The notes under the pieces were generated by a model, which had not been told where the DNA came from, made no database searches, and saw nothing but the letters and a program-made list of their open reading frames with translations. A program made the translations under genes and the position numbers. 64,000 bases of DNA from Norana najaformis (Eukaryota > Annelida > Clitellata > Crassiclitellata > Hormogastridae), in NCBI GenBank assembly GCA_964023275.1, contig OZ029923.1, forward strand, positions 10,058,238-10,122,237. The letters are read 5' to 3'. Shown piece after piece: positions 1 to 64,000 of this stretch. How positions within the stretch are numbered: the first letter of the stretch is position 1; each line of letters starts with the position of its first letter.

Positions 1-154
1 ATCAGTCCTCAAGTGTGATTGGTGCACTTGTCTTTTGTCTGTTGGGTGATTTACGACAACACCCTCCTCTCCAACACTTCATACTCTTCCTTTTCCGCGC
101 CTCTTCTTCCACCATTCCACCCTTGCTCTTTTATTCCCTCTTCCCTTACGCCCT

Positions 155-346
155 GTCTCCCTCCATCCATCCATCCATCCATGGTATGGCTTCGTGACGT
201 CCACATGAAATTGTTGATGAACGGCGCCAAAGAGCCTGCTTTTACATTATTGGATTTGTCAGCCGTCCGTTCATCCATCCATCCATCCATCCATCCATCC
301 ATCCATTCTATGTGTGTGTGTCTGTGTGTGTGTCTCTTTCTCTGCC

Positions 347-383
<37 letters not shown>

Positions 384-540
384 ATCCATTTGGTTGCCCG
401 TATGCCTGCCCGCCTTACTGACTGTCTGTTTATCTATTAATATATGGCTGACTGGCGGTTTCTGCTTCTGTGTTTGTGTCTCAGTCAGTCTCTCTCTCAC
501 TGTCTCTCTGTCTCCGTCTCTCCGCCTGTCCAATTAAAAT
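155..540. repeat. Microsatellite cluster (ATCC)n, (TG)n, (CTGT)n
   Basis: ATCC repeats lie near 161-181 and 266-306, followed by TG/TGTC-rich sequence and a pure CTGT run near 345-372, then CT-rich sequence. Open frames across it on both strands encode only simple-sequence peptides, so no gene is called. Bases 541-810 hold no recognisable gene. Confidence 0.9.
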
Positions 541-814
541 GCGGAAGTGCCAGCTGTTGACGTCACGTGCCGGATTTCGCTGTGATAGATCAGTGTTTCT
601 CCGGAACTCAGTGGACAGAGTCCAGTACGGAACTGACCAGCCTGCGTTGGTCAGAGCAAACGATCGCCATCGACCACTGGACTCTCCTCCCTCTCCCTTC
701 CAAGCCAACAACAACAACAACAACCTCCTACAAAATTTACTCGCTGGATAATTTGTTGCCAAAGGTTGAGTAGCCGGAAATCGTCTGTCTTTTCTAGGAA
801 ACAAAGCACGCCGG

Positions 815-1600
815 TGTATGGTATGGTAGGGCAGGGTATGGTAGGATAAGATAGGGTTTGGTATGGTAGGATAGGGCAGGGTATGGTAAGATAGGGTATG
901 GTATGGTAGGGCAGGGCAGGGTAGGGTAGGGTAGGGTAAGATATGGTATGGTAGGGCAGGGTATGGTAGGGTAGGGTAAGATAGGGTTTGGTATGGTAGG
1001 GCAGGGTAGGGTAAAATAGGCTATGGTATGATAGGGCAGGGTAGAGTAGGGTAAGATAGGGTATGGTAGGGCAGGGTATGGTAGGATAAGATAAGGTTTG
1101 GTATGGCAGGACAGGGCAGGGTATGGTAAGATAGGGTATGGTATAGTAGGGCAGGATAGGGTAGGGTAGGGTAAGATGGTATGGTAGGGCAGGGTATGGT
1201 AGGGTAAGATAGGGTTTGGTATGGTAGGGCAGGGTAGGGTAAAATAGGCTATGGTATGATAGGGCAGGGTAGAGTAGGGTATGATAGGGTATGGTATGGC
1301 AGGGTATGGTAAGATAGCTTATGGTAGGGCAGGGCAGGGTAGGGTAGGGTAAGACAGGGTATGGTGTGGTAGGGCAGGGTATGGCAGGGTAAGATAGGGT
1401 ATGGTATGGTATGGTAGAGCAGGGCACGGTAAGGTAGAGTAAGACAGGGTATGATAGGGCAGGGTATAGTAGGGTAAGATACGCTATGATATGGTAGGAT
1501 AGAGTATATTAGAGTAGAGTACGATAGAGTAAGGTAGGTATGCTAAGTTTGCGTAGGGTATGGTATGGTAGGGTCAAATGGAATATGGTAAGGTAAAGCA
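815..1600. repeat. G-strand-biased GGTA/GGGCA minisatellite with higher-order repeats
   Basis: About 785 bp are built from 5-mers such as GGTAT, GGTAG, GGGCA and AAGAT. Larger blocks recur: TAAAATAGG at 1012 recurs at 1240 (228 bp), and the GGGTTTGG-type block at 854 recurs at 1094 (240 bp). The array decays towards 1600. A 258-codon minus frame through it is Tyr/Pro/Leu/Ser simple sequence and is not considered a gene. Confidence 0.9.
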
Positions 1601-1754
1601 GTGTTTCGGATCAACCTTCCCTCAGTTTCCACTGCACATAATTTGTTTTTGGAAGGTTGTCTGGACCTTCTGTTACTACCGTCGCTGTTTCAGCCTTTCG
1701 TCGTTTCTTTAAGGACGAATTAACTGCAGGGCATGTCTTGGCTCGCCGAACATC

Positions 1755-1770
1755 CGACTGTCTCATTTCC

Positions 1771-1839
<69 letters not shown>

Positions 1840-2130
1840 GCGTCTCTCTCTGCTTCTCTTCTGTCTCACCCTCAGTCTATATATCTCTGTTTCTGTTTTT
1901 CTTTCTCCGTATCTGTCTCTCTGCTTCTCTTTCTCGCTCGCTGTTTTTTCTGTATCTCTCTTTGTATCTATCTGTCTGTCTCTCTGTCGCTCTCTGTATC
2001 TCTCTGTCTCCTTCTGTTTGTGATTCCTCGTTATCTTCCCGCTAAATTGCCTCTGTCTGTCTGTCTATCTGTCTGCCTGTTGTCTGTCTGTATGTATGTC
2101 TGTCTGTCTGTCTGTCAAGCGACAAACTGG
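1755..2130. repeat. (CTGT)n microsatellite and CT-rich flank
   Basis: An essentially pure CTGT tract occupies about 1771-1842, followed by degenerate CTCT/CTGT sequence with a second CTGT patch near 2053-2117. No gene is visible. Confidence 0.9.
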
Positions 2131-2284
2131 CGCCCACCCTCGATCCATTCGTTATTGACCAACGTTCTCCTGCTTACCCCATATTCTGTTTTCGCAGAGG
2201 ACGTGTAAACTCCGCACTAGGTGGAGCAAGGAATATGATGGTGGAGACAGAAACACTGGCTTAAGCTCGTGATTATATCGATTT

Positions 2285-2490
2285 CCATTATTATTATTAT
2301 TATCAGTTCTGCATTTATTAGGCGCCACTATTTAATGACTTGGCATCAATCGATGGCGCCAAGCATTTGTGATTGAAGGACTTGCTAAAGGTGTCTACAA
2401 AGTAACCGTCTCAGGGGAGTTTCGAACCCGTACTCTCTCCGCTTTACAAGCCGAGCACTCTCTCCAATAGGCTACCCTGCCCCATATGTT
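2285..2490 (-). mobile_element. SINE, family A (tRNA-headed, AAT tail)
   Basis: On the minus strand a tRNA-like head reads from about 2487. It has an A-box-like TAGCCTATTGG and a B-box-like GGTTCGAAAC, then a body containing a GATGGCGCC-type motif, and ends in an (AAT)n tail at about 2288-2306. Relatives in the window lie at 12681-12872, 32815-32955 and 39540-39720. Recurrence plus internal pol III boxes supports a SINE; the family name is unknown. Confidence 0.75.
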
Positions 2491-3938
2491 TGGTTTACAG
2501 GAAAGGAGGTGCCAGAATGATGTCTTAAAACTGAAATTGACATGGTAAATGACACCTGAACTCTGAGTAATGACACTGAAACGGAAATGAAACAGTAGTG
2601 AAACTGAATCTGAAATCAAAATCAAACTAACGTTAATCTGAAGCTTAAATAAACTTTACAGATCATCAACAGTTAAAAAATAATAATTCAGACGTCAGAT
2701 TAATCATATCGATCTTCAATGCATGCAATGTATAATTATTTCATCATAAGCGGGACTTTGGGCCACAATTTTACTGCTTGTCTGAATCTTACCCCACTAC
2801 GTGCGATTTACCCGCCTGCGTGATAGAGCGTTGCTTTTATAGTCTCCTCCGTTCTTCCGCCGTCAGTCCCTTCCCCGTCTTCATATCAGGATCGTACGGC
2901 TCCACTAGACGGCCCTTGCAAGCGCTGTGGGTGGCTGCCTGCCTAGCCAGCCCTATGCCTAGCGATGCGCCTGCCTACTCGCCCACTCGCCCAGCCGCGC
3001 ATGGAGCCGGGTATTGTGCGAACACTTACCCTAACCGAGAGGTTACGTGCCTACCGCAGGCTGGGCGTTCGTCCTTCCTTCTTTCCGTCCATCCGTCTGC
3101 TGAATAGAAAACCTTCGGGGAAGGTTCTCTAGGAGGCGGGCCTTAGCTCTCTGTCGATCGGTCGCTTCATGGAGCGATGGCTGACGCCGCTGGAATTGAG
3201 CGAAGGATCGCGGATGACTCCCTGATGACCCTTCGTCGACGAAGCCACCTTTGATCTCGCAGAGCCGGGGTGAGTACGACCGTTTTGTGCCCGGATGTTA
3301 CCGTCTTGTCCGGGTGGTCCGGTTATGTCAGGATTTCTGTTTAGGAAACTCGGGGGTGAGTTCCAAAACGCTACCCACGAATAGTTTATGTGGTGTTGGG
3401 GCCGCAATTTGAATGGAGACCCTACAATCTGGGGTGAGTCCCAACACCCTGTTCGCGAATCATTTCAGTTCTTTTCCCGTCCTTTTTGTAGGTTTCTGTA
3501 GTGTTGAGGCCACCAAGTAGTGGATATAACTGAAACTCCCTTCTCAGTGTTAGGTTAGCCCCAGCCGAATTGCATGTGCCACTGTCTAAACATTTTGAGC
3601 GATTCTTGGTGTCATGACTGCTTATAGGACTTGCCAGTTTGAGCGGAATTTAGCCTGTTTTTGCGGGTAGAAGTTGAGGTAAAATACACCTACCCTATTG
3701 GTTTAAAAAATCTTAACCGACGTGTTTCTATGCTACTCTGGAACATTTCTAGATATTGGACATGGATATATGCTTGTGTTTCATAGATCAGAAACGGTAG
3801 ATCTAAACGTGCATAACTGTGTTCACGTCTTAACGTTTAGAAATTTTAGGAATGAACTGAGAGTAGAACTGTGCTTCAGTTATAATATTATCCTGCTCCA
3901 AGCGGCGTCTGCAATGCAGAAGTGTGAAAAGCTTTGAT
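2491..3938. other. Gene-free stretch with a small duplicated motif
   Basis: No exon with conserved protein content was seen on either strand. Two imperfect copies of a GGGGTGAGT-TCC-CAA-type unit, ending in CGAAT, occur at about 3350-3385 and 3429-3462. The rest looks like unique or decayed repeat DNA. Confidence 0.4.
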
Positions 3939-4012
3939 GGATGAATAGTAATCGTAATCTCGAGATTTCTACTGCGTCCAGCGAAAGCTAAGCCGTGGGA
4001 ACAAGCTTATTC
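3939..4012 (-). mobile_element. LINE 3' terminal fragment (family L)
   Basis: The sequence is the reverse complement of the tail shared with copies at 11885-12112, 52925-53180 and 60290-60695. The tail carries CGTTGGGCGCTGTAGAAA-type sequence followed by ATTACGATTACGA. Only the last ~70 bp are present. Confidence 0.7.
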
Positions 4013-4733
4013 ACAGGCGCGATAAACATTTCCTGCAGAGGCTACAAAAACATTCGCCGACGACTTTGCTGCTGATCTTTGCTCTGCGGTATATTGCACC
4101 GAATTCCCGTCTTCCATTGTTAGGGGTTATCGGAGGAATGCCAGTATTGCTGAATATGTTAAGTACGCTTCGAGGATTTTGGCAGAATTCCGGATTGGTC
4201 AAATCTGATTACGACGAAGATGGTTATTAATACGTATTAATCTTCACGGGATGTACTTTACTTGTGTGTCCACGCTTCTCACAGTCACTCGTCTTACTAT
4301 TCGCTAGGCTGGAGGTTCACCCGAAATGGGAAAATCTCTTTCTACCTGAATTATCCTGGAGTATTCCGTCTTCCATTCTGTGCAGCGTTGGGACAGTTAA
4401 AACAATACAGGATTACGAACAATAGACTACATCCCTCCAGTTTCAACCGGATTATCGTTGTTAAATTACACAGCGCACCGTCCGGTCTTAATTTACCTTC
4501 TGCAATGCGACTGAAGGTTTTTCCACGAGGCTATCAATCCGATACTCGACTGACTGAGTGGACCTATCATTTCGACTGAGTGCTTCGCGATTTCGATCGC
4601 AAGTTGTTTACCCGGTTCGTTATCTGTTTGCACGGATCGTCGACGATTGTCAAATAGCGTGGTGCGATAGCCACGACGCACGCAGATAATCACCACTCAG
4701 AGACCACCTGTTGAGAGATAGCTAGCCGCGGAG

Positions 4734-6901
4734 ATGTCCGACTCGGGCAAAATCACCGTTAACTACTTCTGCCTTGGCGCCTTCTTCATCTTCATCGGCA
4801 GCGTCCTGCTCTGCGCCCTCGGCTTCACCGTTGTTCTTCCCTTCGAAGTGACGCGCGGCTGGCCCGAGGTCACGTGCACGGTCATCAACTCTACCTATGA
4901 TCCGAACGTCTGCTCCTGCGACGAACAGCTGAACGTCTTCGACACGTGCGTCTCCAAGTATCCGTGCCTCCAGATTTACGTCGTTTACGTACCTGTAAGT
5001 CCCGGCAACGTTCGGCCGAGACCCAACAGGACCGCTGGGCACGTCCCGCCGGAGTCTACCAGACGGGGAGGCGCTGATAGGAGACGCCGCAGTCCAGGCT
5101 GGGTCGTAGAGGATGAGGTCGCGGACCCGGTGGTCGTTCCCCTGAATGGTTCCATGGTTCAGCTAAGGGACCTGACGACTGAGACGGGTACCGTGGACAT
5201 TCCTGAAAGATTGACCAACTTCACGAAGTTTCTTGTTGACCACCCAAACCGCGCAGACGACCACGACGTTCGGGCAGTGGCTTCGAACCTCGTCGAAGCG
5301 ATCGCGTCAGCCACCTCATATCCCGCTACGTCTACCTACAGGCAGACGGTCGCGAAGGTTTCTGCTGAGTCTGAGAAAGCTGATCACATCCACCATCGAC
5401 CGTTGCTTTCGTCCACGTTGCTTCCATTCAGTAACCTCCCCTCGAAGGACGATATCTATGAACTGAAGAAGGGCTCGAACAATGCTGATACCGTTCCAGA
5501 GGCGTCGCTGTCCCGAAACTGGACTGACTCCTTCCGGAAATCGGAGTACGGGGAGGACAGCAATGACCACGTTTCTCCGGTTGATATCGATCTTGCGAGG
5601 GAGGACGCGAACCGAGACACAAAGGCGCCTCCAGCGGTGTTCGCCACGCTCTATCGATCCTGGGACGACTCGTTTCATCGTCAGGTAGACCGATTGATAC
5701 TCGCTTCTCGACAAATTGATTAATGCCGAAGACAGGTACGAAAAATCCGGCAGATCGCGTGTCTGGAGTATTTGTAAACAAGACAGGTGCTCCTGTAATG
5801 TAATATATATATATATATATATATGTTATATATATATAATGTAATATATATATAATGTAATATATATATATATATATCCACGGGCCAGCGTGGACTTTCT
5901 GCTTCAATCATGCTGCACTGGAATATACACAACACGTAATAAACCAATAATTTCCTTATTTTATGGTCTACACAACAAAGTGGTCTGTTCATTTAGCGCG
6001 CTGAGTCTGCGACCGAACGAACCTGCTGAGTGGACTGCGGGTAACGACCCTAGGAAATCTGTTTGCGTACACGTGCCTCTGTCAACAAGCAGTAGAATTT
6101 GGTAATCTTGGAAGTAGGCCTACTCGGAAAGTCCTGTGATGCAATTGCCACGCATCGTGGCTTTTACTTTATTACTTTTACTTACTTCACGCAAGACTGT
6201 GCAGAACCAGTCTGATCTTATGTACAAACTTCTGTGACGTATTTTTATCACACATAGTTCGTTATCTGTACAAAATAAACAATAAAATAGCGTCGTGTAA
6301 GTAACTCGCAAAAGTGGTGCGAATAGAGCACGCGAGATGTCAATTGAGGGTCTCTTACAAGTGAAAATGTCCAAGAGGTAACCTCGCGAATTGCATGGGT
6401 AATCAATTACCGAATCCAAACTTATGGGGGGCTGAGTTGACCCACATGGCCAGGTGTTCCGTGGACTGTCATACACCCCAGATCTAACCAGATATGGCGT
6501 CGCTTAACTTTACTGTGCTTTCCAGCGTGCAGTCCACAACACCTAGTCGTTTTGAAGTAGGTACGCCTTTGAACACTGTCTTACATGCATGCATATATGC
6601 ATACATACATACTTCGGCCTATGTACATACATACATACATAAATAGGCCTATATACATACAGTGGGACGCGGTGGTGTAGTGGTATATTCGATGCCTCGT
6701 AACCGGAGGGTCGCGGGTTCGAATCTACCTCACGCCACTGGGTAGCGACCTTGGACAAGTTGCTCACCCACAGTTGTCTGTGAGGAAGGCAACGGGAAAC
6801 CACCTCACTCATCTCATCCCCGGGTGGCATAAAGCCAATGGACCTGCCTTCTGGTAGAAAACTCATCATCATACATACATACATAAATAGGCCTATATAC
6901 A

Positions 6902-6932
<31 letters not shown>

Positions 6933-7418
6933 GCCTACATACATACATAGGCCTATATACATACACATACATGCATACATACATAGGCCTACATACATAC
7001 ATAGGCCTATATACATACACATACATGCATACATACATAGGTCTACATACATATATACATACATCCCCATGCATACTTAAGCACATAAACATACGTTCAT
7101 GGTTTGCAAGTGACTCGTCGTCTGTCGTTGCAGTGTACCTTGACGGAATGCGGCGACGAGACGTGGAACGTGAAGGAGGCGCGCCGGTTCAAGTTCGACT
7201 GGGGTCGCCTCAGTCAGTCGTTCACCTGCTTCTACAACCCCCTTCGGCCGGACATGGTCATCATCGAACGTACGTCCACGGTAGCCGCGGTTCACGCGGT
7301 CCTCTGGCCGGGCCTGTGCCTGATCGGGGGCATCACCCTCTGGCTCGGGCTCTGTCTTGGCTGCTGGTCGCTGGGGTCGGAGTCCTCCTGCAAAGACGAT
7401 TACGGACCGATCTACTAG
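4734..7418 (+). CDS. BK-channel beta subunit / TipE-like two-TM channel auxiliary protein
   Basis: Predicted auxiliary subunit of a potassium or sodium channel at the plasma membrane. Exon 1 starts at ATG 4734 and encodes a short cytosolic N-terminus, TM1 (about residues 11-35) and a cysteine-rich ectodomain start (CTVINSTYDPNVCSC, PCLQIYVVY). The last exon, 7134-7418, begins after a TTGCAG acceptor with CTLTEC and carries QSFTCFYNPLRPD and a second hydrophobic helix ending near LGLCLGCW. This matches the two-TM, Cys-rich-loop plan of KCNMB and insect TipE families. Two phase-0 donors fit. CCT|GTAAGT at 4994 gives 181 aa, the usual KCNMB size. CAG|GTAGAC at 5684 gives 411 aa with a large loop insert, closer to TipE size. 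Both join the last exon in frame. The loop core has eight cysteines in either form. The specific ligand channel cannot be told. Confidence 0.8.
4995..5723 (+). other. In-frame coding extension of channel-subunit exon 1
   Basis: After the first donor the frame stays open for 242 more codons, to TAA at 5721-5723. That is far longer than expected by chance in an intron. The encoded stretch has no cysteine but has N-glycosylation sequons (NRT, NGS, NFT, NWT), and is polar and probably disordered, as expected for an extracellular loop insert. A phase-0 donor lies at 5685, shortly before the stop. It is either a facultative exon part or retained-intron coding sequence; without transcripts the choice is open. 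Confidence 0.6.
5802..5877. repeat. (AT)n microsatellite
   Basis: Interrupted AT dinucleotide tract in the intron of the channel-subunit gene. Confidence 0.9.
6585..7075. repeat. (TACA)n microsatellites flanking a SINE
   Basis: ATACATAC-type repeats interspersed with AGGCCTAT occupy about 6587-6660 and 6868-7075. They flank the family B SINE on both sides, consistent with insertion into, or tail expansion from, this microsatellite. Confidence 0.85.
6662..6880 (+). mobile_element. SINE, family B (tRNA-headed)
   Basis: It begins GTGGGACGCGGTGGTGTAG, has an A-box-like TGGTGTAGTGGT and a B box GGGTTCGAATC, then a non-tRNA body (GGCAACGGGAAACCACCTC) and a TCATCATCATACATAC tail. A second head-only copy is at 29117-29210. 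The tRNA-like part lacks the surrounding context of a real tRNA gene and recurs, so it is called a SINE. Confidence 0.8.
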
Positions 7419-8410
7419 GGGTGTGAAAATGGGTAAGAGTTGGGATCACGGACAGGGTCAGATGCGATGGTAGACACTCGATTGATCAGCTGAGGGCTGA
7501 TGGGTGATGCACGTGGGTACGGGTTAGGATTAGTGTCATGCCCTTAAGACAATGGTAGAAAGTGGACCGAGGGGTATGCTAAGGATTAGAGCTAATACCA
7601 CGGGAAGGCTCAAGTGTGTTGGTAGGAAGGAACAGGGAAAACTGCCAATTCTTGATCAATTCAAGGTGTTCCGGAACAAGACTGCAAGTCCAAGAAATGT
7701 ATTTGAGTCTCCAGGTTGTATCCACACCTGACAGTCACGTTTACTGGCCCCCTTGGGCCCAGTTGGCCACCACTTGCCACCTCACGGTCCGTCATGAGCT
7801 GAATATACCTGGCTATTTTGGAATCTGTAGGAGTGCCACTGTGGTGGACCACTGTCAATATAAACGTGTTTGTTTATAGATCGAATGACGTGCAACTTAA
7901 GATGAAAATGTTTGCAGGACTGTATCGAAGAGGAATGGATACGGATTTGCAGTATGATATAATTCCCTGTATTTTAGTTATGTTGTCAACCAACTATTCT
8001 ATATAAGCTCGGCTTTCAGCGCTTCCAAGTAGGCGCCTTGAACACGAACGTTTACGTTGCACGCAGGTGCGTCTTTTATATAATTTACTCATGTAAAAAA
8101 CTAAAACAAACGTGTAATATATGAGAAATGAATACATAAACTGTTTTAACTCGATCCTTCTTGCTTACCCAGTGTAGCTTGACTTCTTGTTTCTCTGACT
8201 TATCGGTTTTCGACCAGGATTCTCTTACGGGTTATGATTTTGACTACGAATTCACTCGAAGCGACCGTCGATTGATGCTTTATGCATTATGATAACGGCG
8301 CTATAGAAGTCGTTAGATCAGATTTTAGTGGATAGGTCCTTGAAGGCGCTGCATAAATGACCAGATACACACATGCAAAAATCCCTTCAAAGTTCAAACT
8401 TCCCTACCAG
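7419..8410. other. Intergenic, no gene recognised
   Basis: This is the 3' flank of the channel-subunit gene. A short piece at about 8275-8320 (GCATTATGATAACGGCGCTATA) matches the headless family A tail seen elsewhere. Nothing else was identified. Confidence 0.4.
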
Positions 8411-8412
8411 TC

Positions 8413-8645
8413 AATATTCCTAGATATTGCCTGTAATCCGAGCTTATCAATGTCCCTGGAGTTCTGCCCGCTCTCGTCTCATCCCCACTTATTATCAATA
8501 TCCCTGGAGTTTTGTCCTCTCTTGGCTTATCCCCACTTATCAATATCCCTGGAGTTTTGTCCTCTCTTGGCTTATCCCCACTTATCAATACCCAGAAGTT
8601 TTTCCTTTTTGCCTTATCGTCTGAGCTTATCAGTATCCCTGGGGA
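8413..8645. repeat. 45-48 bp minisatellite
   Basis: The block with core TATCAATATCCCTGGAGTT repeats four to five times, with TCCCTGG at 8453, 8501 and 8546 (48 and 45 bp apart). It reads as short repetitive peptides on both strands and is not considered coding. Confidence 0.85.
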
Positions 8646-8814
8646 CAGGCTTCATAGGGGTTTTTACAGAGACGTTTCAAGAACTGTTACCTCTATCGCT
8701 GCAATAAAGGCAAAGGTATCACAGTTTTCAAAAATCATCAGAAGTTCTTTCATTTTACCGTTTTGGGCCTTGACTGTGATGTAACGAGGCCACTTTCTAG
8801 AGCTGGATTTAATC

Positions 8815-9978
8815 TAAGATCCATGTGACATTGCCACTGGATTGAATCTGTGATCCGTGTGACATTGCCACTGGAATGAATCTGTGATCCGTGTGACATT
8901 GCCACTGGAATGAATCTGTGATCCGTGTGACATTGCCACTGGATTGAATCTGTGATCCGTGTGACATTGCCACTGGATTGAATCTGTGATCCGTGTGACA
9001 TTGCCACTGGATTGAATCTAGGATAGTATCCATGTGACTTTGCCACTGGAATGAATCTGTGATCCGTGTGACATTGCCACTGGATTGAATCTGTGATCCG
9101 TGTGACATTGCCACTGGAATGAATCTGTGATCCGTGTGACATTGCCACTGGATTGAATCTGTGATCCGTGTGACATTGCCACTGGATTGAATCTGTGATC
9201 CGTGTGACATTGCCACTGGATTGAATCTAGGATAGTATCCATGTGACTTTGCCACTGGAATGAATCTGTGATCCGTGTGACATTGCCACTGGATTGAATC
9301 TGTGATCCGTGTGACATTGCCACTGGATTGAATCTGTGATCCGTGTGACATTGCCACTGGAATGAATCTGTGATCCGTGTGACATTGCCACTGGATTGAA
9401 TCTGTGATCCGTGTGACATTGCCACTGGATTGAATCTGTGATCCGTGTGACATTGCCACTGGATTGAATCTAGGATAGTATCCATGTGACTTTGCCACTG
9501 GAATGAATCTGTGATCCGTGTGACATTGCCACTGGATTGAATCTGTGATCCGTGTGACATTGCCACTGGATTGAATCTGTGATCCGTGTGACATTGCCAC
9601 TGGATTGAATCTAGGATAGTATCCATGTGACTTTGCCACTGGATTGAATCTGTGATCCGTGTGACATTGCCACTGGATTGAATCTGTGATCCGTGTGACT
9701 TTGCCACTGGATTGAATCTGTGATCCGTGTGACATTACCACTGGATTGAATCTAGGATAGTATCCATGTGACATTGCCACTGGAATGAATCTGTGATCCG
9801 TGTGACTTTGCCACTGGATTGAATCTGTGATCCGTGTGACATTGCCACTGGAATGAATCCGTGATCCGTGTGACATTGCCACTGGATTGAATCTGTGATC
9901 CGTGTGACATTGCCACTGGAATGAATCTGTGATCCGTGTGACATTGCCACTGGAATGAATCCGTGATCCGTGTGAGAT
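8815..9978. repeat. 34-bp satellite array with 39-bp spacer variants
   Basis: Over 30 head-to-tail copies of a 34-bp unit (core ATCCGTGTGACATTGCCACT) are present, with little divergence. A 39-bp variant containing TAGGATAGTATCC appears at 9021, 9230, 9473, 9614 and 9755. The spacings are 209, 243, 141 and 141 bp, exactly 39 plus 5, 6, 3 and 3 units of 34. The unit length is not a multiple of three and lacks minus-strand stops, so a 391-codon frame runs through it; this is an artefact of the repeat. Confidence 0.95.
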
Positions 9979-10858
<880 letters not shown>

Positions 10859-11125
10859 GGTAAGATCTGTTACCTTCATATATACATATATGCTGTTGTA
10901 GATATAAATCGGTATATAAATAGACAAATACATATATACATATATAGACATGGACATACATGTATTTATACATATATATATATGCATAGGCCTATGTCTG
11001 CTTATATGTATCAGTGTGTGTGTATGTATGTATGCATGCAATTATGTATGAACGAGCATGGGCCTTGGATCATTCGCGCAATCTGATCAGAAGATGCGGA
11101 GCCAGAAGTCAGGCGAATTCTGCAT

Positions 11126-11127
<2 letters not shown>

Positions 11128-11161
<34 letters not shown>

Positions 11162-11219
11162 TGCTGCTGCTCCTGCTGCTGCTCCTGCTGCTGCTCCTGC
11201 TGCTGCTCCTGCTCCTTTG
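11128..11219. repeat. (CTG)n trinucleotide tract with CTC interruptions
   Basis: A pure CTG run is followed by CTGCTGCTC-type units. On the minus strand it would encode Gln/Glu-rich peptide, but no flanking conserved coding sequence or splice context was found, so no gene is called. Confidence 0.9.
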
Positions 11220-11231
11220 ACCACTTTTGCC

Positions 11232-11420
11232 TAGGGAGGAAGGGAGGGAGGGAGAAAGGGCAGAGTTCACATGTGGATGAATAGACGGACGGACGGACGG
11301 ACGGAAGAATGAATGGATGGATGGATGGAAGGATGGATGGAAGGACTGGTGGAAGGATGGATGGATGCATGGAAGGATGGATGGACTGATGAATGGATGG
11401 AAAGATGGATGGATGGACCG
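11232..11420. repeat. (GGAT)n / (GGAC)n microsatellite
   Basis: Degenerate ATGG/GGAT/GGAC tetranucleotide repeat adjoining the CTG tract. The following 11420-11845 has no recognisable gene. Confidence 0.85.
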
Positions 11421-11845
11421 ATGGAGAGATAGAGGAACAGAAGGATGAATGAATGGACGAACGAGTGGGACTATTTAATCCTGTGAACAGACACAAGCAG
11501 ACAGAGGGACAGAAACAATAGCACCCAGAGCGACAAAGACGGAGAGAACGACGCAGACCTTTTTCCTCTGTATTTTCAAGTCAAATCCCAGCAGATGCAC
11601 CGGCGAATATTTATTACCGTTTATCGAAAGTCGACGACGCATCGCGACATCTGGCGTCCGGAGGAGAGAAAGATAAACAAGTTCGACGAGAAATGAAGAT
11701 GGTGCCCGACTTAACTGAATGGCACTTCAAGCGAGTCTGTCTTCGTTCCATGACAGGCACCTGACACGCGCGGCTCATTTCATCGCCTCCCTACGCCTAG
11801 GCGTCGATGACTGGGAGTCAGCAGATCATGTTCCCCAAAAATTGG

Positions 11846-12450
11846 CTGGAGGCATCCCCGGTTATGTTCCCAATAGTTTAGTTAATGGCACACCCCTTCC
11901 TCATCTCTCTCCCATCTCCAACCCCAAACACCAATCCCATAGCTCCCACGCTGTCTCTCCGTCTGACTTTTGGATCTTGACCTGGAACCGAACCCTTTTG
12001 CCTATCGATTTTGTTTTGTCTGAGCGCCTGTGAACAAGCTGGTCCCCTCGACGTGGCTTTCGTTGGGCGCTGTAGAAATCTCGAAATTACGATTACGAAT
12101 GGTATGTAGCCGCTAATATTCATGTTGGGAGGAAACTCGTGATCTATGTAATTCGCAGTATTTAGAATAGGTAGATATCCATAACTATGTATCCTTAGTA
12201 TTTAAGTTTGGATGATACCAATGGCCATGTACTCCAAAGTTTAGGTTGAAAGGACATCCACGGTTATATAACCCAATATATTGGTTGGGATCACGTCATA
12301 TATCTTAATATTTAAGTTGGGGACACCCATGGTTTATGTTCCCAGTATTAAGGTTAGAGGACGTCCATGATTTTATCCCAAATATTTAGATCGGGGAACA
12401 CCATGGTTATCAATATTTAGGATTGTAGACACAGATGGATTTGTCCCCAT
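11846..12450. repeat. Degenerate ~40-bp array interrupted by a LINE tail
   Basis: Diverged units of an AATATTTAGGTTGGGGACA / CCATGGTTATGTACCC type recur about every 40 bp from 12125 to 12450. One more unit (CCCCGGTTATGTTCCCAATAG) lies at 11852-11880, on the far side of the LINE fragment at 11885-12112, so the LINE copy splits the array. Confidence 0.6.
11885..12112 (+). mobile_element. LINE 3' end (family L)
   Basis: Contains the family's conserved blocks TGACCTGGAACCGAACCC, TTTCGTTGGGCGCTGTAGA and a terminal ATTACGATTACGA, shared with 52925-53180 and 60290-60695. It is 5' truncated and non-coding. Confidence 0.8.
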
Positions 12451-12680
12451 TTACTTGATTTTTTAATTTTCAAAACAGCATATGTACTCCGCCGGGCATC
12501 CCGGTGTTTGAAATTTTTGCGCAACAGAGTTTTATTGACAGTTGTTGGGAGATGACCTTTAATTCAACACTGAGACTAGGGACCCAGATAGGCCTTAATA
12601 CGGGCTTGGTTACCCTTTGTAAACTTCCAAATTCACCAGACTGATAATGAATGAGAAGGGGAAAGTTGTGTGTGTGTGTG

Positions 12681-12872
12681 TATTTTAAGCACCGCTATCT
12701 AATGATAAAGCATTTATTGATGGCGCTGTGCATTTATTCGTGACGGACTTGCTAAACAAGTTCATCCAAGTTCATCATTCCTGCGCTGTAACTGTCTCTG
12801 GGAGGAAGCTCGATCCCACGCACTCCACTTTACAAGGCAGGCACTCAAACAAATCAACTACCCACAACTGCC
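12681..12872 (-). mobile_element. SINE, family A, diverged copy
   Basis: Shows the same order of motifs as 2285-2490: CACCGCTATCTAATGAT, GATGGCGCTGTGCAT, GACTTGCTAAA, then the tRNA-like head (GTAACTGTCTCTGGG, CTTTACAAG). It reads on the minus strand. Confidence 0.7.
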
Positions 12873-15800
12873 TCTCGGGTCTGGCTTAACGGACTGCTCT
12901 TCTTCTTCTTCCTGATAGTTCTGCCACCCAGATTGTTTGTGAGTGGGTGGAATGATGTCTGGGTTCGAATCTTGAGTATAAAATTTCTTGTCGAACCATA
13001 TACAAGCAAAGGTTATTTGTCCTGTCGACCGTCGTTGGACTTCCGTTCCGTCCTGTGAAAGTGAATATCCTTCACCCAAGGGTTGTTTTGTCATACTATT
13101 ATTCCAAACTATGCTGGGTTTTGAACTGTTTTTATGAAAAACGCATTAATGTCATTTTTAACTTTTATAAAAAATTGTACACACAAGAAACTTTGATTTC
13201 AATTTTCACATAAGATACATGTTCATTTATTTTCCTAAATTCCTGTCATTTGTAATTCTTAATTCTACCTAAACCCTGACAACCAAAAGCAATATTACAC
13301 TACTTTGCAATCCAATCCTTTACATTGTTACACTGATATACCACTATAAACCTTACATATGTAATTTTCATATTTTTATAGCGCAACTCTGGTAAGCCGC
13401 TGCACTTCTGCATGCTATTCTTCCTCAAAGTCCCTAAACAGCTACAATTTTGCAAATAAACACAAAATGCCTGAAACGTTTTCCACTGTATAAAACTTAG
13501 TTCATGTCAGAATGTTTCTTTAACCAAATCTGCCAAATGGTGAAGGCTGTGTTCATCCATACAACGCTTCTACACTCAAAAATCCTTACAACATGCAATA
13601 TTACAATATAAATTCTGATATAACATATAGCAGAAAAACGTGGACCTACTCCGACGATTATCACAGTTCACAAGACATCAATCAGTGGTAGCTCCAAGAG
13701 AAATCATAATCAGAAACCATAATCTGTTGAAAATTAAAGGTGATATAAATTTATCTAATGACTTCTATAGCGCCGGCCTTGTACAACAGAAGGCAGCAAT
13801 CAATAACTGCTTCACCGCAAATCATAGCTGGAAATCAAAATCCACTGTAGAAGCGCAACTGAAATCCGATAAATCTCCAGGGGAAACTAGTAGCCAGACT
13901 ACGGTCCGTAAGCAAGTGGAAACAGATAAGTCTTAGGTTTAGAACTGAATTACATTAAAGAACTAAGAGAATTTGGCAGCAAATTTCAAAGCTTTGGTCC
14001 AGACACCTGCAGCCTATCACTGTCTTGGTGCGTGGCATAAGGACCAAAGCATCATTTTGATTGAGTGCAATGTTGATTGTATGCAGATTCAGCAAAATTT
14101 AATTCTGTGGCCTCATCATGACATGAAACTCAATATGTGGTTCCCAAAGGATGACTGTGCACGACTCAAATTTTTAAAAATTTTTTAAATAATACCTTGC
14201 AACGCCCAAGGCATAACCAAATCTTTGTTGTAAAGATGAACAGTAACTAATACCATGAACAATACCGTGAACAATAACTAATACTATTTCTCTGTTACCA
14301 AAGCATTTCCATCACATAGTAACACTTCATTTCATAACTGATAAAAAAGATTAAACTGAACAATGATCAAGTTGATACACAAAATTATAAATTGTCTACA
14401 CGATAAGTTCTTTCCAGATATATATTCTAGGCTTGCAATGCCTTTTCAAATGAATCTTCAGTTTACACAGAAACTGCTTTGTCAAGCATTACAACCATCT
14501 TTCCAGATCAATTTTAAGTTTACACGATAAAATGTTGTCAAGCGTTACATGATATTTACTCAGTGTTTAAAAATGGCTTTCTAAATATGTAACAAGATTT
14601 ACATGGCAACCTTTCTAGATATCTCCTTAGACATGACCCCATTCACAGAAAACATTGATAGGTGCCTTCCCCTGACATGCTTAATTACAAGATCCTGATT
14701 TTTCACTCGTCCACAGAACACGACATCAATACTTTAGTTACATGTAATTATAATTGCAAACTTGCATAGCGCTATTTCAACAGAAAAGCCTCAGCAGTGC
14801 TCCAGAGGAGGTGCTTGTCATGTAGCTTATAAATTATGCAGCAACCCTATAATAATAAAGGTGGAATTTTACATAGTTCCTTTAAAAAAGACATCTTGAA
14901 AGTGCTGCTGTAAGACTGCCTTCATCGCAGTCCAAATTTGAGCGACGATATAAAAAAGCTGGTTTTTACAAGCGACAAGTAAAATTTACACCCTAGGAGG
15001 AAAACAACAGTGAGGAGGGTAATGCCAAATGCAGTCAAGTAAAGAGAGAGGGGTCCAAAGTAGGTAATTTTTTTGTGGATGTTCTTTATGGATGATCCCT
15101 TGGCACACTCTGTTGAAACTCCTCAGATGTGTGAAGGCAAAGGTCCCACACTTTTTTACATTCCTCTACAGAAACTCCTCAAATGCAGGGTCTGGGATTA
15201 GTAGAATTTGGCTGAGTCACAACTATAGCCACATTATTCCAAAATACACGATGACTTTTTCAACCTCTTGAAAATACTAAATTAATACAACTATCTTCAA
15301 AAACTTCATGGGGATAAAACAATTTACATGTAGGAAATTCATGATAACAATTCCAATCTGTTCCCGGCCCCAGTTCAATCTCAGCTGCAGCATATAGCTC
15401 TTTCCAGTGATAGTTTCAGGAGTAAAATGGGCACAAAGACAGTGGAAGACCATTTCACAGTATTCAATTCTGGCCTCAACAAGCACTATGTTATAACAGT
15501 TTCACAGTATTCAATTCTGGCCTCAAAGATCACTATGCTCAAGACCACTCGTACAAGGATGATATCAGAAACCTAAAACATTCACTCACGATATTCAAGT
15601 TGAGGTCACGATTATTCTGGCCACAAATGCAATGCCTTTAATTCCACTTTGGCATGGACACTAAAACACTTACACTAGATACCTCGACTAGTTACCAAAT
15701 GCAAAATGCCTGCATAGGTTTCTGTGTTGTCCAACTTTGTAGGACAACCCTCAAAATAATAGCTCCAAGGGAACACCTGAATGATCAAAGTCGTGTTTTG

Positions 15801-15924
15801 ATCGGAATCATGATCGGTGGATTTTGTAGAAAGATATCACATGGTTAAAAATGCTGAAATGCTCTGCGCTACCTGAAAAAACCGTTACGCGAGCATTGGC
15901 GGATTTTGACTAGTCAGGAATTCT
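12873..15924. other. AT-rich intergenic or 3'-flanking DNA, no gene recognised
   Basis: Three kilobases downstream of the Ig-protein stop (minus strand). No conserved coding stretch was recognised. A headless family A piece (ATCTAATGACTTCTATAGCG) lies at 13753-13772, and a ~35-bp direct repeat (CACAGTATTCAATTCTGGCC) lies at 15455 and 15502. Part may be 3' UTR of the Ig gene. Confidence 0.4.
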
Positions 15925-18900
15925 TTAGTTGATGAATGAAATGGCAAAGACGATTGCAAACGACAGCAGCGGAACGTGAAAAGGAACAGAACGTTCCACT
16001 CCAGTGTTTATAGTAGTCAGCATGGAACCTGAAACAGATAGCACATCATTCATCATTCAAACAGATAGCACATCACACATCATTCCACGTCAAATCAACC
16101 AATATTAAGGTGATTGTACACCACAACATCTTGGATTTTGATGAAATTTGGCACACATGTTCTACTAACAGATATAAGGAATTTCTGAAGATTTTATTTG
16201 ATTATCTCAAAAAATGTTGGAATTACAGAATTTCAAACTTTCTTGCCGTTTCGTGACTTAGCGAAAAATTGAATGATTGACGAACTTTGACTTGCTATAA
16301 ATCCGGAAGTAATAAAGATAGAAACCTGAAATTTGCAGCTTCTAATCAATTTCTTGTGCTGATTATATAATACAATCATCATCAGGGTATCTCCCACCCT
16401 TTCAAAGATATGGAAAGGCAAACATTGCACAAAAGCTAATTATTGCAGTTGTTTGGTGTGCTACCAGCCAAGTTGGTGATGATATATAAATATGTTTGTA
16501 ATAGCATGAGATTATACCATATGAGTACTAATCTATGAGAGAGAGAGTTGTTGAAAAAGTTCAGTAGATCTAGCTTGGTGATGCATTTTGTAGCCCACGC
16601 TACTCCGTTTTAGGGTATTTTGTGACGTCAAAATGTCAATGGTGAGAGTAAATGACACAGTTGAAATTTAGTACATGAATTCAACATAACACGGACTAAT
16701 TGTGGTGCAAATTGCATGTTGGGGTCTTGATCCTAACTCCCAGAACCACGTCAGTGAAGTTCGTGATTTTATCGTATTCGCGAACTTTTACTGCGGATTA
16801 CCTGTGCTGTAGTGTCATCATGCCCTTTCAGAATTGAGTGGAATTGACCCAGAATGGTTCAGATTAAAAGATTATATGTGGTGCAAATGCCACTTTAATG
16901 CCTGGATACTTCCACTGAATCATCTGAAGAAATTATACCTGTAAGCTTTTTTGCAATGTCGCAAATCGTTCAGTGCAGTTCTGGAAGCTAACAAAGTGCC
17001 ATAATCATATGGCTGTTCATCAGTTTGAAAACAAATCATTCACTGTGCAGATTTTTAGAACTATATACAACTGATACACTTAGTTTTGAAGTTAAAGATA
17101 TAATGACTGATTCATTGTAAATATTTGACATTGAATGGTTTTAAGCGTTCGAGCCTTGGTGAACTGCTTGGTGGCAGTAATGCTAAACAATACAAATACA
17201 ATGATGAAGTTTTTGCAAACTGCCAGCAACTGTTTTCAGTTCACCAAGGCTCGAATGCTTAAAGTTATCTTGAAGATTCGAAGGACTTGAACTCTGAGCC
17301 TATTTTGCTAGAACTGCGAGGTTGCTGCCTAGTACATAAGGTGCTTTATTGATTTTTCTGTAAATAATGCATTATTTTCTATAAAAGTTGTGTTAATCTG
17401 TGGCTGGATTTTTTTAAAAACGTCAACTTCACTAACGTGACTCTGGGAGTTAGGATCAAGACCCCAACATGGAATTTGCACCACAATTAGCCCTTGTTAT
17501 GGTGAATTCATGTACCAAATTTCAACTGCGTCATTTACTGTCAACATTGACATTTTGACGTCACAAAATACCCTAAAACGGGTTAGCGTGGGCTACAAAA
17601 TGCATCACCAAGCTAGATCTACTGAACTTTTTGAACAACTCTCTTTCTCATAGATTAGTACTCAAATGGCATGGTCTCATGCTATTACAAACATATTTAT
17701 ATATCATCACCAACTTGGCTGGTAGCACACCAAACAACTGCAATAATTAGCTTTCGCGCAATGTTTGCCTTTCCATATCTTTGAAAGGGTGGGAGATACC
17801 CTGTTGATAATTGTATTTTCATAATCAGCACAAGAAATTGATTGGAAGCTGCAAATTTCAGGTTTCTATCTTTATTACTTCCGAATTTATAGCAAGTCAA
17901 AGTTCGTCAATCATTCGATTTTTCGCGAAGTCACGAAACGGCAAGAAAGTTTGAAATTCTGTAATTCCAACATTTTTTGAGATAATCAAGTAAAATCTTC
18001 AGAAATTCCTTTTATCTGTTAGTAGAACATGTGTGCCAGATTTCATCAAAATCCAAGATGGTGTGGTGTACACCTCTGGTTGATTTGACGTGGAATGACC
18101 CAGCAAGTCAATGTGTGAGTGAGCACAATAAGATTATGTCTTTCTGCTGGGACCTAAAATATAAGGTATGGTAAAATATCAGGCGAGATAAACTGACAAG
18201 TAAACAGGTTAGATAGTGTAAGGTAAGGTAAAGCAAAGTGAAACTACTTAGGCAAGATAAACTAGGCTAAGGTAAGGAAAACTAAGGTAAGGTAAGAAAA
18301 TAAGCTATGGTTAGGTTAGATGAGATTACGTTAAGTATGGTTACATTAGTTATGTTATGTAGGTACGGCTACCGTTCAGGAGTGTTAGGTATGCTTAAGT
18401 TAATGTACTTGGTATGCTTAATACATAGGTATGATTAAGTTAATGTACTTGCTAGACATAATTATACCTAGTCAGGAATGGTTAGTTTAGGTACAACAAA
18501 GCTAAGTTAGAACCATGATGTACTCGGCTTTTAAAGACCTCAAGAAAGGCTAATTTTTCAGAGTCCAGTTCTTAAAAAGACATTGAACTAAAGCTTTCCT
18601 GCAACAGTAAAACTGCACAATTTTTAAAGAACAAACTTTGTTAGCTAGTGACTTTACACATATTTACGATCACAGTTACAATTACCGTTGACGTAAATGG
18701 ACTCGTTAAACATAACCAGGCCCAGGTTTGTGCTGAGCGTGAAGGTACAGTTGTACAAACCACCATCCAGAGAAGCTATTGGAAACAACAGCAACAGTTT
18801 CCATAATTATCAATTATTATTATTATTGTTTTTTTCTTTTCTTTCTGTGTCCACTGTCCATTTGTAATTGTATTTATGACAAATCCTGCGATGCACTGGG

Positions 18901-21760
18901 CCCATGTCCAAGACCTTCAGATTCATCCATTAAAGGACCAGCTCAAGGGCCAAACCAAGTAAATGAGCATCTCCCCTTTGGGATTTGGGAGTTTTACTTT
19001 ATTTCTTATTTATTTTAAGCATAATGCACACAATGTTAGTACACTTGAATCTGAGGTGCTTTATTTGTTATTAGATTTTAAGGAAGATCTCATATAAAAG
19101 ATGGTGTCCTCACAGTTTGACAATTTTTATTTCACATGACGGACCTGGTATTCAAACCCAGCAAGTAGAGGTGAAAAGCTGAAGCACTAGCCCTTCAGTC
19201 TATGTACCACTTCATTTTAATTCACTATTTGTGGGTTTTTGCAATTTTATGTGTTCCTTGATATGGCATTCCAGTTCTTCCCAGCCTGGGTGCCACAGCA
19301 CACGAGTGCCATGAACCAGCTCTTGGCTGAATGGCATCAGTGGCAGAACCTAAAAGCTATTCACTTACAGTTGTATTGCTGTCGGTGACATGCCCAGGTC
19401 TGCCTGAAAGCGATTAAACAGTAGTTTTTACTTATTTATTTACTTACTATTTACTTACTCCCATTGCGTTAGCCAAGGATTTTGTAGCATAGCAGCATAC
19501 TCAACAACAGTTGCTGATAGGCGCTGAGGCACATATCGAGGTCACAGGTGACTAAATGACTTTTAGTAAGGGTGCCTTGACCTCAAAAAGGTAGGGAACC
19601 ACTGTGGTATTCTATGCACCTATCTGTTCATAAAACAGATGGATTCATACAACTTACATGGATTGCGGATTTCCAGCCGAAGATTGTTGTCCTCCATCGT
19701 GACTTTGTACTTGTCGACTGAAGCAAGATGTTCAGGGGAGTGGCGCACAGGTGCCGCCACCTCGTAGTGGGGGTGTGGAATAAATCGGTTTTCGAATGTC
19801 CAGTCATAGTCGATTGTTGGAACATTGCTGTCAAATCCCGATATGCTGCATTCGAGAACCAATGGATTGATCCCACTCGACATGTTGGTAAGATTTCGAG
19901 CAGTAACTGCACGCAACATATTCAACACTTTATAATAACACTCAAGGAATATCATGTGAAACACCTTTATAGCACGATAAGAGAGATTGGCCAGATTACA
20001 TCTGGCAACTGTATAAAAACTTTTATGATCACGTTATGAATATATTAAAGAGCAAAATGAAACACTTAATTCATAAGACGGTAAGTTATATATAAATATA
20101 TATAGATATGTATATAGTGGAAGAGAAGCTTTATGTTACAAAATTGCTGAAAGAACTCTAAATGCCAAGATGTAAATGACAAGTAATAACTGTAAAATAA
20201 CAATAAATAAATAAATAAACTAAACAGAAGAGAGCTAACTCCTTTAAACTAACTCCCTTAGTCTAACTCCCTTAAACTAAAAATACTCCAAGAAGCAGCC
20301 ATATGTATGAAGTGTTAACGACTTCATTTTCTTTCCCTAGGCACATTAAGGAGGACTGCCAGCCTTCTCCCTCGTATTCTGATACTCCTACTTACTGTCA
20401 GTGTACTGAGTTAGCTAGGGGGTGTAAATTGAGCAGAAATTTTGAAACATCTTTCAGCCTTGGGGGGAGTTGAATCTTCAACCTCTTGGTTGACAGTCCA
20501 GTGCGCTAACCTCTAGAATACTGTGCAGATTACAACAATAACAATAATGAAACTGCATAAAACAGTAAACTTACTGTAAAGAACGGTAACCCAAACAGCG
20601 TAATTGCTCGTGTCATCTTTACATATGTATGTTCCCCGGTCAACTAGCGACATGTTGCGCTTAATGAGGGTGCTTCGTGTGAAGCCTGATGGTTCCTCTC
20701 GGAAGTATTGGATCGCAACCTGTGACCCACGTAGCGGCTTGACCTCTTTGTCCGTCCACGAGGTAAGAGGCGTCTGCTGGAGCCAATGAAGTTCAACACG
20801 ATCAGTGGTTTCGCAAGCAATCGTTAATGCACTTCCTGCCTTAACGTACAGTGGATGGTATGGCTTTACAATCTCCACACCACCTGAAAATTATATACAG
20901 TAATACAAGTTAGTGCTACTTGTAATGCGAGAGTGTAGACATTCTTTACATTGTCTCAGTGTGCAGCACAGCAGTGGATTCAGCATCATGCACAGGTTGT
21001 TATCTAATGATTCAGGGTTCGAGTCTTCCAAGCAGAATCTTAGTAATGACTCTACAAACTAAAAGCAAGTGAAAGAGATACAAAAGAAGAACATGACTAC
21101 GGATGATAGACAATGCAAACAAGGACATAACAAGACTTGGTCTAAACATGACAAAAGCACCTAATCTGACGAATGACCGACAGGAATGCGGTCATTTATT
21201 CAAAGCTTTCATTGCCAAATGGCTGACATCAGGAATGCAGCTTTGCCTAATAGCAATAAGTAACTGACGCCGTGTGCACGACGAGAACACCACAGAGGTT
21301 TTCTGATTAGACCAGCTTAAATTTTAAACATTGTCAATGCTGGTCATTTTCGTCCCTGTTAATAAACACCGAATGATTAAACCTCCAAAATCTTTTAGTC
21401 TTATACAACAGGTAACGACATTTTAATTACGATCTATTGCATTTCAAGTAAACCTCTTGACCTCACTACCTTCTTTTGGGTTAAATTCTTACATCATCAC
21501 TGAGCAAAACGGTTGTCGGTTGTAGGATTGCTGACCTCACGGCTGCCGTTCACCATCTTGCTGGGGCAAAATAAATTTACGGTGACCTTACTTTCCTTCG
21601 ACCTGCAGCCCGTAAGAACTCTCGGGTTCAGACTATAGGATCTGCTTATGTATGACCTAGTACCTGAGACGATCCTGGAACACAGCAAAAGAATTGTCAA
21701 CAGTTTAGCGAAAAATTGTTGACTGAAGACGAAAGAGAATTCTTTAAGTCTTGATCCCAT
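15925..21760 (-). CDS. Secreted/anchored two-immunoglobulin-domain protein
   Basis: Five minus-strand exons: 21760-21664, 20883-20575, 19906-19658, 18775-18686 and 16028-15925. All introns are phase 1 with GT-AG ends, giving 282 aa. Exon 1 (ATG 21760) encodes a signal peptide with hydrophobic core AKLLTILLLCSRIVSG. An in-frame ATG 13 codons upstream is less likely to be the start. Exon 2 is Ig domain 1, with Cys55 (LTIACET), Trp65 and Cys119 in DRGTYICKD. Ig domain 2 is split over exons 3 and 4, with Cys155 (LVLECSI), Trp171 and Cys228 in LDGGLYNCTF. Exon 5 ends in a hydrophobic tail (VPLLSFAIVFAISFIN) with no cytosolic part, suggesting a GPI signal or a tail anchor. Sequons include NMS, NLT, NCT and NES. 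It is probably a cell-surface adhesion or recognition protein; the family is not assigned. Confidence 0.8.
16080..18098. mobile_element. 2-kb foldback (long inverted repeat) element
   Basis: Arms of about 690 bp (16080-16768 and 17424-18098) are inverted copies of each other with few mismatches. They end in matching termini, TCATTCCACGTCAAATCAAC on the left and its complement on the right. The ~655-bp centre has a second nested inverted pair around 17137-17168 and 17240-17272 (AGCGTTCGAGCCTTGGTGAA-type). No transposase frame is visible, so it is non-autonomous. It lies in the last intron of the two-Ig gene. Confidence 0.85.
18165..18340. repeat. (GGTAA)-type degenerate repeat
   Basis: AAGGTAAGGTAA-like tract. 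In the sense orientation of the surrounding minus-strand intron it reads CTTACCTTACC. Confidence 0.7.
20338..20530 (-). mobile_element. SINE, family C, in Ig-gene intron
   Basis: On the minus strand it carries the family C order: tRNA-like head around the GTTGACAGTCCAGTGCGCTA complement, then the GTACACTGAC-type middle and the GGCAGTCCTCC complement. It matches 29700-29985 and 27183-27530. Confidence 0.65.
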
Positions 21761-22129
21761 TTTGGGTAGTATTCTTTGCTTTTCCTTGTGAAAATTCAAC
21801 GGAAGAAAATAATTTACAAAACTGCAAACTAGCTTCGGTGAAGTTCGCTAAACATAAAAACTAGTAAGTGTGTAAGCAACACAACTGTTTACATTTTTCA
21901 GTAAGTAAGTAATCATACCCTTACTGATAGCTCTAGTGTAAACAAGTGTGTTGTTTACATCTATCGGTAAGTAAGTAACCATCACTTTTAAAGTCCGACT
22001 TTTAAAGTCAACGCGGTAAAGGGGTGAACAACTAAGTAGGACACTGCCTGTTGAAGCTATACCATCGATCTGCAGCGTCTCTCTCAAGACTGAATTTAAC
22101 AAAAAAAATTTCAAGCTCTCCTCTCCTAC

Positions 22130-22345
22130 TTCTACTCCTGCACCAGCTCATGACCACTATCGCCAACGATTTCCACCGTAGCCCTATGCTTTTTCCCCGG
22201 CTTGACCCGCCAGATTCTGACCTGGCACTGAGTCTGACCAAACTTCTTTCTTACGGACTTGATTTCATATAGCGCCGGTCAATGAGCTGGTCCTGTTTCT
22301 CAGCTTTTGTGCGCCGCTGAGAAATTTCGGAGATTTACATTCGCA
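22130..22345 (+). mobile_element. LINE 3' end (family L relative)
   Basis: Has the family L order: TCTGACCTGGCACTGA, ATATAGCGCCGGTCAATGAG, then GCGCCGCTGAGAAATTTCGG. It is diverged and non-coding. Confidence 0.6.
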
Positions 22346-22439
22346 TTCTTGAACAGGCGCTACATGAATATGCACTAACAATTTACAAATTACAGAATTT
22401 GTTCGAATGTGATTGTGAACAGCAGTATATTGCACATAT

Positions 22440-22545
22440 CTAAAAGGACAGAAAAATTTCTTAGCAATTCTGTTCCATTAGCGCTCGATCCTAGCGAACT
22501 CAGTTATAAAATGAGTACGTCGGCCATATATTGTGAGCAACAGTC
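22440..22545 (+). mobile_element. SINE, family C fragment
   Basis: Carries the middle part CCTAGCGAACTCAGTTATAA, then AATGAGTACGTCGGCCATAT, seen also at 49450-49500. The head and 3' end are missing. Confidence 0.6.
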
Positions 22546-22551
22546 GTAATT

Positions 22552-23530
22552 GTGAACTCAAGATTTCTACAGCTCCCAACGAAAGCTAAGTCTCGGGAAC
22601 CAGCTCATATAGGTCTACGGGCGCTAGGTAAAAACAACATCGATAGGCAGGAAGTCAGATTCGGTTCCAGGTCAAGGCCCAAGGGTCACGCAGGCGAACC
22701 GTAAGACGGTTACGGTTGGTGTTTGGATTTGCAGCGGTAAGGTCTGTAGATAAGGAGAAGGTGAGGAATCAGGTTTGAATTTGTGGAAGAGGTGTGTTTT
22801 CAGTTTTGAAAGACCTGCTCAGAGGTTGCAAGGGGTGAAGTGTTGGTGACTTTGTAGGATGGGTAAGATAATTGTCGTTAATTCTACCAGGAGTTTCATC
22901 AAGAGGGGCGGAACAGCTATGGCCATGTAGCGATTTCCAAACTCTAAGGAGGAGATGACGGAAGGGTGATGAATTGTAAGGGCGGATGAGGAGCGGGTAG
23001 AGCGGAGTGGTTGCACTGTGAATAACTGATGAAGATAAAAGTGTTGGGAGAATTGAAGTGTGTTATAGGTAAGCGATAGAACTTTTTACTCTTTTCGTTC
23101 AGGTATTTTAAGCCTGTGAAATGTTTTTCTGAACAGGAGTGATGTGATAGTGTTTGACGTTTCGGTGACAGCAGAAGCGAGAAGAGGACATTCGGGATAG
23201 CCTGAAGGCGCTTTATTTGGGTGATGTTCATATTCAGAAAAGTTAATTGCAATACTTTAGTTTTAGCATGGACCATGGATGGTAGATGCTGCTTTGAAGT
23301 CAAGCATAGGGCGGCTTCTGATATGCAAGAAACAAGAGCGGGAGAGATGAGTGATGTAAGGCTTTGGTTGAGTATCGCACCTAAGTTGCGAGCAGAAGGA
23401 TTAGTAGTAAAGGTATTGGTAGAGGTAAACTCCAGACTCAAGGAGATAAAGGGTTCGGGAATATTCTTGAGCTGTTCAAGTAAGCCTATAAGTATGAATT
23501 TGATTTTAGACGGCTTCAAGAACATCAGAC
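22552..23530 (-). mobile_element. LINE fossil (CR1/L2-like) with reverse transcriptase remnants and 3' tail
   Basis: On the minus strand, frames between 23525 and 22819 read KPSKIKFILIGLLEQL, SLEFTSTNTFTTNPSARNLG and TQIKRLQAIPNVL. These resemble the post-catalytic reverse transcriptase region of CR1/L2-type LINEs. They run on through frameshifts into the family L 3' tail at about 22552-22700, which ends in the complement of ACTCAAGATTTCTACAGCTC. The catalytic YADD core is absent. It is decayed and cannot encode protein. Confidence 0.75.
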
Positions 23531-24869
23531 GGTGAAAGAAAACGGATAGGAACCCGGCCTTATATGCTGAGGCTTATAAAATAAAATCGCTTATACTTTG
23601 TACCCATAACATGGTCTAGTTAGCTATTTTGGTTAACGTGTACGTCAAGGCGCCTGTGTGAGTGAGGATGCCAGTTTGCAAACCGATCACGGCTCTATTT
23701 TTTTAGAGATTTTAATCTCGGGTTACCACGTTCCGTACATGGGTACTTTAAATGGCGTGGAGACCCTTCAAACGGGCAGCGGTGGTGAAGGATCTCACCC
23801 GATAAAACTCATTGAAAATAAGCAAGGTCGAGGCCATACTGTAGTTATAGAAAGTAGTGCCCAATTGCAATATGAAACCGCGACAAATGTAAATAACGAT
23901 AGCGCTATAAAATTTGAGACGTAAATATTAGTGTACGAGACTGTCAAGGTCATCGAGTGAGCTATTTTTGCGGATATTGAAGGTTTATTTATGTTTACTT
24001 GAGAAAATCAACTAAATTTATAGTTTATTTTACATGTCAGACAGAAATTTAACCAAGAGAGTGTCGTTTTAAGCGCATTGCGCTTATTGTATTTTTCATT
24101 GGGCGATAGCATTAACTACGGATGGTCTTAGATTAGGTGCCGATGCTGTGACTTCCGTTTTAGTTAAGATTATATTTCAGAATTACTGTAAACACCTAAA
24201 ACATGCCTTATTTTATACAAAAACGGCTCTGTAGATTTTACTTTACCGGATAATCATTTGGTTGTCTTGCCATACAAACACATGCATTTAGCTGATCGGA
24301 CCCTTTTATAGCGCTACTTCACAACGAAATTGAAATTTTCTTGAACCTGTATCCAGAGGATAGTGCAGGCTCAAGATCGTAACGAAAACTAAGGAGCACT
24401 TTTCGAGATCTGTACTGACAGCTATGAAATGTCTTCTAAACCACTTAACACTTGTTACCTTATGTTTAATAGCCATGTTTCAGCGCCGGTTAGGGATTCT
24501 TAACTTAATTACCTTACCTTCCTGAGAGTTCAATTTTCAAATATATTAATTCACCAAAAATTCAGAATGTACTAAAGTATCATTGATTGATAGGTTCAAA
24601 GGTAAGGAACAAGTATTTGTTGGCAGCATAAGTCAAATTAAATTAATTAATTGAGAATTTAAATTATATTAAGCTAATTAGATATTTAATTACCCTACCA
24701 TACATTGCCTTATCTTTCATTGCCTAGTCTTGCCTTCCTTGCCATATCTTACATTACACTTACATTGTCTTACCTCCTTTTTCATACCTTACACTACCTA
24801 CTTATACATTGTCTTACCCTGCCTTCCTTACATTTCCTTACCTTACCTTGCTTAACATTGCCTTACTGT
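23531..24869. other. Intergenic region between the Ig gene and fumarase
   Basis: Includes the 3' piece of a family C SINE near 23545-23600. From 24690 to 24870 there is a CTTACC/CTTACATTGC-rich degenerate tract leading into the first fumarase coding exon. The two genes are divergently transcribed around this region. No other gene is recognised. Confidence 0.45.
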
Positions 24870-24883
24870 GTTGCCTAGGTAAC
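24870..24883. promoter_or_regulatory. X-box-like palindrome that doubles as splice acceptor
   Basis: GTTGCCTAGGTAAC lies five bases before the fumarase ATG. It fits the RFX X-box pattern (GTNRCC, spacer, RGYAAC). It also contains CCTAG|GT, which would serve as the acceptor of a 5' UTR intron. Which role is real, if either, is inferred. Confidence 0.35.
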
Positions 24884-24887
24884 GAAG

Positions 24888-27800
24888 ATGTTACGTACTG
24901 GGTATATTCATCTGTTTCGCACTGTTGTCAAGCAACAATCCATCCTGGTACGTGCTGCCACGACAACCAGTACGCCACCTGGTGTCAAACCATTCTTTTA
25001 CCAAGACCTTCTTGAACAGGAGAAGAAAGCTGAAGTTCCATGGAAAAAGTTATCAGGTGGTTAATTATTTAATGATTTTATTATTTACTACTTCTAGTAA
25101 CTTATGCAGATTGATATTAATTACTTTAATACTTCTATTGTAATTAACTGAGTAATTTATTTTGGTAGTAATCGTGCGGTTGATCAGTAAATGAATTAAG
25201 TAATTCTAATTTAATTACTAGGTGATTTTAAGGGCCATTAGTGAGTTAATTATATTGAAATTTATTAAATTATATTAAAATTTATTAAATTATATTAAAT
25301 TTTATTAAATTATATTAAAGTTTATTAAATTATATTAAAGTTTATTAAATTTATTAAAATTTATTATGGGCTGAGTGCACCTCTGAGCAGGTATCTTAAA
25401 GGGGCACCATACAAATGCTCATAACGATTATTATTATTAATATTATCATTATTATTATTATTCTTTGGCAAGGTGATTATGTTTCGACTGTCGACTTCGA
25501 GGACAAGAAAGTTCTGCTTATCAAACCAGAGGCCCTGACGCTTTTGGCTGAGCAGGCGTTTATTGACGTTTCTCACCTTCTGAGATCATCTCATCTCAAG
25601 GTATATATGTGTCTGTACATTTTTGTTGCTCCTTTAAGAGGATGTCAGGAGGAGCTATATAAAAGCCATGTGAGCAGCTCTTGCCCAACTCCAAGGTCCT
25701 GATAAATAGCTAACCGAGCATAATCAAATGTTCTCAGTACGCAAAGAAGTAAAAGTTGTGAGAAACAGCCTGTTCACAGGTGCTCAGTCAGAACTAAACT
25801 GATGAGGCAGTTATGGTAAGGTTTGGCTCCAAATTTGAGATCCAAAGGCCAGGCAGATAGACAGGCAGATGGCTTTGGTGTGTGCAGTTTAGAATTGGAT
25901 CAGCCAGACCATACGTTAGGAAGACAGTGTTTAGGTAAAACGGTTTGTGCCTGGGTATTTATGTTTCTGTTTTACTGATTTGTTTCTAATAAGTTAGATG
26001 TAGTCTTTGATTTGAGGCACTTGTTTCGTTTTCTTAGGTCCTTGAGCTGTTGGATAAGCCCCAAGGTCCTGGACAAGGACTTGCAATAAATTTGCTCACT
26101 GTTGCCAAAACCAAATTCTGCCACTTGTAACTTCTTTATGGACAGATCTTCATTATAAACGAGGTGGTATTTTAACAATTGGCGTTCAGTTGTACAAGTT
26201 CTTAAAAGAAGCTTTTCACGGTGTGAACAAAATTGTATTTTGATGTTTGCCATTCCAGTATATGTATTTTCTTTCTTAAATAGTTCAAATCTTTTGCATA
26301 GAGTTATTTCAAATCTTTCACGTTATCAGCTCACCTTAATACACACCATTATAGAACTGTTATATAACCATGTTTCATAGCTTTTGCAAGGTATGTAATA
26401 GGGAAATACTAGGATGCATACATACAGCTGTGCACAGAAAGTCGTTGAAACATTTACAGCAACTTTCAAGCATTCTCAAAGATCCTGAAGCGTCGAGCAA
26501 TGACAAGTTTGTGGCACTGGAACTGCTAAAGAACGCCAACATAGCAGCTGGAATGGTTCTGCCTGGATGCCAGGACACAGGAACTGCAATCTGCATGGGT
26601 AAGTCATTATTTATTTACTTATTCATTGTATTTATTTATTTAGTTTGTATTTAATTAGTGGTTAAATCTGGAAAATTAAAAATTTAAAAATTGGTATGTA
26701 CGTATGCGTACGTACATATCCAAGCTTCAGACTAAACCTGCCACATAACAAGGGTTTTAAGTGGTTCAGAAGACAATGAATCTGTGTCAGAACCACTGCA
26801 ACTAACACCCAATCTTTCCTCACTTCATTATAAAAGCCATGATAGTGTCCGAGCCATTCCACACATCTACGACTTTTGCGCTGAGTAATTTCTGCCCTAA
26901 CATTAATACAAAATTAAGTAATAAGTTAATGATTGTGCTTTCTAGGAAAGAAGGGTCAGTTTGTTTGGACGGAAGGCAGGGACGAGGAATCTTTGTCCCG
27001 TGGAGTCTACAATACGTACACGACTCACAGCCTCAGATATTCCCAGGTCTTCTAGTCTAATCTTATCTAATTTGTCTGGTAACTTTCTGAGATCTGCCAG
27101 GTCTTTGAGTCTTGTCCATGCTTTACACGTGTTACTGAAGTAGCATTATTACCTTACCTTACCTTATCTTTTAATGCATGGATGTGCAGTAGTCTACAGG
27201 TTAGTGTGCTAGACTGTCAACCCAGCTTCAAATCCCGAGTAGAAAGCTGTTTCAGTATTTCCGTACCTTGTAGTGAACATGGCTACAAAATGAGTACACT
27301 GACTGTACACTGACGGTGGGACCATCGGGGCGAGGGAGAGGACTGCCCACCTGCCTTTCTATGCCAAGGTTAAGAAAATGAGGCTGCTAACACTTAATAC
27401 CTATAGCTGACCCCTTGGTTGGCTTTACGGAACCTTCGTATTCTGTGGCTAAGAAAACAAAGTTGTCAATATTGCTTTCCCTTGGTTGCCTCTTGGGGAT
27501 AGTTCAAGAAACTTCTCTTTACTTTTCTATTTTATCAAGCATTTGAGATTTACCTGTATTACGACCATGAGTATGTAAGCCTACACCGGAAACTCTGTCT
27601 TTGGAAGCCGTATCAAGAACCAGCTTATGATGAGGTCCTGTTATAGCTTGTTTATTTTCTCTGATCCATGTCCCCAACCATGTAATATCAAAAAATCGTT
27701 GTATAATGAGTGTGTTTATAATGAGTCTTCAGTGTACATACTTATCAGGATGCTTGTATGCTGTTCTCATCATACTGTACCTTTCCTTGGTAGGTTGCAC

Positions 27801-30800
27801 CTCTCGACATGTACAACGAGAAGAACACTGGCACGAATCTCCCAGCCCAGATTGAGCTGTATGCCACTCCTGGCAACGAATATCACTTCCTGTTCATCGC
27901 CAAGGGAGGCGGGTCGGCAAACAAGTCTTACCTCTACCAGCAGACGAAAGCGCTGCTCACGCCCGAGAAACTTCTGTCGTTTGTCAATGAGAAGATTAAG
28001 GTTCATCTCAGTAGTTAACTGATTAGTTAACTGATTAGATTAATTTCTGTTTCTGGTTATTTAGGTCAGTTAGATAGTCTGTATTTCATTTATGTTTGGG
28101 CTTCTGCTGCAATCGAGTTTGGGTTTTGGAAGATATTTTTTGTTTTGCAAAGGATTGCTAGCGTTTTTATCAGTGTTTTTCTTGAGCAACCGGTGCTACT
28201 TGTCAGTCCGAGTAGTTCACCTGTAAAGGAAGTCTGGTTCTGTGGATGGGAATCCATGGTTGGACTACTGATGAGGAATAGCAGGGTATCATAAACACAG
28301 TTTCCAGAAGATCCGTCCACTAAGACAGAGAAGCAGCCTTTGGTGGATAAGCAATTTGAAAAAAGTAGGTCTGCATTATGATAACGACACTATATAAGTT
28401 GCTACCGTAAGTTGGATAAAATGAGCAAAAGAAATCTTGAAATATCAGTCTTGCAAGGATTTGAACTATAGACCTATGGCTTGATAGTCCAGAATGCTAA
28501 CCCCAGGCTATTGCATCAGCCTAACATGATGATGGGTTATTTTCAGACATTGGGCACTGCCGCTTGTCCTCCGTACCATCTGGCTCTGGTGGTTGGGGGA
28601 ACCTCTGCTGAATTCAACCTTAAAACGGTGAAACTGGCTTCGACCCACTACCTGGACGCTTTGCCAACAACGGGTCTGTTTGGTGTTCTGTTTATTCGGT
28701 TATTTATTTGATTTAAATAGATGTGATTAAAATTGATTAGAATCAGTGGAATTTGATTCATAACTCGAGAATAGATTAAAATAGATAAGATTAGATTTCC
28801 CTCATAATATTGGACTTTGATTGCCTAGGTAACGAACACGGCCGTGGCTTCCGTGACCTTGAGCTGGAGCAAAAGGTCCTTGAGCTGACCCGGAAAGTGG
28901 GAATCGGGGCACAGTTTGGCGGAAAATACTTCTGCCATGATGTCCGTGTTGTCCGACTTCCGCGTCATGGTGCGTCATGTCCAGTTGGACTTGGCGTATC
29001 ATGCTCTGCTGATCGTCAGGTAAGCCACAACTGTATTAACCTATTTTAACCCTATATATACATATTAACCCTGCCTACATTAACCTAGGTAACGAACACT
29101 GCCGTGGCTTTTTTAGGTGGGACGCGGTGGTGTAGTGGTATGGCCGTTGCCTCGTAACCGGAAGGTCGCGAGTTTGAATCTGCCTGAAGCCACTGTGTAA
29201 CTCTAACCGTAACCATCTATAAATATTTCTTTCTGTCTTTTTCTTTGGCTCTGTGTCTCTGTTTCTGCATCTGTCTCTTGCTGTCTTTTATGATTTATTC
29301 TTTGCCTAGTGGTATATATGACAGCCCTTGTTTTGTTTGTATTTTGGTTTATTTTCTGTCATTTTTCGATTAGCTTATCCACCATAGTCCTGTGGACTGA
29401 CCTTCTGGATATTGGCCTGATTGTGACTTGGCTTTGGTGTGCCGTCGGTTGATCCCTCGTGCATTTGACTTCGGCACTTTAGAAGCTACTATTTATTATT
29501 ACCCGGGTATTTTTATTTTTGGGTAGGTTCTTGGTAAGATCACAAAGGATGGGGTCTTTCTAGAACAGCTGGAAACCGATCCAGCACAGTACTTGCCAGA
29601 CGTCCCTGGAGAAGCACTTGGAGGAGATGTCGTCAAGGTATTCTGAACTTCGTTCTTAACCGTTTTCAGCTGTTTGGACTGTTTCAGTATTAAGACTTAT
29701 CAGGGATGTGAAATAGTCTAGTGGCTTGCATGCTGGTCTGTCAGTGAAACGGTTGGGATTTCAAATCCCAACCAGGGTAGAAATTTCTTTCAAGATTTCG
29801 GGTCCACTTGTGCCCCCATTAAACTCAGCTATATAATGAATACACTGTACACTGTCAGTGGGAAGATCCTTGGGTGAAGGAGAGGACTGGACACGGCCCT
29901 CATATGCTGAGGCTATGAAAATGAAGTTGCCAACACTGTATTCTTGTGGCTGCCTCTTGAGTTACTTGAGGGACTACTTCTTTCCTTTGACTGCACTATA
30001 ATTAATTAGAATAATGTACATGATTAATTAATATTGACCTATCTGCCTAATCAGTTGTAAGCATGAAGGCCAGAACTGGAACCAAGTTTTGCATTTGTGG
30101 AATGTTGATAGTGGGTTATTTCCAGGTGTATGACTGAGAATGAGGTGTTTCTCTCTTCCTATCTTTGTGTATCTGTATCTATCTCTGTAACTGTCTCTGG
30201 GTTTCTGTTCATGTCTGTCTGTATATCTGTCTCAATATCTCTCTGTTTGTGCACCTGTCTGTGTTTTTGTATCTTTCTCTGTCTCTTTCTGTATCTCTCT
30301 GGCCCGGGATCTCTCCATATCTGTCTGTATATCTTTCTTCATATCTTTCTCCATCTGTCTCTGTGTCTCTGTCCCTCTGTCTGTGTTTAGAGCCCTGTTC
30401 TTTCTTCATACTGGCTAGGTTAATCTGAATCAGCCAATGAAGGAGGTTCTGGCCGAACTGTCCAAGTACCCGGTCAAGACTCGCCTCAGTCTGTCGGGGA
30501 CCCTTGTCGTCGGCCGTGACATCGCCCACTCCATGCTCAAGGAGCGCCTTGACCGTGGCGAAAGTCTACCAGAATACATCAAGAACCACCCGGTCTACTA
30601 TGCCGGACCGGCCAAAACGCCTAAGGTGGGATCTGATGTTGATGGTAGAAATAGAACCTGAGTTCTAGTAGATTGCTAGTGATTTGCTAGTATATTGTTG
30701 GTTTTGTCGCTGCTGGGCATTTGTCCATATCAGGATTTACCGGTAGACATAATGATAGCTACATAGATGGATACGCGGAAATAAATAATTGTAATCGTAA

Positions 30801-32593
30801 TCTCGAAAAATTCCAAAGCTGAATGATGCATGGTACTGGCTTATTTCTTGAGCACTGCATCAAGTCAGAGGGGTTGTCCAAAGATACTGTGTGAAGTACG
30901 AAGTCCTGTTGCCAGTAGACCAGGACAACTTGTTCAGTTAGCTTAGATAATAAAGAGAGATTGAAGATAGGTTGGTTGTTAGAGAGATTTTCTTTATCAA
31001 GATTTGCTTTTTTAGAAGGCGAGTGACAAGAGAATATTTGAATATTTGAAAGTGAGGGGAAGCAACCAGTAGATAATAGATAGGTAGTATAGGTAGATCG
31101 ATAGATAGATAGGTAGATAGACAGACAGACAGACCGAAGATAATGGTAGTTTATTGTCTTTGGGAGTTTTTTCTTCTACCAATCATTGATTTATTTGTCA
31201 AGGGCTTTGCAAGTGGTTCGTTTGGACCAACCACCGCTGGTCGCATGGACTCCTATGTTGATCAGTTCCAAGCGGCTGGTGGCAGTATGATCATGCTGGC
31301 TAAAGGAAACCGTAGCAAGCAGGCAAGTTTTCTTGGCAATACATCTACATGTTACACTGAAAATTTCGTGAAAAGTAAGCTTGGAAATTTCTCAGGTGTA
31401 CTTAAAAAGCTAAGCGCAACTGGGCCAAGTCGTTTTCCTGAGCTGCCATTTGAAGAACGTGTGTGGCATTAAAATAAAGTGTATTTTCTTTGTTTGAAAG
31501 CAAAATCTGTGAATGAGGTGAAAATGCTGTTCGTGTTGTGTGCATTTCGAAGGCCATTCCAGGCAGGTGGCCCAGCTGCCAACCAGTGGCTGGACCATCT
31601 ACCTTTCTCTGATCTGTGTGACCATCTCGCCTGGAATGCTACACACGCCTTTCACTGACGCTGGAAAACTTGACTTTTGCCGAGGCTGGACTGGGAGTGG
31701 CTTTTGAGTAGAGATTCTAAAGAGGCGCTATATAAATGCTCTGAATGAATGAATTTGAAACAATATTCAGTTAATGCTGTTGAGTCTTTTATGTTTATTA
31801 TGTTTACTGTTACTTACTTTAAATATGCGATGGCAGGTCACAGGTGCCTGTAAGAAGCACGGCGGGTTCTATCTCGGATCGATTGGTGGACCAGCAGCCA
31901 TTTTAGCCCAGAACTGCATCAAGAAGGTGGAAGTCTTGGAATACCCAGAGCTTGGTAATTAATTAATTTAATGATTTATTTATTTATTTACTGCAGTTAC
32001 TATGTGCACAGTGTCTGGAAAACTGAACGTGAGGCGTGAGACAAATGTGCGCGAACAAACTGTCCAGGTCTCTACACGGTATCTGCTGAAACCAGTAATC
32101 GTTACATTAAATAGGCCACAGTTCCACACAAATAAGCACGTTTTATTAGTTATTAAATTACTCCAGATAAATTAAACTTTTGTTTATACACAAGGTTAAC
32201 AATGAGAGATGCTAAAAATAGTTCTTGAAAGCTGAGCGTGCTGAAGGATATTTCAGCCAAGAAGAAAAGCAGCCATGGGTATAAGTGTTGTGAATTCATT
32301 TTTTAGTCATGGTAACAGTGTTATGTTGTTGCCTTAGTAACAACATTATGTGGTTACCGTGGTAGCTTAGTGTCATGTTGTTGCCAACAGCATTATGTCA
32401 TCATGGTGACAACAAAGTCGCAGGCTTTCTTCTGTAACACAACATTATGGTGTTACCGTGGTAACATATCACTGTGCTGTTTGTTTCCTTAGGAATGGAG
32501 GCCATCTGGAGAGTGGAAGTCGAGGACTTCCCAGCATTCATCGTCGTTGACGATAAAGGAAACGACTTCTTCCAGGAGTGGCAGACTGAATAA
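24888..32593 (+). CDS. Fumarate hydratase, class I (4Fe-4S), mitochondrial-type
   Basis: Interconverts fumarate and malate in the TCA cycle. Twelve exons: 24888-25056, 25473-25600, 26460-26598, 26946-27046, 27794-28000, 28547-28673, 28829-29019, 29527-29637, 30419-30625, 31203-31322, 31837-31954 and 32493-32593. They give 572 aa with every junction in frame. It aligns end to end with bacterial FumA-type fumarases, not with the FumC/class II enzyme of vertebrates. The cluster cysteines are all present: Cys136 (GCQDTGTA), Cys255 (TAACPPY) and Cys341 (GASCPVG). Other hallmarks are [17 protein letters not shown] and [11 protein letters not shown]. The N-terminus ([15 protein letters not shown]) is basic, hydrophobic and lacks acids, suggesting mitochondrial import. 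Exon 10 ends CAG|GCAAGT, a GC-AG intron; exon 5 has a weak GTTCAT donor. The start is the first ATG with homology downstream; a 5' UTR exon is likely. Confidence 0.93.
25250..25365. repeat. 21-bp AT-rich tandem repeat
   Basis: TTTATTAAATTATATTAAA-type units repeat about five times in fumarase intron 1, just before an (ATT)n run at 25425-25462. Confidence 0.85.
25735..25865 (-). mobile_element. LINE tail fragment (family L), diverged
   Basis: Reverse-complement order CCTGTTCACAGG, then TTTGAGATCCAAAGGCCAGG, as in 39350-39510. It lies in fumarase intron 2. Confidence 0.5.
27183..27530 (+). mobile_element. SINE, family C, in fumarase intron 4
   Basis: tRNA-like head (AGTCTACAGGTTAGTGTGCT, then TTCAAATCC B box), middle ACTGTACACTGACGGTGGGA, and 3' part GAAAATGAGGCTGCTAACAC. 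It parallels 29700-29985. Confidence 0.75.
28435..28515 (-). mobile_element. SINE head fragment (family C) beside exon 6
   Basis: The complement of a family C tRNA-like head (GGATTTGAACTATAG, TTGATAGTCCAGAATGCTAA) ends about 30 bp before the exon 6 acceptor. Confidence 0.5.
29084..29110 (+). repeat. Duplicate of the exon 7 acceptor and exon start
   Basis: 27 bp differing at one base from 28824-28850, the exon 7 acceptor CCTAG plus the first 22 coding bases, lie 260 bp downstream in the next intron. They sit directly before a family B SINE. Splicing to this copy would reach an in-frame stop inside the SINE. Confidence 0.85.
29117..29210 (+). mobile_element. SINE head, family B
   Basis: GTGGGACGCGGTGGTGTAG, then CTCGTAACCGGAAGGTCGCG and a degraded B box GAGTTTGAATC. 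It matches the copy at 6662 and lies in fumarase intron 7. Confidence 0.75.
29700..29985 (+). mobile_element. SINE, family C, in fumarase intron 8
   Basis: This is the best preserved copy. It has head GTCTAGTGGCTTGCATGCTG, B-box region GGGATTTCAAATCCC, middle TACACTGTACACTGTCAGTG, and 3' part TGAAGTTGCCAACACT, then GTGGCTGCCTCTTGAG. Confidence 0.75.
30130..30392. repeat. CTGT/CTCT-rich simple sequence
   Basis: Degenerate CTGTATCTCTCT repeat in fumarase intron 8. Open frames here are Ser/Leu/Val/Cys simple peptides and are not coding. Confidence 0.75.
30783..30852 (-). mobile_element. LINE tail fragment (family L)
   Basis: ATTGTAATCGTAATCTCGAA, the reverse complement of the family L terminus, in fumarase intron 9. 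Just downstream, 31085-31135 is a (GATA)/(GACA) microsatellite. Confidence 0.6.
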
Positions 32594-32814
32594 ACAGACG
32601 AACAAGGAGACAGAAGCGACATCTAACCAACTGAACTTTCTTCCTGTTGAACTTGACAGATTTATATAGGGGTCCAGCCTCGGAGCTGGACAGTTACCAT
32701 TGCCAAAAGAAATTTAGATAAACCGGAAGAAACTCATTAAAATGCCATCTTTGGAAGCCATAACAAAAAAATTGTATAACCTGGAAGATGATTGGTTTGA
32801 ATTCTTACCTTGCA

Positions 32815-32955
32815 ATGCGAGGTGTGCTAGTTCAAGCCTTCCCTGAGGCAGTTGATTTTTAGGGACCTTGAGCAACTAGTTCACACGCAGTTCCTCAGCG
32901 CCATCAATTAATGCTTTGTTATTAGATAGCCGTGCCTAATAAATACACAAATACA
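32815..32955 (+). mobile_element. SINE, family A, plus orientation
   Basis: B-box-like AGTTCAAGCCTTCC, then AGGGACCTTGAGCAA, GCGCCATCAATTAATGC and ATTAGATAGCCGTGCC. It is the forward orientation of the family at 39540-39720. Confidence 0.7.
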
Positions 32956-34779
32956 TGTAGTGGTATGATTAAAAAATGTGTTTTGATGAGGTTATTTTCG
33001 ATCGGTAAACTGATTTTTGGATCCATGTTTTTGACCATATTAGGTTAGAATTCGTGTTGTAATGAAGCGAGTTAAAGTCTACGGTGTACTCGTGTAAAGT
33101 CGTGGAGTTGTAATCCTGGATGTGTTGTGTGAAATTGACGAATTTGCCAAAGGATGCTGTATTTTAAACCGATCCCTCGAGGTAGGGGCATGTAATTAAA
33201 ACCCAAAATAATACTTTTGCTGACTAATGTTGATAGGGGTGAGCAATACTTATTGTATCTTGCCTTACTTTGTCTGATGTTCCTTTCCAGCCTTTTGTTG
33301 GCCTTTTTTTAGTTTCCAAGCTTTTTTGGCGTTTTTACTCAGTACTTTCAAAGTTTGTTTCCCAGCTGTTATGACTTAATTTGCTTTCAGTGTTTAATTG
33401 GTAACCCTAGCCAACGTAATGGCTTCCCCTAAGTTGACTCGACCTTGAAGAGTGAAGAAGGTTGTTTGGTGTACATATTCATTAAAACTATATTCTGGTG
33501 TGTGTGTGTGTGTGGCCGAACATTTATAAAGTGCTGTTTTATTTATGGTGTGAGGCATACTGATGAAGGACTGTATTGTTTCTTTGTCTTTTTCATTGTA
33601 TTGGCTTCAATGTTTCGAGCGATTAGACGGCAAAGTTTTGTGTTAGATAAGTACAGTGTTAGGCTCGTTAGATGTTTTGAATGTCTTACTTTTAAATTAA
33701 TTTCATGGCTATTGTAGTTTGGTAGTTTGGTACTGTGTTGTTTTGACAAATGTAAGCTGGTACAGGGATTTCTTGGAGTCTTGACCAGGTTCTGATGTGC
33801 AGGAAACAAAGTTTTTGTAGTTATAATTTTTCTGTGATTGGTGCAGGATTGAAAAGCAGCCAAGATATAATCTTTGAGTGTTTCTGATAAGATTTATGAC
33901 AGATATTCGAAATGTTGTTTATATAAAATGTACAGATGTAAACAAATTTAAGCCACGCCCCTGGTGTTTCTAATCCCTCTTCAGACTTGATCTCAGAAAC
34001 GACAACGGCATCTTTTAGAAGAGTCCAATAAAACGGTGTAGGGCCCCGCTTTATAAGAGACCTTTTCTGAAAACGATATAGACCTTGAAATGTAGCCATA
34101 ATCTCGTATAGTGTGGTTCCGGTTTGAATCAGCCTTAAGCTTATTTTGCATCAGAAAAGTGGCAATGAACGTGAAAAGAATTTATTCTGTAAAAAATCAG
34201 TAAGCTGGGATTGTACAGCAGCGTACGTGAATTTCTAGCCCTCTAGGGGCCCAGTAGCTGGATAAAATTTACGATGTCTGAGATTGCAAGCACTGAAGGC
34301 GCGGAACCCTTAACGACTAGAGGGTCTGAGGAGCGTCGTCGTTAAGCGGCCCAGAGAGGGCTGTGGCGGAGCCGAGGAAGACAACGCACTTGAAACTTTC
34401 ATAGTAGTATGAATTTTGGCTACGCGTGGACTGCTCTGTTCAGAGTTAATCGTATCCAGCGACAGGTCTCGCAGGACAAGTCAGGGGTACCTAGAAACAC
34501 CTCGTCGGATGTACACGAATTCCCAGAGTAATTCGTGGTCTTGGCTCCGGAAGGCGTTCGGACCCCATGACAACCGCGGCCAGGTACATCACTAGCGATC
34601 AGCACTGAATACAGACTTATAAAATCATATTTCGCTGTACAAATTTAAAAAATGCACAAAGTCGCATCTGAAAAATATTTACAAAATATATGCATAAAAA
34701 ATTTGACTAATTTAAACTTAACTGGGCATCAAAATAGTTTCGCCATAAATGTAAATGTAGGCCTATAAATTTTTATAGA

Positions 34780-34895
34780 GACCGTATAGCCGCGACACTG
34801 TTCATATTCAACGAATTTATCGGGTGAGTTCCTTCAACGCCGCCGCTCGTTTGAATGGTTGCCACGCCATTGAAGGTTCCTGTGTAAGGACCGTG
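34780..34895 (+). repeat. Dispersed repeat shared with 63450-63560
   Basis: Both places share the order CACTGTTCA-T, GAATTTATCG-GTGAG, TCCTT-AACGCC, GTTTGAATGG and GCCA-GCCATTGAAGGT. The element type is unknown. Confidence 0.6.
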
Positions 34896-35282
34896 GTAGC
34901 CCAAGATTCAAATCTCCGAATTTAGCCACGATCGTTATTCACGCACATACAATGTAGGCTCATATATCCACCAGCATAACCTCTTTCTCAACTGAATCCG
35001 CAGTTTCAATGAGAGTCCAGTTCATATCAAATAATACCTAAGACAGCCAAATTCATTGGGCCCACACAAAATGCCATGATAAGGGTATATATTATTATCT
35101 TAAGAGTAGGGCCTGGAATTTTGTGTAGCTTTATTTTTCAGGCGTGGAAGTTTACTAGGTTTAGCTTCAAAGAATTTCAAAATTTATTGATAAATATTTT
35201 TAATGCGCTATATCAAATGGCTACCTGAGGTTATTTTGTTGCCGAGAGGGCTAGTGAGAGAAGCGCTGCTGTTGAAGTCAAG

Positions 35283-38200
35283 ATGGCCGGAATGAGTGTT
35301 TTTGGAGCGGCGTCTCCAGTTCACCGGCTCGGCACGTTTGCCGGGGTATTTTCGGGCAGATTTGGCCGTGTCTGCCTGGTTGCCCGAGGTTGGTTCAAGA
35401 TATGTACCCCGTTTTCGCGAATTTCAAACTACGCTGTGTATGTTTATAGTCGGGCTACCTTGAGTTTACCTTCTCAAGGACAGGACGAAGGAATGACTTT
35501 AAATGCGAGCTCTTATAACTCAGCATGATTTTGAACTTTGTAATCGCATTTTGCAACAGCCCTCTACAAATAAGTAGTTGTGATGCATACTTTGGTAGCC
35601 GTCAAGGTTTCTGACGTATTTTAGCAATTGATATTTTATCGGTGTCGGCTGCTCTGCTTTTTTTAGTACAACCCGTGCTTTAAAACACCAGTGTTAGTCA
35701 GATGGCAGACACTACTGGACTGGTTTATCAGCACCATAGTTATCTCCAACCTAGATACTGGAGGCATGTCTCTGTTCCATAGAAGTTAAGGTACCAACCT
35801 TCATGATGAACCATAGGGGAAATTCTCATTTCCTGGTCTTTAGCCCTTGTGCCAGCTACAGACAAATTCAAAGGTACTGGATATAAGATTTGCCAGATAC
35901 TTCCCAGTCTGTGGTGCTACAGAATTCTGCTGTTTGTAACAGTGACAAGTTTGCAAAATTAATTTGCTGATTGCCATTGAATGCAGTCTACTCAGCAAAC
36001 TCAAACCCACAATCATTAGGTAACAGATTGACCGTGCTGCTTAGAAGAGCATTTTGCATTCCTGTCTGAACTATGACCTTAGCCTGTTCTGTTTTCAGGG
36101 CCTGTGCGCCAGATGGGAAGTCACAAAAGAACGATCAACATGGTGCCGTCAAGTTTTGAGTGGCGAAAGTTCAAGGACCAAGCGGTGAGTTGCAGAAGTC
36201 AAGTTTACATTTACATGCCACCTTTTTTAACAACCACACCACCATTCACTACCTCAGCCTTCTGTAAATCGACCTTTTTGTTGAATTTTTTAAATTCAAT
36301 TTTTGGCTGAATTTTGATATGCTATCGATTGATGCCTTGTGCATTATACACCAGTGCTATGAATAATATAGTAACATTAATAATAATTATTATTATTACT
36401 CTAATCAAGGTAGAAATGATCCCTCAGGATTAAACAGAAAATATCATACATTAAATATACATACTCTTTCAATTAGGCATGACATGCATTCTTTTTTATC
36501 TGAAGTAGCACCTGTCTAGATCAGGCAGATGGCGGTGTAAGCAGCACTTTTCAGAGATGCTAAAAAGGCACAATATAAATGTTTTGTTGAATAGCATTAC
36601 TGTTGTCACTGTCACAGTTTTCCCTATTGTTGTTGAAGTTGTGAAGTTACCTTGTAGCATTTCTACTTTCTTCTGGGAGCAATTCCAATTGTGGGCATCA
36701 TTGGAGCAACGAATCTTTTCATCGGTGGGTTGCTAACTAATTTGAGCTTAACATTGAAAAACATCTTGAAGGGAAACAGTTTAAATGCTCTGAATGAATG
36801 ATTGAATGAAATTTGACAATAGTTTGGTGCCCTGAGTACACACCATAGATAGACTGGAAGAGATAAGTTTAACAAGGTGCTATATAAATGTTCTGAGTGA
36901 TTGAATAAAGTTTAATTGTTTCTTTTGCAGAGATCATTTGAGATTGTTTTACTGTATGGTTGGACGAAAGAATGGCTGATTGAATTGTATTGCATTTTAC
37001 TTGTCAGTGTGTAGAGTGCATATTATAGAACATCCTACTTATGGGTGCTGAGAGGATTGTTTTAATGCTTGGCCGATTGAATTTGTTTGCTGAATTCTAT
37101 GAAGGATTGATTGACAGAGTAACTGACTGATTAATCATTTGATTGAAGGATTGAACATTTTAAGAATCAGTAGACTGATTGCTCAAAAACTGGCTCATTT
37201 TATGTATGTGTATGTATCTGGCTATTTATATAGTGCCTTTTAAGAACCTCACAAAGGCACTAAATAAGTTGAATGATTGACTGACTGATTGATTATCAGG
37301 TCCTGCTGAGCTGGCCGATATCCCAGAGGGCTATGAACCGAAGCATTGGGAATACTACAAGGTAAGTTGCATGGCATTTGTACTCGGGTGATTGTCTCTT
37401 ACTGGTCTGGCCTTGTGCTGGGCAACTCTGTTAGGTATGGGCGCTGTGTTAAATTCTGGAGAGTTTTGTGAGACTAGTTTGTGCGTATTTGGATGATTGT
37501 GTAGCTCTGGCTGCCTGGCTGGATCATTTAATGATTTGACTGACTGTCTGACTGATTGAATGACTCACGGCATTGCTGACTGATTGGTTCCATGGCTGTC
37601 TGACTGACTGATTTGCTGACTGACTGACTGAGTGGATGGCTGCTGGCTGACTAAAACTAAGTTGATTTTTCTAGATGACATCTTATTCTGAATTTCCTGT
37701 CCCTTTGGTTAAATTGGTTGGCTAAAAAAATTCTGTGGTTATTGTTTTAGGGTTTTTTGTTAGTGGGTGTGTGTTTGTGTGTGCAGATATTTACTTTAGT
37801 TTTTTCAGAACTGTTCCTTGGATTAATTCATTTACCATTAAGTTTCATTTTTCACAGCATCCCATTTCGCGTTTCTTTGCCCGCTACCTTGTTGAACAGC
37901 AAGAGAAAATCTACGAGCGACATCTGCATTTTGTCGCCATTGAACAGGAGAAAATCCAGATGAGGTTCAAGCTATCTAATCTGATGACTTTTATTGTGCC
38001 TAACCTTGCCCTTCCTTGCCCAAAATTAGCTCACCATACCTTACTATCCCCTCTATTATCTTACCTTATCTGACCTTCCCTAACTCATTGTTGCATTATC
38101 CAGCCATTAATGAAAACCTGGCCGTGTTCAGCTTTACCTTACATTACCTCACCATATCTTATATTACCTTACTTTACCATTCGTACCCTCTGCTACTTCA

Positions 38201-38881
38201 CAGTACCTCTCTTTGTCTTTTTTATCTTGTGCCAAAGTTTCTCAAACTGAATGCATTGAATGTGTTCTGGAACTTTATCATCTTTTATTTGGTTTTGAGA
38301 AAATGGAAAGTGCTAATGGTTTTATTAATGGTCTTAGCAGACTTAATTTTGTATCCTTATTGAGAGTATGTTGTACTAAAGTATGTTCTCGTGCTTTTCC
38401 TTGAATGCTACCAGACACAGTCTACTGTGCACCTATTTAATTGATAACGATGCCATAACGATGATTGCCTTAAGTCATATATAAAAACATGAGGCCACTG
38501 ATGACTTGTATAGCAAGTTCAGTGACCTTTGCACAGCAAGCTGAACTTCTGTTGGACTGCTGAACAGCACTACTGCTTTCTGGCAGTTGCTTTCAGTGCC
38601 TGTAGGTGATGGGAAGCAATAGCAGATTTTCCTCCGAAGAGACATTTGCTGAACTAGCATGCAGGATGAAATGCATGGGAGAGGCCAGTAAATAATTTTT
38701 CGTTGTTCTGTAAGTTCGTTTTGTTTGCAGAAAACTCGAGGATAAGGTTAAGCATCTCATAGATGCCCCAGGGTACCGATACGACTCGAAGAAATGGTAC
38801 TACATGCCAGTCTATGAAAAAGCTGCTCATGTTTCACGCGAGGCCGCTGAGTCACGAGGAGAACAGTCTGGGTTCAAGTAG
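35283..38881 (+). CDS. NDUFB5: NADH dehydrogenase (ubiquinone) 1 beta subcomplex subunit 5
   Basis: Accessory subunit of respiratory complex I, in the proton-pumping membrane arm. Six exons: 35283-35388, 36099-36184, 36658-36724, 37300-37361, 37858-37964 and 38731-38881. They give 192 aa, close to the vertebrate length (~189), with all junctions in frame. The N-terminus ([17 protein letters not shown]) looks like a mitochondrial presequence. Exon 3 is essentially the single transmembrane helix ([20 protein letters not shown]). The family signature [19 protein letters not shown] is followed by HPISRFFAR and QEKIYER. The C-terminal part contains the conserved aromatic cluster [11 protein letters not shown]. 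The exon 5 donor is an atypical AG|GTTCAA. The start codon has no competing upstream ATG in frame nearby. It lies 2.7 kb after fumarase on the same strand. Confidence 0.92.
37520..37660. repeat. (GACT)n-type degenerate microsatellite
   Basis: TGACTGACTGATT-like repeats in NDUFB5 intron 4. The same intron 5' region has ATTGATTGA-type patches at 37080-37170. Confidence 0.75.
38005..38190. repeat. CTTACC-rich degenerate tract in NDUFB5 intron 5
   Basis: Repeated ACCTTACC, ATCTTACC and CTTACATTACC motifs. The orientation is CTTACC on the sense strand. Confidence 0.7.
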
Positions 38882-39349
38882 AAGATTCATGGACTGGAGG
38901 AGGAACTTTTGGAATCAAGTGCATGTGATTTGACAACGATTAGTACTTAGGACTCTAGAAAAGATTTCTGAAGTGACATACGTGAACAAGTGGTACTGTG
39001 AATTGGTTTGAAATTGCTAGTTTGTGGAAGATGTACTTTGGTACGGGTTCCTGTGAAAGACTGGTACTACTGTTGTGAAGAGAAGTTGAACATAAGAAGT
39101 GATATATGGAATTACTGCATTTGCTTGTTATTTTATGTTTATATGCACCCCTCATTAGCACTGGTGTTTCTAAGCTGATCTATTCCGAGAAGTTGGATTG
39201 ATTGATCATATTAATACTCAAGGCACAAGCTGATGGTTGTTGCTAAGTAAAAATTTGTGTGGATCTAAAATTCTTGATTTGATAAATACTGTACATGTAA
39301 TTGCTTCAGACCCGTAAGAAATTCCAGCTTTGATGCAGTTCTCAGAAAA

Positions 39350-39512
39350 GTTGCAGTTGTGAATCTCTGGATTTCTTCTCCAAAATAGCTAAGTCATGGG
39401 AACCAGGTTATTCATGTGCAGTTCATTAGAAACTAAATCAGTGGTGCAGGTGTAGTCACATTCAGTTCCAAGTCCAGATCCAAAGGTCAGGCAGGCTACA
39501 GTTGATGCAATT
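39350..39512 (-). mobile_element. LINE tail (family L)
   Basis: Reverse complement of the family L terminus, with CTAAGTCATGGGAACCAGG and TCAGTTCCAAGTCCAGATCC. It lies after NDUFB5. Confidence 0.65.
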
Positions 39513-39539
39513 TGGAATTCGAGTGGCATGAATTATAAT

Positions 39540-39722
39540 TATTGATGCGTTTATTAAGCACCACTATCTAATGAATAATCATCAGTCGAGCACACAAAGC
39601 AATTGTGAGTAACGGATTTGCTCAAGGTCCCTAAACTGTAACCGTCTTGGAGAAGGCTCGAACCCGTACTCTCCATGTTGCAAGCCAAGTGCTCTATCCA
39701 GTTGATTGCTATGTGACATGGA
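39540..39722 (-). mobile_element. SINE, family A
   Basis: The minus strand gives a clear tRNA-like head: TAGCAATCAACTGG (A box), then TACGGGTTCGAGCC (B box), then the body AGGGACCTTGAGCAAA and GCTTAATAAACGCATC. Confidence 0.8.
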
Positions 39723-40334
39723 AAGATAGAGAAGTTATTGGATAGATGTTTCCAGTCTAGCTCTTGTGATCTAGCCCAGTAAAATTTTGTACTGGTACAA
39801 AAGAAGTTGTAATATTGCAAGACCAGATGCTGATAAAACAATTCAGATGTGTTGTTCAGAGGAGGAAGGTTTTTGCTGTTGGATGGATGCAGCACTCCAA
39901 GGCCTTTCAAAGTACAAGAAACCAATGTCTAGACTAATCTCATCAAATCTAATTGGAAAACTTTTGTTGATGTTAATATATATATGGTTGTGGTCAAAGA
40001 GATGACCTTGAATTGCAGTTATTCCAATTAACACACTGTTAGCACGGACCTTTACTGCCCGATTTGAAACAGGGAGCGAGGGTCCGGGACCAGCAATATG
40101 CTAGCGTAACATAAATTTCAATATACACGCATATGTAAACCTCACTCCGCCAACTAACCTCAATGGAAGGATTTTTATGAAAAGATATGTTATGGAAAGT
40201 TACTTAAACTCAGAAATTAAACACTTCACCTGAACCAAAAACCTAAAGGAGGCAGAGCTGAAATTGGCAAAAGTAACTGCTAATTTAGACTAAATAAAAC
40301 GCAGATTTTTACATACACATAACATAACACGTGC

Positions 40335-40915
40335 ATTAAGTCTTAATGAGCATTGCCTTCATGTCCTGGCTCATTCACTTATACTATCCAGAATTGATTA
40401 TTGCAATTCAGTGCTTTATGCTTTACCCAAATCTACCCTCTTACCTCTGTTATTCATGCTGCAGCTCGCCTAGTTAAAAGCCTTGGCCCTGGAGATCACA
40501 TTACTCATTCTTTACAACTTCATTGGTTACCCATTCAGGCCCGCATATCTTTCAACATCTGTCTACTTATGTTCAAAATTATGTCATGCCCTGCCCCGTC
40601 CTCTCTAGTTAAACTTTGTACTTCCACTGAGTCCAGGAGAAAATTGCGTTCGGCTTCAAAACGGGACCTTGAAGTCAGAAGAGTTAACCTACAGTTTCGT
40701 AAAAGAATGTTTGAAGTAGCTGGTCCAGCTCAGTGGAACTCTTTACCTGAATCTATTCGAAGATGCTCTTCAATAGATACTTTTAAATTAAAACTTAAGA
40801 CTCATTTATTATCTCAGTACTATAATTATTATGTTGTAACGCGTCCTTTGAGTAAGACATTGTTTTATTAAGGCGCGTTATAAATATAAGTTGTATTGTA
40901 TTGTATATTGTATAA
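40335..40915 (+). mobile_element. LINE fragment (L2/CR1-like), reverse transcriptase C-terminus and 3' tail
   Basis: The frame before 40440 reads SLILSRIDYCNSVLYALP. A frameshift leads into 40450-40868: HAAARLVKSLGPGDHIT, LHWLPIQARISFNI, GPAQWNSLPESIRR and LKLKTHL. These are standard post-catalytic blocks of L2/CR1/Jockey-type LINE polymerases. The element ends in TTATAAATATAAG followed by a short (TTGTA)n run at 40892-40912, typical of this group's 3' ends. It is 5' truncated and frameshifted. Confidence 0.85.
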
Positions 40916-41649
40916 TTACATACATACGTATATAGTTACATGCGCAGATAGTCCCTAGCTAAATACATTGACTACATACACCCTGAGTAGAGATCATATG
41001 CAAATTTATTTAAGTTCGTAAATTTATTTCCTATATGAAAGCGATCGTTTGTAAAATTAGGGCGGGTCAAAGATGTAGGTTGGAGCAATAATTTTTAGAC
41101 AAAAATGGCCGATATCCGGTTTAGTTAGTTTGTAATTCTCATGCTAGTTACCTCGACCGTTTCATCGCAGTTTCTTAGAAACCGAATTTTAAACTGATTT
41201 ATTTTCAGGTCGATTAAATAAGCACTATATGGTAAGTGAATTGCAGTTGAATCGGATGTGAAATATTACCAACATCTTGTTCTTTTTAGATTTTCGACTT
41301 CTAGATTTTTTAGTAGCGCCTGGACACGTTCCAGTTTTTGGTGTACATATGCCGCCATTGATGATGCCTTAGCTTTTATAACGGCGCTATAAAAGTTATT
41401 AGATTAACCTGGCGTAGATACTAGGTATGCTTTCTAGTATTTGGTGGTAAGTACAGTTATCAGTGATGCTGAAGAATACGTAAGGAAAGGTTGTCTGGTT
41501 GTTGGTTGCTGTTGTCGTGTGTGTGCCGCAGTCAAAATATCCTTCATACTCAGTACCACACCTCCGATGACTAGTGGTGATATAGAGTCTTGTAATAAAG
41601 GAATGATACCCTTACCTTAACTTACCTGCCTTGCAGAAGTCTGCAATGA

Positions 41650-46596
<4,947 letters not shown>

Positions 46597-47925
46597 AGGA
46601 TTGAGGTCAAGACTGCTTGATGAGAAGCCACAAGCGATGCTGGTCCAATTGCAAGTTTCTACGATCACCGTTGATCCTACTCCGATTTTTTACAGTCAGT
46701 GTTGATTGACGTGTGATTTTTCATGATTGATGTTGATCTGACTGATTTTTTAAAACAATTGATGTCAATCCTACTGTAATTTATTGTGCTTGAGGCTGAG
46801 ACTACTTCGATTTTTTATTATCGACGTTGATTCAGCTGCAAATTTACGTTTTGATTCAGCTGCAATTTTACAACCGACATTGATCCGATTGGAGTTTGCG
46901 TTGCATGCTTTTGTGCTTTTATTGATCTGCGTTTCTAGAGTCCATATGTGTTCAACTAGTGGAGCTATATAAATGCTCTGCATTTATGTTGTGTCACGTT
47001 TCGATAGTGTCGGAAAAGAAGCTTCTGTATAGTGTCGAATTTGAACTGATAAGAATCTCGTGCCTTCTGCTTAATGAGTAGGTTCCTACCTTATCTTAAT
47101 GTACCTTTGACATACCTCACCATTACTACTTACTATGCGTTAATTATTTCTTATCATTACCTTTGACATACCTCACCATTACTACTTACTATGCGTTAAT
47201 TATTTCTTATCATTACCTTTGACATACCTCACCATTACTACTTACTATGCATTAATTATTTCTTATCATTACCTTTGACATACCTCACCATTACTACTTA
47301 CTATGCGTTAATTATTTCTTATCATTACCTTACCTTGACAAAACTTGCCTCAGTGAAACATGACTTACCTTATAATTTTGCATTATCTAACTGTACCTTA
47401 CCTTAGTATATCTGGCCATATCATCATTACACGAATTACTTTCCAATTCTTTGCATTAACTTCCTTATATTACCTTAATACACCTTATCTTACCTCACCA
47501 TAACATGACCTTAGCATACCTTGCCTACCGTAATATTCATTATCATACCTTGCAATACCTCACCTTTCTTTATATTATCTTACCTTTTATTTCCTTACCT
47601 CACTTTGCCTTACCTTAACATATCTTACTGTAACAACTTTGCATGCCTTGTCTTCTGTTGTTTCGTCTTGATGGCTTCCTGCTTCATGTGCTTTCTCAAA
47701 TCACTTTCTGTGCCATAGTTTTTGTGCCAAAGGTTTTTGCCATTTTTGTGTGCCAAATTTGATGTTAATTTGTGTGCCTATTCAGTATTATTAAAAATGC
47801 TTTTTTGACTTACTGAAGGGCGGATTTCGCTGTAAGTATGCAGGAGACTTCCCTTTTGAGTTTTTTTGGGAGTCAACATGCCACTAAATTGTACTCCTTC
47901 TGGTTAGGGTTGACCACTAAAACTA
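46597..47925. other. CAPZB 3' flank and repeats
   Basis: Contains the 56-bp tandem repeat at 47105-47330 and a CTTACC tract at 47470-47640. The end of CAPZB transcription is not resolved, and no other gene is recognised. Confidence 0.45.
47105..47330. repeat. 56-bp tandem repeat, four near-identical copies
   Basis: The block starting CTTTGACATACCTCACCAT repeats at 47105, 47161, 47217 and 47273 with almost no divergence, so it is a recent expansion. Confidence 0.95.
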
Positions 47926-48957
47926 TACGGCACAATAATGGCATGCATTCGATTAGAAGGAGAGGAAACGGAATGGTTCAAGATAGAAACAGGTTTCCGA
48001 CAGGGGTGCATCCTGTCACCAATCTTGTTTAATATGGTATTAGACTATATCATGAGACGTCTGGAAAGAACCCATAATTTGGGAGCACAATCTCAACCAA
48101 GAAATGCAGAGGATGTCGAATATGCAGATGATGCATGTCTGATTGCAGAATGCCTAACAAGAATAATGGAGCTGTTAGAGGCACTAGCAGAGGAAAGTGG
48201 AAAACTTGGACTGAAAATTAACTATAACAAAACTAAAATAATGCCAATAACAAAAAAGGAATACAACGGGCCAATAGTTAAGCTTAAGGAACAAGAAATT
48301 GAGGTAATAAATAAGTTTGTCTATCTGGGAAGTGAAATGAAAGCAGGGGGAGGATCTGAAACAGAAATCAAAAGGAGAATAGCACTTGCAGGGTCAACCT
48401 TTAACAGGTTGCAAAAGGTCTTCAAACGACATGATATAAAACTGGAGATAAAGCTAAAAATCCTCAACACATGCGTGATCCCAGTACTAATCTATGGATG
48501 TGAGTCATGGAGTATCACAAGAACAATGGAGAATAAACTGAATGCAGCAGAAAACAAATGGCTCAGAAGAATACTAAGAGTTAGCTATAAGGACCATGTA
48601 ACGAATGAAAGTATTAGACAACGAACACAACAACCATTGATAAACAATGTGATTAAGAAAAGAAGAATGAAGTGGGCAGGACATATCCTGAGGATGGAGG
48701 AGAACCGTAATCCAAAGAAAATCTTTAAATACAAACCGGACGGAAAGAGGGCAGTGGGAAGACCGAAAAGAAGATGGATAGACTGCCTTGAAGAGGATCT
48801 GAAAGGTGCCGGAGTTACTATCTATGGGAAAACGGAGGGCAGACGGAGAATGACCCTTGAGGAGATGGCCGGGAAACGAGATTTGTGGAGGGATGTCATA
48901 GAGAAATCAACGACTGGATCCAGTCCAGAGATGATTACATGACATGACATGACTAAA
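47926..48957 (+). mobile_element. 5'-truncated LINE with partial reverse transcriptase (RTE/BovB-like)
   Basis: An uninterrupted 334-codon frame (47938-48942) starts inside the polymerase fingers (FKIETGFRQGCILSPILFN). It has the catalytic YADD at 48121-48132, then LGLKINYNKTKIM, FVYLGSEM, NTCVIPVLIYGCESW, LRRILRVSY and MKWAGHILRM. The C-terminal DGKRAVGRPKRRWIDCLE block is typical of this LINE group. The endonuclease and N-terminal polymerase parts are missing. The 3' end is a short (ATGAC)n run followed by ACTAAACT, which resembles ACTAAAACT just before the 5' end and may be the target-site duplication. The intact frame suggests a fairly young insertion. It cannot move by itself. Confidence 0.88.
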
Positions 48958-50065
48958 CTTGTGAAGCACCTAAAGGTTGCGATAAAATTGGATCTTAAAA
49001 GAGTTTATGAATTATCTGGGATTCTAAAAAAACCTAAAAGCCTATGAAAAATCTGGGAACCTAAAAAGGCCCGTGAAAAATATAGAAGCGTAAAAAGTCT
49101 GCAAAATTTTGTCAAGGTAACTATGGGCTTGCCTCATTTGCACCCTCTGCCTAAGCTCTAGGATCCACCACTGCGCTTGAATCCGCCCTGGAGCTGTATG
49201 AACATTAATAGTAAATTTTAAATTAAAAGTAAATTTTAAAAGATGTGTGAGGTTAATGTACGAATCTTACTGAAAAAATCAGTAGCATTTTCTAAGTACG
49301 TCTTGATGGTGCTTTGACTCTGATGTAAATGGTGTTCATTTGAGCGTTCAAATTGATCTGCTGTGTTTAAATTTTGAATTAGGAGTAAATTTTAAACTAT
49401 TGGTTCAAATCCCACCAGGCAGAAAAATACCTAGATTTCTGCTCCATTTGCGCCCCCTAGCGAACTCAGCTATAGAATGATTACATCGACCGTATGCTGT
49501 CAGAAGGAAGATCAGATGGCGAGGTAGAGGACTGACCACGTGCCCTCATATGCAGCAGCTAAGAAACTCAAGTCGTTGAAGTTGTTGTCACTTCTTTCCC
49601 ACTGCTGCATCTTGGGGTTAGATCAAGGGGGGCTCTAACTTTTTCTTCTTTAAAAATAAGTATGCAGTTTATATTTGTATGTATGCAGCTGAAAAATGTC
49701 TATAGCTTTTTTCAATTACTTCTTTAAGGTACCCCTTGTTAGCCTACATGATGCTGTTAGAATTCTGCTTTCAGAATATTTTGTATTTATTTTGTGCATG
49801 ATATTACAAGTTCAGTTAACGGATTAAGTATTATGTATGAATTATATGTTATCTTTTTTACGATTCTGAATTGAGTAATTTTAGTAATTAGTAAATTTTT
49901 AATTAGTTAATTGTTGTGTGCTTCACTTGCTGTAGTTAAAGTCTAGTCAGTATGTCACATCCCAGAAAATTTTGAATTTCATGGGATATGTAGGACTGTG
50001 TATTTATGCATACGTGTGACCCCCAAGGGGTCAGAGGCTGTGGCCCCCACTCATTCAAGTGGGGA
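48958..50065. other. Intergenic, no gene recognised
   Basis: Contains the family C SINE at 49395-49640. The remainder is AT-rich with no visible exon. A small hairpin (CCCCCACT / AGTGGGG) lies at 50045-50065. Confidence 0.4.
49395..49640 (+). mobile_element. SINE, family C, headless or partly headed
   Basis: B-box-like GGTTCAAATCCC, then GCCCCCTAGCGAACTCAGCT, GAGGACTGACCACGTGCCCT and the terminal CTTGGGGTTAGATCAAGG. Confidence 0.7.
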
Positions 50066-50067
50066 AG

Positions 50068-50310
50068 CTGACTCAAGATATTTTACTTGTTTTCTGGCAT
50101 GTTGAAACTGGCTTACTAGATATTACTCGACTCCTGTTTCACTTGCTTTGTTGAAAATGACTCAAGAAATTTTACTTAACTTTTGTTTCACTCAGTTTCT
50201 TGAAAACGACTCGCAGGTTTTTACTCAACTTCTGCTTTGTGCGATTTGTTGAGCCGACTCGCAACATCTTACTCGACCTTTCTACTTGTCTTTTGAATGA
50301 CTTTTTCAGT
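50068..50310. repeat. Degenerate ~57-bp tandem repeat
   Basis: Four units of a GACTCAAGA-ATTTTACT-CTTTTGTTTCACT-GTTGAAA type, each with a conserved GACTC start, decay towards 50310. Confidence 0.65.
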
Positions 50311-50689
50311 GTCTTCCTGGAGGTAAAAATGTCTGGAAGCTGCAGACATTGCTGCAGAAAATAATATGCTTTTGTTCATGTGTATGTTTTTGCAACGGCA
50401 ATACTTTACAGAATTTTCTATCTTTTTTCACAAGCTTTACGATGGTCACAGTGTAAGATTTGATATGTGAGAATTTTTGCATAATTTTGAATGACTTTTA
50501 CAACGCTTTCTATGACATAATGTTGTCTGTGTTGTTTCTGTTGCCTTTTTTGTCATCTGTTTCTCTGTTGTTTCCGTTGTCAAATTTGTTGTCTCTTATT
50601 GTCTTCATTGTTGTTTCTGAAATTGTTGTGGTTGTTCTTGTCTGTTCAGTTGTTGTTGCTGATGAGGCAAGGCAAAATTGCTCTTACCT

Positions 50690-50850
50690 TACTTTATGCT
50701 ACCTTGCTTTACCTTTCATACCTGACCTAACTTCCCTTGACTTTCCCTACTTTTACCTTTCCCTACTTTATATTACCTTACTTCACTTAACCTTTCCTTA
50801 CTTTACCTTCCTGTTACACCTTCCCTTACCTTTCACTTACCTTCTCTTAT
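50690..50850. repeat. TTACCTT-rich degenerate tract
   Basis: CTTACCTTACTTTA-type pyrimidine-rich repeat. The open frame crossing it (50460-51017) is Leu/Val/Phe simple sequence and is not called as a gene. Confidence 0.7.
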
Positions 50851-51071
50851 TGTTTGTTGTTATTGTTTTTGTATTGGGTGACTGGTGTTCGATTTCAGAA
50901 AAGTCAAATGCTGATGCCTTTCTGACAACTGCTTCCTTCTGTGCACTCCAAGTTTGCCTCAGCTTTTTAGTTTTCATTCATGTAATAAAATACATCATTA
51001 ATAAACAAATGAAGTAGGTTTAAATGTGTATTGTTGATGCATAGCTGTTCGTGAATTGCTGATGTGCGGCA

Positions 51072-51240
51072 CAGTGGTGGCTGTTCGGTAGCGTAGTGGG
51101 TCTGTAATCCAACGACTGCAGGTTCGAGCCAGCTGAGTGAAACCCAGGACGAGTTTTTGGGGCACACGTGTCTCTCGCCTCAGATTCCGCTTTACTGACC
51201 GTGAGCTCGTAATAAGTACAGTGTAATAAGTAAGTAAAAT
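51072..51240 (+). mobile_element. tRNA-headed SINE, family D
   Basis: Head with A-box-like TAGCGTAGTGGG and B box AGGTTCGAGCC, a short body, and a GTAATAAGTA-type tail. Only one copy was seen in the window, so SINE status rests on the pol III boxes and tail. Confidence 0.6.
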
Positions 51241-52924
51241 ATGTTGCCATTCGAATTGTTGACAGATTGTTGGCGGAAGCGTTTCTTTCACGTCAGTTGC
51301 TTTATTTCTTTGTATGTTTACATGTAGCCACTTGATATAGCGCCTTTTAAAGTACCTCGCAAAAGCACTGCCTGCACTAGCCTAAATGGTATTAAAGTCA
51401 ATAAAAACAAACTGTTGTGTATAAGGAAATATAAATATGTAAGTAGTGCATCAGTTAACACACCATGTGTCCATCGGCTGAGCGAGGAATCGTAGGCGTG
51501 GACAAACAAATAAATTCATAACAAAGCAAGCAAACAGAGGAAGACGCACAGCCATATAAATACACATGATAAGCTAAAATAACGAAAACAGTCACCGCTG
51601 ACGAGCCCTCGCAGACACGCAAAGCCCAGCCGACGGATCCAGAGTTGGTAGTAGACATCCCGGACCACGTGGCGTCGAAGAAGAGGAGTGACATCAGGCG
51701 ACGCGATTCGCAACACACGAACCCAACGCCACGCAGTCCCTCGCAGACGCTGGGCAAAAGCTTTGGAAAGGGCTCAGATAAAACTGAGCCAAGGGCGGAG
51801 AAAAGGGGAGCAATGCGGTTATGGCCTCTGCCCATCTGGGCTTGGGACCAAGCAGTTGGGTTGGCCCCCAAATTTGTTAAGTCCAGGGTTATGATTGGCT
51901 TTTAAACTTGGAAGGTAAAATATTAGTGTTATCATTTATATCTTGATCATATTTAGTCATCATCACCACCTCGGTTCTAATTGTAATATTAATCACCACC
52001 ACCACCATCATCTAAATCATCTTAAAAGTCAGTCTCCCACCATCCAATCACCACCACGACCTTCGTAATTATCATCATATTATTACCACCACCATTATCT
52101 TAATCATCATCATCAACAACACCTCAACCATCTCTAGGCGTCGCCATCGTTATCGTTATGCTTCTCAGCCCCACCTTAATCACTAGCAACCTTCAATAAC
52201 TAGTACACGCTATTCGAATACGCCAACCCATTTAGCAGTCCCAGCTTGCAGACTTCTACCTTACCCCATTCTTGGGATGGTAACCCAACACTAATCGCCC
52301 CACTGATCGCCGACAGGGTACGCCACGATCTCCAGGTTCTTGTTACGCTTTCTTTCGCCCCAATGGCAGTAGTTCCATCTGTTCGTTTATACCGACCTAC
52401 GGAAGCCCAGAGGGGCCAACAAAACACGCATACAGTACTTAATATTTGTTTATGTAACGATTAGATCCGCATCTATGACTCATTTCATCCGTAGGCTGTT
52501 TTCGTGTATATCTCGAATATTCCTCTTGGCTTTCGGTCGGACTCATCCTAGAATATGGCATGAGACGAGATGGTCTAATCTATCTAATGACTTATATAGC
52601 GCCGCTATTAAAAGGCGTCAGTCAGTTCGATGGTCACGTCAAGTAAACTCGGCGACAAAAGTTATAATCCATTTATTTGCGAGGGACTGCTGGACGGCGA
52701 TGCAACATAGCTCTCGGCGTCGGACCATATCGCCTGTCCTCGTTCCTCATCTTCGATCCAAGCGGGCCTTGTACTCTGAACATTACAATTAACATTACAA
52801 TTACTACTCTGGATGGCATCCGTTTGTTTGTGCTCTACGACTGGTAGCCCGTCACTGGTGACTTTCTAGCAATCTTAGCTTATTGATTAACTTTGTTGTT
52901 AATGAACTTCAACATCATTTAAAC
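51241..52924. other. Intergenic, no gene recognised
   Basis: Includes a (CATCACCAC)-type simple sequence at 51955-52125 and a headless family A piece (ATCTAATGACTTATATAGCG) at 52582-52601. Overlapping short frames on both strands around 51455-51905 show no recognisable family. Confidence 0.4.
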
Positions 52925-53180
52925 GAAACATTCCTCTTTCACAGATTTTATCCTGACACTCCTTCTTCCTCTTACCTGTCTCTCCTCTCCAACCCCGACA
53001 CCACCATCCCCCATAACTGCCATGCTGTTTCTCCTTCTGACTTTTGGATCTTGACCTGGAACCGAACACTTTTGCCTATCGATTTTGTTTTGACTGAGCG
53101 CCTGTGAATAAGCTGGTCTTCGCGACGTGGGATTCGTTGGGCGCTGTAGAAATTTCGGAATTACGATTACGATTAGACAG
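52925..53180 (+). mobile_element. LINE 3' end (family L)
   Basis: TTTTGGATCTTGACCTGGAA, TTTTGCCTATCGATTTTG, then TTCGTTGGGCGCTGTAGAAA and terminal TTACGATTACGATTA. It is nearly collinear with 11885-12112 and 60290-60695. Confidence 0.85.
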
Positions 53181-53389
53181 CGCCTCTGATTAGTTTCCAT
53201 CCATCCGTTGATCCAGCCAGTCAGCTAGCCAACCAATCATTCATATTTGATAACAACAACAGCAACAGCAGCAACAACAACAACAACAAAGGTACCAGCC
53301 ATTCAGGCGTTGCCCCAAACACACCCCTACACACGTTTCCTTTATTCTCTACTTCCGCGCGCTACATCCTCAGCAACAATATAATAATA

Positions 53390-53815
53390 CTCCCGTGTGT
53401 CAACACGCCCCTAGCGGCTGCGAGGTGAAGTCTCTCCATTATGGGACGCTTGTGGTCGAAAACTTAGACTCCGTGCGACACAAAACTCCCCGAATACAAC
53501 CCCCGCGGGGTTTCCGCTCCCCACACGTCACCGGGGGTCGTGCTAATTGGAACATTCGCGAAAAATAACACCAATTTGATGAGCAGGCACAGAACGCCAC
53601 CTACCGTTCGCCGGTCGAGCGAAAGAGCTACTTAACAGACAGCGCTTTGAATGCGAGGGAAAAAAGGGAACGCGGTCGACCATCGATGTGCATTGTGTAG
53701 AGCGATTGTGTGCAACCAATCGCTTTTATGTCCGTGTTTCGACGAGTTTTCGCCACCAACTCCACACATAATCGAGTTTTTATAATGGGCTAATTAGAAA
53801 TCTACATACCTACGA
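53390..53815. promoter_or_regulatory. Candidate non-coding regulatory block 3' of FoxG
   Basis: This compact, GC-balanced, repeat-free segment stands out from the AT-rich repeats around it. It holds several homeodomain-type cores (GTGCTAATTGG, ACCAATTTGATGA, GGGCTAATTAGAAATC) and an ACCAATCG box. It lies about 3 kb downstream of the FoxG stop. Function is inferred only from composition and motifs. Confidence 0.3.
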
Positions 53816-53884
53816 AGACGATGCAAACTCTACATAATATGCACTTCATGTATAATAAATACGTAGGCCTATATAAACGTATCG

Positions 53885-54030
<146 letters not shown>

Positions 54031-54124
54031 CGCTTTTAAGAACCCCTCAAAGGCGTTTGCAAGTATTTATGCAGGCATTCATATAAATTTAGGTAACGTA
54101 ATATAAAACAATGTATTCTGCATG

Positions 54125-54350
54125 ATGTCACCCGTTACTTGCCCCAGATCTCTTCATCGTGCAACAGAGGGTCATCTAGGGTTGTACCCCCGTCGTTCCG
54201 TACTTCCACGGCAGCATGGAAGCTCCACCGTGGTCAGCCCATCGTTTTGGAACAGGCTGAAACGCAACCTCCGACATGAGCTATACTACACTTCTCTTTC
54301 TATGCCTTTATTTCTCTCTGTCGCCAGTGGTGGCAGATAATTCTTCAAGG
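54125..54350 (+). mobile_element. LINE C-terminal coding fragment
   Basis: The frame reads [40 protein letters not shown]. This resembles the FSVAAPRFWNSLP-type end of CR1/L2 LINE proteins. It is short and truncated between two microsatellites. Confidence 0.6.
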
Positions 54351-54360
54351 GGCGGAGGGA

Positions 54361-56309
<1,949 letters not shown>

Positions 56310-56384
56310 TCGCTGTTCAACTAAGGGAAGGACGAGGTTCGAACCCGTACCTTTGCGTTACAAGACGAGCGATCGCGACCTGCT
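56310..56384 (-). mobile_element. SINE head fragment (family A-like)
   Basis: On the minus strand a B-box-like ACGGGTTCGAACC preceded by CTTGTAACGC resembles the family A head. The A box is poorly preserved. Confidence 0.4.
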
Positions 56385-56700
56385 GTATCATCGTCGTCGC
56401 CATTTTGTGCTCCGTTTCCGCTTCCGGCTTCGACCGGAAGTTTCACGGCCGACCGGTAAATCCATGGCGGCGTTCGATCTGTTGTTGTTGTCGTCGTCGT
56501 CATCATCGTCATCGTCGTCGTAATAATTCAGTTTACGTGAGTGTCATGGAGAGTTCGTGACATCCGGGTTCTATTTTCTGTTCTTAGTTCTTGTTCCTCA
56601 CTCTTTCGCGCGTCCTTCTCTTCCTCTTTCTCATTCCCCAACATCCGGCGGAAGTTGAGAGGATGATAGTCGAATCCTACAGAGTAGATGATCGGACTGC
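56385..56700 (-). pseudogene. Decayed tandem copy of the FoxG 5' coding region
   Basis: On the minus strand this aligns with codons about 8 to 115 of the adjacent FoxG gene. YHPLNFRRMLG matches [11 protein letters not shown], then an acidic run and SEEQELRTENRTR match [14 protein letters not shown] stop follows HDTHVN, after which the Asp-repeat region continues in another frame (GACGACGAT runs) into GGTCGGCCGTGAAACTTCCG-type sequence matching the [11 protein letters not shown] region. No forkhead domain remains. It starts about 20 bp beyond the FoxG stop codon, so it is a head-to-tail partial duplicate with frameshifts. Confidence 0.8.
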
Positions 56701-56719
56701 GGTGCCTCAGTCTTTTCTT

Positions 56720-57907
56720 CTAGCTTCTAAACGGTCTGTTCGGGAGGTCACTCGACTGCGAGGCTTTCGGAATGTGGTTCGGCAGCGCGGATCGCAGGGC
56801 ATAGGCATACAGGGAAGACAATGGGTTGCGGGTTAGAGCACCGGGGTGGAAAACCCCGTAGTTGAGGCCAACCCCGTTTAGAGGATACGGCAAAGACGTA
56901 TGGAAGTTCACAGAGGGCGGGGTGGCGAAGATAGGGTTGCCGAATTGCCCCGACGGGGTGCTGGTCGACGCAGACGGGTGGCAGGCTAATCTCTCGGGGC
57001 AGTCTACGATGGATGGAGTGGAGACAGCTCCCGCACAATCCGGGTAGACCAATCCCGACGCCGCCAACCGCTGATAGAACGGAAGTAGCGATGACAACAC
57101 CGGATATGACGCGTTAGACAGCAGGTACGGACTAACCGGAAGCGTCTGCAGACAGGCAGAAGTCGCCGCGCCGGTTCCGCCACCGGAAGTCGACGCGGTG
57201 GCGTACATCCGGTTCCGGTTGGCGCGCCGGCGGAGCTTACCCGTCGTGCCCCCGATGTAGACGTCATCGGCGGATGCGTCCAGCATCCAGTAGTTGCCCT
57301 TTCCGGGGTCGTCGTAGTGTCGTGCGACCTTGACGAAGCATTTGTTCAGGGATAGGTTGTGTCGGATGGAGTTTTGCCAGCCTTGGCGGTTATCCTTATA
57401 GTAGGGAAAGTGGCGCACTATAAATTCGTAGATCCCGCTCAGGGTCAGTCGTCGTTCCGGGCTGCTGCGTATGGCCATCATGATCAAAGCGTTGTAGCTA
57501 TAGGGCGGCTTCTCGGAGCTCTTCCTCGCAGTTCCTCCGCCAGAGTGCGCCGCTACTTCCGCCTGCGACGAGTCAGGCTGCGCCGTCGTCTTGTCGTCCA
57601 CTTCCGGCCACGGACGGAAGTTGCACAATCGGTCGGAAGTGGCGTCATTCGATCTGTAGACGTCGTCATCGTCGTCGTCGTTGTAATCGTTCAATTTGAC
57701 GTCAGTTCCGGAAGACTGGTGTGTCCTGGAGTCCATAATGTCAGGTTCACTGTCGTCGCGTGAGACTTCCGGTACACGGGATCGACTTTCGGCTCTTAGT
57801 TCTTGTTCTTCGTTCTTTCCCGCGTCATCCTCCTCCTCTTCCTCCTCCTCCCCCAACATCCGGCGGATACTAAAGGGATGATAGAATATGTAACGCCGAT
57901 TGCTCAT
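56720..57907 (-). CDS. FoxG: Forkhead transcription factor, FoxG class
   Basis: Nuclear DNA-binding regulator; FoxG/BF-1/sloppy-paired genes pattern anterior nervous system and head. It is a single exon of 395 aa with ATG at 57907 and no intron, as is common for FoxG. An EH1-like Groucho-binding motif (FSIRRML, residues 12-18) is followed by acidic runs (residues 20-28 and 77-82). The forkhead domain spans about residues 133-230. It starts [15 protein letters not shown], has the recognition helix [15 protein letters not shown] (177-191), and ends with the FoxG-diagnostic [15 protein letters not shown]. The C-terminal part keeps only [11 protein letters not shown]-type similarity and is otherwise diverged and Pro/Ser-rich. 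A broken copy of its own 5' end lies directly downstream. Class assignment is firm; one-to-one orthology needs a tree. Confidence 0.93.
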
Positions 57908-59050
57908 CTTCAGCAGCGAATTCTATACCGCCTGATTCATGACACTGACAATCCTTCGATACTGTCAGCTGACGATTGCTGTTTGTTTTATTCGTAGTCG
58001 TTACCAGTCGCCGAGAGCACATGCGCGAAGACACGTGACGCGGCGTAGTAATCCGTGGCGGTGATTCGGCTCCTCGTGAGAGACTTCTAATTGAGCTACT
58101 TATTGCCAGTTCTTGACGTTTCGAAGATACCGCCGTCCTTAAAATACGCCACTAACCTGGCGTAAAGCCAAGCTGAGGGGCGTGGCTTCGCTCATTAGCC
58201 ACGCCTTCGCTTGATCACGATTGGCCGGTAGATTTTACGGTTATTGAATTGTACGTCTAAAACGACTGTTTTAATAAAGGCCTTTTAACAAACGAGCGAT
58301 TAACTGAACTTACATTATATAAATATATTAACCCATTTGGTCGGTGGCCAGTCACGAACAAGCAGAGGCGGGGCTAACACATCAGCGATTTTTCAGTCAA
58401 CGCGGACACAGCACTAGTGGGCGGAGTAAATGCATCTCGTTCTGCCCACCGACCAATCGCTTCAGCCGCCAATCTTTGATGGGATGGCTCTCGTTAGCTG
58501 GAGCGAGACGTCGTGGCCGGCTGCGGCGTTGAAATGAAGGCTCGTCACTTTTTGTCGCAGTCGGGTTGTGCCAGTCCCAAGCCTGGATAAAAGAGCAGGA
58601 TGACGCTAATCATCTTCGCTATGACATAGCGTCGTTACACAGCAACCACACATTTGGGTATGTTAAATTGGCCTAAAGAGGCATTTAGCGCCACACGGGG
58701 ATATAATGAGCTAGGGAGCCGGAGGAGAGTGTAGGTACGCCCGGGTGCGTGGTCGATTAGGCGCGGAACGTTTTGGGTAGGCAGGAGATTGGCAGAAACA
58801 AGTAGACTGATCGGTAGTCACCTCAGAGTCTAACCAATGCCAGACTAATCTACGGAAGTGGCGTCGATAAGTTCCAAACATTGGGGGAGACCTAGCCCTT
58901 CCGTTATCACCTTCCCACCTGATATAACTAATATAGCGAGTATGTTGCTGTAGTTTTTACCACATTTTTATACTAATAAATTATTCTTATTATGATTACT
59001 AAAATTAAAATTGTTTAAAATTATAATAATAATTATAATAATATTAACAA

Positions 59051-59085
<35 letters not shown>

Positions 59086-59310
59086 ATTGTTGTTGTTGTC
59101 GTCGTTGTTGTCGTTGTTGTTGTTAGTATTATTATTATGAACGCATCAGCATAATCGCCGAAAATTACATTTATTTCAATATTGTTACCTTGACTTCTTC
59201 TTTAACTTTTACTTTTACCTTTCCTCGTTTATTTTTTAACGAGACGTTAGGTAGAAGAGCGATATAAGACAAACAGCCGACAGTTGAGGTGCGACACCTA
59301 GCGTTGAGCG
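57908..59310. promoter_or_regulatory. FoxG upstream region
   Basis: Non-coding sequence 5' of the minus-strand FoxG start. It includes an imperfect inverted pair at about 58339-58351 and 58446-58458 (GGTCGGTGGCC / GCCCACCGACC) and an ATT/GTT-rich simple stretch at 58975-59140. No clear TATA box was identified and the promoter position is unknown. Confidence 0.35.
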
Positions 59311-59324
59311 GGCAATTAATTGCC
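59311..59324. promoter_or_regulatory. Perfect homeodomain-like palindrome
   Basis: GGCAATTAATTGCC is an exact 14-bp palindrome with a TAATTA-type core, about 1.4 kb upstream of the FoxG start, inside a short repeat-free block (59225-59400). It suits a homeodomain dimer; this is inferred. Confidence 0.35.
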
Positions 59325-59439
59325 GATAAATGAGGCGGGAGTTCTAAGGGACGAAGAGCGAAAAGGGGCGGAACTTTAAGGATGGGGCGGGGCCTGTTAT
59401 TTCTGCTGAAAGGAGGGAAGGAACACGTCCAAGTCCTGG

Positions 59440-59725
59440 AGTAAAAAAGGAGAGGAGGATGCAGAGTAGGAGGAGGAAAAAGGAGGAGGAGTAGGTGGAG
59501 AAGAAGCAGGAGTAGGAGGAGAAGGAGGAGGAGGAGGAATAGGCTTAATAGGAGTAAGTGAAAGAGGAGAAAGATGACAATGATGATGAGGAAATTAGTG
59601 AGGAGGTCGAAACAGAAGAGGCGGAAGAAGAAGCGACGGAGGAGAAAGAGTAAGAGAAAGCAGGAATGAGGAAGACGTGAAAGAGAAAAGATGTAGAAAT
59701 TAAGTGAAGGAAGAGGAACAGAAGG
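59440..59725. repeat. Purine-rich GGA/GAA tract
   Basis: Strong purine asymmetry with AGGAGGAGGA and GAAGAAG motifs over ~280 bp. A poly-G run of ten lies separately near 59858-59867. Confidence 0.8.
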
Positions 59726-60007
59726 AAGTGGAATAGTGTAGTACGAAAGTTGAGATATATAGGACTACATGCATAAAGCCGACATTAGTTCATGTAATTA
59801 TAAAACGCCTATTATGTATACATGTTCTTATTATACATAGCATAGGCAACAGATCGGGGGGGGGGGGCAGTGGAGCAACATTCTCTTCGAGCTCCTCGTC
59901 AGTACCCGATCAAGGCCTTGGAGGCTAATGGACCAGCAGACTGAAGTCTACCAGGAGTCCCGATCACGTGCAATCGACAACGGTGACAACAGTGGACTAC
60001 AACTTGC

Positions 60008-60049
60008 CGCTGTCCTCTGTCCTCTGTCCTCTGTCCTCTGTCCTCTGAC
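60008..60049. repeat. 7-bp tandem repeat (CCTCTGT)n
   Basis: Five to six perfect heptamers. Confidence 0.9.
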
Positions 60050-60289
60050 TTCCATGCCAAGGACCGGCCCTGAGAATTCTCCATCTCAACGTCGAGGATC
60101 TTTCAAAACCAAATAAATCAGCTCTATGACCCATCGGAAATATTGACGTCATCTGATATTTGCAGGAAAACAATTTATCGGAAGAATTAGGAGAAAGATA
60201 CAAAATCTGTCTTATAGTTCACAAAGTACTACATTTAAATCAGCCGATCTATTGACGTTCAATGCTCGCCATTATTTTAATTGATGTTG

Positions 60290-60695
60290 TACTCGATCAG
60301 TGGACGCTAGGACTCTTCCTGTGCCCCATAGGCTTACCCGGACAATGTCCGATTCTCGCGGCTTTTCGGTAGCTGGCCCAAAGCTGGGGAACTCGCTGCC
60401 CACTCAGTACAGTTCTTTCTGTTAATTATTTGATGTCATTCAAGTCTAAACCTAAGACTCGTCTCTTTCATCTTGCTTACCCCCTTCTTCCTCTTATCTC
60501 TCTCCCCTCTCCAACCCCAAGCACCATCCCCCGTAGCTGCCACGCTGTCTCTCCGTCTGACTTTTTGATCTTGACCTGGAACCGAACCCTTTTGCCTATC
60601 GATATTGCTTTGACTCAGCGCCTGTAAATAAGGTGGTCCCCGCGATGTGGCTTTCGTTGGGCGCTGTAGAAATCTCGGAATTACGACTACGATTA
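60290..60695 (+). mobile_element. LINE 3' end (family L) with coding remnant
   Basis: The coding remnant reads FSVAGPKLGNSLP, then KTRLFHLAYPL. It leads into the family L tail (TTGACCTGGAACCGAACCC, TTTCGTTGGGCGCTGTAGA, terminal TTACGACTACGATTA). It links this non-coding tail to a CR1/L2-type LINE, explaining all the family L fragments. Confidence 0.8.
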
Positions 60696-63440
60696 CCCAC
60701 CGTAGCCTGGTTTTTAATTTCTCTGACCTATCAGAATTCAACTTGGATTCTCCAATGAATGATTTTTAATTGTGATTTCATTTGAAGAAAACATCGATTT
60801 ATGCCTTGGGCATTGTTATAGCGGCTCAGTTAACGTTTTTTTTGTTTAGTTTAGATACATACATCGTGTTGGCGAGGGTTAATTGTTTGTAGGTATTGTT
60901 GACCAACGTAGGCGCATTGTTACAGATGTTGGAAATCTTCCTGTAATACTGTCGTCCGAATAGTTCTTGTTAGTCGGCTGATATATTAACGGACACTCAA
61001 TCCGAAACAGACTCACAGCTTCCGGCTGGAATCGGGTCCCAAATTACAGGGAACGAGAGAAGAATGGAGGGTTGGACCAACTGGGAGGGCAGGATGGGAA
61101 GCCTAAGGAGCGTTGCGGGGAGGAGTTTACGTAGATGTTTGAATAAAAGTGGAGATGAACAGACGTATATAGGGAATTTATAGTGTGAATTGAGGGTGAG
61201 TCTGTATGGGTGTGTGATAGTCCAGTCAGTGGAGGATTTAGCTATAGGCGGGGAGTTCGCCCCCACCCCACGCCCTCTCACTGCATCGATGCAGATCGGA
61301 ACAATGCCGGTCTTTGAATCTGGTGAAGAAAAGTTGAGATGTGATATAACCGGGAACGCACTGACCAGTTTCTTGAACGGCAGCGGTGAGGTAATCTTTC
61401 GTAACGTCACCCCTCGATTTACACATGCCTGTTATGTATTTATTTATTTCTCACAAACAGAAGGAGATTAAATCCGATTCGGTTAAATTACATTATCTTA
61501 TAGAGAGATTAACTACGATATAAGGTCAAGATAAGGTTAAGAAAGATTAAATCCGATTCGATTCAATTACAATATCTTAGAGCGATTACCTTGGCTTCAC
61601 CTCATGCATGCGTCTTGTTATTAATTTAGGTTTGATAAAACAAGCACAGATATGTGTATGTGTAGGCCTATAGTTGTGTATGCATGTATTGTTAGGCCTA
61701 CATACGGATTTTTAAAGATATATGACCGCGTATACGGTTGAGCTTTAGCACGCTGTTTGCCTTCTGTAGGCCTACATTTTGGCGGGAAAACCGAACTTAT
61801 GAAAGATGTCGTGTTTACGTTTGGCTCAGACTGAATTGTGGTTGTTGGTCCTTCGAGACCGTTTTTGTTGCCAGTCTCAAGACTAGTCGTGTTCAGTCTC
61901 CCTGCGTAGATGACTTGTTTGGTGCTTCAGAACCGTTTTGATTCTTTTTGAGCTGTTTTTCGACGTGGAAGTTGTGTTTTCTCTTCGTGAGATGATTCGC
62001 TGGTTTTGTCACAGCCTGAGGTCAGCATCTTGTTACTCTTCTTAAATCATGTTACGCCTTTCTATAGCTTAGGAAGTAACATTTAACCTGAAGATGGAAT
62101 CATATTGCATACCCTGGGAAAACCTGCAACAGTGCGTGTATTTATGCTTGCAAACATGTATGTATCTGGCTATTTATATAGCGCTTTTTCATAACATGTC
62201 GAAGGCACTGTTGCTTTTATGCGCTCATTTCCACGGCGTGTACTAAGTCATCATACAGATACAACCCACAAGTACTGTCGGCGTTGCCATGGCGACCAGA
62301 GCTATGCGCCGTGGACTTTCGGAGGCATCGGTCGACGCTTGATGCGAGTTCTTTGATGGCCGTAGCGCGTGACTCCTCTTTGTAAGGTCGTGAGTTCGAT
62401 GTCTACGCGAGACTTGTGTGATCAGTATACTCGAAGTAAAATGACCAGTGACTGACTACTGCTGTAGGATACTAGGCCTACTTACGCATAGTATTTAAGT
62501 ACCTTGCTTTGGGATTTACTTAATCACACTATTTAAATATACTGGTTAAGTTGGTTGTCATAATCAAACTACCGCTTTAGAAAACTATTTGAGTAATATG
62601 TTGCCTTGGGAATTAGAATACTAGGCCTACTTAACTATACTATACTGGTATACTGGTTTAGTATATTATTTATTCATACTATTGTAGTATACTGCTCGAA
62701 TATTCCATTTGAGTAGTGCACAAATTAATCATAAGATACTGCTTCGGGTGGGGGAGATTGAGCGTGGGTGAAATTGTGGGTGGGTGAGATCGGGGGTGGA
62801 GATATTGGGGGTGTGGTTCTTGGTGGCGGTGAGGCAGAAAACCCAGAAATTACAGTGGGTAAACAATTCGGTTGGGTAACCGTGCTCCGTGGCAAACACT
62901 CAGGGCAACGAGGGTTAATCCATTTCAACCTTTCCGCGTCTAGTTGTCGCCGGATTGCTTGTGCCCCACGCTGCGCGCGCTCTGTCGACAAGGGCAGGTC
63001 CAGAACTTAAATGGAAGGGAGGGTCTCGTTTGATGGCACAAATCGGTGGATCTTTGTCAAGATTCGATTTTTAATGGAATGGCCACAGGTCTTTCTCTGT
63101 CTGGCCAGACTATCTCCTACGATTCCTCGCTCATATGGCTTGTTAACAAAATGAATTACATAATACTTACTTACTTGCTTGCTTGCATACTTACATTATC
63201 TTACTTACATTTCGTGCCTATCTATAGGTCCTTCACTCCCACTTGATCAGGCTCTCTCTATTGAAGGATTCAGTTCCCCATAACAGTTCTTTCCAACTGA
63301 ATGTTGAAATCAGTGACGGATTTAGCTATAAGTGGGGAGTGCATAGTGGACTACCAGAATGTGGCGCCCCTATGGAAATGCTCTTCCCCCACGCAAGCAG
63401 TTTTGGAGCCGCAACTGATGTAAATGTAGGTGTTTTTCTA
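60696..63440. other. Intergenic with dispersed repeats, no gene recognised
   Basis: A ~27-bp unit (AGATTAAATCCGATTCG) is duplicated at about 61468 and 61540. The motif GTGACGGATTTAGCTATA/GGGGAG occurs at 61229-61256 and 63312-63340, marking a dispersed repeat. The tRNA-like stretch at 62335-62420 is listed separately. No conserved coding sequence was seen. Confidence 0.4.
62335..62420 (+). mobile_element. tRNA-like SINE fragment
   Basis: A-box-like TGGCCGTAGCGCGT, a 27-bp gap, then B-box-like GTGAGTTCGATGTC. It cannot fold as a full tRNA by eye and is probably a SINE head. Confidence 0.45.
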
Positions 63441-63449
63441 TAGCGCATG

Positions 63450-63560
63450 GTCTCGACCCTGTTCAGTTTTCGCTGAATTTATCGTGTGAGATCCTTTACC
63501 ACCGCTGCCCATTTGAATGGGCGCCATGACATTTAAGGTACACGTGTAGTTAACCCGCTG
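63450..63560 (+). repeat. Dispersed repeat shared with 34780-34895
   Basis: CCTGTTCAG, TGAATTTATCGTGTGAG, CCATTTGAATGG, GCGCCATGACATTTAAGGT, in the same order as the other copy. Confidence 0.6.
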
Positions 63561-63603
63561 CTGTCAAGCAAATTCTGAGTTTTGGTTATTTGTGTGGTTA
63601 ATT

Positions 63604-63745
63604 AGGGGGAGAAAGACAGACAGACAGACAGAAAGACAGACAGACAGACAGAAAGACAGACAGAAAGACAGACAGAAAAAGAGACAGAGAGAGTGAGTGA
63701 ATGAGTGAGAGACAGACAGACAGACAGAGAAAGAGACAGATTCTT
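63604..63745. repeat. (ACAG)n microsatellite
   Basis: ACAGACAG/AAAGACAG repeats. The window then ends in sequence without a recognisable gene, apart from a GCGCC-CCTCACCAAGGCG-type LINE/SINE terminal motif at 63757-63787. Confidence 0.9.
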
Positions 63746-64000
63746 TCAGAGCAACTACATAGCGCCTTCAAGAGCCTCACCAAGGCGTCGAGGTTCTTAA
63801 AGTTGAATGGGGCTTGGTCGAGGCCAGGGCCACGTATACAGAGGCGAGGGGAGGGAAGACGTAGGGGCAGAAGAGAGCATGAATTAAACGACCGTGGGGT
63901 GTGTTAAGAGGGTACTTGGCTAAGAAAACCCTGAGGGTCGAATCCTATAATCATATCCAAATCATTTTGCAGTTCTTGTTGAGAGTTCTTCGTTCGCTTT

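Follow-up and report, generated by a model that had tools for sequence, protein, structure and literature searches.

Beta subunits of BK channels are best known as four vertebrate genes whose products have compact ectodomains, and beta2 and beta3 carry an inactivation ball. The TipE relatives of arthropods act on Nav channels. A distant homology between TipE and KCNMB proteins was published in 2011 (PMC3240667), and a tree of honeybee KCNMB and TEH proteins followed in 2015 (PMC4894402). In the former study, the loops of TipE, Teh3 and Teh4 exceed those of Slo-beta subunits in length (PMC3240667); in cockroach TEH1, the loop is about 157 residues long and includes four putative sites for N-glycosylation (PMC3744522). 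Intron retention in the cockroach TEH1 gene, leading to PaTEH1A and PaTEH1B, was published in 2013; the retained intron measures 94 nt and alters only the last C-terminal residues (PMC3744522). For human beta4, structural work gives ectodomain cysteines at positions 54, 68, 72, 76, 84, 113, 119 and 148, joined by the disulfides 54-148, 68-119, 72-76 and 84-113 (PMC5854672), and four disulfides are also given in PMC6934384.

Gene structure and family assignment

Here, we analysed a two-exon gene on the plus strand of a 64-kb stretch of DNA from Norana najaformis, in the following called the window. Exon 1 begins at the ATG at 4734 with a conserved part (4734-4994, 87 codons) comprising a short N-terminus, the first transmembrane segment (TM1) and ectodomain cysteines 1-5, as assigned from the match to the CaKB profile and the cysteine positions. 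In the same open frame, this part is followed by a giant loop that separates cysteine 5 from cysteine 6 (4995-5684, 230 codons, no cysteine), which closes with the conserved segment TLYRSWDDSFHRQ (5646-5684). Exon 2 (7134-7418) encodes cysteines 6-8, TM2 and a short C-terminus, with the stop codon at 7416-7418. Two donors, each in phase 0, lead to the common acceptor TTGCAG/TGT at 7133/7134: CCT/GTAAGT at 4994/4995 (GTAAGT, 4995-5000) is the donor of a putative short form, while CAG/GTAGAC at 5684/5685 (GTAGAC, 5685-5690) is that of a long form. Splicing in silico yields predicted products of 181 aa and 411 aa, respectively. The initial annotation, which had described both donors, these product sizes and a 230-residue insert free of cysteine with several N-glycosylation sequons, was borne out in these points; the sequons number four.

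An in-frame TAA at 5721-5723 closes the open frame if the donors at 4994 and 5684 are both skipped. A third donor, CAG/GTACGA at 5735 (GTACGA, 5736-5741), had been overlooked; it sits 12 nt 3' of this stop codon and is the strongest GT within 4901-5800. In the simple position weight matrix (PWM) that we employed, which was written from general knowledge and not trained on Norana najaformis, the donors score 7.94 (5735), 6.90 (4994) and 5.02 (5684), and the GTAAGT at 4995 ranks within the top 2.5% of the plus-strand GT sites of the window. Within the intron, an AATAAA at 5938-5943 might, judged by the motif, serve early polyadenylation, and further copies stand at 6274 and 6281. The intron also houses an element (6655-6865) with a partial second copy at 29117-29199, 87% alike over 83 bases, which by eye resembles a tRNA-derived SINE.

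The initial annotation had proposed a KCNMB-type protein, and this assignment held. The Pfam profile CaKB (PF03185) matched the short form with 64 bits and the long form with 58 bits (curated cut-off 25.1), the match covering residues 13-84 in exon 1. Among solved structures, human beta4 (chain 6v22_E) was matched at 3.4e-10, and only three matches were obtained at E ≤10, two to beta4 and one to an entry labelled beta2, of which the matched stretch prints as beta4. Hydropathy segments lie at residues 7-40 and 136-168 of the short form, the second at 366-398 in the long form, and we infer two TMs that flank an extracellular loop, with short ends inside. Both forms contain the ectodomain cysteines C48, C60, C62, C72 and C78; cysteines 6-8 are found at 88, 93 and 119 in the short form or at 318, 323 and 349 in the long form. 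Like KCNMB1-4, the window protein has eight ectodomain cysteines and two TMs with short cytoplasmic ends. Compared with human beta4, the number and order of the cysteines are the same, but the spacing of cysteines 2-4 is not (PMC5854672). The insert falls between cysteines 5 and 6, within a loop that in beta4 spans 28 residues and is closed by the 84-113 disulfide; the putative short form would have 9 residues there, the long form 239. The short N-terminus of the window protein leaves no space for an inactivation ball as in beta2 and beta3.

Could the gene be of the arthropod TipE/TEH rather than the KCNMB type? The window protein has its topology in common with the insect TipE/TEH proteins, the auxiliary subunits of the Para Nav channel, the distant homology of the two families is on record (PMC3240667), and a long loop with putative N-glycosylation sites is known from cockroach TEH1 (PMC3744522). 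However, CaKB was found, while TipE (PF16972), a model that we assume to be present in the library, was listed for neither the short nor the long protein with the E limit set to 1 or 10, the HMMER filters removing most matches above about E 0.1 despite the latter limit. A TipE profile search of the genome likewise gave 0 matches, a weak result as the control also matched nowhere. Teh3 and Teh4 differ further in having an EGF domain, of which Pfam lists none in the window protein. We thus rejected TipE membership, which appears very improbable. Of the profile searches against both families that the initial annotation had suggested, the one with CaKB was positive and the one with TipE negative; its idea of a gene bridging the BK-beta and TipE families was not sustained, given the lack of a TipE profile match and a homology that had already been published (PMC3240667).

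Several other features were seen in the window. A 34-bp minisatellite of about 34 copies (8803-9979) yields a minus-strand open frame of 399 codons, and weak matches to Ig domains, under the curated cut-offs, lie at 20516-20890 on the minus strand. On the plus strand, a piece with a Fumerase_C domain (31113-31469, E 3e-15) and a reverse-transcriptase fragment (47914-48939, RVT_1, E 3.1e-15, of non-LTR type by eye) were found. An open frame with a forkhead domain (56720-57922, minus strand) is, by eye, what we take to be the FoxG/sloppy-paired type.

Coding character of the giant loop

The insert at 4995-5684 acts like coding sequence. Dinucleotide shuffles stayed open in frame in 5 of 5000 cases, and both the 3-base periodicity (chi2 47.0) and the codon score (4.9) of the insert exceed the maxima of 33.7 and 1.8 reached in 3000 stop-free order-1 simulations. 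The signal is weak in the first third (74/3000 simulations reach it by chi2 and 574/3000 by codon score), mixed in the middle third (2/3000 and 116/3000) and strong in the last third (0/3000 by either measure). G or C occupies the third codon position (GC3) in 150 of the 230 insert codons compared to 3 of 13 past 5684 (Fisher p 0.005); for the last 39 insert codons the ratio is 24/39 (p 0.025). The codon score likewise falls directly 3' of 5684, and this joint drop fits an exon that ends at 5684.

Alternatively, the long frame could be open by chance, within a first intron rich in CpG. In line with this reading, sub-windows across 4751-5750 show a GC content of 0.55-0.61 and a CpG o/e of 0.91-1.44, compared to a median of 0.67 for the 64-kb window, and open frames of 146-169 codons on the opposite strand overlap the long frame. 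Against it stand the rarity of open shuffles, a periodicity and a codon score above those of all 3000 simulations, the two paralogs that match the exon end and donor, and the existence of a second long loop in one of them (locus C6a, see below). We therefore rejected a chance open frame, which is scarcely conceivable in view of these results.

The four sequons (NRT, NGS, NFT and NWT) are by themselves not beyond chance expectation, with a mean of 1.9 in shuffled sequences and P(≥4) of 0.09. By simple measures of composition, the insert is close to the order-disorder boundary, with a mean hydropathy of 0.415 compared to 0.423 at the boundary; its TOP-IDP value is 0.154, compared to 0.046 for the short-form loop. 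It contains one basic site, RRRRS, which presumably suits furin. The insert gave no match to solved structures at E 1, and AlphaFold, run without alignment on the contiguous frame of 329 aa, returned a mean pLDDT of 38, too low for a usable model.

Related loci in the genome and the choice of donor

A CaKB profile search of the genome (608 Mb, 17 contigs) gave 26 exon matches at E ≤10, 19 of which lie over the cut-off. Grouping them by nearness and order, we obtained at least 16 KCNMB-like loci, i.e. putative genes, on 11 of the 17 contigs, 15 over the cut-off and one (C8) below; these counts are lower bounds and leave out five further sub-cut-off matches. In 210 kb of flanks, tblastn at E ≤1 detected no paralog and only the window gene, and a scan of viral contigs for relatives yielded 63 pattern-matching stretches and 0 relatives. 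The last exons of all 16 loci begin in phase 0 on cysteine 6 with AG/TG[T/C], at the place homologous to the acceptor AG of the window gene (7132-7133), which is thus conserved among the paralogs; the acceptor reads CAG or TAG in 15 of them and AAG in one. In one set of seven last exons, all extend well past TM2 and six carry a motif RRxLT[F/L]C there, which the window gene does not have.

Exon 1 was read in seven of the 16 loci, the window gene among them. Taking as loop end the best GT past cysteine 5, within the open frame or up to 30 nt beyond, we found pre-donor loops of 30 (C15), 30 (C8), 35 (C2), 35 (C6b), 39 (C5a) and 230 residues (C6a) in the six relatives. The best GT is clear and in phase 0 in five of them; in C6b, the GT that defines the 35 residues is barely ahead of a second weak GT (3.77 vs 3.73). 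The loci C15 and C8 (L036, L038) have roughly at least 70 open residues before TM1, far above the window gene.

In an exon-1 protein search, C6a and C5a came out closest to the window gene; C6a is 45% identical to it across 86 exon-1 residues, and C5a 52% across exon 2. A tree of the last exons joins the window gene with C5a (95/92) and this pair with C6a (85/88); the sequences are short, a long-branch warning applies, and only the pairs of window gene and C5a and of C15 and C8 are starred. In all three genes, the motif L[Y/F]RSW..[S/A]F closes exon 1 and a GT donor follows: the window gene ends with TLYRSWDDSFHRQ before GTAGAC, C6a with RLFRSWYEAFYEE before GTAAGA and C5a with LLYRSWTDSFYAM before GTAACT. 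The last 13 pre-donor residues match in all three pairings (0/20000 random anchored draws in each), in an anchored register picked after the motif had been seen. With exon end and donor shared in this way, the donor at 5684 lies at a splice site homologous to GAG/GTAAGA of C6a and ATG/GTAACT of C5a.

C6a holds the second giant loop: its best GT, directly past RLFRSWYEAFYEE, comes 230 residues after cysteine 5, and its extension of 221 codons encodes three sequons and a single cysteine. Outside the last 13 residues, the loops of C6a and the window gene gave no alignment (free local score 40, reached by 351/2000 shuffles), and the C6a loop is without GC3 excess (0.51, 0.50 and 0.47; chi2 p 0.007). 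C5a, the nearest gene in the tree, has a loop of 39 residues before its donor, and a stronger GT (12.46) lies 435 nt past its open frame. Either the giant loop predates the split of the trio and was shortened in C5a, or it expanded on two occasions.

Which donor makes the product? We regard it as likely that this member of a family of at least 16 loci is a KCNMB-type gene of two coding exons whose normal product is the protein of 411 aa spliced at 5684. The initial annotation had viewed the insert as optional, added to a short form of KCNMB size. In the six relatives read, however, the best GT follows the segment before cysteine 6, and with paralogs of the same genome standing in for related species, the donor at 5684 is kept in both close paralogs, while that at 4994 lacks a good counterpart in all six relatives read. 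Judged from these sequences, the canonical product is most likely the long form, to which the short form would be an unproven addition.

Two regulated isoforms, a short-loop protein of 181 aa from 4994 and a long-loop protein of 411 aa from 5684, would be another explanation, which the initial annotation had raised and we consider unlikely as it stands; some use of the donor at 4994 is quite possible. GTAAGT is a good, in-frame donor that outscores 5684 in the PWM, and the short form retains all eight ectodomain cysteines and matches CaKB. The donor lies on a Val-Ser codon pair in an uncommon spelling: in a small reference set, GTA spells 5 of the 36 valine codons and AGT 6 of the 61 serine codons, so that GTAAGT would be expected for about 1 in 70 such pairs, a hint that 4994 may be no accident. 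A valine codon, however, stands at the aligned place in five of the seven genes, and a phase-0 GT is thus expected there for protein reasons; C6a reads CCG CGC CAC and C5a AAC GTA ACA at this place. The best GT at +9 residues in the six relatives scores 2.55, and the short form would be devoid of the conserved LYRSW segment and would place 9 residues between cysteine 5 and cysteine 6, compared to 28-39 in beta4 (PMC5854672) and five relatives.

If both inner donors were skipped, a read-through form of 329 aa with TM1 and loop but no TM2 would result, by intron retention, by early polyadenylation past 5938 or by splicing at 5735. The position of the best-scoring donor past the stop codon and the AATAAA at 5938 would suit such a form, and intron retention affecting the C-terminus is documented for the cockroach TEH1 gene (PMC3744522). 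It is nevertheless improbable, as GC3 and codon score drop right past 5684, the motif directly adjoins a donor in both close paralogs, and the product would be left without cysteines 6-8.

Proposed architecture and significance of the long-loop protein

The 411-aa protein would keep the four-disulfide plan of BK-beta subunits, with the presumed pairs C48-C349, C60-C323, C62-C72 and C78-C318, while the loop under the Cys5-Cys6 disulfide would have grown from about 30 to 239 residues. As this loop is free of cysteine, charged and polar and equipped with four sequons, it probably forms a flexible, glycosylated canopy that projects from the extracellular crown. We envisage an auxiliary subunit that docks on the channel through its TMs and bears the long loop on its disulfide-held crown. 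This loop could impede large molecules close to the pore or contact extracellular partners, and it may influence gating or pore access. Membership in the KCNMB family makes Slo1/BK a more likely partner channel than Nav.

It is distinctly doubtful that donor choice toggles between an outside loop of 9 and one of 239 residues on one BK-beta-type subunit. If true, the animal could add or remove a glycosylated canopy over the channel, and one gene would join short- and long-loop architectures that separate paralogs hold elsewhere in the genome. With PaTEH1A and PaTEH1B, alternative RNA processing has a precedent among related proteins (PMC3744522); unlike in PaTEH1, the choice would lie between donors within the ectodomain.

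Among the matches listed in searches of the open-access literature, which make for weak negatives, we found neither a long-loop subfamily of KCNMB proteins nor the present expansion to at least 16 KCNMB-like loci described, and nothing relevant on KCNMB outside vertebrates and insects. As far as these searches go, a giant-loop KCNMB variant or subfamily is new, and so is a family numbering at least 16 loci. The sister genes suggest that the long loop belongs to the normal product and is not an optional extra. In two of at least 16 loci, the loop reaches about eight times its usual length, both times at the same fixed position within a presumed disulfide. Such giant loops reveal where the BK-beta fold tolerates growth, and the loop-size variants provide natural material for testing the role of the extracellular crown.
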